A stretch of DNA of 64,000 nucleotides from contig CM053162.1 of the NCBI GenBank assembly GCA_028571685.1, positions 67,444,351 through 67,508,350 of the forward strand. The letters run 5' to 3'. The notes below the pieces were generated by a model. That model had not been told where the DNA came from. It saw only the letters and a program-made list of their open reading frames with translations, and did no database searches. Position numbers and translations under genes: made by a program. Positions 1-64,000 of this stretch are shown piece by piece. The first letter of the stretch is position 1, and each line of letters begins with the position of its first letter. This DNA comes from Heterohyrax brucei. Its lineage: Eukaryota > Chordata > Mammalia > Hyracoidea > Procaviidae.

Positions 1-550
1 TCTTATACCGATGCTTCCCTTTCTGTTCTAAGAAGACAGATCTTTTTTTAAGCGTGCATCACTCACACACTAATTAGTGACATGTTTTTAAATGTGACAT
101 AACTACTAAGAGTTGCTTGGTGCTTTGTCCTCAGTCCTGCAGGAGTGTAAAGTCTAGCTAACCTAAGGAAGGTCTGCACCATCCTTCAGGAGACTGCGAT
201 ACACAAATGAATGGATAGACACAAATATTCACTAGCAAATACAGTCTGTTACACACTGAGCCAGAGCGTGCACAGCTGCCTGGGAGCACAGTCTGTGGTC
301 TCAGGCTCCTCACTGGTACAGCAGCCTCTGCCACAGACTCAGCTGGTCTGGAGGTGGGAGCTGGGGACAACACCTACAACAGAAAAAGAAACCCTTCTGT
401 TTTAGAATCAGGCTTTTTCTTCTTTCAGTGATCTTTTAGATGTTGTAGTACTCTGAGAGGTTTGTGGAACTGAGTCCATTCCATGAGTTTCTGCTTGGTG
501 TTTTCTTAAGTAAGCGTGAAACTCCTTAGACCATCATTTCACCTTCTTAA
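1..550. other. no gene or recognisable repeat
   Basis: Single-copy-looking sequence. Short open frames exist on both strands around 158-405, but they overlap each other antisense, lack splice context and resemble no family I know, so I treat them as chance. Confidence 0.5.
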
Positions 551-930
551 CTGTTGTTGGAGGCCGTGAGCCAGCTGCTATTCTCAGTGACTCTGTTTCC
601 AACTGTATAGACACTGCCCAGTCCTGCACCTTCCTCACAGGCTTTGCTGTGTGTGACTAGATTGTGGCAGCCGTCGTGTCAGGCTGTCTCAGTGAGGGTC
701 TTTCTCTTTTGTGCTGACCATCTGCTTTACCAAGCACAATGCTCTTCTTCTGATTATCTGACCAAAGTGCAGGATGTGAAGTCTCGCTCTTCTTGGTTCT
801 AAGGGCATTCTGTTTGTACTTCTTCCCAAACAGGTTCGTTCATTTTTCTGGCAGTCTGTGTTACATTCAGTGGTCTTTGCCAACACCATAATTCAAAGGC
901 ATCAATTCTTTTTGGTCTTCCTTATTTACA
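551..930 (-). mobile_element. RTE/BovB-class LINE, 3' end remnant
   Basis: Reading the minus strand, 689-889 encodes the C-terminal tail typical of afrotherian RTE reverse transcriptase: a start like MVLAKTTECNTDCQKNERTC, then LGRSTNRMPLEPR and a phase ending VSTKEKDPH. The same words recur in the RTE copies at 3.7, 10.7 and 54 kb. The plus strand shows the family's GAGGGTCTTTCTCTTTT block near 694. The copy is 5'-truncated, holding roughly the last 400 bp, and is strongly diverged, so it is an old, dead insertion. No target duplication is evident. Confidence 0.8.
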
Positions 931-1022
931 TCTTTCTTAATAACCTTTTATATTTTATTCTCTTCCATTGACAACTCTAACATTATCAAAAAAATTTCCA
1001 AATAAACTTTTTCTATAGGGCA

Positions 1023-1540
1023 TTTTAGTTACCTGATGTTGCAAATACATTACAAAATACAAAAACACAAATACCACAAGTGGGTGGTTTTAACAACAGA
1101 AATTCGTAATCTCACAGTTTAAGAGGCTGTAAGTCCAAATTCAGGGTTCCAGGTTCAGGACAAAGCACCCCCCCACCCCCGTTGGCTCTGGAGGAAGGTC
1201 CCTGTCGTCAGTCTTCCCTTCCTGTTCTGTGCTTCTTAGCTCTGGAAACCTGAGTCCAAAGGATATGCTCTGCTCCAGGCTTTTCTTTCCTGTTAGTTCT
1301 CTCTCTTCTCTGTAAATTTCTTCCTTTTATACCTCTAAAGAGATTGAGTCAAGACACAGTTTAGTCCTGTCAACTGAGTCCTGTATCATTCAGATAATTT
1401 CTCCCAATTCTGTCTCATTAACAGTGTAGAAGTTAGAATTTACAACACATAAGGTTACCAAGTCAGATCACAAAATCATGAACAACCATATAATACTGGC
1501 ATTTGTAGCCCGGTTAATTTGACACACATTTTCAAACCAT
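1023..1540 (-). mobile_element. MaLR/MLT1-like LTR fossil, afrotherian type
   Basis: Antisense solo LTR. The words CACAAGTGGGTGGTTTTAAC, AATCTCACAGTTTAAGAGGC and TGGCTCTGGAGGAAGGTCC follow the order seen in the LTRs at 24.5, 42.2 and 45.5 kb, and the distal end has TTTGACACACATTTT. No internal or coding region accompanies it. It is diverged and clearly an old, non-functional relic. The exact subfamily cannot be set by eye. Confidence 0.65.
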
Positions 1541-2744
1541 AAAGAGGAGTCTGTAGCATTAATGAAAATATCATTTGAAGTGCTCATTATCTGTTAAAGC
1601 TTTCATGTGTTATGCAGTATGATGACTTCCTCATCATAGTCTCCTTTTTCTGTATGGTCCGTAGATACTCCTCTGCATAGAATTTTTTTCTTGACTGTGA
1701 CCCTGAATTGTATTTTACATTCCTACACACTTCAATAACAAATTTGCAGAGTTGAAGTTCATGACAGTCTATTTTATATTTTACTGAATACTTTCATATG
1801 TGTGTCATGTTAGATGTTGTTGTGGATATTGAGACCATCTCGTATACATACAAAGAAAAAAATGAAGTGAAACAATACTTATTTGCTTGTATCTATCTAT
1901 AGGCTGATCTATAGGTAAATACTTCCATACCAATTATATATCACATCCATTTTATAGCCAGGGAGAAATGGAGACCAACTGACTTATTTACACAGTAAGC
2001 TGGTACACGGTAGAAGAGGTCTCCAAATTCTGTCCATAGGCCATTTCCCCTACTTCAGACTCACTGTTTTCTTTCATTTCCAATTACCTTCTCCACATAA
2101 ATATAAAAACCTAACACTACAGCATAAAATGATGTCTATAGATTAGCATTTTTATTTGCCATCCCTTCAAGGTGCTGAAGTGCTGGCCTTAAATAAGAAC
2201 TTGGAGTTTGACTTTGCTTTGGATAACACACCAGTTAAGAGACGCAATCTTCAATCATACAGGATAATAGACGATCGGCTGAAGAGAGAAATTGATTTTG
2301 AAGTTGTAATTTACTTGAAGTGTCTTGATGATCTTGTAAAATATAGGCAAAGAATTGAAGTTATTTAGGATTTCATGACTCTCTTAAAGCTTGAATTACG
2401 ACTTCAGTACCAAAGTCACCAGGAAAGACTCACAGGTTCCTGTATTAGAGACTATATATTTATGGCCCTGGGAATATATTTCCCAGCACAGAACCTTTTC
2501 CCTTACCCTCCCAGGTCTCACTCATAACAACTCTTTTTCTCTCCCTGGCACGGGATCCACTCTCATGTTGTTTGGGTTTCTGACCAGGGTCTGCATTTCT
2601 GTGAAAGACAATTGTCTTTAGAATAGGAAAATGACTCTTTGTGTATAGTCTCTTTAGATGTGAGCTGCTTCTCTGAAAACAATTTTGTGATTGTTAGCTG
2701 CTGTTCATTCAGGCTCAAATTCATGTTGATCCAATGTGCAATAG
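1541..2744. other. no recognised repeat; holds one orphan open frame
   Basis: About 1.2 kb without a repeat I recognise. The only item of note is the 70-codon frame at 2156-2368, listed separately. The rest is AT-rich and has no extended frame that looks coding. Confidence 0.4.
2156..2368 (+). other. orphan 70-codon open frame, possible exon or pseudogene remnant
   Basis: The frame is intact from ATG to TAG and has a protein-like composition: a mixed acidic/basic stretch (FALDNTPVKRRNLQSYRI, then DDRLKREIDFEVVIYL and CLDDLVKYRQRIEV) that would form an amphipathic helix. A pyrimidine-rich tract ending CCCTTCAAG lies at its start and could be a splice acceptor, giving a frame that begins at Q-G-A-E. 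No convincing donor follows before the stop, which would fit a terminal exon or a decayed processed copy. I do not recognise the protein. No repeat family I know explains it. It may equally be chance. Confidence 0.2.
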
Positions 2745-2900
2745 TGCTGGTTGTCGCTGACTGGCTTTTCAGAATAGATGATCAAGACTGACGTCCTAGT
2801 CTGTTTGAGTCCGGAAGCTCTGCTCACTCCTGTTCAGCAGTATAGTAGCACACAAGCCTCTAGTGACAGAGAGATGTTGGGTGAACTTGGAAAGCACCAG
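2745..2900 (-). mobile_element. RTE LINE, 5' end fragment
   Basis: The block CCTAGTCTGTTTGAGTCCGG followed by AAGCTCTGCTCAC, then CACACAAGCCTCTAGTGACAG, matches the antisense of the 5' leader of the afrotherian RTE LINE as I remember it (CTAGTCTGTCTTAGTCTGGA, AAGCTCAGCTGAAAC, ACACGCAAGCCCCCACAG). It is unusual to see the 5' end alone, because most RTE copies are 5'-truncated. It may be what remains of a longer copy whose body has decayed or been deleted. Confidence 0.55.
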
Positions 2901-3006
2901 TCAGAACTGAAACTAGATATTTCACTAGGTGAGAATTCTACCATGGAATCAGCATTGCCTCCGTCACAAGGTCAGTGTTGTATCATTAAAGTGGTTTGCA
3001 TTTACT

Positions 3007-3157
3007 ATGGAGATCCTGGCGATATACTGAGTAAGTGCTACATCAGCTAACCAAAAGTCTGACAGTTCAAATTGGCCAGGCATCCCTTGGAAACTGTATG
3101 GAGAGGTTCTGGTCTGTCCTATAAGGTCACCAAGAGTCGGTATCAACTTGATGACAG
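3007..3157 (+). mobile_element. AfroSINE (tRNA-derived SINE)
   Basis: It has the head GATCCTGGCGATATACTGAG, a B-box-like GACAGTTCAAAT, then CTTGGAAACTGTATGG and a 3' part like TCTGTCCTATAAGGTCACC. It is substantially diverged. A TATC-rich microsatellite grows directly from its 3' end (3158-3200), as is common for SINE tails. Confidence 0.8.
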
Positions 3158-3202
3158 TTTCTATCTATCTATTTACCTATCTGTCATCTAGCTATCTATG
3201 TA
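3158..3202. repeat. degenerate TATC microsatellite
   Basis: Repeated TATC/TATT units such as CTATCTATCTATTTACC lie between two AfroSINEs. It probably arose from the tail of the upstream SINE. Confidence 0.7.
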
Positions 3203-3234
3203 AATTGGAAAGTTATTTTAACTTTACTGTTATT

Positions 3235-3388
3235 GGATGTGGCTTAGTGGTTAGGTGCTACGTCTGCTAACCAAAAGGTCGGCAGTTCAAAACCACTACC
3301 AGCAGCTCCTTGGAAACTCTGGGGCAGTTCTACAGGGTTGCTGTGAGTTGGAATTGACTTGATGGCCCTGGGTTTCTGGGTCAATGGG
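3235..3388 (+). mobile_element. AfroSINE
   Basis: It has the A-box-like GGCTTAGTGGTTAGGTGC, CTAACCAAAAGGTCGGCAGT around the B box, CTCCTTGGAAACTCTGGGGC, and a tail AATTGACTTGATGGCC. Part of the 3' half (the CTCTGTCCTATAGG block) is missing, so TTCTACAGGGTTGC is contiguous. It is the second SINE in the same orientation within 230 bp. Confidence 0.85.
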
Positions 3389-3529
3389 TACATGACAGAC
3401 TCAAGCATACAGACTTGGAAGCTCACCTGAACCAAAAATGCTACACAAAAAAAATTCTACATGAAGAATTAGGAGATCAGTGATTGAACCTACTAGGTGT
3501 CCTAAGCATGTTAATGACCAGCTACCAGA

Positions 3530-3612
3530 ATCTCTCTCTCTGCCCCCCCTTCCTCTCCATTCTCTTCCCTTCCTCTTTCCTTTTCTGTTTTCCTCTTCCT
3601 CCCTTGACTTTG
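3530..3612. repeat. pyrimidine-rich low-complexity tract
   Basis: About 80 bases are almost entirely C and T on the plus strand (for example CCCCCCCTTCCTCTCC, then CTTCCCTTCCTCTTTCC). There is no coding or known repeat signal. Confidence 0.8.
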
Positions 3613-3645
3613 TCCCTCAAGATTGTCAGAGGCTATAAACAACAA

Positions 3646-4147
3646 TGTTGTTGTTGTTAGGTGCCATTGAGTTGGTTCAGACTCATAGCAACCCTATGAA
3701 CAGCAGAACGAAATACTGCCTGTTGTTGCACCATATCCATAATCATTTTTATGCTTAAGCTCATTGTTGCGGCCACTATGTTCATCCGTCTCATCGAGGG
3801 TCTTCTTCTTTTTTGCTGACCCTCCACTCTGCCAAGCATGATGTCCTTCCCCAAGGACTCATCCTTCCCAACAGTATGTTCAAAGTATGTAAGATGCAGT
3901 CTTGCTGTCTTGGCTTCCAAGGAGCACTCTGGTTGTACTTCTTCCAGAACAGATCTGTTGGTTCTTTTGGTGGTTCATGATACATTCAACATTCTTCCCC
4001 AACACCACAATTCAAAGGCATCAATTCTTCTTCTGTCTTCTTTGTTCATGGTCCAGCTTTTGCATGCATATGACGTGATTGAAAATACCACGGTTTGGAT
4101 CGGGTGCATTTTAGTCTTCAAAGTGACAACTTTACTTTTGAATACTT
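3646..4147 (-). mobile_element. RTE LINE 3' end, interrupted
   Basis: It starts with the family's terminal TTGTTGTTGTTAGGTGCC on the plus strand. The minus-strand frame 3657-3920 gives the reverse-transcriptase C-terminus with LGKDIMLGRVEGQQKRRRPS followed by MRRMNIVAA. The sequence runs to CTTCAAAGTGACAACTTTAC, where an L1 fragment interrupts it, and a short RTE continuation (AGGTCCTTTGCAACAGATT) resumes at about 4507. Only the C-terminal end of the ORF is present, so it is not autonomous. Confidence 0.88.
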
Positions 4148-4506
4148 TTCCTTGTTTATTGCGATTGAGTGAAAGTGTACAATCCAGTATAACTTTGCAT
4201 GCCTGCCTATGTGCATCCCCCGCTGTTCTCCCTGCCTGGTGACAGCACACTTAAGTGTTCTATACATGTCATATCCTCCTAACAATCTCTTGTCTCCTCC
4301 TCTGCACCTCCACCCCCCTCCTGTAAGAGGCCAGCAGGACAACATCCTATAGATGCATAGAACCATAAAGTGCACACACAATATAGTCACTCTGTGTCGC
4401 TGAGTCCAATCCATTCCTGTCCGAACAGTTGGCCTCAGTGATCATTCATGGACAGGGGCAGCATCAGGACCAGGGGCCACACTCCCAGGGGAACCTCAAG
4501 GAGGTC
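4148..4506 (-). mobile_element. L1 3' UTR fragment inserted in the RTE
   Basis: Antisense of the elephant-type L1 3' UTR: GAGTGAAAGTGTACAATCC, CCTGGTGACAGCACACTTA, AGGCCAGCAGGACAACATCC and ATGCATAGAACCATAAAGTG follow in the order seen, mirrored, in the copy at 62.4-62.8 kb. The flanking RTE runs continuously across it, so this insertion is younger than the RTE. It is 5'-truncated and carries no coding part. A clear poly(T) at its 3' edge has eroded. Confidence 0.85.
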
Positions 4507-4537
4507 CTTTGCAACAGATTACCCAAAAACCCTACTG
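4507..4537 (-). mobile_element. RTE LINE continuation past the L1 insertion
   Basis: GGAGGTCCTTTGCAACAGAT corresponds to the RTE segment that should directly follow the ACTTTGCTTTTCAACACTTT block left of the L1. It confirms a single RTE copy split by the L1. The RTE then ends in sequence with no family similarity. Confidence 0.65.
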
Positions 4538-5801
4538 GTTTTTCATGCATGAAAGGTTTATGTTCATAGTCTTCAATAATCTAAGGATTCTGAGTAAGAC
4601 TTCATTTCAGAGATAATGCATGTAAGCTTTGTTTACGTTGCCTGTGAGCAGAGTTAATTATCCTCTTATCTTTAGAATCATGGTCATAACAGAAAATCAA
4701 CTTGATGGTTATAGAAACTAGAGCGATATGCCAGCATTTCTGTAACCAAATTTGTTTAAATAAAATAATAAACATATCTTGGAACTTAGAAATCTTTCCA
4801 ACTCCAGCTATTTCTGTTCACTGAGGGAGATGTTAGTTAAACAAAATTCACTTTACTTTCTTAATAGAGAAATTTATAGTAATATTTTATCAAAATATTT
4901 ATCAAAATCATTGGCTTTTTATAATTCTACATGCATAACTTGGGAATTTCAGTAAAAGGTACCATTATAAATAGAGATTGCAATTTTATTCTAGTTAGAA
5001 TTTCTTCTCATTTTAAAGTAAGTTGTATCAAGCAGAATGTCATTTTCCTACTGACTGATAACAAATCAGCTTCATTTTTTGATTGAGATTATTTTCTGGT
5101 ATGTTTTGTAAACTTGATTAAGCATTTTCTTTTGTATTTAATATCATTTTAATGTTTTACATGTAATTCCATTTTAGTTACAAGACTTATTTTTTGTTAA
5201 ATTAATTGTTATGTTACTTATATTTTGGCAAGTGATACAAGTTCCCTTATAGGAAGTTGTAATAAAATAAAATTCTTAAACGATTTGTTAAAAATTAGTT
5301 GACTTAATATTAAGAGTGTTTCACAGAGATGACAAACAGCTGAAATGTTATCCAAGTGACAGAAGTTGTGAAATACTGCATATATCGTGACTATTTCTCC
5401 ATTCTATTTCATTTGTGTCAAGTTATTTTCTCAAATAGTATCCTCTTTATGAATATAAAAGGCATTATGGAAAACAGGAAACAAGATGTTTAATGCTGCA
5501 GCATATTGAAATGGCAATACATCTCCTGGTCTGATAGGTAGAAATTGTTTCTCTCATTCAGTGAAGCAGGGTGTGAAGCAAAATTCTGACTTTGACTGAA
5601 GCTTGGAAATGTTTCTTTCTTTTCTCCATCTCTGACTCCAATCACCTGTGTTCTGGTGGTTTTTGTCTCTCTGTGATTCTAGAAACTATGCCACCTGCAT
5701 TTTAAATACCAAAGGGATCGCTCACAAAAGACAAGTTTGGGAGAAGTTTCCCGACTAAGACATACCAGGAAGACAGAGCTGGAGATCCACACCTGAAGAT
5801 T
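4538..5801. other. no gene or recognisable repeat
   Basis: About 1.26 kb of AT-rich sequence with stops in every frame and no family I recognise. Confidence 0.45.
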
Positions 5802-5997
5802 AAACCCCCAAACAAACAAACAAACAAAACAAACCCATTGCCGTCAAGTGGATTCTGACTTATAGAGACCCTCCAACTCATAGTGACCCTACAGGACAGA
5901 GTAGAACTGCACCCTAGAGTTTCCAAGGAAAGACTGGAAGATTAGAACTGCCAACCTTTTGGTTAGTAGACTAACCGCTATGCCACCAGTGTTTCCA
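5802..5997 (-). mobile_element. AfroSINE with an internal tandem duplication
   Basis: On the plus strand it runs from an (AAAC)n tail through AACCCATTGCCGTCAAGTGG and TAGAACTGCACCCTAGAGTT to CCACCAGTGTTTCC, which is the SINE read backwards. A stretch of about 22 bp is doubled: GACTTATAGAGACCCT is followed by CCAACTCATAGTGACCCT where the family has one copy. The (AAAC)n tail of five units is well preserved. Confidence 0.88.
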
Positions 5998-6112
5998 GAA
6001 GATTAGCTGCTTAAAAGCATATGGTACACAAGGGAATATTGTGCATTCTCACTTTGTATGGATCACCAGGAGCAGTTAATTGCTAGACAAGAAAGTCATA
6101 TTTGAAGAAGGA

Positions 6113-6250
6113 CAGGAGGGCACAGTGGCTACCACAGTGGACTTGCACTTGCTGGGGACGGAATGCTGCAGGACTGGGCAGTGCTTTCTTCTCTTGTACA
6201 GAAGGTTGACACGAACCGGAGGCAACTCTAAGGCATTTAATGAATAAAGT
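6113..6250 (+). mobile_element. RTE LINE, extreme 3' end
   Basis: GCACAGTGGCTACCACAGTG and GCAGGACTGGGCAGTGCTTT, then ACGAACCGGAGGCAACTCTA, match the sense strand of the last 130 bp of the RTE, which is seen antisense at 13.4 kb. It is only a tail fragment of a severely 5'-truncated insertion. Confidence 0.7.
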
Positions 6251-6342
6251 CAACTTCTATTGCCTTATTAGGGTACTATTTCTGCTTTAATCTTCTAAAT
6301 ACATGATGTCTTATTATCATTTTTTTTTTTTACTGACTCCCA

Positions 6343-6492
6343 AACCAGAATAAAACCAAAGCAAAACATCATAGATGACCTATAGAACCAAATAGACCCA
6401 CCTGGTATGGTTTCTAAGGAGTGGCTAGGTGGCTTCCAGCTGTCATCCTTTTGGTTAGCAGCTTAAGCTCTTAACCACTGGGAAACCAGGGC
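6343..6492 (-). mobile_element. AfroSINE, diverged
   Basis: CATCCTTTTGGTTAGCAGC, TTAAGCTCTTAACCACTGGG and AAACCAGGGC give the antisense head. The middle (CACCTGGTATGGTTTCTAAG) is recognisable but degraded. Confidence 0.7.
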
Positions 6493-6839
6493 ATATTTCT
6501 GAGGTGGAAACAATTCAGTCCATAATATATGTATAGATTAGACAAGTAATTCTTTAAAAAGTCATATATAGCATATTTAAATCATAAAAAACGAAAGACA
6601 ACACAATATTAACCACCTAGCTTTAGAAATATGCTGTATTTGCTTTCTTTTGTCTGTTAGGTAATAAAAATAAAATATTACAAAGACAGGTTATTGCAGC
6701 CCCATTTATAAGATGCTTTGAACTCATTTTAACTCATTACTATTCTGGAAAAGAAAACAAATTCTGTGCCTTTTAAGTGTTTATGGTTTCATATACATGG
6801 ATGACTGTCTAACAATCCTGTATTCACAATTCACATAAA

Positions 6840-7600
6840 TTTGTTGTATCATCATAGTGGTTTATGACTTGCTTTGTTACAAGAAACATGATATTTTAGA
6901 ATTCTTTGTTTTCATATATAAATACACCTTTTATAAACTGTAGCTACACAGTTTATTCATCTGAGTCACTAGACTTTATTCTTTATTTAATGAGTGATTT
7001 GGTGTTTTCCATTTTTCACTGTGATAATCAGTGATCCAATAATTACTCTTATACATGCATCCTTTTCCATATATGTAAAAAGTTATCTAAAACAAATACT
7101 AAGAAGAATTAATGTGGAATTGTATATGCATATCATAAAATTTAAAAAATTAATGCCAAATTGTTCTCAAAATGACTTCAGACTTTGCATCCTACTGCAC
7201 CTTAAAACAGTCCCACCTTTTCATATTTTTGTTCGAAAGCAAAAATGGCAAGGTTTTCAAATTTATCAGACTGATAAATGTGAGTAGTTTTGTTTTAATT
7301 TCAATTTCCTTGATTGCTAGGTAACAGCTTCCTTTCACACGTCCATTGGGTGTTTTTGCTTCCTACTCAGTTAATCAATCTCCCTTCAGGTTGGGGACTT
7401 AATTTTTTGTTTTGCTTTGCTTCATATTAAATAGAAGAAATGTCTGCAGATGTTCAGTGCTCATCATCTGTAGGTTATTTCCCTTGAAAACATATTTTCA
7501 CAAATTTGACTTTTTCACCCGGTTTTATTTACCTAATTTTTATGCATTATACATTTTTTTAAGCCAACCATAAGCACACATATTAATTTCTTTTTAAGTA
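6840..7600 (-). mobile_element. old L1 (L1M-like), antisense 3' part
   Basis: The order and wording fit the antisense 3' end of an ancient mammalian L1: TGCCAAATTGTTCTCAAAAT and GCACCTTAAAACAGTCCCACC, then TTTTAATTTCAATTTCCTTG and ACACGTCCATTGGGTGTTTT. Many substitutions show it predates the elephant-type L1 copies. No reading frame of ORF2 survives. The borders are approximate. Confidence 0.55.
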
Positions 7601-8275
7601 TTGCTGTTTTTTAAAAAAGTATAGGACACTGATGAAAATACCTTGTGGGGCAAGGGCATGATTGACAAAATATATAACATACACATCATTTGCATAAAAA
7701 TTCAGTATAGAGTATATTAACATTAATAAGAAGTCTCAAAACTGACTCTGGTCAAGCTTTTTTTCTTAATGATTTTGGTTGGAGAAGTCCTTCTATTCCC
7801 AGAAAGTATGAGCATATCCTTGTATATAAACTGAAAGTTTGAAAATTTTGGTGTTATAATTAACCTTATAAAATAAATGGAATTTCCTTCTGTGATATTT
7901 TTCATCTTTCATTTGAAGATACTTGTAATTACTCATGAATTCTTACCATGTAGCATTTGTTGTATTTATTTTTTTACATTTTTAATTTTTATGTGAAGAG
8001 CCACATACAGAGCTTAAGCACCATTTATTTAACTGTAGAATCTTGTTCCACTAATTTCTAATGCCAGCCCAGGCTACTGATTGTCTATTATATAATGCTG
8101 ATCTTATTACTTTCTACTCCGTTGCTTCCACATTGTTTTTTAGGATAATTTTATTAAGTCTTAGTAACTGTTAAGGAAAGCCCAACATTCCTGATGCTTC
8201 TTAGTCTTAAAAAGTAAACGTGGCCATTTCTGTTTCCATATTCTTCCATGTAAATTTAGGATCTTAGTACATGAT
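7601..8275. other. no gene or recognisable repeat
   Basis: AT-rich sequence between the old L1 and the younger L1 fragment. Nothing supportable is seen. Confidence 0.4.
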
Positions 8276-8822
8276 AAGAAAATGTGTTCACCAGAAGACA
8301 GAGACACCCATGTGAGTGACTGTCTACATTGACTCGTGACCGGAAGAACCGAATGGCGCCCAGCTACCACCAGTGATAGTCACGATGGAGCTCACAAAGT
8401 TGAGTCTCACTGGCAACACAAGAATAAACAGGGGTGCACCCTGAGATCTCCAATAAAAGACCACAACTGGTAGTCCAGGGGCTTCAGGGTTCATCTGGGA
8501 GCACGGCCCTGACACTGATGTTGCCCCTGTCCATAAATCATAATGAAGGTCAACTCTTCGGACTGCAGTGCATTGGACTGTGATGCAGGTTGATCGTATT
8601 TTCTGGGTACTTTATGCTGACCTCTTACTGGAGGAAGGTGAGTGGGTGCAGAGGAGGGGATGGGAGACTGTAGGGAGGATAGGACATGTACGGAGCAGAG
8701 AGGAGGGTGTGCTGCCATGGGGCGGGGAGAGCAACGGGAGCTGCATATAGGTGAGCATGCAAATTTATACGGGAATGTACATTTTCATTCAATCATAATA
8801 ATAAAAAAAGAAAGTGTGTTCA
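8276..8822 (+). mobile_element. 5'-truncated L1 3' UTR with 15-bp target duplication
   Basis: The L1 body is 8291-8807. It begins inside the elephant-type 3' UTR (CCCATGTGAGTGACTG) and runs through GGAGCTCACAAAGTTGAGTC, the G-rich purine tract near 8630-8690 and GGGAATGTACATTTTCATTC to an AATAATAAAAAAA tail. It is flanked by AAGAAAATGTGTTCA (8276-8290) and AAGAAAGTGTGTTCA (8808-8822), a 15-bp target duplication with one mismatch. The target begins with A-rich sequence as expected for L1 endonuclease priming. It contains no coding part, because truncation occurred downstream of ORF2. Confidence 0.93.
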
Positions 8823-9645
8823 GATATTTATTGAACATGGTTTGAATTTATATGAACTTTCAGAAACAGTTTAGTTGATCTGATCGGTTATGATATGATT
8901 GATAAGACTCATGATGTGATATTGCATATTCTTATTTATGGAGATAGCAATTTTATGATGCTCCCTCTAGAACCTTCAGTAGAAAATCATCTTGTGTTTA
9001 TGTGTAATTAACCCCACTTCACAGTGATATTGGGGCTATTCCATGTCTGGTCCCCAAGCCAGTGGAAAGCTTGGCTGTTCTTGGCCAAAGAATTGTGTAT
9101 ATGTACTCCAAGCTCCTTTTCCAAGCTGTTTGGTACAATCCAGACAGAGGCAGAGGCAGATTATTATGTCATTCAGCTTGTTTCTGAATAAGATTCTAGC
9201 CCTTTATTGTAATCAAGGAGGACAACTTCAGTTTCCTGGCTAGAACAAATTGTTTTATTTCTTGCTTCTCTTTAATCTTGACACATTTGTATGATGACAG
9301 AATTATAACCTAACAAGCAGTGGGTTTCCTTTCTAAGCATCTTACATTCATGTTCCATCTTCTCTTCTTGGGTATGTTCAATTTATTGTTGAGTGCAGAT
9401 TTATCAGTGTGCTGTTTTGAGACTGAAGGTCTCAAAATATCAACTCACAATTCCCCAGTGACCAAAAATCTACTGCATATCTTTTTGAAAAGTTCGTAGT
9501 ATGTGCTTTTATTGTTTCCACTTGTTTTGTCTTCCTTCAAAGAAAACTGGTAAGAAGATATTGTTATTAGTCAGCAGCAAGACAGAGTGAAGCAGACAAC
9601 TGGGAAAAGATAAAAACATAGATATGACGAATCTATTCCCTATAA
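8823..9645. other. no gene or recognisable repeat
   Basis: About 820 bp with no element I recognise. A 66-codon frame at 9043-9243 has no family resemblance. Confidence 0.4.
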
Positions 9646-9813
9646 AAGCCAAAGCCGAAACCACTGCCGTTGAGTTAATTCCAACTCATAGCCATTCTAT
9701 AGGTCTCAGTAGAATTACCTCACAGCGTTTCCAAGGAGCACCTGGTGGATTTGAACTGCTGCCCTTTTGGTTAGTGGACATAGCACTTAATTGCTACACC
9801 ACCAGGGTTTCCA
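9646..9813 (-). mobile_element. AfroSINE
   Basis: Plus-strand order is the A-rich tail AAAGCCAAAGCCGAAACC, ACTGCCGTTGAGTTAATTCC, AAGGAGCACCTGGTGGATTT, CTTTTGGTTAGTGGACATAG, and the head CACCACCAGGGTTTCC. It is full length and moderately diverged. Confidence 0.9.
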
Positions 9814-10535
9814 AAAATATAGAACGCTTGGTTAATTTGCATGTCATCCCCTGCAGTCTGGTGGGAAACTACTTTTGTACATTTATTTAAATATCAATGA
9901 TACCGTGAACTGATTAGAGATTCTGGAATGGCTTCTCCTCCAAATAATAATAATTAGTTTACTTGAAGTCTAATAGAATTACACTTGAAAATAGTTGAAG
10001 ACACCTTATGTGATTAATGACATTTGATCTTGGTTGCAATAAAAATAGCTCAAAGACTTTGCCTTAGGAATTACATGTAACCACGAGTATTAAATTTGTG
10101 TTTGGCAATAATGAGGTCAGATAAATATGCAATTATAGTTGTTGACTTACATGTAGATCTATAAACAGATACAAAATTAGAATAGGAATCTACATCTACT
10201 TATTCAGTTATTTTCTAGTGGAATAAAGATCTTTTTTCTAGGAAACATACAGTTTAGAAGACAGTAATGCGTTGATTACTGGGAATGGCTAAAAATAATT
10301 TGACATGAAAATTATATAGATATCATTTTTAATTATGAATATCACTTTTATAAAAGAATGAAACATATCTAATGAATAACCTATTTTGAAAAGTGATTGT
10401 GATAAGCTATGGAGGTAATTTAAAATGTTTATAACAGAGAAATTATAACAGAGAAATTGTATAAAGTACCAATTTATACATAAAAATAGTTGTAAATGAG
10501 AATTCTTAGATACGGCATTGAATGTGTATATTTGG
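9814..10535. other. no gene or recognisable repeat
   Basis: AT-rich spacer. A 14-bp unit ATAACAGAGAAATT is tandemly doubled near 10430-10457. The 89-codon minus-strand frame here is rich in N, I, F and Y, as expected of translated AT-rich DNA. Confidence 0.45.
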
Positions 10536-12095
10536 TTGTTGCTGTTAGGTGCCACCAAGTTGGTTCCGACTCAAAGTGACACTACTTACAACAGAACCAG
10601 ACACCAGCTGGACCTACTCCGTGCTCCTGCTCATCTCTGTGTTTGAGCCCACTGCTGCAGCCAGCGTGTTCTTTCATTTCATTGAGGGTCTTTGTCTTTT
10701 TCACTGACCCTGAACTTTACCAACCATGATCTAATTCTCCAGCATGATGTAATTCTCATAACACATCCAAAGTAACATGAAGTCTTACTACCCTTCATTC
10801 TAAGGAGCATTCTAGCCGCGCTTCTTCCAAGACAAATGAATTTGTTCTCCTGGAAGACCATGATATATCCAATATTCATTGCCAACACCATCATTCAAAC
10901 GCATCAGTTCTTCTTAGGTCTTCCTTATTCATTGTCCAGCTTTGTCACGCGTATAAGGTAATCAAAAATATCACGGTTTGGGTCAGGTGCCCCATAATCT
11001 TCAAAGTGAAATCTTAGTTTTTCAGTATTTTAAGGAAATCTTAACAGCAGATTTACCCAGTGTAATACGTCCTTCGATTTCTTGGATGCTACTTCCGTGA
11101 ACACTGGTTGTGGATCGAAGTAAAATGAGTCCTTGACAACTTCAGTCTTTTCGCTGTTTATCATGATACTGTTTATTGATCCAGTTATGAAGACTTTTGT
11201 GTTTTTATGTAGAGGCGTAATTCCTAAGATGAAGAGGTAAGCTTCAGTGAGAAAGGTTGTGTCACACCAATCCTAACACCACATTCTTCTTCACATAGTC
11301 CAGCGTCTTGGATTGTTTGCTCAGCCTAGAAACTGAATAAATATCATGAAAAGATGTAACCTTTACACGTATCTTTCCTGATATTAAACCATGTAGTATG
11401 TACTTGTTCTGTTCAAACATTTGCCCCTTTGACTATGTACAAGTTCCTGATGAGCACAGTTAAATATTCTGGAATTCTCATTCTTCATAATCTTATCCAT
11501 AACTTGTTATGATCCACACAGTGGAATAACGCTGCACAGTTAATAAAACACAGCTAAACATATTTCTGGTGTTCTTTACTTTGAGCCAACATCTGACTGC
11601 AGCAGTGATATCCCTCATTCCACATCCTCTTCTGAATCCAACTTCAGTTTCTAGAATTTCCTGTCGATGTACTCCTGCAACTGTTTTTGAAGGATCTGCA
11701 GCAAAAATTTACTTGTGTGTGACATTAAAGATATTGTTTGGTATTTTTCACATTCAGTTGGATCGTGTTTATTTGGAATGGGCACAAAAGCGAATCTGTT
11801 CCAAAGAGCTGACCAGATTAACTGTCTTCCAAATGTCTTGGTGCGGATGTGAGCACCTCCAGGGCTCTCTCTCTCTGTTTGTTGAAACATCTCAGTATTT
11901 TCTCAATTTTCAGAACCTTGTTTTGTACAAACACCTTCAGTGTAGCTGAGAATTCTTTCCTCATTTTCAGAAGTCCTTTGTCACATGTTACCCCTTGAAA
12001 TAGTCAAATGTTGACCAGTTATTTTTGGTACAGTGGCTCTGTGTATTCATTCCATCTTCTTTTGATGATTTCTGCATTGTTCAATGTGTCCTAGG
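10536..12095 (-). mobile_element. RTE LINE, 3' half (1.5 kb)
   Basis: The longest antisense RTE here. It runs on the plus strand from TTGTTGCTGTTAGGTGCC through CATTGTCCAGCTTTGTCACG, TTTATCATGATACTGTTTAT and ACACAGTGGAATAACGCTGC to TTCCATCTTCTTTTGATGAT, covering most of the reverse-transcriptase domain and the C-terminus. Around 11210-11280 about 100 bp of the family sequence is missing, which removes the region that would encode the YADD catalytic box, and stops interrupt the frame. The copy is therefore inactive. The plus-strand 126-codon frame at 11569-11949 is only its antisense shadow. Confidence 0.9.
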
Positions 12096-12560
12096 TTGTA
12101 TAACTTTTACATCTTAAAAGATAATGGTTTGTGTAGTCATAACATTAAATATGATTATAAAACAACAAGGCTAAACAATTCCAAAATATTAACCCTTCAA
12201 AGTAAACAAATTTAATGGGTGGGGGTGAAGTGAATAGAGAGGCAATGATTGTAACAATCTTACATTTAATACAAATAAGCTAAGTATCTATAAAATATTT
12301 GTTAATAAATTTTCAAATTAGTTTAGGGTAAACTGATTTACAAAATGTAAACTTTATTAAAACCAGTTATAGATAATATAAATTCCAAATTGTTTTCTGT
12401 AGGTACACAATTTTGCATTACCAATAGCGACATACAATTATCATTTCACAACAGTCTTGCCAAACTTTTTCTTTTCTTTTTTTTAGTTATAACCTTTTAC
12501 TGATTGTGAAACAGTATCTCTGTAATTTTCATTTCCATTACCTTAGTGAATACTGATGCT
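12096..12560. other. no gene or recognisable repeat
   Basis: AT-rich spacer of about 460 bp between the RTE and the old L1. Nothing supportable is seen. Confidence 0.4.
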
Positions 12561-12925
12561 GACTTCTTTTTTTCTTAACTCTTATTGGCTACTTTAAAGA
12601 AGTGAAATTCATTGCTCACTACCCATTTTTAATTGTTTTTATTTCCTCTGTTTATTGCTAACATATAAATTCTTTACATATTCTGAATGCATGTTCTTTA
12701 TATGCAAATTTTCTCAGCATATTTTTTCTTTCTCAGCATCTTTGAACTACATTTTTAAATACTTTATATCTAATTTTTTTTTATTTTTTGGCTTATGTTT
12801 TTTTGTGTCATAGCTAATAAACTAATTCCTAACTCAAATGACAAAGGTTTACTCTTGTGTTTTCTTCTGATAATTTTGTTGTTTTAGCTCATATATTTAG
12901 ATCCATGTTCCCTTTTACTTAGCAG
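12561..12925 (-). mobile_element. old L1 ORF2 fragment, antisense (part 1)
   Basis: TTTTTTGTGTCATAGCTAAT, AAACTAATTCCTAACTC, and AGGTTTACTCTTGTGTTTTC followed by TTAGCTCATATATTTAG follow the antisense ORF2 text of ancient mammalian L1s. The matching next segment of L1 appears only after 13.76 kb, so this copy is split by later insertions. Confidence 0.6.
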
Positions 12926-12929
12926 AAGT

Positions 12930-13750
12930 CTGATGGCTAAGGCTGTGTGTCAGCTTGCCTGTTCCATGACTCCTAGTGGTTTGGCAGTTATGACATAGTT
13001 TGGCAGCTATTAATCATTTCCATAATGGTATCTGAGATAACATAATTCCTTCTGTTTTAAGATCTATATGAATATCCAATCAGTTGTAAGAGAGTTTTAT
13101 TGGGAGTGAAAGTCCACATATGTGGACTTTCTGGCAAAGTCTGTGGACTTCTGCTTATTCAAGTTCCTTCACCTGACTCATGTTCATCTGACTGCCAGTT
13201 CTTAGGACTTGGCAGCTCACCTGCTAGTCTTGGGTTCTTCAGTCCTTGAAGCTATGTGAGTAAGGAGAAGTCTAAAGTCTGACCCAAGAACTTGGAGCTT
13301 TCCAGTCTCCACAACTGCAAGAGCTATCTCTTTGATGTAAATCTACCTCTGTATCTACCGCTATCTGTCTCTGTCTCTCTATATCATCGATATCTGTACA
13401 CACGTCACCAGTTTTGCTTGTGTAGAAAACTAGTTGTTGTTGTTAGGTGCTGTTGAGTGGGTTCCAACCCACAGCAACCTCATACACAACAGATGGAAAC
13501 ACTGCCCAGTCCCGCACCATGCCCACAGGTATTTTGATGCTTAAACCCACTGCTGCAGCCTCTGTGTCCACCATCTCCTTGCGGACTCTCCTCTTTCTCA
13601 CTGACCCTGTTCTTTAACAAGAGTGATGTCCTTCTCTAGGGACTGATGCCACCTGGCAACATGTTCAAACTGTGTGTGCGTATGCACTCTAATTCCTAAC
13701 CCAAGCTAGTGAAGATTTACTCTCGGTGCCTAGAGAACCTAGCTAAAGAC
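12930..13750 (+). mobile_element. old interspersed repeat of uncertain family, inserted in the L1
   Basis: The distal half has a layout known from an old mammalian interspersed repeat: a block with CTGCTAGTCTTGGGTTCTTC, GTCTCCACAACTGCAAGAGC and TTTGATGTAAATCTACCTC, then TATC/TCTC-rich sequence, and an end near TGCCTAGAGAACCTAGCTAA. I cannot name the family with confidence (LTR or DNA element). It lies between two consecutive parts of an L1 and itself contains an RTE tail at 13.43-13.69 kb, which fixes the relative order of three insertions. A 12-bp hairpin-like pair, AGTCCACATATGTGGACT, is seen at about 13110. Confidence 0.4.
13433..13690 (-). mobile_element. RTE LINE 3' tail nested in an older repeat
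   Basis: TTGTTGTTGTTAGGTGCTG opens the copy, followed by ACACTGCCCAGTCCCGCACC, CCCACTGCTGCAGCCTCTGT and GTGATGTCCTTCTCTAGGGA. About 250 bp are present with 5' truncation. It interrupts the unnamed repeat, being flanked by CTTGTGTAGAAAAC on one side and the GCCTAGAGAACC terminus on the other. Confidence 0.88.
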
Positions 13751-13754
13751 GAAG

Positions 13755-14060
13755 CCCATTGCCATTGCTTTACAAATGTGTATCCAGTTTTTCCATCATC
13801 ATTTTTCGAAGAGACTACTCCTTCTCCATAGATTTGTCTAGGCATCCTTGTTGAAAATCAGTTGAGCATAAATGTTAGAGTTTATTGCTCCACTCTCATT
13901 ACTGTTCTGTTGATCTATATTTCTGTCCTTATGCTATTCCTTCACTGTCTTTCTTGATCACTATATGTGTACAGTGGACTATGCTATTCTGACATGGAAA
14001 TTACAACTTTGCCTTACCTTACAGCTTTCATAGACCTTCAAGGTCAACCAGAGGGGATAA
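13755..14060 (-). mobile_element. old L1 ORF2 fragment, antisense (part 2)
   Basis: TGTGTATCCAGTTTTTCCAT, GTTGAAAATCAGTTGAGCAT, TAAATGTTAGAGTTTATTGC and TTGATCTATATTTCTGTCC are the antisense L1 ORF2 words that follow the part ending near 12.92 kb. The L1 is ancient and without frame. Confidence 0.65.
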
Positions 14061-14805
14061 AGTAGGATCTTTTTAGGTGTTTTCATCAGACAGTACACAC
14101 TCCTTGCCATGTATGCATCCATCTGCATATGTGTGACCTTCTATATTCCCCAAAAGGTGTTGAATACTTTCAAAGGCTCCTGTGGACTTCTCATTCTCCA
14201 GTTACTTCTTATATTTATTTTTTGGTCAGCCTCTTCTTGGCTACAAATTGTATGTATCACCACCTTAGGCAGGTGCATTCCTAAACAATTCTTGGGTATT
14301 TTTTTAAATACCTTTAGGGATAAGATTGTTTTTATAGAGTTAGCTCTAAACCAGGTCAAATATAGAGTTCTGAGAATACAGTTTTGCTGACAGCTCATAG
14401 ATAGGTCAAGTAGGCACAATTGTCTAATGATGAGTCTTTACAGGGGATCTAAAACCATTCTTCCCACTCTTTTGACTGCTAGACTATTGGCTTTTATCAT
14501 TTCCATAATTATCAACCTATTGACTTTCAAGGACACTGTAAACTGGGGAGAGAGATACAGAGACAGAGCAAATTAAAACACCACAAACAGTACATTTTTC
14601 TTTTCATTTATTTATTAGCCAAAATGCAGCCAGTTTTCCAGAGAAAACATTTCTGACATTGCTTTTTATGAAGTAGTGAATATTCAGAGTACCTTACACC
14701 TTTGATTTAGAGGTACTCACCTTCTAAGTTACTTTTGACATGTTATTTGAACACTTTCTAGGCAAAGCCATGAAAAGTTAAGTGGTTATATAATTCACAC
14801 AAACC
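14061..14805. other. no certain repeat; possibly decayed L1
   Basis: The stretch follows the old L1 and may be its continuation, but I cannot align it by eye. Overlapping sense and antisense frames of 92-93 codons at 14109-14419 are most simply a shadow pair. Confidence 0.3.
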
Positions 14806-14972
14806 AAGCCAATATCGAGCTTGTTGCCGATAAGCCAATTCCTACTCATTAGGGACCCACAGGACAGAGTAGAACTGCACCACAAGATTTCCAAGGAGCA
14901 CCCCTTGGATTTGAACTGTCAACCTTTCGGTTGTTGGATGAGTTCTTGAGCACTGTACCACCAGGGCTCCAT
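14806..14972 (-). mobile_element. AfroSINE
   Basis: GCCAATTCCTACTCATTAGG, CCAAGGAGCACCCCTTGG, AACTGTCAACCTTTCGG and ACCACCAGGGCTCC give the antisense SINE. It is adjacent to a second copy in the same orientation. Confidence 0.88.
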
Positions 14973-14983
14973 AATTGAAATAA

Positions 14984-15150
14984 CACACAACACAACACCC
15001 ACTGCTGTTGAGTTGATTCTGACTCATAGAGACCCTATAGGATAGAGTAGAACTGCTCCATAGAGTTTCCAAGGAGTGCCTGGTGGATTTGAACTGCCAA
15101 CCTTTTGGTTAGCAGGTGTAGCGCTTAACCACTATGCAACCAGTTTGCTT
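14984..15150 (-). mobile_element. AfroSINE
   Basis: CCCACTGCTGTTGAGTTGAT, CCCTATAGGATAGAGTAGAA, CAAGGAGTGCCTGGTGGATT, CCAACCTTTTGGTTAGCAGG and AACCACTATGCAACCAG. It is better preserved than its neighbour 12 bp away, so it probably arrived later, next to or in the tail of the first. Confidence 0.92.
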
Positions 15151-16112
15151 TTTTTTTTTTTAATGTACATAGTTGAAATAGCATTACTTAATTCAGGGAG
15201 AGAGGAGAAATTTCAAGCTAGAGTATAAAAGTTTACTCATAGGTATGTCATGGTATTCTAAATCTGAGGTGGTTGACACAACATGATTGCAAAGAATTGA
15301 CTTAGATCTGAATCAAAACTCCGTTTTGTGAATTACATTTCAGTTTGACCTAAGTCTTGTTTTCTGCCTTCCTAAGAATAGAGCCTGTGATTTAGAGCCT
15401 CGTATGACTTGTAATTTCTTGTAAAACTTAAACCACACTCAGCAAAAACTAGAGAGGGCAAGAACGTGGTTTATGAAGAAATGTTTGTCAGGAAATGTTT
15501 ATCACAATGCTCTCGGGAGAATGTTTGCACAGCATGCCTTGGAAAGAATCTATGTGTAGATACTTTAGAAAATTCTTCGCTAGGTAAACTCCAGGAAGAC
15601 CGTGTAAGAAACTAGATTAGTTAGCCTTACAAAATTTTAACTGGCTGCTGTTTTGTAACTATACAGTCATCCCAAGCCCCGATTCTTGTTATGATGTGCT
15701 CCCCTTCCCCACTTTTCTGTGTCAAAGCCTCTCCTCTCCCTCAGGATGCTGGTACACTTGGTGATCTCACATTGTGTCATCTCACTCAGCTCCAGTTGTC
15801 CCAGCCCACCAATAACATTATTTAGTTTCACTTTTAGCAGAATATAAGTTCTGCTCACTGTGACAACATATATTTTAAAGTTGTTTTAAGAATTACCTTC
15901 TTAGAACTCGAGAAGCTTTAATCTAAATATGAACATATGGAAGTATAATTTTACAAGTTCAATATAGCATGAAAAATCAATAGTTATTAAATTGTACTTT
16001 CTTCCCCAAGTGTAAGATAATAATTACAAAATTAAAAAAAAAGACTTTCATTTTCAATTAAGAAAAAAGGACTGAGTTTTGTAGAAATGAAGATATCACT
16101 CCTCTCACACAC
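15151..16112. other. no gene or recognisable repeat
   Basis: Close to 1 kb of unique-looking DNA. A 63-codon minus-strand frame at 15667-15858 has no family resemblance. Confidence 0.4.
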
Positions 16113-16127
16113 TGTTATTGATCTGAC

Positions 16128-16175
16128 TGTGCCTATATCGCTGAGTCGGATCCCACTCGACGGCACTTCGCTTGG
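16128..16175 (+). mobile_element. short AfroSINE or RTE 3' end fragment
   Basis: CGCTGAGTCGGATCCCACTC followed by GACGGCACTTCGC matches the shared terminal words of the AfroSINE and RTE (CGCTATGAGTCGGAATCGAC). The fragment keeps several CpGs, which is unusual for old repeats, and is under 50 bp. Confidence 0.4.
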
Positions 16176-16179
16176 CATG

Positions 16180-16869
16180 CCTATGTAAATGGGAAAAAGC
16201 TTCCTTTGTTTTATAGGATGTATTTTAGGATGTGAAAATTCAAATTTTAATATTTACTCAATTGCTTTTAAATAGTAATAAAAATATAAACATTTATTTT
16301 TATTCTATTTGTATTACGGAATTTGTTTTATAGCTAACTTTATCCTTTGATTTCAAGTTTATTCTCTTTCTCTGTCTTTTCTTCCGCTATGAATATATTG
16401 TTTGCCAATTTCCTTTATCACATGGCATGTAAATAATATCTATGAAAAGAGTAGAAGTGTTTTTAGTCATTCATTGTTGGAATATTTTCCTACAAGTGTT
16501 ACTTGGTAAGTTCCAGAAATTCTAGATTTTGAAGACAGAAAAGGAAATTAAAATGAAATTCAAGTACTAATGGAAAAACATTTAACCAGGAGCTTAGGTG
16601 CCAGAGAAACATGCATTTTTTATTATCGTAATAGAGCCAAAATCGAAAATCAATCTCATTTAAACCTAAAGGTTAAATTTCTTCCACTGAGTAGGATAAG
16701 GTCTCAAGAGTTAATTTGGGGTGTATCACCAGAAAATAAAACAAATGAGACCATACTGGCATTCCTGTCGTTTTGCAGTTTTAAAACAGAGAAAAATAAA
16801 GGAGAAAAAAATCTATCTGTGTCAACATATGCTTTTATTTTCCTTTTTGGCTCTCAGGTTTACCTGTCT
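16180..16869. other. no gene or recognisable repeat
   Basis: AT-rich DNA. A 105-codon plus-strand frame (16570-16887) has no homology I can name and runs into the old L1 remnant, so I give it no coding status. Confidence 0.4.
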
Positions 16870-17150
16870 TGTTTTCTTCATCTTTGACTCATGACTTTTC
16901 TACAAAGATTAATACGTATACATACATATATATACGCACATTTATTTTGTTTATTTTTGCTTTTAGAGGAATACAGTGTTTGAAATCTCTGAGTTATTTG
17001 TGCCATACCTTACATACCATTCTGCAACCTGATTTATCATTCAGTAATATGTTTTTAGAGTCAGCCGCATTGATACAGTAGCTTTAGTTTACTAATTCTG
17101 AGTTCTGTAGGATGTTCCATTGCATAAACAAAAGAGTTATTTATTTATTA
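16870..17150 (-). mobile_element. old L1 3' UTR, antisense
   Basis: CATACCATTCTGCAACCTGA, TTTATCATTCAGTAATATG and GTAGGATGTTCCATTGCAT follow the antisense 3' UTR of ancient L1s (CCATTCTGCAATTTGCTTTT, then TAGTATTCCATTGTATGG). It is strongly decayed. An AfroSINE begins at its right edge. Confidence 0.5.
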
Positions 17151-17151
17151 C

Positions 17152-17252
17152 TGGAAACCCTGGTGGCATAGTGATTGACAGTTTGGCTGCTAACCAAGAA
17201 GTTAGCAGTTCAAATCCACCAGACATTCCTTGGAAACCCTATGAGGTTTGTA
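17152..17252 (+). mobile_element. AfroSINE, 3'-truncated
   Basis: The head GGAAACCCTGGTGGCATAGT is clear, followed by GGCTGCTAACCAAGAAGTTA, the B box GCAGTTCAAATCCACCAGAC and TTCCTTGGAAACCCTATGAG. The copy then stops, with no TCCTATAGGG block or tail. Loss of the 3' half after insertion is more likely than 3'-truncated retroposition. Confidence 0.88.
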
Positions 17253-17942
17253 ATAATAATTTACTGATTATTATAGGGTCAGTTTGTTTTGTTCAGGCAT
17301 TGTAAAACGTGTTGAAATCAACATCCTTCTATATATTTCCTTTGATATTGATGTGTTTACAAGAATTTAGAGAGACACCGAGACTTGATATCTTATCATG
17401 GTCAGCTTAGAGCACTTTTGTCTTTCTAAAACAGCCTTTCTCCTGGGCCACACAGTCACTACTTTGAAGCTAGGTTAAAGCTGCTTCAGTTTATTGGGGA
17501 CAATGGAGTTGATTTGTTTTGGTGGCCCCAGCAAGTGGTACTAAAATGAATTCATTTTGCCTCGAAAAGATTGTAATAATTTGAGAAATAACAGATTTCA
17601 TGATTAATTTTATCTGTATGCTTCAAAAAGAATGCATTTGCTCAGCTTTCCTCTTCTGAGTCCACTATAAAATATCTCCGTAGGGAATCTTAATCCTATT
17701 GCAGCAGTCTTTGCAACTGGATCTTATCAAAGTCCAACACAAAATCTGAGATTCTGTGTTAGTCCTAAGTTCCCTGTTATGGAACAGAAACATTACATCC
17801 AGATTGAGTGGTCCTTGCTCGTAATTTTAGAGTATATGGTCAGCAATGCACTCAAGACAATAAAAGATCACTGTTTCTCCATATGGATCTCTTGGAAGCT
17901 GGCACAGATCTAGCTAAGCAGAATGAGTGGATTGTGATGTTT
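17253..17942. other. no gene or recognisable repeat
   Basis: About 690 bp without supportable features. Confidence 0.4.
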
Positions 17943-18103
17943 ATGGAAACCCTGGTGGTCCAGTGTTTAAGCACAACATCTGCTAGCCAGAAAGTCAGCA
18001 GTCTGAATCCTCCAGGTGCTCCTTGGGATTTCAGTGGGGCAGTGCTACCCTGTGCTATAGGGTCTCTATGAGTTGGAATTGACTAGATGGCACTGGGTTT
18101 TTT
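17943..18103 (+). mobile_element. AfroSINE
   Basis: GGAAACCCTGGTGGTCCAGT, GCTAGCCAGAAAGTCAGCAG, CTGTGCTATAGGGTCTCTAT, GAGTTGGAATTGACTAGATG and GCACTGGGTTTTTTAATC. Full length with moderate divergence. Confidence 0.92.
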
Positions 18104-18863
18104 AATCCTTATTGTTTTCATTTAACCATAATTCTTGCTTCATTTTAATGTAGAATTGAATCATTTTCTCTTTCCTATCTCAAAGATTTTACAGTGAACT
18201 TAGTTGTATGCTTTGTTTTTATATTACCTTCAAGAACGCTGGGGGCATTCTACCTCTCCAGTGTGACACAAATTATAAAGTCTGTGAAGTTGTAACAGAT
18301 TGTTCTTTTTAAACAGTGGAGATATTATGATGTCTCTGTACCAATTAAACAATCTTATCATGTGGAAGAGAACAGTCTGAATATAGCTACCACTTTTGTC
18401 TGTGATCCATGAATGAATCTTGTGGATAGGATCCGCTGTGTTGACCTGGATTTTTGGAAAGAATGTGAACGCGGACTCACTCCTCCCCTGGTACTTCTTG
18501 ACTTAAAACACATCCCATAGCTGAAAGCGGTCTGTCTTGCTGTCTTTCTGCTTCTGTCTTGAGCAAAGTTCAACATTCCCAGGAATTACTTTGTTAAACA
18601 TGAGCGCTATACAACACCTGGTCAAACCTACTGCTGTATCTACTCTTTCCAAAAAACAGACTGACAGACACACAACCTTCTGATGTTGGCAGAGTGATAA
18701 AACTCATTGGTCAAGGGAAAATGGCAGCCACTGTTAAGTCTGATCTGATTTGGTCTCTTCTCTGTGTGTAAACTGTTGTTTTTTTCAGTGCCTGTGTGCC
18801 ATGTCTTTCTCGGTGACTCCCAAACTGAAAACTGGAGTATATTACTATCCTCTATGTCATGGA
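18104..18863. other. no gene or recognisable repeat
   Basis: About 760 bp. A 72-codon minus-strand frame at 18358-18576, rich in S, R and K, is not recognised and has no splice context I trust. Confidence 0.4.
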
Positions 18864-19035
18864 AGGAAATCCTGGGGGCATGGTGGTTAAGTGCTATAGC
18901 TGATAACCCAAAGGTTGCCAGTTGGAATCAACCAGGTTCTCCTTGGAAACTCTGTGAGGAAGTTCTACTCTGTTCTATAGGGTTGTTATGAATCAGAATT
19001 TACTCAACAGCACTGGGCTTGGTTTTTGGTTTACA
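18864..19035 (+). mobile_element. AfroSINE
   Basis: AAATCCTGGGGGCATGGTGG, TTCTCCTTGGAAACTCTGTG, TACTCTGTTCTATAGGGTTG and ACTCAACAGCACTGGGCTTG with a TTGGTTTTTGGTTT tail. Full length. Confidence 0.92.
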
Positions 19036-19221
19036 TCATGGAACTTGTCCCCTAGAGCAAGTAACCATTTTCACTTGTTCAACAACCCACATTCCTGCGA
19101 TTTCCCCACATAGGTGTACAATCAGATTTCCTCTTGGATTTTCAGAACTAACTGGGTTATCAGGGAGGTCTCTGCCAATTTAGCACAAGTGACTTCTCAA
19201 GACTGCAAGTGTTTAAACATT

Positions 19222-19277
19222 TTTAATTACTTATATACATACATACATATATATATATACATGCACACACACACAGA
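19222..19277. repeat. TA/CA microsatellite
   Basis: ATACATACATACATATATAT followed by ATGCACACACACACAG. Imperfect TA and CA dinucleotide runs, about 55 bp. Confidence 0.9.
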
Positions 19278-19307
19278 TTTAAATAAATCTAAACATCTTT
19301 ATTTTGC

Positions 19308-19465
19308 TTGTGGGTGAGTGGTTAAGAGTTTGGCTGTTTGGCTGCTAATCATAAGACAGCCAGTTCAAATCCGCTAGCTGCTTCTTGGAAATCTGGGAGT
19401 TCTTCTTCATCCAGTACGGTTGCTGTAAGTTACAATCAGCTCAGTGAACACTTTTTTTTTTGTTT
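19308..19465 (+). mobile_element. AfroSINE, diverged
   Basis: GTGAGTGGTTAAGAGTTTGG, GGCTGCTAATCATAAGACAG, CCAGTTCAAATCCGCTAGCT and CTTCTTGGAAATCTGGGAG, with a run of T at the tail. The TGGCTGTT unit near 19330 is doubled. Confidence 0.82.
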
Positions 19466-20329
19466 AAACATCGTTGCCTTACTTAGAGTAGAATGAAAAC
19501 TGGTAAAACATTTTTCTTAATGATTATAAATGCTCCTGTATGTTTTGATATTTTTAGACCTTGGCTTTGGAAAAACAAAAACAAAGATCTGGCTTCCCTT
19601 CCTCCTTGTCCTTCACCTTGACCTCTCATCATTCCTCTTTTCCCTGAGGCATCAAGCTTAGACTGCCTGACTCACGATGCGAAGGTTACAAAGCCACACC
19701 AACACAAAATACATGCAGCCACATTAACAAAAATATGAACTCTCAGATTTACATTTCTGTCCTTAATAAGTTAAGATGGTCTGGAACTTATTGTCCATCA
19801 TGTATATGTATATCTATATAGATAGATAGATACACACATACATACATATATAAAATGTCTGTTTTCAGAACATGGACAACAGACTAGAACCTAGAGTGTG
19901 AATCCTGATAAAAGGGGAACACGCTCAGTGATCTGATCTTTACCATAGACTATTCTTTCCACTTGGAAGAAATTTCTAACCTGGCTTTACAGTGAGGACA
20001 ACCTGAAAAAGAAGTTGGGCAGGTTTGGTAAACTGAGGAAACACAGAAAACCTTTTTAGAGGGAAAAGTAAACTATAGTTTGAGGGGCAAGTACCTGAAA
20101 GTAAGCAGCTAGGAAGACAGAAATCTGATTTAGGGGTTTATTGATTTTTTTTTTCTTTTTTCGTTTTGGCTATTTGCTACTACATATGCTTGGCACAAAC
20201 CTTTACAAAACTAGACAAAACATCATTTAAGGAAATAGCTATTATCAGAGACCTGAAAGACAATTCATTATGAGCCACAGAAATGGCTTAGAATTGTTTG
20301 ATTTCCTTCCAGTCAGGTGAGAAGAACCA
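19466..20329. other. no gene; TA/GATA-rich patch inside
   Basis: Unique-looking DNA with a TATC/GATA/CATA patch at about 19800-19853 and a T-rich run near 20148. There is no coding evidence. Confidence 0.45.
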
Positions 20330-20487
20330 AAGAACTAAACCCAGTGCCAGAGTCAGTTCTGACTTACAGTGACCCTATAGGACAGAGTAGAACTGCCTTC
20401 TGCAGTTTCAAAGGACAACCTGGTAGATTCAAACTGCTGACCATTTAGTTAGTAGCCATAACACTTACCACTATGACATCAGGGTCA
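20330..20487 (-). mobile_element. AfroSINE
   Basis: AACCCAGTGCCAGAGTCAGT, GACCCTATAGGACAGAGTAG, AACCTGGTAGATTCAAACTG and ACTATGACATCAGGGTC. It immediately precedes a large microsatellite block on its head side. Confidence 0.9.
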
Positions 20488-20496
20488 TTTAAAAAC

Positions 20497-20727
20497 ATAG
20501 GGAATCATATATATATATATGTGTGTGTGTATGTATACATATATTTGTGTGTATGTGTATATGTGCGTGTATATATGTGTGTGTATGTGTGTATATGTGT
20601 ATATGTATATATACACACACATATGTATATACACCCATATAAGGAATCCATTAATGATATATATACATACACACACACACACACACACACACGTATACAC
20701 ACATATAAGGAATCCAATAATGATACA
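20497..20727. repeat. compound TA/TG/CA microsatellite with repeated flank unit
   Basis: (TA)n, (TG)n with TA interruptions, then TATACACACACATATGTATA and a run of CA. The unit AAGGAATCC(A/T)TAATGATA occurs after two of the blocks (about 20640-20660 and 20707-20725), and a GGGAATCATATATATA relative precedes the first (20501). The block has therefore been duplicated together with unique flank, like a small minisatellite. Open frames on both strands here (CVCVYVYIYL-type) are dinucleotide translations, not genes. Confidence 0.93.
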
Positions 20728-21061
20728 GGAAACATGGGACTGAGAAAGAATACTAAACTATATATGCTCTGAAAAACCTTTAAAACAAAAAGAAAAAAAA
20801 ATCACGCTGATCCACTAGTAATTTAACTACTTACCAGATTTTTTAAAAAAAAAAAAGAGCATTTATTTAAAGAAACACAGAAAAATCTAGCAGTTAATAT
20901 AGAAAAATCAAAACATCGGTTTCTGATAAAAAACATTTCAAAACCTACAAAGAAACAGGAAAATAAAGCCTATAGTAGGATTAAAAAAAAATCAATAAAA
21001 ATGTATAACAGAATGATCAAGGTGTTGGAATTTGAAGAAAACGATATTGCATAAAAAAAGA

Positions 21062-21214
21062 GATAGCTGTTACTGTTTAGTCAATTCTGACTCATAGCAA
21101 CCATCTATGACAGAGTAGAACTGTCCCATGAGGTTTCTGAGAAGCAGCTGGTGGATTTGAACTGCTAACCTTTTGGTTAGAAGTCAAGCTCTTAATCGTT
21201 GCTCCATCAGGGTT
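21062..21214 (-). mobile_element. AfroSINE in the old L1
   Basis: GTTTAGTCAATTCTGACTCA, AGCAGCTGGTGGATTTGAAC, CTAACCTTTTGGTTAGAAGT and TTGCTCCATCAGGGTT. Full length apart from a short tail. Confidence 0.9.
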
Positions 21215-21907
21215 GCTATATAGCCTGTAGATATAGATGAGTTTACAAGATAGATAAGTTGATAAAATAAAGCCTAGGCATATTGAAAACTAGACCACCC
21301 CCACTGCCATTGAGGAGAAAGCAAAATTCCAGAGATGAAGTACATATTGTATGAAATGAAAAATACACTAAATGAATTAGGGAAAAAAGCAAAAATGTCT
21401 GCTCTTCCCATTTCCAGCCAACATCACACTTAAAATCCCGTCTATATAGTATGAAGCAAGAAAATACCTAAAACTCATTAAAACTGGAAAGAGAAAAGCA
21501 TGTCCTTATTTGCATGTTACATGAATATCTATGTAAACTGTTAAAAGAACTCTACAACAATCCTACTTGAATTAAACAGTAAGTTTAGCAAGTCACAGGA
21601 TAAAAGCCAATATTTTAAATATAAATGGCAATTGTATACACATGCAATTAAAAGTTTGAAATTTAAACCTGAAACAAATACTATTCACAATATCATAAAA
21701 AAAAAAGACTAGATGTGAAGAATAACCTATGTACAGGATCTGTACATTGAATTTACAATATTTCATTAAAAAATAGATAAATATACTAGGTTTGTAGATC
21801 AGAGCTTTCACTGATGTGAAGATGTCAGCCAAGCCCTAAACTGATCTATAAATTCCAAGAAAGGCCAAATGGGTGATCTAGCATGTGTTTTGTAAAAATG
21901 GTTGAAG

Positions 21908-22245
21908 ACTAATTTTTTTTATTATGACTAAGTGAAAATGTACGTTCCCCAATAAATTTACATGCACACCTATATGCAGCTTCCACTGCTCTCCTTGCCT
22001 GGTGACAGCACACTATTCCTCTCTGCTCCATACATGTCTCATCCTCCCAACAGCCTCCTTTCCCTTCCTCTCCACCCACTCTCCTTCCTCCAGCCAGAGG
22101 TCAGCAGGATGATATCCTATAGACGCACAGAACCATAAAGTGCATCCAATATGGTCGCTCTGCATCACCAAATCCAATCCATTCGTGTCTGAGGAGTGGA
22201 CCTTCGTTATGATTTATGGGCAAGGGAAGCATCAGGGCCAGGAAA
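21908..22245 (-). mobile_element. L1 3' UTR fragment in the old L1
   Basis: The plus strand shows T-run plus ATTATGACTAAGTGAAAATG, GTACGTTCCCCAATAAATTT, TGCCTGGTGACAGCACACTA, AGGTCAGCAGGATGATATCC and ATCACCAAATCCAATCCATT. This is the antisense of the elephant-type L1 3' UTR, 5'-truncated to about 340 bp, well preserved, and opposite to its host L1. A clear target duplication is not visible. Confidence 0.9.
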
Positions 22246-23302
22246 TATGAGGAATATAGAATAGTCAAAATGTTTTTGAAAAACAACAAATTTGAAATAC
22301 TGATGATATCTGATTTCAAGACTTTAGAAAGTAGCAGAGATCTTTTGGTTTAATATTGAACTAGTCCTATAGATCCTGACACTGAATAGACACACTCACA
22401 TATCATCAACTGATTTTTGTCAAAGATACCAAAAATGACAAGCAAATACAATAAGAAAAATCTCTTCAACAAATGGTTCTGGAGTATCTAGAAATCCTAA
22501 TTATAAAAGAGGACAAGAACAGAAAATTAATCTTTTATACCACTGGGAAAGAATCTCACAATGAATCATAGATACTAAATGCAAGATATGCAGACCACAG
22601 TCAGAAAATTTAATGACTTTGGGTTATGCAAATGTGTACTTAAAGTACATAAAATGTTCAAATAATAAAAGAAAAAATATTGAAAACACTGACGTTATAA
22701 AGAAGCAAACTTTTGCTCTCTTCTCACTGGTCTTAAGAAAATACAAAGTGGAAGATTGTTCCAAAGACTTGATATATGCATATGTATAGAACTGTTACAA
22801 CTCAGTACCAAAAAGCAAACTGATCAAATTTAAAAATGAACATAATATGTGAACACATGCATTTCCAAATTAGAAGTACAAATTCTAGTAAGCACAAGAA
22901 TATACGTTTACCATCATCATTCATTCAGAAGCTCAAATAAAAGTGCAATAAGGTGTTACTATATAAGATCTAGAAGGACTAAAATTGTTTAAAAAGGCAA
23001 AAGCCAGTATTGGTGAGGATATGGAGTGAGGGGAATATTTCCAGAATTCACATAGTCACATGGGAACACAAAATGATGCAGCCACTCAGGAAAGCTTTCC
23101 ACCTGTTTTTCACAAATTTAAAACATTATTTGCCATATAAACCTACAACTGCATTCCCAGGTATGTCACTAAAATCCATACGAGTGTATTACCAGAGTGT
23201 TATGTAGGAATGCTACAGCATCTTAATATTAATTAGCAACATCTGAAAACAACCCGAATCCCCCATCAGTAATCGAACTGATGAACACAGGACGGTATAA
23301 GA

Positions 23303-23506
23303 AGAACAAAACACTGCTGTCAAGTAGATTCTGAATGAGCCACCCAACAGTACAGAACGGTACTGCCCCGTTGGGTTTCTGAGGCTGGAAAATCTTTACA
23401 GAAGCGGAGACCACCCTGCGTGTTGCCCCCCGAGAGGCTGGTGGGTTTCAACTGCTGATGCTTCAGCTGGGAGCCCAGCATTTAATCACTGTACCATCAG
23501 AGCTCT
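23303..23506 (-). mobile_element. AfroSINE, long variant
   Basis: It carries the extra middle segment of the long subtype: GGCTGGAAAATCTTTACAGA and CCCCCCGAGAGGCTGGTGGG, with the head reading GCATTTAATCACTGTACCAT. The same long form recurs at 36.06 and 56.9 kb. Confidence 0.85.
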
Positions 23507-24384
23507 TTTATAGTGGTATTCTACTCAGCAGTTACAAATAATAATAATAAAAACAGTGAAGAATATCAAATTTAAAAAAAGAACAAAAGTAAGAAATATT
23601 TTCCAGAACAGAAATGGAAAATAAGTGAAAGGCACTTATATTTAAGTGGGAACAAACAAACAGAAAAATACATAAAGGACTTGAGCAATGGAAAATCCTG
23701 ATGGTTAGAATTTCTGCAATATAGATCAATAGTGTAACACCAGATAAGTAATGCCAGATGCCTGGAAGATATTTTTTAGAATCATATCTGATCCAAAATC
23801 TTAGAGAAAGAAGGATAATTTTCATAATAAAGAAAATAAATCACAACGTTACATACAACTTTCTACTAAAGAAAGCAAGACTATAGGCATCCAAACTGAA
23901 CTCATAAATAAGAGGCAATAGGAAATGTATATTACTTATAGGAAATATTACAATAGAATTATAATGAAAAAGATGAGATTTGATTAAACAAAAAAAAAGA
24001 GAACGTTTTTGGGAAAGAAATGTAATGAAAGTAAAAGCCTCATTTCCGTAAAGTTCTCCACACATTGACTACATTTGCAGTGTAAACCCAATTATTTTTG
24101 TCATTTTAGAAATAATTTTAAAATCCATGTGGAAAAGCAGAGGTCTAAGATCAGTTTGAAAAGTGTTAAGGAAGGAACAAGTTCTCAGTCACGTATTAGA
24201 AGACACTGAAATATCCAGCAAATTTAAAATGGCTTTCTGCTAGGAATTCCATATACTGACCCAAATATCTAAAGATGATGTGTAGTATTTCAATGCAGAG
24301 AGTGTAAGATTGTTTATTCAATTTAAGGATAAATTGAAATCATGTGGAAGACTGGCTAATCTTTTGGTGGAAAACTCTTATCAC

Positions 24385-24528
24385 ATGTATTAGTTCTATA
24401 AGGCTGCTGTCACAGTCTATGGCTCAGAAGAAGAGACATATACTCACAGTTCTGGATCTCAAAAGTCTGAAGACAAGGAGTCAGTAGGGCACCACTTGGT
24501 CTGAAGTTTCTAAGAAAGAATAACTCGG
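24385..24528 (-). mobile_element. MLT1-like LTR fossil fragment
   Basis: TGTATTAGTTCTATAAGGCT, GCTGTCACAGTCTATGGCTC, ACTCACAGTTCTGGATCTC and AAAAGTCTGAAGACAAGGAG fit the antisense start of an old MLT1-type LTR. It stops where the next, younger LTR begins. Old, broken, no coding part. Confidence 0.5.
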
Positions 24529-25298
24529 TTTTAGGCATCTAGTGCTGCTGTAACAAAAATATCATGAGTGGATGTTTTAACAAAGAGACATTTATCTTTT
24601 CACAGTAAAAGTCCAGATTCAGGGCATCAGCTCCAGAGGAAGTCTTTTTCTGTTTGCCCTCAAGGAAGATCCTTATTGTCAACGTTCTCCTGGACTGGGA
24701 GCTTCTAAGGCACAGGGACCCCAAGTCCTTTCCAGAGGATTCACTCTGCTCCTGGCATTGCTTCTTGGTGATATGAGGTCCCCAACTCTCTTCTTGCTTC
24801 TCTTTCCTTTTATCTCTTGTAAGATAAAAGGTGGTACAAGCCACACGTCAGGGAAACTCCCTTAGGGAGGGTGCTATAGTCCCACCTAATCTCTTTTAAC
24901 ACTATCCAGTCTATTAACCAAAGGCAGAGATGAGGATTTACAGCACAGGAAAATCACAAGAGGGAGGACAATAATGGGAATCATGGTCCAACCAAATTGC
25001 TGCACAGATTTTTCCTTTTCTTTCTTTTTTTTTTAATTGTGGTTCAGTGAAAGTATACAATCCAAATCAATTTTTCATGCCCACCTTTCTGCAGCTCCTT
25101 CTACTCTCCTTGCTGGATGACAGCACACTCATTCTTCTCATTCTATCCTTGTCACATCCTCCCAGCAATCTCCTGTCCCCTCCTCTCCATCCTCTTCTCT
25201 CCCATCAAGAAAGAGACAACAGGACAGCATCCTATGAATGCATAGAATCACAAAGGCTACACACATTTTTTTAGGGTAAGCAATTGAATCCATGATAC
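24529..25298 (-). mobile_element. MaLR-type LTR fossil, split by an L1
   Basis: Antisense solo LTR in two parts, about 24529-25007 and 25263-25298. Words in order are TCTAGTGCTGCTGTAACAAA, AGTCCAGATTCAGGGCATCA, AACTCTCTTCTTGCTTCTC, TTTTATCTCTTGTAAGATAA, TCAGGGAAACTCCCTTAGGG, and after the insertion CAATTGAATCCATGATA. It is a decayed relic without internal region, younger than the MLT1-like piece beside it. Confidence 0.8.
25008..25262 (-). mobile_element. L1 3' UTR fragment inside the MaLR LTR
   Basis: A poly(T) run of ten at about 25026, then AATTGTGGTTCAGTGAAAGT, GGATGACAGCACACTCATTC and AGCAATCTCCTGTCCCCTCC, and ends near AATCACAAAGGCTACACAC. The LTR text is continuous across it. It is severely 5'-truncated (about 250 bp) and relatively young. 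Confidence 0.88.
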
Positions 25299-25763
25299 TT
25301 TCCATGTCTTTTTTAGCTCCTGATAACACAGGGTTTTCTTGGTTTGTGGCAGCACAGCTTCAATTTCTGGTGCAGTCTCTAGACAGACAAAGTGCAATAT
25401 GAGGAAGGAAGGAGTATGTGTTATAAATATAAACAAATCAAAAATAAAATAAAGACTAAATATTGTTGAAACACCCTAGATTAAAATATTTCTATGCTAT
25501 AGTGCTGAGACTGTAAAATGTGGTAACTCCTTGACATTGATTTCGTATTCCAGGGATATAATAAAGTTTACAGATGATCTATAGTTTTATAGGATATTTT
25601 TTGTAAAATGTTATTACAATATCAAAAAGTGTAGAAAAGCCTTTAAAGCCCTATATAAATTATTTTATATCCATATAAATGCATTGCCAAGCCAAGTGGT
25701 CTATATTAGTTACCTAATGTTGCTGTAACAAAAGTATATATACACATAAACATATACACATGT

Positions 25764-25897
25764 AAGCAACAACAAAGTTACCATCCAGTGATTTTGAGTT
25801 ATAGCAACCCACAGGACAGAGTAAAACTTCCCCATAGGATTCCCTGGGAGCATCTAGTGGATTCAAACTGCTGACCATTTGATTAGCAGCGTATGCG
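25764..25897 (-). mobile_element. AfroSINE in the LTR
   Basis: GTTACCATCCAGTGATTTTG, ACCCACAGGACAGAGTAAAA and GCATCTAGTGGATTCAAACT. The head end is cut short at GATTAGCAGCGTATGCG. Diverged. Confidence 0.8.
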
Positions 25898-26041
25898 TGA
25901 CTCTAAAGGCAGGAATTTATTATCTCCTACCTTTGCAGACTACGAGTCTGAATTCCAGGTATCAACAAATCTATGCTCTTCTGTTCTAAAAGACCACCAT
26001 TTTTTGTCTCTTTTAGCTTTTCACAGCTTGGGACATTTTTT

Positions 26042-26217
26042 AAACCAATAATCCATTCCTATAAAGCTGGTTCTGACTCATAGCAATCCTATAGGACAGA
26101 GTAGAACCACCCTGCAGGGTTTCCAAAGGAGCAGCTGGTTGATTCAAACTCTCTACCTTATGGTTAGCAGCCACGTTTTCAACTCAGCTTTCAACTGCTT
26201 GGCCTCCAGGGCTCCAG
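26042..26217 (-). mobile_element. AfroSINE in the LTR
   Basis: GCTGGTTCTGACTCATAGCA, ATCCTATAGGACAGAGTAGA, AGGAGCAGCTGGTTGATTCA, and a head CCTCCAGGGCTCC. A short doubling, TTTTCAACTCAGCTTTCAAC, sits near the head. Confidence 0.88.
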
Positions 26218-26462
26218 ACATTTCTTGACATTCCTTAGCTTGCTGACAAGACCTCACATAACATTTTGCCATGACGCTGCAGCATCTGTTTTCCCTTTTT
26301 GTAACACTTCACTTGGAAGTAATTGGGCTTGGGACCCACTCTGGTCTAGTCTGCCCTCATTAACACTGCAGTAACCCTATTTCCAAACAAGATCATTGTC
26401 AAGGTGTGTGGGTGAGGCTTTCAACACCTTTTGTGGGGACACAATTCATTCCAAGACACTGT

Positions 26463-27288
26463 CAGAAAACACATATATAATACATTTAAAAGAGTGCACT
26501 GAAAAGAAATAAATACTGTGTCATTTTTATACATGCTAGAACAATGCAAGGAACACAAGATTTTTCTTTTCCATGAAGACTAAATCTAAGCCCAGAGCCT
26601 TGGATGAGGAGCGGGAGGTAGATCTTTAGGAAGTCTTTTATTGTATTTCAGTGTTGCTGAACTGACCACACAGTCCTGTATATACAGGTAGTTTTGCTGC
26701 TTAATATATCAATATTTTTCAAACTTTTTAGCGTGAGCTACAAAATAAAATTGTTTTATTTTTGAATCACTTTAGTATCTAGAACTATATATTTTTTTCA
26801 ATTCCAACAATGTGTATTTATACTTTTTCTTTGAATCAGTTACATTTACGATGTTTGTTTCTATTTCTCTGCTTTTTACTTGATAGCATTACTAGCCTTT
26901 TTAACTATTTTATTGATTTTCCAAGATTTCACACAATCCTTTTGTATATGTCTGTGTGTGTGTGCACATACACACACACACAGAAACATAAATGTATGTA
27001 TATATACTTAAAAGGAGCTGTTTATGATTCAGAAATATACATGAATAACTGGGAAATGGTGTCACAGAAGTCAACGGGAACTAGCAAAGATGAAGGAACT
27101 TTGTGTGCTCTGGGAAAGATGCTACCCTGGAGGCGTCTGGAGGGAATAACAATCAGACGTGTTTATCCAGCCTTAGCCATTAACATGAGAGTAACATATT
27201 AGTGGTACGTCTAGGTGTATCTTCACTGCTCTTGCTAGTGCCTATTGCAAGTATAGGTCCGTTGGTAAAATGTGTGCACACTAAGGAG
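26463..27288. other. no gene or recognisable repeat; TG/CA patch
   Basis: Mostly unique-looking. A TGTGTGTGTGTG/CACACACACACA patch lies at 26950-26985. A 130-codon plus-strand frame (26810-27202), the longest one outside any recognised repeat, runs through that microsatellite and has a hydrophobic start (CLFLFLCFLLDSITSLF) that follows from T-rich DNA. I do not recognise its second half. Confidence 0.4.
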
Positions 27289-27464
27289 AGAAATCCTGGT
27301 GGCATAGGGAGTTAAGTGCTATGGTTGCTAACCAAGAGGTTGGCAGCTCAAATCTGCCAGGCACTCCTTAGAAACACTATGGAGCAGCTCTACTCTGACC
27401 TCTAGGGTCGCTACGAGTCAGCATTGGCTTGACAGTAGTGGGCTTGTTTTTCTTTGGTTTAAGC
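27289..27464 (+). mobile_element. AfroSINE
   Basis: GAAATCCTGGTGGCATAGGG, AACCAAGAGGTTGGCAGCTC, AAATCTGCCAGGCACTCC and CTCTAGGGTCGCTACGAGTC with a TTTTTCTTTGGTTT tail. Full length and among the better preserved copies, still holding a CpG in GGTCGCTACGAG. Confidence 0.93.
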
Positions 27465-28321
27465 AGAGAAAAACTGTAGATGAAATATACAAAGGAGCCA
27501 AAAGCTGTTCTCTGAGGCTCTCTGGAAATTGCCGAGTTCAGGGTAAACAGAGTCATTCTCCTACCTACCTAGCTTATGATGGAGAAGTAAGTATCTGCGG
27601 GTTGACGCTGATGCCTGATAAGAACACTGCATAAGTAGAATATTCAAGCTTACTAGGGAGCAGAGTACCTGTGGTACCATGGGGAGAGATGGCAGTCCCC
27701 AAGCAGGGTGGCATCTGCTGTGCAGCCAGAAGCCCAGGCACTGCAGTGTGTGTTCTGGCTCCCAATAGTATCTTTTCCTCAGTTTAGGGAATGTATATAT
27801 TTATGTATATCTATCTATATAGAATTATGGATATACATTTACATGAAACAATACACATTCAATTAAGAATTTTTAAAGACACACAGCTACACAAATACAT
27901 TGCTGAGTTTTCACTTGCAAAAATCTTTCAAAATGCAAACTATTAGCACACTAATTCAACAGTAGCTACTCAACTTCAAAGAGCAAGAATATGCCTGTAA
28001 GTCTCTAAGGACAAATAAAAAAACTGACAGGGCCAACATAATCAAGGCACAAAACTTTGGCTGCCTGAATACTAGCCAAAAGGCAGGGTAACTAAACAAT
28101 AAATGGGTCTTGGACTGTTAAGGGGGAAAAAAGAGGAATGTGTGGAAATGATGAGTAACATTTGAAGGTTTTTTTCTTTCCTTCAAAATACTGCCTTAAG
28201 GGACAGACACACCAGGGATAGATTTCTATCTCTGTCGTTTATTGAGTGTGCACTTTTTTTTGCTCAGAAAATTACTTTATATCTAAGATTCAGTTTCTTT
28301 GTAAAATGAAATTATTTAACC
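27465..28321. other. no gene or recognisable repeat
   Basis: About 850 bp. There is a TATC-rich patch at 27795-27825. Nothing coding. Confidence 0.4.
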
Positions 28322-28382
28322 TGTCTCATGGTTGCTATGAATTGGAATTGACTCAATGGCAGTGTTTTGTTTTGGTTTATTT
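28322..28382 (+). mobile_element. AfroSINE 3' end fragment
   Basis: GGTTGCTATGAATTGGAATT and GACTCAATGGCAGTGTTTTG followed by GGTTT give only the last 60 bp of the SINE. Confidence 0.75.
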
Positions 28383-29469
28383 AATGCCCTTGAATTGATT
28401 TAAAAAATAAAAAAAAAAAACAGTAAATGAGCAAAGGTATTCAAAAAAACAGTTAATTCAGTGGTCCATACAAAATTCTCCAAATGGGAACTCTTGTTAG
28501 TATACAGTTTAAACACTAATTAATAAAATTATTAATAACATTAATTACACTGCAACCTTGATAAAATAAAGTGTATGCCAATCATCTATTTGACTTCCTG
28601 AGGAAACTTCTCCTCTTAATTTCTTATTCCACAAGAAGTTACAAAACCTCTTGGATGTTTAATTAACAATCCCAAATATCCCTGTTAAAATTAGAGAAAG
28701 CTCAGCCCCTGTTAACATGCCATATGCAGAACACGTTTCATAAAGCGAATCCTAAGGAGGGGTAGACCCAGAGGTCCCTGAAGACAGTTACCAATCAGCA
28801 CACTGCTAAGCAGAATAACCTCAGAATTGCATTAGAAGCTTTGATCAAACATAACAAGCTCTTGTTAAACAATCATAATGAAAGAACTCATTAACAGGCG
28901 ATAGGTATGTGTGTGGGTTTCTGTGTGAATGTGGGTGTGAGTGTGGGTATGTATGAGTTAGATCACCCTCATCACTGCTCCATTAGCGAAGAGTTAATTC
29001 ATTTCATGGTGTTGGTATTGTGTTTGCAGACAGGCTCATCTCTGGCTTTGAATCAGCTTAACTAGCTAAAATTCATTTGCCTTTTATTCTGGGGATTTGG
29101 GGTCAGTTATAAAAAGTTTTTAACATTTTATTAACTCATAATTAAAAGATATAATTTGTGGATTTACAAAAATATAGAACTCCTCAATTATACACATTTT
29201 ATTATGTTTTGTAGAAGTGCTGTGGATTCATCATTGGAATTGAGATTGAGGAATTACTCTTGTCTATACTATGCGCTCAGAATAAGGCCAAACCCCAGTA
29301 TTTCTTTCATCACTAGCTGCATCTGAACCCAAGTAAGGAGTACTCTGCAAAAGTTTTCTTAGGTTAGTTGCAAGCATTAAAGAGAGTCGTCTACTCTTAT
29401 TTCGTTTCTCTTTGCTTCCTTCCTGATCCGGGTGGTCTAGAACTGTGGCTCTTAAATCTTGATCATATA
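28383..29469. other. no gene; G/T-rich patch
   Basis: Just over 1 kb without recognisable repeat. A TGTGGG/TGTGAG-type patch lies at 28905-28955. Confidence 0.45.
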
Positions 29470-30684
29470 TTCTTCATTTTTTTTTTTAATTGTACTCTAA
29501 GTGAAAGTTTACAATTCAGGTTAGTTTCTTACGTAAAAACTCATATACACATTGTTAGGTGACTTAATTGCTCTCCCTGCAACGTGGCAGCCCATTCCTG
29601 CTCTCCACCCTAGATCTCTTGTGTCCGTTCCTCCAGCTCTTGTCCCCTTTTGCCGTCCCATGTCATCTCCAGACAGTAGCTTCCTCTTAGTTTCCTATAT
29701 CAGCCTGAGCTAAGAAACACGCTCCTCACCAGAATCCTTTCTGTCTAATAGGCCTGTCTAATCTTTGTCTGAAGAGTTGACTTCAGGAATGGTTTCGACT
29801 CTGGGCTAACAGTGAGGTTAAGGGCTCTGTCTTCTGGGGTCTCTGCAGTCTGTCAGACCATTAGTTCTGAACTTTTTACTCAAATTTGAGCCCTGCACCC
29901 ACTACCCGTCCTCTGTGTCAGGAACCGTCTGTTGTGTTCCCTGTTCTGGGTAGTCATTGGCGAGCCTCATCTAGCTCTTCTGGACTAAAGCCTGACAGCC
30001 TCTGGTTTATGTGGCCCTTTCTGCCTCTTGGGCTCTTATATTACTTCGATTTTATTCATTCTCTTTTGCTCTAGCTGTTTGGGGACAAACTGATGCATGG
30101 ATAGCTGCTTGCTATCTTTTAAGACACCAAATGCCACTTACCAAAGTGGGGTGCAGAACATTTTCTAAATCAACTTTGTAATGTCAATTGACCCAGGTAT
30201 CCCTTGTGACCACGGTCCCCAGAGCTCTACCCCTGCTATGCTGTTTCTCAAAATGTTTGTGTGTGTTCAGAAAACCTTTTAGCTTTTGGTTTAGTCCAGC
30301 TGTGCTGACTTCTCTGGCATTGTGTGTTGTCATTCCCTTCACCTAAAATAATTTTCGTCTGCTATCTAGTTAGCAAATATCCCTCTCTCCTTCCCCAGCC
30401 TTGTAGCCATCAAAGAACGTGTTTAAACTTTTTCTTGAGTTCTTATAATAATATTTGTCCTTTTGCATAATGTCTTACAGATTCCTCCACGTTACGTTTC
30501 GCAGATTCATCTTTGTTCTTTATTGTTGTATAGTATTTCATTGTTACTATACTATAATTATTTATACATTCATCCATTGATGAGCACCTAGATTGTTTCC
30601 AGCTTTTTGTTACTGTAAACGGTGTCATAATGAATGTGGAGATGCATGTATTTATTTGTGTGAGAACTCTTACTACTTTAAAAT

Positions 30685-31245
30685 ATACAGGACTAACAAG
30701 TTGATGAACTCATCCTAGAAAAAGTGCTACACAGCTCACTGCTGAGTATCATTGCCGTCACCTTCAAAGTCCTCCCCTGGGGAAGCAATGCGCTGATGCC
30801 AGGGCCTCGGCCACTCTTCCCGGCGATTTAGGAACTCTTTTACAGGAATGGCCGTCACCTGAGCTGTCATAGTGTTACCTTTGATGCCCTGAATGTCATC
30901 AAAATGTCTTCCTTTCAATATTTCCTTTATCTTTAGGTCAAGAAAAGTCATTGGGGGCCAGATCAGGTGAGTGGGGAGGGTGTTCCAACACAGTTACTTG
31001 TTTACTGGCTAAAACATCCCTCACAGACAACAACACAGTTAAGTTCATGGACTTGCCACAGTGTTACTGTGGGCAATGACCATTCCAGAAAGAGTTCCAA
31101 AATTGCTCTGAAGGGTGGACTAGGTGCTGGTATCAGTATATATAGCTTCCCAAGAGGAGGACTTCGAAGGCAACTGTAGTGATATTCAGCAATGAGGTAT
31201 GTAACACTTACAACAACTAAGTTGGCGACCTTAATTGTCCTATGG
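30685..31245 (-). mobile_element. mariner-derived foldback element, copy 1
   Basis: About 560 bp with long inverted arms. The left arm has AACTCATCCTAGAAAAAGTG and CACCTTCAAAGTCCTCCC. The right arm, read backwards, repeats the same order (AAAGAGTTCCAAAATTGCTC, then GTAGTGATATTCAGCAATGA). The minus strand carries the mariner transposase C-terminus: FLDLKIKEILKGRHFDDI and a terminal RIASPGEDFEGDGND at 30736-30951. Only the last 70 or so codons exist, and the frame lacks the DDE/D catalytic core, so it cannot act alone. It splits the antisense L1, which resumes at about 31246. Confidence 0.85.
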
Positions 31246-31786
31246 CACTTCTGTTTCTAGCTTTTAAAGAAACACTAAATCAATTTCCAAAATAGTTGTA
31301 TCATTTTACTTTCTCACCAGCAGTATCTAAGTGTTCCAGTCTCTCCCCAACCACTCCAACATTCATTATTTTGTGTTTTTTTGGATTAATGCTAGCCTTG
31401 TAGGGGTGAGATGGTATCTCACTGTAGTTCTCATTTACATTTCTCTAGTGGATAATGACCATGAGTATTTCCTCATGTGTCTGTTAATGACCTTCATATC
31501 TTGTTTTGTGATCATTTCTTTTGCTTATGTTTTAAGTGGGCTATTTATCTTTTTGTTGTTGAGGTTATGCTGTATCTTACAGATTTTAGAGAATAGACTC
31601 TGACTGGATTTGTAGTGTCCAGATTTTTTTCCCCAGTCTACAGGATTTCTTTTCACTCTTTTGGTGATGTCTTTGGATAAGCATAACAGTTTGATTTTTA
31701 GGAGTTTCCAGTTACTTATTTTTTCTTCCAGAGTTTATGGATTGTTAGCAATCCTTCGAACTCTTGTTTACGTCATGTGTTGTAAA

Positions 31787-31950
31787 CTGCTGCTGTTGTG
31801 GTTAAGTGCCGCATTTACTAACCATAAGGTCAACAGTTTATGTGTGCCAGGTGCTTCTTGGAAACTCTTTGGAGCAGTTCTACTCTGTCTTATAGGGTCA
31901 CTATGAGTTGGAATCAACCTGACAGCAGTGGGTCTTGTTTGGTTCGGCTT
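31787..31950 (+). mobile_element. AfroSINE in the L1
   Basis: GTGGTTAAGTGCCGCATTTA, CCATAAGGTCAACAGTTTAT, TTGGAAACTCTTTGGAGCAG, TATAGGGTCACTATGAGTTG and GACAGCAGTGGGTCTTG. The L1 text GTTTACGTCATGTG is repeated in part as TTTATGTCATGTACTC on the far side, which would fit a target duplication of about 9 bp (TATGTCATG against TACGTCATG). Confidence 0.9.
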
Positions 31951-32315
31951 TATGTCATGTACTCGGGTTCCTAGTGTTGTCCTTATTTTTCTTCCATGAT
32001 CTTTATTGTTTTGTATGTGGCATTTAGGTCTTAAATCTATTTTGAGTTATTTTTTGGTTTTTGTTCTTGATGTGAGATATGAGTCTTTTTCATTTTTGTT
32101 TTGCTTTTGTTTTTTTTAAGTGGGACTCTAGTTATAGGAGCACCATTTGTTAAAGAGACTGTCTTTTCCCTGATTAACAAATTTTGGGCCTTTGTCAAAT
32201 ATCAGCAGCTCATAGGTAGATGATTGTACATCTGGATTTTTGATTCTATCCTATTGGTGTATGTATCTGTAATTGTACCAGTACCAAGCATTTTGACTAC
32301 GATGGTGGTATGGAA

Positions 32316-32482
32316 ACAAAAATCAAACCCGCTGCCATTGAGTAGATTTTGACTCACAGTGACTCTATAGGACAGAATAGAACTGTTCCTACAGAGTTTC
32401 TACAGAGCACCTGGAAGATTTGAACTGCTGACCCTTCGTATAGCAACCGTAGCACTTAGCTGCTATGCCACCAGGGTTACCT
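32316..32482 (-). mobile_element. AfroSINE in the L1
   Basis: AAACCCGCTGCCATTGAGTA, GACTCTATAGGACAGAATAG, AGAGCACCTGGAAGATTTGA, GCTGCTATGCCACCAGGGTT. The L1 phrase GGTGGTAT flanks it on the left, and AGTGGTAT resumes on the right, probably its target duplication. Confidence 0.92.
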
Positions 32483-34761
32483 TACAGTGGTATAAAAAGT
32501 TTCTAAGTCAGGTAGTGTGAGGCCTCTGTTTTGTTCCACTTCTTCTGTGGTACTTTGCTTAACCAGGACCTTTTCTTTTTTTCATTTGCAGTCAGTCAAT
32601 TTTTTCTCCATCTTACTAAAAACGCCATTGGAATTTGAATCAGAATTGATTGCATTGTCTCAGTGGAACACTTTGGGTACAATGGACATTGTCAAAATGC
32701 TAAGTCTTCCTATTCATGAGCAAGGCAGGTTTCTTCACTTGTATAGTTCTCTTTTGGTTTCTTGCAGTAGAGTCTCATAATTTTCTTAGTATAGTTCTTT
32801 TATATCTGCAGTTAGATTTATTTGTAGGTATGCAGTCTTCCTGTGGGTATTACAAGTGGTATTGATTTGAAGAGTTCCTCTTCAACAATCTCTTTGCTGG
32901 TGTAAAGAAATCTGATTTCTGTATATTTATCTTATGTTATGATAATTTACTAAAACCTTCTGTTAATCCCAGTACTTTTCTTGTGGATTCTTTAGGGTTT
33001 TCTGTGTATGAGATCACTTCTGCTTCTTCTTTACCAGTTTGGATGCCCTTTGTTTTTCTTGCCTAATTGCCCTGGCTTAGACCAATCAGCACAAAGCTAA
33101 ATAGAACTAGTGACAAAGAACATCCTTTTATTAATTCCCATTTTCAAAGGAAATGCTTTCAGACTCTCTCCATTTAGGATGATTTTGGCTCTTGGCTTTG
33201 AATAAATGCCCTATATTATGCTGAGAAATTTCCCTCTATTTATATTTTCCTGAGAGCTTTTAGTGTGAATGGTCTTGAACTTTGCCAAATGTCTTTCCTG
33301 CTTTAATTGGTAAAATCACTTGGTTCTTGTTCTTTCTTTCTATATTCTAACATATTTCATGGATTACATTGATTGTTTCTGTAATATTGAATCATCCCTG
33401 CATACCTGGTATAAATCTCATTTGGTCATGCACAGTTATTTTTTGATATGTTGTTGAATCATGTGGATAGAAATTTGTTGGACTTTTTCCTTCTAAGTTC
33501 ATGAGGGATATTGATTTCTAATTCTGTTTTATTTATTTATTGTGTGTGTGGTGTCTTTATCTGCTTTTTGTATCAGGGTTATGCTGGTTTTCTAGAATGA
33601 GTTTGAGAATATTTCATCCTTTTCTGTACTATGAAATATCATTAATAGTGGCATCAACTCTTCCCCAAAACGTCCATAGAATTCTCCAGTGAAGTTGTCA
33701 GGACTAGGGCTTTTTTTCGGGGGGGGGGGGATGTGCAGGAGACTTCTTAAACTATCTTTTCAATCTTTTCTTATGTTATAGGTATATTTAGTTGTTCTAC
33801 CTTGGTTTGTTTCAATTTAGGCAAATAATATGTTTCTAAAAAATTGTCCATTTACTTCAGGTTTTCAGATTTGTTAGAGTACAATTCTTCTTAACACTGT
33901 TATGATTTCTTTCTTTTTTTTTTAAGTTAAGTTGAACCATTGTAGTATCATCTATCTCATTTCTTATTTGGGTTATTAGCTTCATTTTCTGTTTTTCTTT
34001 GGCAAGTTCAGCTAATGGTTTATCACTTTTTGTGATTTTTTTTAAAGACCAAGTTTTGGTCTTTTTAACTCTTTTGATTGTTTATATGTGATCCATTTAA
34101 TTTGATTCTCATCTAAATTTTATTATTTGCTTTCTTCTGGTGCTTAAGGGCTTCTCTTTCTATTTGTTTGAGTCGTAGGGTTAATGCTTTGATTTGGACA
34201 CTTTCTTCTTTTTGGATGTACACATTTATTGCTATAAATTGACCTCTGAGCACTGCTTTTTCTGTGCCCCAAAGGTTCTGGTAGAATACCTTTTCATTCT
34301 TATTTTAATCTATGAGTTTCTTGATTCTGTCCTTTATTTCTTTTTGAGCAAGGTATTGTTCAGTGTCCTTTTGTTTAAGTTTTTTTCTTTCTTTGTCTGT
34401 CATTGATTTCTATTTTTATGGCTTTGTGTTCCAAAGAGATGCTGTGTAATATTTCAGTGCTTTGGACTCTGTTAAGGCTTGTCTTATGGCCTAGTATGTG
34501 TTCTGTTATGGAGAATATTCCATTTGCATTGGAAAAGAAAGTAAACTTGGATGCTGCTGTATGGGATGCTCTTTAAATGTCTATAAGGTCAAGTTTATTT
34601 ACTGTAGCATGTAGATATTCAATGTTTTTGGATGTTCTGTCCTTCACTGAAAGTGGTAAAATGTCCAATTATTTTGGAGCAGTCTCTCTCTTTTAAGTGT
34701 TGTTAAAGTTTGTTTTATGTATTTTGAAGCCCTTGATTTTCAAGGCTCTTGGAATGTCATA

Positions 34762-35288
34762 CAAGAATTGAAAATTAGGTTCACAAACTCATCCTAGAAA
34801 AATTGCCACATATATTCCATTACTCAATATCACTACAATCACCTTTGAAGTACCTCCCTTGGGAAACTATGCACTGATGTCAGCATCTAGTCCACCCTTC
34901 AAAGCAATTTTAGAACTGTTTTTCTGGAATGGCCAGCAGAACTGTCATCATACTATTGTTGATGTCCTGAATGTCATCAAAATACCTTCCTTTCAATATG
35001 TCCTCTGTCTTTGTGTAAAGAAAAATGCCATTGGAGGCCAGTTCAGGTGGGCACAGAGTTTACTGGCTAAAATCTCCCTCACAAACAACTATGCAGTTAA
35101 GGTTATGAACTTCCAACCATACCACCATGCAAAATGGACATTCCAAAAAGAGTTCCAAAACTGCTTCAAAGGATGGACCAGGCACTAACATTGGTGCATA
35201 GCTTTGAAGATGACAGTAGTGATATTCAGCAATGAAGTGTGTAACACTTAGAATAGTTAAGTTCATGGACTTAATTGTTGGACTTCAT
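34762..35288 (-). mobile_element. mariner-derived foldback element, copy 2
   Basis: About 525 bp. The left arm has AAACTCATCCTAGAAAAATT, then CACCTTTGAAGTACCTCCCT. The right arm inverts this: GTTCCAAAACTGCTTCAAAG, GGATGGACCAGGCACTAACA, then AGTGATATTCAGCAATGAAG and GTGTAACACTTAGA. TA occurs just outside both ends (TA before CAAGAATTG; TA after GGACTTCA), as expected for mariner target duplication. Middle words AATGTCATCAAAATACCTTC match copies 1 and 3. It lies 27 bp from the 5' end of the antisense L1. Confidence 0.85.
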
Positions 35289-36057
35289 ATGTAATCAATT
35301 CACTTGTCTTTTTTTTGAGTCTTTGTTGTAAGATGGACCACAGGGTATGTCTGACTACTCAGCTATTTTGGCCCTGCCAGTTTGATTGTGTATTAAACAT
35401 CATCAGTGTTACTGTTGAAAAACTACCACAAAGCTGTACTCCAAAACAGTATGAACACTTATTGGAAAGATGGTATAAATACTCTGCTTTAGCTTTTCTG
35501 GTGCTAATGGCTAGACAAACTACAAAAAAAAAAAAAAGAAATCCTCAAAAAACCATATAAGACAGTATCAAAGAAGGGAAAAAAAAATTCTCCATAAAGT
35601 CTAGAATAAAATGACTCTAATCTGTAACTCTCAAACCCTCACAGATTGACGAGGATTCTAAATCTGTAGGACACCTGAAGATCATATTAAAAATTTTGGG
35701 ATATTACGTTCTATTTCCATCTTCCAAACCTCTCCCAAAAGAGCTTTTAAAAATTCAAATTTGAATTGTCAAGATAACCTCATTTCTTCTAATCTATGAA
35801 AGTTGTTTTGTTAATTACTTTATTAGAATTTGTTTACAAATTTTATTTTGTATACATTCTGTACGTTCCTTTTTTTGACAGTTAAACATGTGAACTTTAG
35901 GAATGAATATTAACTTGAGACCAAGAAAATGATACTTTGGATAACTAAATACATCCTTTAATTGCATTCCATTTTTTCAAACCAAAATTGTTACTATGAA
36001 TCATCTCTTCCATCTTCTATTTCATTTTTCTTAGCATAACATAGTAAGATAAAAATA
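35289..36057. other. unassigned; includes A-rich tract
   Basis: The stretch 35300-35535 ends in a run of 14 A and could be an old retroposed sequence, but I cannot identify a source. An 81-codon plus-strand frame ends in that A-run. The rest is unique-looking. Confidence 0.3.
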
Positions 36058-36290
36058 AACAGCCTTGGTTGCATAGTGGTTAAGCACTATAATTCATCAT
36101 CAGAAATTCCAATAATTTTTGATTAGTTTGTGAACTAACTTGTCTTCGGTTTCAGCTGCTAACTAAAAGAAGAGAGTCTGTAAGCTGCTCTATAGAAAGA
36201 TGTAACAGTCTGCTCCCATAAAAACCACAGCCCTGGAAACTCTATGGGGCAGTTCTACTCTTGACTTGATGGCAGTGAGCTGAACAGAAT
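36058..36290 (+). mobile_element. AfroSINE, long variant with a 64-bp insertion
   Basis: The head reads GCCTTGGTTGCATAGTGGTT and AAGCACTATA. Unrelated sequence then occupies about 36091-36154 (TCATCATCAGAAATTCCAAT and on), and the SINE resumes with AGCTGCTAACTAAAAGAAGA, TAACAGTCTGCTCCCATAAA and CCTGGAAACTCTATGGGGCA. The TCCTATAGGG block is deleted, so TCTACTCTTGACTTGATGGC is contiguous. Insertions this short inside a SINE are uncommon. Confidence 0.8.
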
Positions 36291-36329
36291 AACAATAAAC
36301 AAAGTAAAATAAAGACATGCATGCATGCA

Positions 36330-36891
36330 TGAGGTCTGACAATTAGGCTCAAGAACTCATTCTAGGAAAAGTGCTACATATCTCATCACTGAGTGTCACA
36401 GTGGTTATCTTTGAAGTGTTCCCCTTGGGAAGCTATACACCAGCACTAGCACTTAGTTCACCCTTCAAAGCAATCTGGGGACTCTTTTTTTGGAATGGGC
36501 ATCAGAGCTGTCATCATATTACTCTTGATGTCCTTAGTGTCATCAAAATGTCTGCCTTTCAATATTTCTCTTATCTTCAGGTCAAGAAAAACATGACCGG
36601 GGGGCAGATCAGGTGAGTAGGGAGGGTGTTCCAATACATTTTTTTGTTTACTGGCTAAAAACTTCGTCACAGACAACTATGCAATTAAGTTCGTGAAATT
36701 TTCACCTTGCCACTGTGTGCAATGGCTATTCCAGAAAGAGGTCCAAAACTGTTTTCTAGGGTGGACTAGGCACTGGCATGGGTGCATAGCTTCCCCAGGG
36801 AAGGACTTTGAAGGTGACTGTAGTGATATTCAACAATGAGGTATATAGCACCTAAAACATCTAAGATTGTGGACTTCATTGTCAGACCTCA
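36330..36891 (-). mobile_element. mariner-derived foldback element, copy 3 (best preserved ends)
   Basis: 562 bp with ends TGAGGTCTGACAATTAGG and, inverted, TGAGGTCTGACAATGAAG. The right end is followed by TA. The inverted arms cover about 170 bp each (36330-36505 and 36718-36891). On the minus strand, 36458-36676 encodes VLEHPPYSPDLPPGHVFLDL and KIREILKGRHFDD, the mariner SPDLAP block. The catalytic Asp expected shortly after SPDLAP is not present in the GHVFLD stretch at its usual place. A DD34D-type mariner relative is therefore the source, but this is a non-autonomous derivative. Confidence 0.9.
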
Positions 36892-37970
36892 TAGACTGTG
36901 TTTTGAATCCATGCCCTCCTCTTCCCTTCCATGGAGCATCTATCCGTTATGTGTGTTTTCTCTTTGGCATCCTGCCTGATGTTCCTGGACGTAGTGTTTA
37001 TTCTTCTAGCATCAAAAATAATCAAAGAGTTTGGGTTTTATTATTATTATTGATTCAGCATCAAAAGCAAGACACACATGTGTGCTGTGAGTTTTCACAT
37101 GCAGATACCAGTTTATGTTACTCAGCATTTCATTGCATTTAGAATTAAGCCTGATTTCTTACTCTTGGCTACAAGATGTTGAGAGCCAATCTCTTGCTTT
37201 CTAGCTGACCTCATCATCTTCCATTTTTTTCTGGCTCAATAAATCTCTTACATCCCTATGTATCTGTAATTTATTCAAATTAATCAAGATTATATCTGTC
37301 CTAGGAAGGATCTATCTGTAATCCTCTTTTTTCACTCTGTAAATGACTAAGCTTCTTCCATTTCTTAGGTCAAAGTTTAGTTTCATTTCCTCACAGGAAA
37401 TCTTCCATGGCTGCTCTATTCAAAGTAGGTCTTTATCTAAATTTCTTGTTTATTTAATATAATTTATTGCACATAATAAGTACAAAATATATCTGTCTGT
37501 TATGAAAAAAGCAATATTAGTCCTTTCTCTGAGAGAAGTAAACCTAAATTGAGAAACAATGATTATAAAGAAAGAATCAGTATTAATTAGAACAAAATTT
37601 AAAAATAAATCATTGGCTTCTAAAAGTACTTTGTTCTTTTCAGTGATCATGGAAAATTAAAGTTTAAGTAAGCCAATCAATGTAGTAATAACTATGCCGT
37701 ATACAATTTAAGCACTAAGTGCTTAAAGGATAGGAAAAATTCAAATTAAGGATATAAAGTCCAAAGATTCTGAAAGATGTGTAGTTTTACCAATTACCAT
37801 TTTCATCAATATCTTCATTCACTTCCACAGGGATGTTTTCTATCCTAAATACAGACTATTTTAATGCTTTATTGTTTTCATGTTAGGAGTCTTGGAAAAG
37901 TCAAACAGAGAAATGACACCTTCCCTTGTCAACCTGCACAGCCTATGACTATAAATGTTAGATAAGCCAT
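36892..37970. other. no gene or recognisable repeat
   Basis: About 1.1 kb. A 91-codon plus-strand frame (36867-37142) starts inside the mariner end and is not recognised. Confidence 0.4.
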
Positions 37971-38135
37971 AAACCCAAAAACTCATTACCATCAAGTTGA
38001 TTCTGACTTACAATGACCCTACAGGACAAGGTAGACCTGACCCACAGAATTTCCCAGGAGCTTTTGGTGGATTTGAACTGCCAAACTTTTTGTTAGCAGC
38101 TGTAGCACTTAACCACGATGCCACCAGTGTTTCCT
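37971..38135 (-). mobile_element. AfroSINE
   Basis: AACTCATTACCATCAAGTTG, GACCCTACAGGACAAGGTAG, GGTGGATTTGAACTGCCAAA and ACGATGCCACCAGTGTTTCC. Full length. Confidence 0.92.
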
Positions 38136-39429
38136 GCTAAGTGATAAACAGATGTAGAAATACAGATTGAGGTACATAACCATCTTAACTCTGCTTATTT
38201 GGTATCTCCACTAACGTTCTTCTCTACTCAGTTCTTGGCCCTGGAGTTGTTAATAATTTTCTATTTATTATCTTACAGTTTTCAGGTATACAGTCATATT
38301 TTCAAGAAATAATACATTTATATCCTTTTTTTACAATTCTGAAATATCTCATTTCTTTGTACTTTCTATTTATAATGTGTGATTATAACAAAATATATGA
38401 TAGAAGATGAATATTCATCACTAGAAATCCTGTTTAGGAAGGGGATGCAGTATTTTGCAAGACTTTGTTTTACTATGGAAGGGGTATCAGTATGATTTTA
38501 ATTGCATGAAGAGTAGTTAGGTTATGTAATGTGGAGATTTATTTATTTGCTACAGGGCAACTCATGTATTCAGACTGGATTAAAAAAATGAACAAATAGT
38601 CACAATAGTCCAGTTATTCCAGTTGCTCCGTTTGCTCATTAGAAACTGGATGAAACTGCCAGAATTATTTTATTTTTCCTTACATGGCATGTTCAAAGAT
38701 CTGGAGAAAAATATTGTAATTACTAAATTTAAATCCTCTTCAAAGGTGAGAGAGAGATTGCATAACAGGAATTAGCCCGTGGAACAAGGCCTGGGGAACT
38801 GCTTTTCAAAGGACAGGTGCAAAGTAAAGGGACCTCCAGAGCTTAAGGGACCAAGCCCCTAGCAAGCGTCTGCTGCACTGGGTATATCTTTGTGTTTTGT
38901 AATGGGATCCTGGAAACGACCCTAGAACCATTTTCTGTGAACTTTCAGATGTGTATATACGTACACATACATGCCTATATGTAGATGGATAGATGATAGA
39001 CAGATAATCAGGCAAGCTGACAGACAGACAGACAGATAGATGAGAGAAATTAACAAAATAAATATGTTATGTGGGTGATCCTGGGCCATTCATTCTATAT
39101 TAAGAATTATGGGTACAGTCTAATAAAAATATTAACAAAATGATATGTCTGAGTTTTTTCTAATTATATGTAAATAGGTTTAATATTAATATATGAGTTA
39201 TTGGTGTTGTCCCTCAATTATTTAGGGGTGAATCTTTATGGTCTAATTTTTCTATTTAAGAATAGATCATTTTTATAGAAGTGTATGGATTCATGGATAC
39301 ATGTGTGAATTTGGATGTACAAATAAGAGCATGAACTCATCAAACTATATTTTGAAAAGACTATGTTCTTATCCAACTTCTAAAAAATAATATTAATGTT
39401 ATGTACAAAAGCCTCTCATATCTAGAAAT
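38136..39429. other. no gene; GACA/GATA patch
   Basis: About 1.3 kb. A short (GACA)n/(GATA)n microsatellite sits at 38985-39045 (GACAGACAGACAGACAGATA). There is no coding evidence. Confidence 0.45.
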
Positions 39430-39805
39430 GTAGGACAAAAGTCTTACTCCGAAAGGATAAGCCAGGATTGCTGGCTTGCTGGAGACTGGAGAAACTCTGA
39501 GAGTACAGTTCTTAGACACTGTGTCCACTTAGTGGTAAAGTCACTCCTGAGATTCACCCTTAGCCAGGGAATGGAGAAGTCCCTAAAACAAAAGGACACT
39601 GAAGGGGCCCAGGGACCCAGAGACAAGGACTAGAAGTCAGGAGGGGCTGGAGAGATGGTAATAGGGAACTCAAATTTGAGAAGGGAGGGTGTTGACCTCT
39701 TGTGGGGTTGTTAACCAAGGCCATAAAACAATATGTGGACTAGCTGTTTAATCAGAAACTGATTTGTTCTCTAAACTTTCATCTAAAGTACAATTAAACT
39801 AATTA
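39430..39805 (+). mobile_element. L1 3' UTR fragment, second subtype
   Basis: The end TAAACTTTCATCTAAAGTAC followed by AATTAAACTAATTAATT matches, in sense, the inverted tail of the long L1 at 29.48 kb. The body has GGGAGGGTGTTGACCTCTTG, TGGGGTTGTTAACCAAGGCC and AACTGATTTGTTCTCTAAAC. I recall this as a 3' UTR type of elephant L1 distinct from the ATAATAAAA-ended type at 8.3 and 62 kb. It is 5'-truncated, with no ORF. Confidence 0.55.
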
Positions 39806-40940
39806 ATTAATTTTAAAACTCTCTCAAATCTAATCTTCTTTCTGACTTTTATCCTTTTGTTTCAACTTCGTTGTCTCCCGTGTTGGAAACCCAAGAGGTG
39901 GACTTTAAAAATTTTATAGAGAATCACATGATAGTAAATAGATCTTCTTAAACCTTAGCTGGTCACTCTGGAATGCAGATATAACATGACATAACAACTT
40001 AAAAGAAAGGCTTATTATAATAGGATGTCAAATCTTTATGTTAACATACAGTAGTAATTTTTAATTCATTCATCCTCCCATTTATTTATTGTTTCTTATG
40101 ATTCTCAAGCTTTGTAAAAACTTCTTCCACATCATCATTCCTAAGCTACCGAAAATGTTACAGAAGTCATGTAGTCACAAAAGGAGTTCTACAAAGAAAT
40201 TATAGATGGGTAAATAAAGAATATTGGATTTTAAATGTTACTTTGGGCAAACTTTGAATGAGGTAGATGTATAATTGGGATGAAAATAAATATATAATGG
40301 CATGAAAAATTCCCACAATTTATAGCACTTGGCTGAAGGCAACACATACTATCATCTAATGATACAAAAAAGTTAATTTACATAAAATAGGATGGACTTT
40401 ATTTTCTCTGTTGAATCCATTTCTTGTCCTTATCTAACTAATACTGCGTACAATCACTTTTCTACTAATAATCCCAAGTACTATGCCATTCTTGAATCAC
40501 TAAGTACGTATATCATTATATTCTCATTGTAATACTGACAGCAAATTTTCTGATGACCTGCTGTAATTTGTCTAAAAAATTTAACTCTTGCTTTGAACAT
40601 ATCAACCAACAAATTTTTTCCCAAATTAAAGTTTTCCCTAATTAGGTATTATCAGGCTATACTTATCAGTATTATGAAATGTAGATCATCACTTGTAGTT
40701 AAAAATAATTACAAAATTAATTATGATTCTAATCACCTAGTAAAATATCTTCCATACGTTGTAGGATATTCCAACATTTTATCACCTGGAACCATCTATA
40801 AACAATAGACTGTTCATGCTGCAATACTATCCCCTTGGATATAATAAAGGACAGTTATTTCATTATAAAGGACTTTACTATTTTATACTGTCAGCATTAT
40901 TGTGGAATAATTATGTTTACTTTCATCACAAATGATGAGT
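39806..40940. other. no gene or recognisable repeat
   Basis: About 1.1 kb of AT-rich DNA with no supportable feature. Confidence 0.45.
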
Positions 40941-40944
40941 ATTT

Positions 40945-41225
40945 GTAGATTTTGAAGGCTATGATTAATGATGTCTGCTTATGCAAAAATTCTCTTCTAG
41001 ATTGTATGCTTTGTTTCGCTGAGAGAACATTTCTCAGACTAGTATAGCTATTCTTTTCCCTTTTCTTTTTTACAAGGTCCATGGTTAGAAAATACAGATT
41101 TTGTTAATGATTCAACAAAATTATCTTAGGAACAAATTTTGAATGCATATGAATGGTCTATGATTATACTGATAAACAACATTCGAAGTAGTTCTACAAT
41201 TTCCCTTGCAAATTTAATGTAAGTC
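40945..41225 (+). repeat. left arm of unexplained inverted repeat
   Basis: The segment 41070-41144 (TACAAGGTCCATGGTTAGAA, TTTTGTTAATGATTCAACAA) recurs inverted at 41846-41922 with about 4 mismatches and an indel over about 76 nt. Outside this core, similarity continues but is weaker: GTATGCTTT and GACTAGTATA toward the left, and ATGAATGGTCTATGATTA toward the right. On the minus strand the core ends in an ATG that opens MDLVKKKREKNSYTSLRNVL, a frame of 61 codons. No family I know fits. It could be two opposed copies of an old element, or one foldback element about 1.1 kb long. Confidence 0.75.
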
Positions 41226-41789
41226 ATTTTCCCCCAGATGCTTTCCCTTTAAAATTAAGCTGCAATATAAAATTCTTTTTTTAAGTCTGAGGGAAGTTAA
41301 ATGATCCTGAAATAATTCTTAGCAAATTATGCACTGTAGTTTGATAAGAAATATATGTGAACACAATGGCTGAACAATACGGATTATAGACTATTTTTAT
41401 AAAGACACAGTGTTGGTACTTTGAAGTGCTCTAAGGCATTTTGAACTAAGTTTTCAGAAAAGGTCTACTTGGTTACTAGATAAACAGATAACTCTTTGGT
41501 AATTAGCATATCAATGTTCTGTACACAGAGAGATGATAGCAGTGTATGTAAATACGTTCTTCCTATCAAACCACAATTTAATCGACACTCATATAAAGGC
41601 AGCAGATTTTAGTGATTAAATGTGATACATAACCTCTCCCCTGTAGTCTTCTTCTGAGTTGTACACTTGTCTAAAAATACAGACTGGGTGCTAGTACCAC
41701 AGCCAACAAACTAAGCAGATTTTCCTCTGCTTTCAGCACTGTCTAGGATTGGCTTTGAGCCACGAAGGATAACAATTTTTATGTTCGGC

Positions 41790-42050
41790 AAGTTTTTTAG
41801 CTACAAACTACTCTATTATTTGGTAATCATAGATTACTCACAGGGATTCAAAAATTTGTTTCTAAGGTAATTTTGTTGAATCATTAACAAAATCTGTGTT
41901 TGCTAACCATGGACCTTGTAAAGAAGACTAGTTATACTAGTCGGAGAAGTGCTCTCCCCACAGAGAAAGCATACAACACAGAAACCAAACTCGTTGTCCT
42001 GTTTGGCTCATTTTGGTGGCAAACACTTCTGGATAGCTTCAATGACAAAC
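41790..42050 (-). repeat. right arm of unexplained inverted repeat
   Basis: Inverted partner of 40.95-41.23 kb. The core is 41846-41922 (TTTTGTTGAATCATTAACAA, GCTAACCATGGACCTTGTAA). The plus strand reads ATG into MDLVKKTSYTSRRSALPTEK, so both arms share the start M-D-L-V-K-K and a S-Y-T-S motif before they diverge. The inner spacer between the cores is about 700 bp and shows no clear symmetry. Confidence 0.75.
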
Positions 42051-42175
42051 AAAATTGCTGAAAAAATATCAGAGAATTATAGACTCATTTGGGATCCTGG
42101 TGAAACCGATTAGCATAAGAGTGGGAAACAAAGTCCCCAGGACCATGCTACTGTCGGGACCACAAGAGTGTTGTC

Positions 42176-42682
42176 TTGTCTTCTAGCGCTACCATAACGT
42201 AAGTGTCACACCTGGATGGCTTTAACAAAGAGGAATTTATTCCCTCACAATTTAGGAGCCTAGAAGTCCAAATTCAGGAGGCTGGCTCCAGGGAAAGGCT
42301 TTCTTTCTCTGTTATCTCTGAGGGAAGGTCCCTGGCCTCAATCTTTCCCTTTCCCAGGAACTTCTCAACACAGGGAGCACAGATCCAATTGATGTACTCC
42401 CCTTCTGATTCTGCATTTTGGTGGCAGAAGAGGCCCCATGTCTCTGCTGGCTTTCCTCTTTCATACCTCAAAAGAGACTGATTCAAGACACAACCTAATC
42501 TCAGAGACCAAAACCTGCATCATGAACATTACACCCTCTAATCCTGACTCTTTAAAATTGTAGGAGTAGGGTTTATAAATTACTACAGATGGAAAAATGG
42601 TGGAGATTCACCCTACACCGAGAATCACGGCCCACTCAAACCGATACACATTTTTGGGGGATACAGTTCAATCTATAAGAAA
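42176..42682 (-). mobile_element. MaLR-type LTR fossil, apparently end to end
   Basis: Antisense solo LTR. TGTCTTCTAGCGCTACCATA starts it. In order come TGGATGGCTTTAACAAAGAG, AGCCTAGAAGTCCAAATTCA, GGCTGGCTCCAGGGAAAGGC, GGGAAGGTCCCTGGCCTCAA, CATACCTCAAAAGAGACTGA, and GGGGGATACAGTTCAATC closes it. About 505 bp long, no internal region, diverged from its sisters at 24.5, 45.4 and 54 kb. A non-functional relic. Confidence 0.85.
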
Positions 42683-44735
42683 TGTCTTTTGAGAGCTTTA
42701 CCAATACATTTTTATTTGTTTGCATTTTGAATGGGATTATACATTACATAGCATTCTAAGTACTTATCTCTTGGTATCTTCAGCACGTCTTTTCATTTTT
42801 CATAATTAATTTTCTCTCATAGATCAGTTAACTAGTTCCTGATCTATTTATAAGAGTGATATTTGTTCTTTGGACAACTTTCAAAACTGAAGTCCCTACG
42901 ATGCTTAATTATCCCAGGCAAAAGATGAACTGGTACTGCCCTAACAAGCCCCCTAGTGCTTTCAGTGTGTTAGCAAGACTATTTATGGGAAGCATCAGCT
43001 TTGCAGAATCATGTGATAGGCATGTAAACCAATGAAATAAGAGCCTCAAAGGAGTTCCATTTGTATGAAAGCTAAGGTGAACAGGTAACAGATTGTAGAA
43101 GTTGCTGAAAAGAGTATTGAAATTTTAGGCAGGTAGGGTAAGCACCTGGAAAACAGAAAGCATCAAATCTAAGCAAGTTTCTGTACTTTGATTTACAGTT
43201 CTCTTCTAATGAGCAGGACACCTGTTGCTCCATGAGGAAGTTTCGAGACAGAGCCTCTTTGTTTCAACGTATTTTCTACTACCCAAAAATACAAGTGACG
43301 CTGGTCTCTTGTTACTATGAATTTGAGAGAGGACACGTTTGGACCAGCAGCCAGGTGCTATTTTAATTTGCAGTGGTGATTTCTTTGTGAATTGAATACA
43401 GAAAATACATGATTTTTTTTTACTAGCATATATTATTCTCATCGTCTTTTGATTGCTGATTCATCAGCTGTGAAGTGGGCAGAGTGACTTTATTATACCT
43501 CCAGCCAGCATCAGTGAAATAAGGTACAGTCAGCTTGTGAGACATTACCATGTCCTGTCACCTTTGAACCATTGAGTCACTGCTTTAATCATCCACTAAG
43601 AGACCCCACATGGACTGCCAGCGTCCCCAGCTAGATTCACCGATGGGACCCACTCACACGGACTGTAAAGGTGGTGTCTAGCCCTCAGCTTCTGCATTTT
43701 GGAAAACAGTTTTCTACTTTAGTTCTCATAGTTAGGGAGACCTCATGGTTTCGAAGTTTTCTAACTGTCTCTTAATGAAAAAACAGAATCGGCTTTTGAT
43801 TTCTTTTTATACTCCAGAAACACAAATAAAGTTCACCCATGGAAAATTATTTCACATTTTATCTTAGAACTGTGGAAAAAATATCCTAATAAAACAAGAT
43901 GTTACATTACAAATAATAAGTCACCAATTTTTACAGCAAAATTAAACATTATAACTCCTCTAAACTTAGATCTCAGTGTTACGTATTAGAAAATGAAGGT
44001 GCATTATTAATTAAGAAATGATGTAATGTTGCCAGTACAGCTATATAAATGCAAATAAGGTCATGTTCGTAAAGGACGTCCATGCCTTCAAACACACCTC
44101 ACAGCTACCTTTTAGAAAGCCTGCTGCCCTTTGCCCATGAGACATACATGTACAGGGGTGAAGGGAATGGCATCACGTGTCCTCCCAGAAGAAACGGGTT
44201 GGAACTGTTTCCAGCTCCCAACTTCCACTGCTATCCAGGAGTTCACATTCATGGTGATCTTTTAACTCTCTACACCTAAATCATCTCTCCTATTTGAAGA
44301 ACTTTCAATGGACGTTCCTTTGCTTCTTCACCAGATCAATAACTACACAATAGCTATCTAGTTATTACCTAGTTATTATCATCATCATTTTAGACCTTTT
44401 TCCCCTTCATTTCAAACAGGTAGGATGACACAGACAAGTATTTTCACATGAAATGTACATTACTAGGGTGAACCTGGTAAGACTGAAGCTTGTAAACCTC
44501 TCTAAAAGGGGGAAAAAAATCTGCTTATTTATCTCAGTGACTGACTTCTCCATCATGGGTCATCAGCTTGTAGCATCTCCTGGGGAATGGTATCTCAGGT
44601 ATTTCAAATTTGCCTGGAAGTGAGTCAGGATCACTGAAATGCTGGGCATAAAATGCCATCTCCGATATGGGAAAGTTTAAAAGTGTTGTAACATACAGTC
44701 TCCAGTTTGATTCCGAGGAAGATGGGACTTTGTTC
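42683..44735. other. no gene or recognisable repeat
   Basis: About 2 kb, one of the longest repeat-free stretches in the window. Frames at 43206-43442 (minus, 78 codons) and 44534-44779 (minus, 81 codons) are not recognised; the latter overlaps a SINE. If the window holds a conserved regulatory element, this stretch and the repeat-free stretch at 6.5-6.8 kb are reasonable places to look, but the sequence itself shows no specific site. Confidence 0.4.
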
Positions 44736-44908
44736 CAGGTGTTGGTGGTACACTGGTTAAGCACCTGCCTGCAAACCAAAAGACTGGTAGCTTAAATCCG
44801 CTAGCTGCTCCTTGGCTGCCCTGCTAGGCAGTTCTGTTCTAGCATATAGGATCACAGTGATCCAGAATTCACTTGATGGCGACCAGTTTTGTTGCTGTTG
44901 TTGTCTGT
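44736..44908 (+). mobile_element. AfroSINE, diverged
   Basis: GGTGTTGGTGGTACACTGGT, TAAGCACCTGCCTGCAAACC, AATCCGCTAGCTGCTCCTTG and GAATTCACTTGATGGCGACC, then a GTTGCTGTTGTTG tail. The CTATGGGGC block is replaced by TGCCCTGCTAGGC. Confidence 0.8.
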
Positions 44909-45060
44909 CTGGGCTTTTTCGGTACTTTGTTCTTGATTCCGTTGAGTGAACGACCCCTAATTTTCCGTTCGGTGACGGTGGACCACGGCTGCGTAGACGG
45001 CGTTTCAGTACCTCTGACAGTTCAGCTCATTTGGCAGCCTAGAAGCAGGTCTGTGTAGAA
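44909..45060. other. CpG-dense patch of unknown origin
   Basis: Within about 110 bp (44918-45010) there are roughly ten CpGs (for example TTTTCCGTTCGGTGACGGTG and GCTGCGTAGACGGCGTTTC), far above the local level. It follows directly on a SINE tail. It is too short for a classical CpG island and lacks visible TATA or GC-box structure. A recent insertion of GC-rich sequence or a protected regulatory patch are both possible. Confidence 0.35.
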
Positions 45061-45446
45061 ATAAGTTGATATTTGTAAAGCCATTCACGGACTCAGAGAC
45101 ACAGCTAAAACTAGAACTTGTCCTCTATTAATATGGGGATTTTTTTCTTTCTAAAAATGAAATCTGTTTAGAGATGCAACATCAGGCAGAAGCTCTACAT
45201 TCTGATATGACCAGGATCTACTTTCTCTTTGTCAATCAGACCTTCTAATCCTATTCTTCTGTGACAATACATTTTAACAGGGGAAAGGATGCAGGGAACT
45301 GTGGTGTGTAGAACAGAGTGACCTCACAGAGAGGAGTTAATTGATGCAGGTGGCCAGTGTCACATATGTCAGAGCTTTGCCCACAGTTCGCCCTTGTATT
45401 CTTCACTGATGCTCTGTTAGGTGCGGTCAAGCTGTGCTGGTGGTTT
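45061..45446. other. no gene or recognisable repeat
   Basis: Just under 400 bp between the CpG-dense patch and the MaLR LTR. No supportable feature. Confidence 0.4.
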
Positions 45447-46016
45447 TAGTCAGTTAGGACCACTCTAACAGATATGTCACAAGTGGATGGCTTTAACAAA
45501 GAAAAGTTTCTTCTTATGCACTGTGGTAGGCTGCAAGTCTGAATTCAGGATATCCATTTGAGGGGAAGGGTTTCCATCTGTCAGCTCTGGAGGAAAGTCC
45601 TTGTGTTGCATTAGTCATTGGTCAGGAACCATCTTGGGGCTGGAACCTCAGGTCTAAGGACACACTCTTCTGGTGCTGCTTGCTTGATGGTGTGACATTC
45701 CCAGCTCTCTGCTTCCTTCCCTTTCCTTGTATTTCTTGCAGGATAAAAGGATAAACAGTGGTGTCAGCCACACTCCAGGGAAACTCCCTTTACAGGGGAG
45801 CAGGGAGGTGACCTTAGGAAGGGATTTACAGTTCCACCCTAATCCTCTCTGTTAACCACAGAATCCCCTCTGTTAACCACAGGCAGAGATGAGAGTTTAC
45901 AACATAAGAAATTCATGAAAGGGGACGGGGGTCACAATTGCAGAATACAGGGATCCCGGCCCAGCCAAATTACTGTACGTGTTTTTGAGGGGAACAATTC
46001 AACCCGTGACACTGGC
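45447..46016 (-). mobile_element. MaLR-type LTR fossil with small internal duplication
   Basis: Antisense solo LTR from TTAGTCAGTTAGGACCACTC through GGATGGCTTTAACAAAGAAA, GCTCTGGAGGAAAGTCCTTG, CCAGGGAAACTCCCTTTACA to GGGAACAATTCAACCCGTGACA. A 15-bp unit CTCTGTTAACCACAG is doubled near 45845-45883. It carries no internal region and is a decayed relic. Confidence 0.87.
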
Positions 46017-46388
46017 CAACTGTCTCTGCTGTTTCATTCTAAGAAAATGAGAACAGTCCTGGGATGCAGCTGCAAATCGGTGACTGAGTTAGACCAACAC
46101 AGAGCATGTGGACTCTTCAAAGAGCTGAAAGAGGGCAGGCAGAGGGACAGGACGAGCTGCGCCCACAGGCTGTGAGGTGGCCTCAGCCTCTGGGAGCTGC
46201 CATGCTACGAATTGTGACAGCTACATAATATCCGTACTTAGGCAATGAGAGAGAGCTTCTGGGGAGCGTATCTCATGACTAACATATCACTTCAGTAGTT
46301 ACATAATCGACAGCCATAATAGAATCCCTAGGATCAGATTTTTTTTTAAATTATAGATATATTTTAGCTAATGCCACATGTATTTACA
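46017..46388. other. no gene or recognisable repeat
   Basis: About 370 bp between the LTR and a SINE. The 86-codon frame at 45915-46175 begins inside the LTR and is not supported. Confidence 0.4.
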
Positions 46389-46556
46389 AGGAAACTCTGG
46401 TAGTGTAAAGGTTAAGCATTACGGCAGCCAACCAAAAGTTTGGCAGTTCAAGTCTAACAGGCACTCCGTGAAAACCTTATGGAGCTTATCTACTCTGCCC
46501 TGTAGGGTTGCTAGGAGTCAGAACTGACTCGATGGCAGAAGGATTCATTTGGTTCT
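46389..46556 (+). mobile_element. AfroSINE
   Basis: GGAAACTCTGGTAGTGTAAA, GGCAGCCAACCAAAAGTTTG, GCAGTTCAAGTCTAACAGGC, TGCCCTGTAGGGTTGCTAGG and CAGAACTGACTCGATGGCAG. Full length. Confidence 0.92.
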
Positions 46557-46689
46557 GTATATACTTACAAATATACACAGATTTGCTTCAGGTAAAATCG
46601 CAGCATTGTAAAGTCTCCAGGTTTAGATAATTCAGATTTCAGTTACTTTGTTCTGTTAGCAAGCCATGTTTCTGAAACAGCCCTAATTT

Positions 46690-46845
46690 CAGAGTGGTGA
46701 AGAGCTACAAGGAGCTGAGGCAACTAACCAAAAGGCAGGTGGTTTGAATCCACCAGCTGCTTTTCGGAAACCCCATGGAGCAGTTCTACTCTGTCCTATA
46801 GGGTTGTGATGAACTGGAATAACTAGACAACAGCAGGATGTTTTC
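46690..46845 (+). mobile_element. AfroSINE
   Basis: AACTAACCAAAAGGCAGGTG, GTTTGAATCCACCAGCTGCT, CATGGAGCAGTTCTACTCTG and TCCTATAGGGTTGTGATG. The first 30 bp of the head are degraded. Same orientation as the copy 130 bp upstream. Confidence 0.88.
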
Positions 46846-48082
46846 TTTTTATGTACAAGAAAAATAATCATAAGTGAAATTAATCCTTAATTAAATATGA
46901 GCAAGTGACAGAATGGTCTCAAAGTGTACTGTTTCTCAATATAGTATGAAAGTTTGAATCAAGAAATAATTAACTGTGTGAACCTTTTACTATTAACTTC
47001 TACACACTTGATATGTTGGGTTACCAACCCACATTTTTTTCTAGTTCCCACATCTGAGCTTTTCATCCTTCTAGCTCTTTCCACAACATACCTACATCGG
47101 TTAGCATAAGGTAGCTCTGTGAATTGTTTTTGCCTGATTAACTTTAGTAGAAAAATACAGGTTTAATGGTGAAGAAATAACACCCTGAGCCATTAAAAGT
47201 CACAGATATCTGTAGAGATATATAGATACAGTTGATGCGTAACCTTGTATAGGAAAACTTTTTATAGTGAATAAAATACTTCTGCTGTGAGTGGAAAACA
47301 AGGCAAGCTTGGAGTAAAAAAAGTGTACTTTTAGAAAATTGGTTTGGAAAGGCTAAAGATTTTTGTGAAAGTGAAGATCATTCTAACTACATCAAAGAGA
47401 CCATTATCAAGAAAGAATGGCCTCAACCTTTCTTGAAGGGTACCCATGCTTACGTGTATGTGTCTACCTCTTTTTTATTCAAAATGTCTCCCTTTCTTTC
47501 AGCAGTATTCACATTTATAGTTACAAGAAAACCTAATGAACATCCTACAAAGACAATTTGTGTATATTAGTAATGACAAAATATTTGCAGAGAAATTTAT
47601 TACATGAATAGAATAAATTCAGATGTATTCAAATACAAGTCTAAGACAAACATTCCTTTTTCTTTAGAATGGAGAGATGATAGAGAGAGGAATGAATGGA
47701 TGAACAGAGGGATGTGTGGATGGATGGATGAATGGAAAAATAGCTGGCTGACTGTTCATGAATTTCCGTGTGTGTTAGACTTCTTCAATTTTGAAAATAA
47801 TGCTTTTATTATCTTGAATTAAAGTTATTTTGATAAAACTGCATCAGACAAGAATAGCATGGTTTAAATATGAGGCATAGAATTATATGTTGACTTAAAA
47901 ATTTTTTTAATGTCTTTAACCTATATTTATTTTTTAATCTAAGTAGGTATGACGAGACACTTACATAGAAGAATGTTTTCTCCTTTGAATTAATTTTGTG
48001 AAATTATTTTAAATTTTAGGCAAAATTTACTGTGTTTGCAAATACTATATACATGTCTATATTTGCATAAATATTTAGGTTT
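46846..48082. other. no gene; GGAT microsatellite
   Basis: About 1.2 kb. The patch 47690-47740 is an imperfect (ATGG)n run (GTGTGGATGGATGGATGAAT). A 72-codon frame across it reflects that repeat. Confidence 0.45.
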
Positions 48083-48254
48083 ACCAAAGCCAAAATGACC
48101 CATTGCAACTGAGTCAATTTCCAGCTCATAGTCACCCTATAGGACAGAGTAGATCTGGCTCATAGGGTTTCGTAAGATGTGCCTAATGAATTTGAGCTGG
48201 TGATCTTCTGGTTAGCAGCTGTAGCATTTACCACTACACTACCAGGGTTTCCAG
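48083..48254 (-). mobile_element. AfroSINE, left member of inverted pair
   Basis: CCATTGCAACTGAGTCAATT, CACCCTATAGGACAGAGTAG, TTCTGGTTAGCAGCTGTAGC, CACTACACTACCAGGGTTTC. Head to head with the next SINE at 18 bp. Confidence 0.9.
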
Positions 48255-48271
48255 TTGGAATTAAATTCAAC

Positions 48272-48414
48272 TGCATTAAGTGCTATGTCCGCTAATCAAA
48301 AGATTGTACGTTCAAATCTGCCAGGAGCTCCTCGGAAACCCTATGGGGCAGTTCTACTCTGACTTCTAGGGTTGCCATGAGTCAAACCTGACTCGAAGGC
48401 AATGGGTGGGGGGT
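48272..48414 (+). mobile_element. AfroSINE, right member of inverted pair
   Basis: TTAAGTGCTATGTCCGCTAA, GCCAGGAGCTCCTCGGAAAC, CCTATGGGGCAGTTCTACTC and CATGAGTCAAACCTGACTCG. The first 25 bp of the head are missing. With the previous copy it would fold as a long hairpin in either transcript. Confidence 0.9.
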
Positions 48415-49590
48415 GATGTATTGTAGAAGCCTCAGACAGTAGCAATTTAATAAGAATAGGGTGTTGTTTGAGTCTCACAAAAAAAAATTGAGAAAAAATT
48501 CTGTTAGTATTGTGACTCAACTATTACTAGAAACATAGATTCTTTCTCTTTCCCAGCTTTCCTCTTGATTGTGCTTGACTTCTGTTCTTCACTTGGCTCA
48601 TGCAAAGTACTCTTGGCTCATGCCAAGGTGGGATTGCCAGTCCTCACATCTGCCTTAATTTAGCAGGAAGGAGTGCAACAGGGATCTGAGGTCTCTTTCT
48701 GGACAAGGAAGCTCCCTTAAAAATGTCTCTTTGGGAGTTCCTAAGTCATTCGAAAGTTAGTTTTAGGATTTCAGGGGAAACTAGGAAGTATAGTAGCTGG
48801 GTACATTCTGAACATCCACAAAATACCAAGGAAGAACACCCAGTGGCAGGTAATTATCTCACCCACAAGATAGAGAACATTATTCAGATACTACAAATAT
48901 TTTCACAGTATTTCCATGCTAAATGTATTTTATTTTAGGACGTAAGTAAGCCCAAACAATCTGTTTAAGAATTCAGTTGGTCTAAAAAGATAAACACAAA
49001 CTTTACTGTAATTATTTTTGTTATATAAAACAAATTCAGTGAAATGAGCTTTTAGCTCTTTGAAACTAATAATCTCTAAGCTAAACATGAATATTACATA
49101 GTCACATCATTTAGCGACTGACAAATACTTGATTGTTTTACAGAAATTTTTATATTTTATTTCTTTGATAAATGTTACTTTAGTCATTGGAATTACTGAT
49201 ACATGTTCATTTTTACATTTTGAATAATATACAGGTAGCCAAATTCAATAAGTGTTTAAAATTACTCTGAGTTCTTCAGTACTCTTCTCCTTGTCCTTAT
49301 CTGTGCATCTTGAAATTTATACAAAAACATGGTACAATTCTATTTTATAAAAATTCATCTTCTTAATATATAATACACATCTTTTAGTTAACATATACAG
49401 TTCTATATCACATTTTTAAAATAAGGGCATATTATTTAATAGTATAGATTTAAGTTCCTTTATACAACCTATTCTTTCTGGTAAGACATTCGAATATTTT
49501 CAAGAGTGTTACCCTGCTCTCATTGGAAAATGGAGAATTTTCCCAGACAAAAATAGTTTTTTAAGAAAGTATTGTAATGACGTTGCCAAA
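48415..49590. other. no gene or recognisable repeat
   Basis: About 1.2 kb of AT-rich DNA with no supportable feature. A 71-codon frame at 48723-48938 is unrecognised. Confidence 0.4.
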
Positions 49591-50222
49591 ACCGAAATCA
49601 AACCTACTGCCGTCAAGACAACACAGAGCTCACTAAGCTGAGTCTCACTGGCAACACAAGAATAGAATGGGGTGTACCCTGAGATCTCCTCTAAAAGACC
49701 TCAGTTGATGGTCCAGCGGTTTGGGGGTTCCTGCGGGAGCATGGCCACTGGCCCTGATGCTGCCCTTGCCCATAAATCCTAACGAAGGTCCACTCTTCGG
49801 ACACAAATGGATTGGACTTGGTGATGCAGAGTGACCATATATTGAATGCACTTTATGGTTCTATGCATCTATAGGATATCATCCTGCTGACCTCTGGCCG
49901 GAGCAAGGAGAGTGGGTGGAGAGGAGGGGAAAGGAGACTGGTGGGAGGATGAGACACGTATGGAGCAGAGAGGAATAGTGTGCTGTCACCGGGCAGGGAG
50001 AGCAGTGGAAGCTGCATATAGGTGGGCATGTAAATTTATACGGGAATGTACATTTTCACTCAGTAATAATAATTATAATAAAAAAGATGATACCGACTCA
50101 TAGGGACTCTATAGGACAGAGTAGAACTACCCCACAGTTTCCAAGGAGCACCTGGTGGATTCAAACTTCTGACCTTTTGGTTAACAGACATAGCTCTTAA
50201 CCACTACACCCTCAGGTTTTCC
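49591..50222 (-). mobile_element. AfroSINE split by an L1 3' end
   Basis: The SINE tail part AAATCAAACCTACTGCCGTC lies at 49600-49615. The rest resumes at 50090 with CCGACTCATAGGGACTCTAT, AAGGAGCACCTGGTGGATTC, TTTTGGTTAACAGACATAGC and ACACCCTCAGGTTTTCC. The two parts join exactly where the family consensus continues (CGTCGAGTCGATTCCGACTC), so one SINE was cut by the L1 fragment. Confidence 0.9.
49616..50089 (+). mobile_element. 5'-truncated L1 3' UTR inside an AfroSINE
   Basis: GAGCTCACTAAGCTGAGTCT, TGAGATCTCCTCTAAAAGAC, AACGAAGGTCCACTCTTCGG, GGATATCATCCTGCTGACCT, the purine tract at 49908-49960 and GGGAATGTACATTTTCACTC, with an AATAATTATAATAAAAAA tail. It is relatively well preserved. The likely target duplication is short: AAGA before the element and AAGA after the tail. 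Confidence 0.93.
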
Positions 50223-51239
50223 TTGATGATATTGGCAGTAGTTTTATTGTAGGATGAATGACTTTGTCCTGTCTCTTCATAGTTTCTTGTTAGAAAAACA
50301 TAAGGGGAGGTAAGGAATCGTTGTTGCAGTCTTCTTGTTTAAACATGAAAAGCTGTGATTATTTTTCGTCCTTTTTTCTCAGTCTGAGTGTACCTGAGAG
50401 ATGATGGTATAAATCTAACACCAATACTCTCAAGAAACTTAGTTTTAAAGGCAGAGCCCACACTTGTGTTGGTGGTGGTGCTGGTCTTGGTGGCAGTTGT
50501 GCTAGGCGGCTGTATGATAAATTATCTGTAGGCTAGCTAAGTGTTTGTTCATTTTTGACAGCGATGCGCTCACAGTCCCCAAATCAGCTGACTGATAGCA
50601 TTTTGAAACCATGCAGTTGTAGACCTAGTGTTGACTACAACTCAGAGTGGAAGAAGTGGGTGAAAGTGCTGATATATTCAATATCATAACATGTTCAAAA
50701 CAGAGATTTAATTCATGCAGTATGCTTTTAATTTTGATTCCAGTGCCACAAAACTGTCAGTATCTCCTCTCTTTGATTTATTAGTTTCATAAAAGAGAAT
50801 GTTTCTCAAAGCCAGTTAGACTGTCTTTCTGAAAGTTTACCTGAGGCTTTTCTGAAAATCGCACATCCAAATCCAAATCCAAAATCCAAGGTTGCTTTGT
50901 CTGTTACTAAGGACATTGGAGAGCGTTTTTTATTTGCTTATTATCCAATTTTCACACATCTAACCAATGACATCATCAATTATCATAATTTTATAAAGTT
51001 TTTTTCTCTTTTACCTTTTCCCTCATGCTAATTTGCAAAAGTGAGACACATTTTAGTAAACATTTGTCTTAGAACATAGATGGAGACAAATACAAAGATC
51101 GTAAAGATTCAGCTCGATTAATTTTCAAGAAGAGCACACTCATGTAACTAGCCATTACATGAAGACAGAAAAGCTTGTCTGCTCCCTGTAAGTCTTATGC
51201 CGCTTGCATTCTGCCCGTCACACTCACCTTCATAAGCAA
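50223..51239. other. no gene or recognisable repeat
   Basis: About 1 kb of unique-looking DNA. A short direct repeat, CAAATCCAAATCCAAAATCC, sits near 50867. Confidence 0.4.
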
Positions 51240-51600
51240 ATTCATTGTAGCTTCTAGCAACAAAACTTGAACTTCATATAAATGAAATCATATTGTAAGT
51301 ACTCTATTTTATTTGAACTGCTTTGGTTAAGTTTGATTGTGAGATTGATCTCTTGCTACAGGTAGCAGTGATTGGTTCATTCTCATGCCTATGCAGTCTT
51401 TAGTTGCATAAATATATGATTTTTCATCTATTCACGCAAATAAGCACGTGACTGCTATCTCCATCTCCATAAATGGAGTTCCTGTTAATGTTCTTATCCA
51501 TGTGTTTAATCAACATATGTAGACATTTGTGCTGAGCGTGTACCTAGGAATTTGATTACAGGGTTGTGGGATAAATTCATGTTTCAGCTTCAGTGGATTT
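51240..51600 (-). mobile_element. old L1 3' end, antisense
   Basis: TGAAATCATATTGTAAGTAC, TGCATAAATATATGATTTTT, TGTTCTTATCCATGTGTTTA and GTGTACCTAGGAATTTGATT follow the antisense C-terminus and 3' UTR text of ancient L1s. Strongly decayed. Confidence 0.5.
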
Positions 51601-51957
51601 CAAAGGACAGCTTGAGAAGACCAACTAAAAGATAATAAAATGCACAAAGATCTGCAGTTAGAAAACCAAAAGGGAAGAACATGCCTGACATTTCTTAAGC
51701 TGAGAGAATTAAATAAAGACATTAAGCCTCAAGTTGCAATCTGAAGCATTTTATGGGAAAATATTGAATGACTCAAGAAGTATTAAAAAAAAAAGATGGA
51801 AAGAATACACAGAGTCCCTATTCTGAAAAGAGTTGGTCGACTTTCAACCACTTCATCAGGTAGCATGTGAAAAAGAACTGAAGGAAGAAGTCCAAGCTGC
51901 AGTGATGTCATTGATGAAAAACACGGCTTCCAGAATTGACAGAATGCCAGGTAAAAT

Positions 51958-52780
51958 GCTTTTTTTTTAATTAAATAAAAAATGAAAGTGCACATACTCT
52001 GTGCTTACAATATTGGGTTAAGATGGGAGGAGTACACAAGTCGTGTTGAAGCCCCATTAATATTGATCTTCTTACTAATGTGTATTGTCATCAATTTCAC
52101 CCAACTAAATTTGTAACAACTGTCTAATCTAAACCTTCGCCCCTTGCCCTCCCACCCTCCCACCCTCCCCACCCTTGTAGCCATCAAAGAGTCTTTTCTG
52201 TTATGTATGAGTCTGCTTTTAAGTTTTTATCGTGGGGGTCTCATATAATAATTGTCCTTCTGTCGCTGACTAGTTTCACTCAACACAATGTCCTCCAGTT
52301 GAGACCAAATTGAGAGATATTTCCTGCTATCATCGTTGTTCCTTATCATCGCATAGTACTCCACTGAATACATATATCAATGTTTACCCATCCATTCTTC
52401 TGCTGTTGGGCATCTGGGTTGATTCCATCTTTTTGCTATCATGGACTGTGCTACAATGAACATTTGTGTGCACATATCAGTTGGTGTGAATGGCCTTGAT
52501 TCTGTAGGATATATTCCAAGCAGAGGAATTACTGGGTCAAATGGTATACCTATGTCCATTATTTTAAGGTAATGCCGACTTGCTTTCCAAAGAGACTGCA
52601 CCATTCTGCAATCCCACCAACAGTGTAAGAGAGTTCCAATCTCTCCACAGCCTCCCCAACATTTAGTGTTTTGTGATTTTTGGATCATAGCCAATCTTGT
52701 TGAGGTGAGATGGTATCTCATTGTCATTTTGATTTCAATTTCTTTAATAATTAATTGACAAATAAATTAATTCCTTTAAC
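51958..52780 (-). mobile_element. L1 3' end with ORF2 C-terminus, inside the RTE
   Basis: A T-run at 51960 marks the tail. The minus-strand frame 52377-52727 (116 codons) is the ORF2 C-terminus: [51 protein letters not shown] and AEEWMGKH. The cysteine-rich HCWWDC motif is intact. The copy is 5'-truncated at about 52.78 kb, after which RTE text resumes (AATGCAAAGCTAGTGGC). Confidence 0.92.
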
Positions 52781-53454
52781 AAAGGAATGCAAAGCTAGTG
52801 GCACTCATGTCTATGCAAAGAAATTTGGAAGATGACTATATGGCCAACTGGCTAGAAGAAATCTAAGATTGTTCCCATTTGCAAGAAAGGTGACCCATCA
52901 GGATACAGAAATGATCAAACAATGTAATTAATATTACATGCAAGTAAATGTTTTCCAAGATAATTCAAAAGAGTCTGCAGCAGTAAATGGACAGAGAACT
53001 GCCAGAAATTCAAACAAGACTCAGAAAAGAACATGAAACAAGGAATATCATTGCTGATGTCAGGTGGATCTTGGCTAAAAGCACAAAATATTCTATATTT
53101 TATTGACTTTACAAATGCTTTCAACTTTGTGGATCAGAATACATTATGGATAATGGGGAAGAAGGGGAATTCGAGACTACTTAAATATGTTGATGTGGAA
53201 CCTGTCCATAGATTACAAGGCAGTCTTTAAAATATAACAAAGGGATATTGCATGACTTAACACTGGGAAAGATGTGTTTCGGGATTGTATCCTTATACCA
53301 CATTTATTCAGTCTGTATGCTGAGGAAATGATCTGAAAAGCTGGACTAGATTGACAGAGTGTAACATCAGGATTAGTAGGCAACTCATTAACAACCCGTG
53401 ATATGCCGATTACATAACCTTGTTTGCAAAAAGTGAAAAATTTTGAATCACTTC

Positions 53455-53612
53455 AAAACCAGACCCACTGCCAGTGAGTCAATTCCGACTCCTAGCAACT
53501 CTACACACAGACTGGAACCTATAGAGTTTCCAGGGAGTACCTGGAGGCTTTGAAATGCTGACCTGGTTAATAGCCTTAGCATTTAACCACTACACCACTA
53601 TGGTTTCTAGAA
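53455..53612 (-). mobile_element. AfroSINE inside the RTE
   Basis: CCACTGCCAGTGAGTCAATT, TCCAGGGAGTACCTGGAGGC and AACCACTACACCACTATGGT. Full length, moderately diverged. Confidence 0.9.
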
Positions 53613-54008
53613 GCACCTACTGATAAAAATCAAAGACCACAGCCTTCAGTATGGATTACACCTCAGTATAAAGCAAAAGCCTTCACAACAGGGCCAACAG
53701 CAACATCACAATAAACGAAGAAAATACTGAAGTTGTCAAGGATTTCATTTTACTTGCATCTGAAATCAACACAGGAAAGCAGCTGTCAAGAAACTGAATG
53801 ATGTATTGCATTGCAGAAATCTATTGCAAAACATCTTGTCAAAGTGTTGAAAATTAAGAAAGTCACTTTGAGAAATAAGATGCACCTGATTCCAGCAGTG
53901 ATGTTTTCAATTGCCTCATATGCATGCAAAATCTGGGCAATGAATAAGAAAGATCGAAGAACTGAACCTTTGAATTATGCTGTTGGCAAAGAATATTGAA
54001 TGTACAGC

Positions 54009-54508
54009 TGTCATGGATTGCATTGTGTGCCCTCAAAGTGTCTGTCAACTTGGCTAGATCATGATTTCCAATATTGTTATGATTATCCAGCATTTTATCA
54101 ACTGATATGATTGCCCTCTGTATTATAAATCCTATCACTACGTTGTTAATGAGCTGGTTTAGTGAAAGTGATCTTGATGAGATCTAAATGATTATATTGC
54201 ACCTTAAGCCCATGCTTTTTGAGGTCTAAAAGAGAGAAACCAGCAGACAGACCTCAGACCACCAACAAGGCTGTATCGGGAGCAGCGTATGTCTTTAAAT
54301 TTCGAGTTCCTCTGTGGAGAAGCTCCCAGAACAAGAGAAAATTGTATGACAAGGTCTTCCCTCCAGAGCTGATAGAGACAGAGTTTTCCCCTGGTCTGGT
54401 ACGCTGAATACAGACTTTTAACCCACCAAACTTTGATGGAATAAATTTCTCTGTTAAAACCACCCACTTGTAGTGATTCTGCTAGAGTAGTACTAGATGA
54501 CTAAGGCA
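54009..54508 (+). mobile_element. MaLR-type LTR fossil inside the RTE
   Basis: Sense solo LTR, TGTCATGGATTGCATTGTGT to TACTAGATGACTAAGGCA, with CTCCAGAGCTGATAGAGACA and GGAATAAATTTCTCTGTTAA in between. The word CAGCTGT occurs at both junctions (54005-54011 and 54507-54513), consistent with a target duplication that overlaps the ends. RTE text is continuous across it (TTGAATGTACAG, then GTGGACTGCCAGAAG). A relic about 500 bp long without internal region. Confidence 0.87.
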
Positions 54509-54812
54509 GCTGTGGACTGCCAGAAGAATTAAAAAATCTATCTTGGGAGAGATACGAGAGTCCTCCTGTATTTTGGACGTGTTACCAGGAGGGATCAGTC
54601 CCTGGAAATGGACAACATCCTTAGTAAATAGAGGGTCAGTGAAAAAGAGAAAGACCCTTGAGGAGATGAATTGACATAGTGACTGCAACAACAGGCTGAA
54701 ACATAGCAACAATTGTGAGGACAGTGCAACACTAGGCAATGTTTTGTTGTGTTGTAAATAAGGTTGTTATGAGTCACAAACAATTGAGTGGCTATTAACA
54801 ATAACAACAGAT

Positions 54813-56434
54813 GGGATCTAGAGATTGCCAAAGTGCTCCTTTAAATTCATGGTTTCAGCAGCGGTTAATGAGCTTACATACATTGTTTGACGAGGAAGAT
54901 TGTAAGTATGTAAAACTGAGAAACAAATTTGCTTGATTATGAAAGAGACTGTAAAAGAGAGCTTCACTTAGCAAGAGTTTGATGTGCTGATGAAGGACAC
55001 TGGACTGAGTGACTCAGTACAGACATTAATAAAATCACTCTTACCAAGTAATTTATGTAAGACCAATACATGCTGCATGAATCACTGGAAAATACTATTA
55101 AATGTCGAATATCTGAATCATCTTTTAATTGTCAATCTGTCAAAAGTTTTATGTGAAGATTTATATGTTCACAATTACACCATACTGGCAGAAGGATTTG
55201 TTAAGGAGAGAAGTAATTTTGTTCCTGGATTAAGAAATATTAATATTCACAGAGAACCAAGTTTTAACATTCAGAATGAAATCATTGTATTAGGTTGAGA
55301 TTTGAACAGAAAAAGCCTACCAAACTTCAAATATTTTGTACCTGTAGTTACTGTAAGAAACATGCAATTAACTTTTTTATTTTTGATTTTAATTTGCGGT
55401 GTTCAGAAATCACAGATTTATCCACGGTAAACTGGCAAACAACTCTGCAACATTTGTGATAGTAAAAACTATTTTTTGGGGTTGTGATACTGTTCCTGAA
55501 CCTTTTATTTTCTTGTCTCTTAAACTCAGTGTCTTTCTTCATTGAGTCTCTCTTGTCACCTCTCCACTGTGGGCAGAGGTGCAGCGGCGAGACTGAGGGG
55601 ACAATGAGCGAGATGACACTCCACACCTACACCCCTCTCACATGCTTACTTTCTCTGTTGACAAGTTCCAGGTGGTCTTAGAAAATATAAACTGTTTCAA
55701 AGGAAAAAAAAAGACTTTTCAGAAGGAATACAATTGGAATATTTTCTGTTCCGGGGGAAACCTGATTGGCTGCTGCAAAGATTAAATAAGAAAGACCGCA
55801 AAAGGGGATAATATCACAAATTTTATGATTACCTATGTTTCTTTCTAAAACTATGTTTCACCATTCATTCCACTTTTTACTCTGTATTTCTCAGTGTTAA
55901 ATGCAGAACAAAAGTAGTCTAGTAAAATATTAATTTTTCAGTTTTTGATATTTTAAACAAGAAAATAAATTTGATTTCCTTGTGCATTAAACTTACAACA
56001 TTGCCATGATTTTTGTCATGTCTTAAAAATAACTTCTAGATGCACCTGAAGTTTCTACATTATCAGATGTGGATTACTAGGACCAGAAAAAGAGCAAAAA
56101 AATGAGAAACTACATCTGGAATTCTACTTGCCTCTCTCTGTTATGTGTAAATGAAGCAGTGTCAGTTAACTTTTCAAAAATTATTTCAGGCAAATTAGGA
56201 ATCTATTGTAGGTTGTTCAAACTTGACATTTTTAGGTTGTGGTTTTTGATTTATAACAGTTCACAATCGGAGCTAATACAAAAAAATGAGAGAAACTTCT
56301 TTTTAGAATGTCTTGCTAAATTTTTAAATAACCATTAAGATAATTTTCAGGTAAATAACCAATGCTTCTTGATGGGGAGTTGTGCTTGTGAGAAGCAGTG
56401 TCATCTTTGGAGACTCACTGGGCAACAAAGCTGA
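54813..56434. other. unassigned; two unrecognised open frames
   Basis: About 1.6 kb outside known repeats. A 104-codon plus-strand frame at 54984-55298 (with LSDSVQTLIKSLLPSNLC) and a 92-codon minus-strand frame at 55348-55626 (lysine-rich end, with CQFTVDKSVISEHRKLKSK) are the longest here. The second loosely recalls BED or CGGBP1-like fingers (a SAISDHLKSK-type helix), but the cysteine spacing is wrong, so I do not claim it. Confidence 0.3.
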
Positions 56435-56435
56435 T

Positions 56436-56766
56436 GGAAATTGCCCATAAATCATAATGAAGGTCTACTCTTCAGACAGGAACAGATTAGACTTGGCGAT
56501 GCAGAGTGACCATATATTGGATGCACTTTACGGTTGTGTGCATCTATAGGATATCACCCTGCTGACTACTGGCTGGAGGAAGGGGAGTGGGTGGAGAAGA
56601 GGTGAAAGGAGGCTGTTGGGAGGATGAGACATGTATGGAGCAGAGAGGAAGAGTGTGCTGTCACTGGGCAGGGAGAGCAGTGGAAGCTGCATAGAGGTGG
56701 GCATGCAAATTTATATGGGAATGTACACTTTCACTCAGTCATAATAAAAAAAGAAAAAGAAAATTG
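56436..56766 (+). mobile_element. 5'-truncated L1 3' UTR
   Basis: TTGCCCATAAATCATAATGA, AGACTTGGCGATGCAGAGTG, GGATATCACCCTGCTGACTA, purine tract at 56575-56650, GGGAATGTACACTTTCACTC and an A-rich tail. Flanks GGAAATTG (56436-56443) and GAAAATTG (56759-56766) form a probable 8-bp target duplication with one mismatch. Confidence 0.9.
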
Positions 56767-56924
56767 ATGCTCACTGCTTAGAAGAAGTCTACAATAATTA
56801 CACTTCAAAGAGAAAGCCCAAACACAGTGTCCTGTTGTGTTATTCCATCATAATCTGGGTACAGTTAAGACAGATTCAAGCTAGATTAAGCCAAAAGACA
56901 TGCTTGTTACGCCACACATTTTGT

Positions 56925-57116
56925 TGCTGTGCATCGTCAAGTCGATTCTGAGTCCTCCAGCTCTGTAGAACTACCTGATTGGTTTCCTAGGCTAAAATCT
57001 TTACCCTAGCAGATCCACAGCTCTTTTCTCCCAAGGGGTCACTGGTGAGTTCATCCCTCTGACCTTTTGGTAAGTAGTTGAGTGCTTAAGTATTGCACCA
57101 CTAAGGACCTTCCGTA
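56925..57116 (-). mobile_element. AfroSINE, long variant
   Basis: TGCATCGTCAAGTCGATTCT, GGCTAAAATCTTTACCCTAG, CTCTGACCTTTTGGTAAGTA and TGCACCACTAAGGACC. The long middle segment (TCTTTTCTCCCAAGGGG) matches the subtype at 23.3 kb. Confidence 0.82.
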
Positions 57117-57474
57117 TACTGGGTAGGCTGAATAGTAATGCTGAATTTTGGTGAAAATAGATATTCAGGTTCCAATATCATATTAACAACCAGTGTCACT
57201 TGCTGTATATCTTTTGCTTTCTTTTCTCTGTTCATGGTCATAAATGGGACCCCTAGAAACTCCAGGCTAATAGAGCACTGACTTTTCATGACTACACACT
57301 CCGAAGTCTGCTTTTCCCTTTCCCAGACAAGACCTTGCAGACCTCTCCCACTCAACCAGAAAGAGAAACATCAATCACGATCCCTATTGGTTCATGCTGA
57401 TCCCTGTGGTTACCTTTACACATGTACTAAGTTTAAGTGGAAGCAGTGTCCTAGCTGAAAAGTTTGTCTATGTG

Positions 57475-58015
57475 GGTTGCAGTGACTATTGCTGCTTAAC
57501 AGATTGATCAAATACTAGTGAAAAACAACCATTAATTTTGTTTATGAATTCTGTGATTCGAGAACTTGTGTATGGTGCAGTGGGAATCTTCATTCCACTT
57601 GGTGTCTGCTGTGGTGACTCGAAGGCTGGAAACAGGAATCCTTTCAATACTTGTCCTCTCATGTGTGCGGAGGTTTATGGTAAACAGAGCTGAAATACTG
57701 AGGACTAGAAGAGCCAAGTACCCTCAGGTACCTCTTTCAAGTTTTGTGTGGTGTCTCCATCCCATCTTCTAATATGACAGTAGCCAGACTTTTCCTATGT
57801 CAGCTCTAAAATCTAGATTGAGAGACAGATGGCAATTGTGTGTGTGTGTTCCTCCCCACTCCCCCAGGTTTAAGATTTGAAAGACCCTAATGTCATTCCT
57901 GACACAGTCTACTCATTAGAAGTGAGTCAATAAGGCCGGTCATAATCCAAGGAAAAGGCGTTGGAATTCTCTTTGTTATAAGAATCTTGCAAAGTTTGAG
58001 GCCATCTTGAAAAAA
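57475..58015 (-). mobile_element. old mammalian interspersed repeat, probably LTR-type
   Basis: AAACAACCATTAATTTTGTT, GCAGTGGGAATCTTCATTCC and CTGTGGTGACTCGAAGGCTG, then AAGTGAGTCAATAAGGCCGG, follow an arrangement I know from an ancient eutherian repeat (AACAACCATTTTATTATGCT, then AAGCAAGTCACAAGGCC). The family name is uncertain. Frames at 57532-57772 on both strands are not genes. Confidence 0.45.
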
Positions 58016-58139
58016 AAATTGATGTGCCTGTTATATATTGAAAAAAGCTCCTATTAGATTGGAGAAGACTTGGTAACGTTACTAGAAGAGAAAGAAAGAA
58101 CAAACAGCAGGAAATTACAGTCAGTGTTCTTTTGGGGAG

Positions 58140-60979
58140 TCTAATACACTATAGATATTGCCTTGCTAATTTTTGCATATCTTTGATTTTGAGAATTTGC
58201 TGTTAGTATTCTAATGAAATGTACACTAATGTATCTATGTCATCACTTAGTCACCCTTACTGTTATTCCAATTTTACCAAAGTTGTCATTTGTGTTCATT
58301 TTTTTTCTCAGTCTGTTAGAATATTTCTAAGCAGAATAGTTTGTGAAGGATTGATATTAATATTTCATAATGAATTCACCAGTCAAGGCAGCTGAGCCTG
58401 GTATTTTGTGGGAAGTTTTTGGTGTTAGTAATACAATCTCTTTACATATCTGCTCAGATTCTTTTTTTAAATTTCTTCTTGTGCTAGTTTTAGTAGTTTG
58501 TGAAATTTTTCTAATTCATCTAAGTAACCTCGTTTGTTGGTAAACCATTTTTAATAGCATTCTTTTCAAACCTTTCTTCCCCCCTGTAACATTGATAGCA
58601 ATGTCCCGTCTTTTATTCCTGATTATAGTAATCAAGTTGTCTCTATTTTGGGCTTTGTCAGTCCTAGGCAAATTTTGTTAGTTTTAGATCTTTTCAGAAG
58701 AACTAACTTTTGTTTTTGTTAATTTTTTTGTTAGTTTTTTGTTTTCATTTAATTCTCCTCAATATTTAATTCACTCTTCTTGCTTTAGGGTTCATTCATT
58801 TTACTTTTTCTAGATTTTATAGGTAAAATATAGGTTGTTAATTTGAGATATATCTTCTTTTTTGAAGTGGCTTTCATAGTTATGAATTTTTCTTCTAAGT
58901 ACTACATTAGATGCATTCAACAAGGTTTTCAGGGTTTCTTCATTTTAAAGTATGTTATAATTAATTTTTCATTTATTCACTGACTCATAAGTTATTTGCG
59001 AGAGTATTGTTTAATTTTCAAATATTTGTAAATTTTCCTGGATATGTTTCTGATCATGAAATCTAATTTCATTATATTGTATGAACTGACTTTAATTCTT
59101 TACATTTATCAATTTTGTTTTATGACTGTATGAGCTACCTCATAAATATATTACGACAATGTTGAGCAAACTGTTGTATACTTGTCTGATGAATCTAGTT
59201 GGCTTTAGTACTTTCTAAGTGTTCTGTTCCCATATTCTTTTGCCTATTCGCTCTATCCATGATTTAAAGTGGGATAGTAAAGCATTAACTGTCTTTGTTC
59301 AATTGCCTATGTCTACCTTTAACTCTGCCAGTTTTAATTTAATAAATCTGGGCATTCTGTTGTTAAGTGCAAATATTTTTATAGTTGTTACACATTACTG
59401 ATAGGTTGATTCATTTCTTGTTATACATTGTCCTTCTTTGCCTCATGAAACAATTTTTGTCTTAAAGTCTATTTTTTTTCAGATATTAGTATAATGCTGT
59501 AGTTGCTCTGTTTTAGTAACTGCATATTTCTTTCTCATCCTTTTATTTTTAAACATTTTTTTGACTTTGAGTCTCGGTGTCTCTCAAAGACAGCACATAG
59601 TTGATTCATGTTTCCTTTTTATTCTTCCATGCTGTCAGTCATTGCATTTTGATTGAAGTGTACAGTGGATACTCGCTCAACATAATTACTGATAAGATAT
59701 AATATGTTTCTGTCATTTTGCTACTGTTTCCTATATAGTTTGTGTAGATGCGTTTCTCTATTCATACGTAACTGACTTCTTTTGTGTTAAATAGATATTT
59801 TCTAGTGTGTCATTTTAATTCCTGTCACTCTTGTAATATATGTGCCTGTATGTATGCATATATATTTATATGTATATATTGTGTATATATATATATGTTG
59901 TGTGTGTGTGTGAATGTATTTCTTGTTGTTTTTTATTTTCTTAATGTTTCACCTCGAATTATAATTGTCATCTTAATTTATAACAGTCTAGTTTACATTA
60001 ATGTCAATTTAAAGCAATTGTAGAAAAACACTTTGTACTTATGTAACTCTATTCACTCTCCTCTTGAAATTTATACATAGTATTCTTCCCCCCCAAAATT
60101 TTATAATTGTTTATGAAGTTGTCTTTTAACTCCAGTGTAGAACCAGCCAAGAATATATTAATGCTCTCATGTATATACAGCTGCTGTCACTGGTGTCCTT
60201 CATTTTTTCATGTACATTCAAATTACTTTCTTTTTTTGTAATTTTTTCATTTCAGCTAAAATAGTTGTCTTTAGTAGTTCTTAAAGCACAGATATTCTAG
60301 TGAGAAATTATCTCAGCCTTTGTTGTTCTGCTTCTTTATTTTGTCCATCTTTTTTGAAGAATGGTTTTAGAAAATGTAGAATTACTGTATGAGGTTTTCT
60401 TTTGTTTTTTTCCAGTACTTTGAATATATCATCCACCTTCTGATCACCGTTGTTTCTAGGATAAACAGCTGTTAATCTTATTGCGCATCTCTTCTACATA
60501 CTGAGTATGATTTGCTTCTCTCTCACCACTTTCAAGACAGTCCCTTTGTCTTTGACTTTTAATAGCTTCCCTATCATATAACTAGGTGTAGGTTTTCTTA
60601 AAAAGATATATATATTTGTAATTGAGTAAGGCTCTTACGGGTACAGAATAAGGATTTTCATCAAATTTACAAAATTGTTGGACATCATTCATTATGACAC
60701 CTGTTCTTTTCCCTCTTCTAGGTTTCCCATTATTCAAATAGTAGTGAGTTTGATAGTTCTCACATTTCCATTGAGGTTAAATTTGACTGTTCTTCATTAC
60801 TATTATTTTTTTAATGTTTGTTCTAGAAATCAAGTATATTAATTGAGTTATCTTAATATTCATTCTACTATCAAATAAATAGTGCTTTCATGCCCTTCTG
60901 GTGATTTTCCATTATAGTTAATGGACTTTTCCTCTTCATAACATCTAATTGGTCCTTTTTCTATAATTTCTTAATTAAT
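58140..60979 (-). mobile_element. ancient L1/HAL1-like LINE, antisense (part 1)
   Basis: ATGAATTCACCAGTCAAGGC, TATTCCTGATTATAGTAATC, CACTGACTCATAAGTTATTT and CTTTGCCTCATGAAACAATT represent ORF2-like antisense text. GTGTCCTTCATTTTTTCATG, GAAATTATCTCAGCCTTTGT, TTTGAATATATCATCCACCT, GCTGTTAATCTTATTGCGCA and TAGGTTTCCCATTATTCAAA match the ORF1-proximal text I know from HAL1/L1M. All frames are closed. A young L1 splits it at 60.98 kb. Confidence 0.72.
59838..59920. repeat. TA/TG microsatellite in the ancient LINE
   Basis: ATATGTATATATTGTGTATA followed by TATATATATGTTGTGTGTGT. The 79-codon frame over it translates the repeat. Confidence 0.85.
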
Positions 60980-62821
60980 ATTCTGAATTTGAAACATCAG
61001 AAGAGAAAATAGATAAATGAGAACTACTACTTTTAAGAATCAAACACTTTTGCTCATGCAAAGACTTTATTAACAGAATTAAAAGACCACCAACAAAATG
61101 GGAAAAAATATTTGGCAACTATATGTCAGACCAATACCTAATCTCCATAATCTGTAAGGTACTACAAAATATCAATCAAAAAAAGATAAATCATCCAAAT
61201 AGGTGATGGGCAAAGGAGATGAACAGACACGTCTCTGAAGAGGAGATCCAGGCAGCCAAAAAACACATGTGGACATGCTCACAATCATTAGCTATTAAAG
61301 AAATTCAAATCAAAACTACAATGAGATACCATCTCATCCCAACAAGGTTGGCCAGAATCCAAAAAATGCAAAACAAAAAATGCTGCACAGGCTGTGGAGC
61401 AATTGGAATGCTCCTACACTGTTGGTGGGATTGCAAAATAGTGCAACCTCTTTGGAAAGCAATCTGGCGCATCCTTAAAAAGCTGGAATTAGATATACGA
61501 TTTGACCCAGTAATTCCACTGCTTGGACTATATCCTACAGAATCAAGGACATTCACACCAGCTGGCACATGCACATGAATGTTTATTGCAGCACAGTCCA
61601 CAATAGCGAAAAGATGGGATCAACCCAGATGCCCAACAACAGAGGAATGGATAGGTAAACCGTGACATATACTCAATGGAACATTATGCGACGATAACAA
61701 CGAGTTTAAGACACATCTCATAACCTGGTTTCAGTTGCAGAACATTATGCTGAGTGAAAGTAGTCAGTGACCAAAGGACAGATATTGTATAAGACTTCTA
61801 TGACAAGAACTTAAAAACAGACTCATGCCTAGAAGAAAAGACTCTTTGATGGCTGCAAAGGTGGGGAGGAAGGGAGGGTGAGGGGCCGAGGGTTTGGATT
61901 AGTTGATAGAAATTTGGTTGGGTGTAATCTGTGACAGCATACCTTAGAAAGAAGATCAATATTAACTGGACGTCAACACAACGTGATTACTTCTCCCATC
62001 TTAACCCAATATTGCAAGGATAGAGTATCTGGAGTCGGGGGCCAGGGACCATGTTCTCAGGGGAAATCGAGGCCAAATTGGCACAACTAGTATTTTGCTA
62101 AGAGAGTGTTCTGCACCCTACATTGGTGAGTGGCGTGTCTTAAAAGCTGTCAAACTGCCACCTGAGGGTACAGCAAACGGTCCCAACTCAGCAAGAATGG
62201 ATGATCACCAATAACCAAAATGACACAGGGGAAAGAGAACCCAGCAGACAGAGAGACCCACGTGAGTGGGTGACTACATTGACTTGTGACTGGAAATACC
62301 GGATGGTACCCAGCCATCACCAGTGATAGCCACAATAGAGCTCACAAAGTTGAGTCTCGCTGGCAACATAAGAATAAAAAAGCGTGCACCCTGAGATCTC
62401 CACTAAAAGACCGCAATTTGTGGTTCAGCTGCCTCAGAGTAACCCTGGGAGCATGGCCCCTGGCCCTGACACTGCCCTTATCCATAAAGCATAATGGAGG
62501 TCAACTCTTCGGACAGGAGTGGATTGGACTTGGTGACGGAGAGTGACCATACCATGTGTGCACTTTATGGTTCTATGCATCCATAGGATGTCATCTTGCT
62601 GGCCTCTTACTAGAGGTGGGGGAGTAGGTGGAGAGGAGAGGATAGGAGATTGTTGGGACAATAAGACATATATGGAGCAGAGAGGAAGAGTGTGCTGTCA
62701 CCAGGCAGGGAGAGCAGTGGGAGCTGCATACAGGTGGCCGTGCAAATTTATACGGGAATGTACATTTTTGCTGAATCATAATAAAAATAATAAATAAAAT
62801 AAATAAAAAATTCTGAATTTG
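60980..62821 (+). mobile_element. L1, 1.8 kb, with perfect 12-bp target duplication
   Basis: ATTCTGAATTTG lies at both edges (60980-60991 and 62810-62821), so the element is 60992-62809. It holds the ORF2 C-terminus: 61219-61578 reads [58 protein letters not shown] and FDPVIPLLGLYPTESR. That frame ends early at a TGA in GCACATGAATG, short of the usual end. A long 3' UTR of about 1.2 kb follows, with GGATTAGTTGATAGAAATTT, CTTCTCCCATCTTAACCCAA, GAGCTCACAAAGTTGAGTCT, a purine tract at 62612-62700 and GGGAATGTACATTTTTGC, then an AATAAAATAAATAAAAAA tail. It is the best preserved L1 here and a key to the shorter 3' UTR fragments. Confidence 0.95.
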
Positions 62822-63420
62822 GTGAGACATCATTCTCACACTTTCCTTTAATTCTTGACACGTGGTGTACCTTTATTCATACAATATATTCAAAAGGGCT
62901 TATTTAAAGTGCTTGTAAAATAAGTCCAACAACAGGGTTTCCGGAAGAACAGTATTTTGACTGCTTTTTCCTTCTGTATGCATCGTACTTTCCTGTTCAT
63001 TTTCACTTATCATATACTTTTGCAGAAAACTACAAGTCTAGAAATAATGCAGTGTGGAAACTGTGGCAGTAGGAGTTTATTTCTTCACAGGATGCATTGC
63101 TCTTTGTTGTTGTTACAGCTACTCTTTGTTTTCTGTGTGCTTGTCTGTGTGGGGGACTTTCCTAAACTAATCTCTAAAGTCAGTATTCTTGGACATGTCT
63201 GGGTACTGAAGTCTCTGCTAAGGGAAATTAGTGGTCCGTTGATGAGTGGACACAAATTTCCTTAAAGCCTTGATTCTATCAATCCTGCAGCTATTGCCAA
63301 GTGGCTCTGTGTGTATGTTGGGGACATGCTCTTAATGTTCCTGCGTTTCGTAATAGTGTTTTAGACTCTGTACTGCTCAAGTTTCAAAATCAGCTATAAG
63401 TAAGATATTACGGCATCTTT
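62822..63420 (-). mobile_element. ancient L1/HAL1-like LINE, antisense (part 2)
   Basis: After the L1 insertion the older element resumes: TTTTCCTTCTGTATGCATCG, TACTTTCCTGTTCATTTTCA, AATAATGCAGTGTGGAAACT and GACTTTCCTAAACTAATCTC fit the distal, 5'-ward end of the same antisense LINE text. A 102-codon plus-strand frame at 62957-63265 is its antisense shadow. Confidence 0.7.
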
Positions 63421-64000
63421 CAGTATTTTAGCACACACACATGACCTAGTAGATTTTCAGGAATATGGTACAACTTTCAAAGACTCCTATACACACGTGT
63501 TTCCCCAGTTATTAATCTTAACTTTTTTCCTTCCTGTTTATTCTGCCTGAATAAACAACTGTTACTGATAATTTTCAACATGTACTCTAATTATTAAAAA
63601 AGTAGTTTTTGATATGTACTTAACATTCTAAGATATATATTCAAGAATACATATCCAATAACAGTTGAGGGTTTTGGGGAAAAATAGTGGCGGGGGGGCT
63701 GCCCTTATGTGAGAGCAAATATATTTCCAGAATCCATGTTATTAAATCAATGCAATATAATCATCATATTAAACAAATCTACTTATTAACTGGATAGATG
63801 ATTAAAATGGACAAATAAATATGATTTAAGATAAAAGCATTAAATTGGGTGAAGTGACAGATTATCTAAGAGACAATGTAGAAAATGTCACTCATGGACT
63901 CAAGTGCAAAAGTATGAATTTAGATCTCTATCACTAATATATACAAAAAATGAATTGGAAAAATAAATAGCTCTTATGCTATTAGAATGGGGGTCAGTTC
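63421..64000. other. no gene or recognisable repeat
   Basis: AT-rich DNA to the window edge. TTTCAGTATTTTAGCACACA and TTCCCCAGTTATTAATCTTA may be more of an old LINE 3' end, but I cannot place them. Confidence 0.4.

Follow-up and report, generated by a model that had tools for sequence, protein, structure and literature searches.

A probable old local inverted duplication of single-copy DNA in the genome of Heterohyrax brucei

Layout and extent of the inverted repeat

The window, a 64,000-base stretch of Heterohyrax brucei DNA, contains two related arms in inverted orientation around a spacer (Table 1). The inverted repeat claimed in the first-pass annotation of this DNA is real: it reaches a local score of 174, whereas the best of 500 dinucleotide shuffles scores 37. 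Global alignment of the arms gives 24 mismatches in 159 aligned bases and 3 indels, one of which is 12 bases long and located in a pyrimidine-rich tract; MAFFT aligns them with 25 of 159 bases differing. When gaps are counted the arms are 79% identical.

Table 1. Components of the inverted repeat, in window coordinates
Feature	Position	Strand	Remarks
Left arm	40995-41166	+	continuous similarity from 41002; matches also at 40995-40998
Right arm	41824-41983	-	matches left arm when read on the minus strand
Spacer	41167-41823	.	657 bases
77-nt ungapped least-diverged segment, left arm	41064-41140	+	94% complementary to 41851-41927; near the core of the first-pass annotation
Right-arm partner of the 77-nt segment	41851-41927	-	94% complementary to 41064-41140
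30-base run identical between arms	41094-41123	+	includes small hairpin
Right-arm partner of the 30-base identical run	41868-41897	-	contig positions 67486218-67486247

The repeat had been given an extent of 40945-42050. These limits are too wide, since similarity outside the arm ends is at shuffle level: homology beyond the outer ends scores 14 (shuffle mean 16.5) and beyond the inner ends 18.5 (shuffle mean 19.7; 300 shuffles in each case). No inverted similarity exceeding that of shuffles was found between the two sides of the spacer. Homology is thus limited to the two arms.

With the outer end set at 41002, the homology closes at its two ends with identical stretches of 11 and 10 bases. 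These ends are sharp and lie in unique sequence, as judged for the spacer against the genome and for the left outer flank against the window only. The flanks of both arms have TTCT in common, 3 bases past the outer exact run, and at the inner end the next base past the homology differs between the arms; at both ends any microhomology signal would be eroded, and no clear microhomology common to the arm flanks was found. The least-diverged core had been said to end at a CCATGG in both arms. That motif occurs at 41079-41084 and 41907-41912, and identity passes through it, covering 41069-41088.

Neighbouring repeats

The window is otherwise rich in repeats. Copies of a ~130-base SINE, which resemble the afrotherian SINE, are dense, occurring at 14998-15143 and many other places; this would fit the afrotherian host presumed at first pass. 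SINE-like pairs are ~70-82% mutually identical, as measured on the best 80 of 179 repeat matches and with SINE assignment by eye. A repeat of ~530 bases has three direct copies (30706-31239, 34769-35289 and 36353-36883) that are 70-76% alike. The first of these has an inverted repetition of its own (30722-30851 and 31080-31209, 75%), whose arms find 9 and 11 further matches in a sample of 264 kb, counting the other copies in the window. A dispersed repeat at 42183-42480 begins ~200 bases to the right of the inverted pair.

Pfam was searched with the 10 longest of the 46 stop-free fragments of at least 90 aa in the window, and gave one match, below its cut-off: a 123-aa stop-free stretch at 61207-61575 weakly resembles EHMT1-2_CRR (16.9 bits, cut-off 27.5). 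This match, which overlaps a repeat at 61287-62031, is probably due to chance.

Coding and RNA potential

As had been noted at first pass, a frame beginning MDLVKK opens outward from CCATGG in both arms and is followed by a common SYTS motif. This shared frame is broken by the 12-nt gap and then shifted by a 1-nt indel, and its substitutions are mostly amino-acid changing (the alignment was read by eye, with no computed ratio). Pfam found nothing up to E 1 in the two outward frames. A protein-coding reading was rejected on the frame-shifting indel and the lack of a Pfam match; the shared frame is only shared DNA.

Selection on a long hairpin RNA, or on a paired regulatory element with the core constrained in both arms, is very unlikely. 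The divergence of the core is low, and in a transcript the two arms would form a long stem with each other (1001-nt RNA fold, MFE -320.3 kcal/mol, a value without a shuffle control at that length). The arms of any inverted repeat fold on each other, however, and a stem selected on one transcript should favour transitions that keep G-U pairing. Transitions compatible with G-U pairing number 10 and 8 on the two possible transcripts, with no strand bias; the selection on a stem that had been listed among the options is therefore not seen in the substitutions. Rfam also gave no match at gathering score over the window. At a relaxed threshold it gave nine matches in 40900-42100, all far below cut-off and taken as chance, among them NPPA-AS1_2 (17.4 bits, cut-off 60) and RAGATH-15 (12 bits, cut-off 199.5) in the right arm.

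The small hairpin in the 30-base run has a 9-bp stem and an 8-nt loop (fold of 41090-41125). The 36-base folds of the two arms have z scores of -1.93 and -1.82, and 7 and 9 of 200 shuffles, respectively, fold as well. For the cores of 87-88 bases, folding does not surpass that of shuffles on either strand (162, 119, 49 and 89 of 200 do as well), which counts against selection on the stem, and on this result the small hairpin was also rejected as an account of the core. We give very little credence to a single-locus hairpin gene or paired regulatory element of unique sequence, in which the inverted pair would be conserved in proboscideans or afrotherians and the core selected in both arms. The tests made gave no sign of function.

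Divergence along the arms

The core at 41070-41144 had been described as differing between the arms by about four bases and one indel, and the count is 4 substitutions and 1 indel, that is, 5 difference events in 76 columns; outside it there are 22 events in 86 columns. The flanks are indeed related and more diverged, the outer side outside the core having a relatedness score of its own of 28 (shuffle maximum 19.5). Fisher's test on this contrast gives p = 0.0013, which is valid only with boundaries picked after looking.

The strength of the step was evaluated with floating boundaries, by scanning every interval of at least 20 columns and permuting the differences in order. The interval of lowest divergence is 41069-41123, with 2 events in 55 columns. 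Equal or better contrast appeared in 145 of 2000 permutations (161 of 2000 for substitutions alone), and 306 of 5000 permutations reached an identical run of 30 bases. As biological controls we used BLAST alignments (E <= 1e-15) within 264 kb of the same genome (20 stretches and the window), taken as pieces of 130-162 columns with 12-22% events, with near-duplicates dropped by 50-base bins. A step at least as strong was found in 37 of 447 controls, or 8 of 124 with a single alignment kept for each query place, and an identical run of at least 30 bases in 26 of 447, or 4 of 124 when so thinned; the same repeat families recur among the controls, which are not independent of one another. The BLAST alignment of the arm pair itself scores 5.67, slightly below the 6.23 used as threshold, so that on an equal footing the number of controls reaching the step would be no smaller.

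The first-pass annotation had argued that uniform decay of two old copies could not give such a step, a claim left unsupported by these permutations and controls. Since both permutations and other repeat pairs of the same genome reach it, the step between core and flanks is weak, at most suggestive, and not clearly sharper than chance gives.

A related possibility, to which we assign a minor but appreciable share of the probability, is an inverted duplication followed by real homogenisation, in which template switching or gene conversion between the arms would later have reset ~55-77 bases; it overlaps the explanation preferred below. The low count of events in 41069-41123 speaks for such a patch, and the 30 identical bases surround a small internal palindrome. 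There are precedents in yeast: template switching is described as homogenising the arms of short inverted repeats (PMC8604942), and inverted repeats with homology down to 75% and long spacers can still interact in single-stranded DNA (PMC10164571). Against it, the same contrast is reached by permutations and control alignments at the frequencies given above, so the patch is not required. Gene conversion between the arms, one of the origins originally proposed for the step, is accordingly possible in patchwise form, but it is not needed.

Copy number of the arms and spacer

The assembly from which the window comes (3.49 Gb, 62 contigs; the window is on C23, of 74.7 Mb) was searched with the arms and the spacer. 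The search skips very common words and scores the best candidates only, and it could miss copies that have diverged strongly. At E <= 0.001 the left arm (query 41000-41180) had no match besides itself and its partner, and the same held for the right arm with E raised to 10. With up to 3 mismatches allowed, the 30-base run occurs genome-wide at these two places only. The 657-base spacer gave a single match, to itself (E <= 0.001). The same search did recover the arm partner at 79% identity. As a positive control, the dispersed repeat at 42183-42480 gave 5733 first-look candidates; the best 40 were scored and every one matched, 39 of these being other copies, at 72-82% identity. Further copies of the arms are therefore not detectable in the 3.49-Gb assembly, an absence that is not proven given the candidate filter of the search. 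An exact 28-base piece of the core had no match in viral contigs and none in prokaryote contigs, as expected for mammalian DNA.

Inverted pairs (score at least 60 bits, spacer below 3 kb) were also counted in the 264-kb sample, which is drawn from contigs C1, C2 and C3 and the window and includes 946 N. There are 34 such pairs. The arms of 33 match elsewhere in the sample, and the present pair is the sole private one.

That an old interspersed repeat inserted here twice, independently and in opposite orientations, is on these counts hardly probable. The other 33 of the 34 inverted pairs do behave like repeat families, in that their arms match elsewhere, but no third copy of the present arms was detected in the genome, and it is this, with the privacy of the pair in the sample, that makes two dispersed-repeat insertions unlikely. 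An interspersed repeat family was rejected on the lack of detected dispersed copies of the arms, with the positive control working. The statement at first pass that no known family fits is borne out: none was found.

That the pair is what is left of a very rare foldback or long-TIR DNA transposon, with the arms as its terminal inverted repeats, is unlikely, if less so than paired insertions. The overall layout, with inverted arms of ~160 bases each enclosing ~650 bases, would suit it. Since neither arms nor spacer have other detectable copies in 3.49 Gb, however, such an element would have to be the single surviving copy, and the two outward frames matched no protein family. Between the outer flanks, no exact direct repeat exceeds a single match of 6 bases (40949 and 42010), which lies off the ends; no target-site duplication was found at the outer ends, where an old one could be eroded. 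The foldback element suggested earlier is disfavoured by the uniqueness of the pair and by the lack of any flanking direct repeat longer than 6 bases.

Origin and age of the pair

We consider it probable that the pair arose when unique, non-repetitive DNA was duplicated once, long ago, locally and in inverted orientation, and that the copies then diverged in a roughly neutral way. Two inverted copies are present at one locus and no others were detected, the arrangement that such a duplication leaves. Because a stretch of ~160 bases is present twice here and was found nowhere else in the genome, the pair has the look of an accident of copying long ago, and not of a mobile element.

We infer the following course. 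During replication or repair a polymerase would have switched to the nearby opposite strand and copied ~160 bases there before coming back, so that a reversed copy was left behind. Both copies would then have diverged roughly neutrally, and chance scatter of the differences, possibly with one small patch of switching or conversion from arm to arm, could have left the 30-base identical run. The small hairpin of the core might have helped template switching.

A template switch or fold-back repair would explain the uniqueness, the size and the sharp ends of the pair. Template switching in replication is probably the source of the duplication; since ~160 bases moved by ~660 would be large for short-range switching, fold-back break repair or another route of inverted duplication is equally open.

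The K80 divergence of the arms is 0.18 (95% bootstrap 0.11-0.27), with 18 transitions and 7 transversions. With 2.2e-9 or 1.2e-9 substitutions per site and year, the duplication would be about 41 or about 75 million years old, as reckoned from this single genome. The 79% identity of the arms lies within the ~70-82% of the SINE pairs, and so points to a comparable age for the arms and the window's SINE copies.

Significance and comparison with known systems

If this reading is right, the locus offers a clean example of unique mammalian sequence duplicated locally in inverted form. Duplications of this kind are easily hidden among mobile-element pairs, to judge by the repeat-like arms of 33 of the 34 inverted pairs sampled, and one outgroup could date and orient this one. 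In the literature on elephant, inverted repeats and unique sequence, no title among the best-ranked matches described such a pair.

Short-range switch events in great apes reportedly involve mostly tens of bases, and by that measure the size and distance here are probably larger than in great-ape template switches. Among great-ape patterns of short-range template switching, the majority give rise to single inverted repeats (PMC7954356). There as here, a nearby segment is copied as its reverse complement to give a single inverted repeat, whereas the present event is inferred from one genome, with arms already ~15% diverged. Human inverted duplications formed by a fold-back mechanism are large and can include many genes (PMC3907307); these too are inverted copies of local DNA, but only ~160 bases are involved here. 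Long inverted repeats of C. elegans, again inverted copies in one locus, are nearly perfect and are inferred to be actively maintained (PMC1803023), whereas the arms here have diverged and their core shows no significant excess of similarity. The same layout is seen in inverted pairs of SINEs, LINEs and other interspersed repeats; unlike the other 33 of 34 sampled pairs, the present one has arms for which no family could be detected in the genome.
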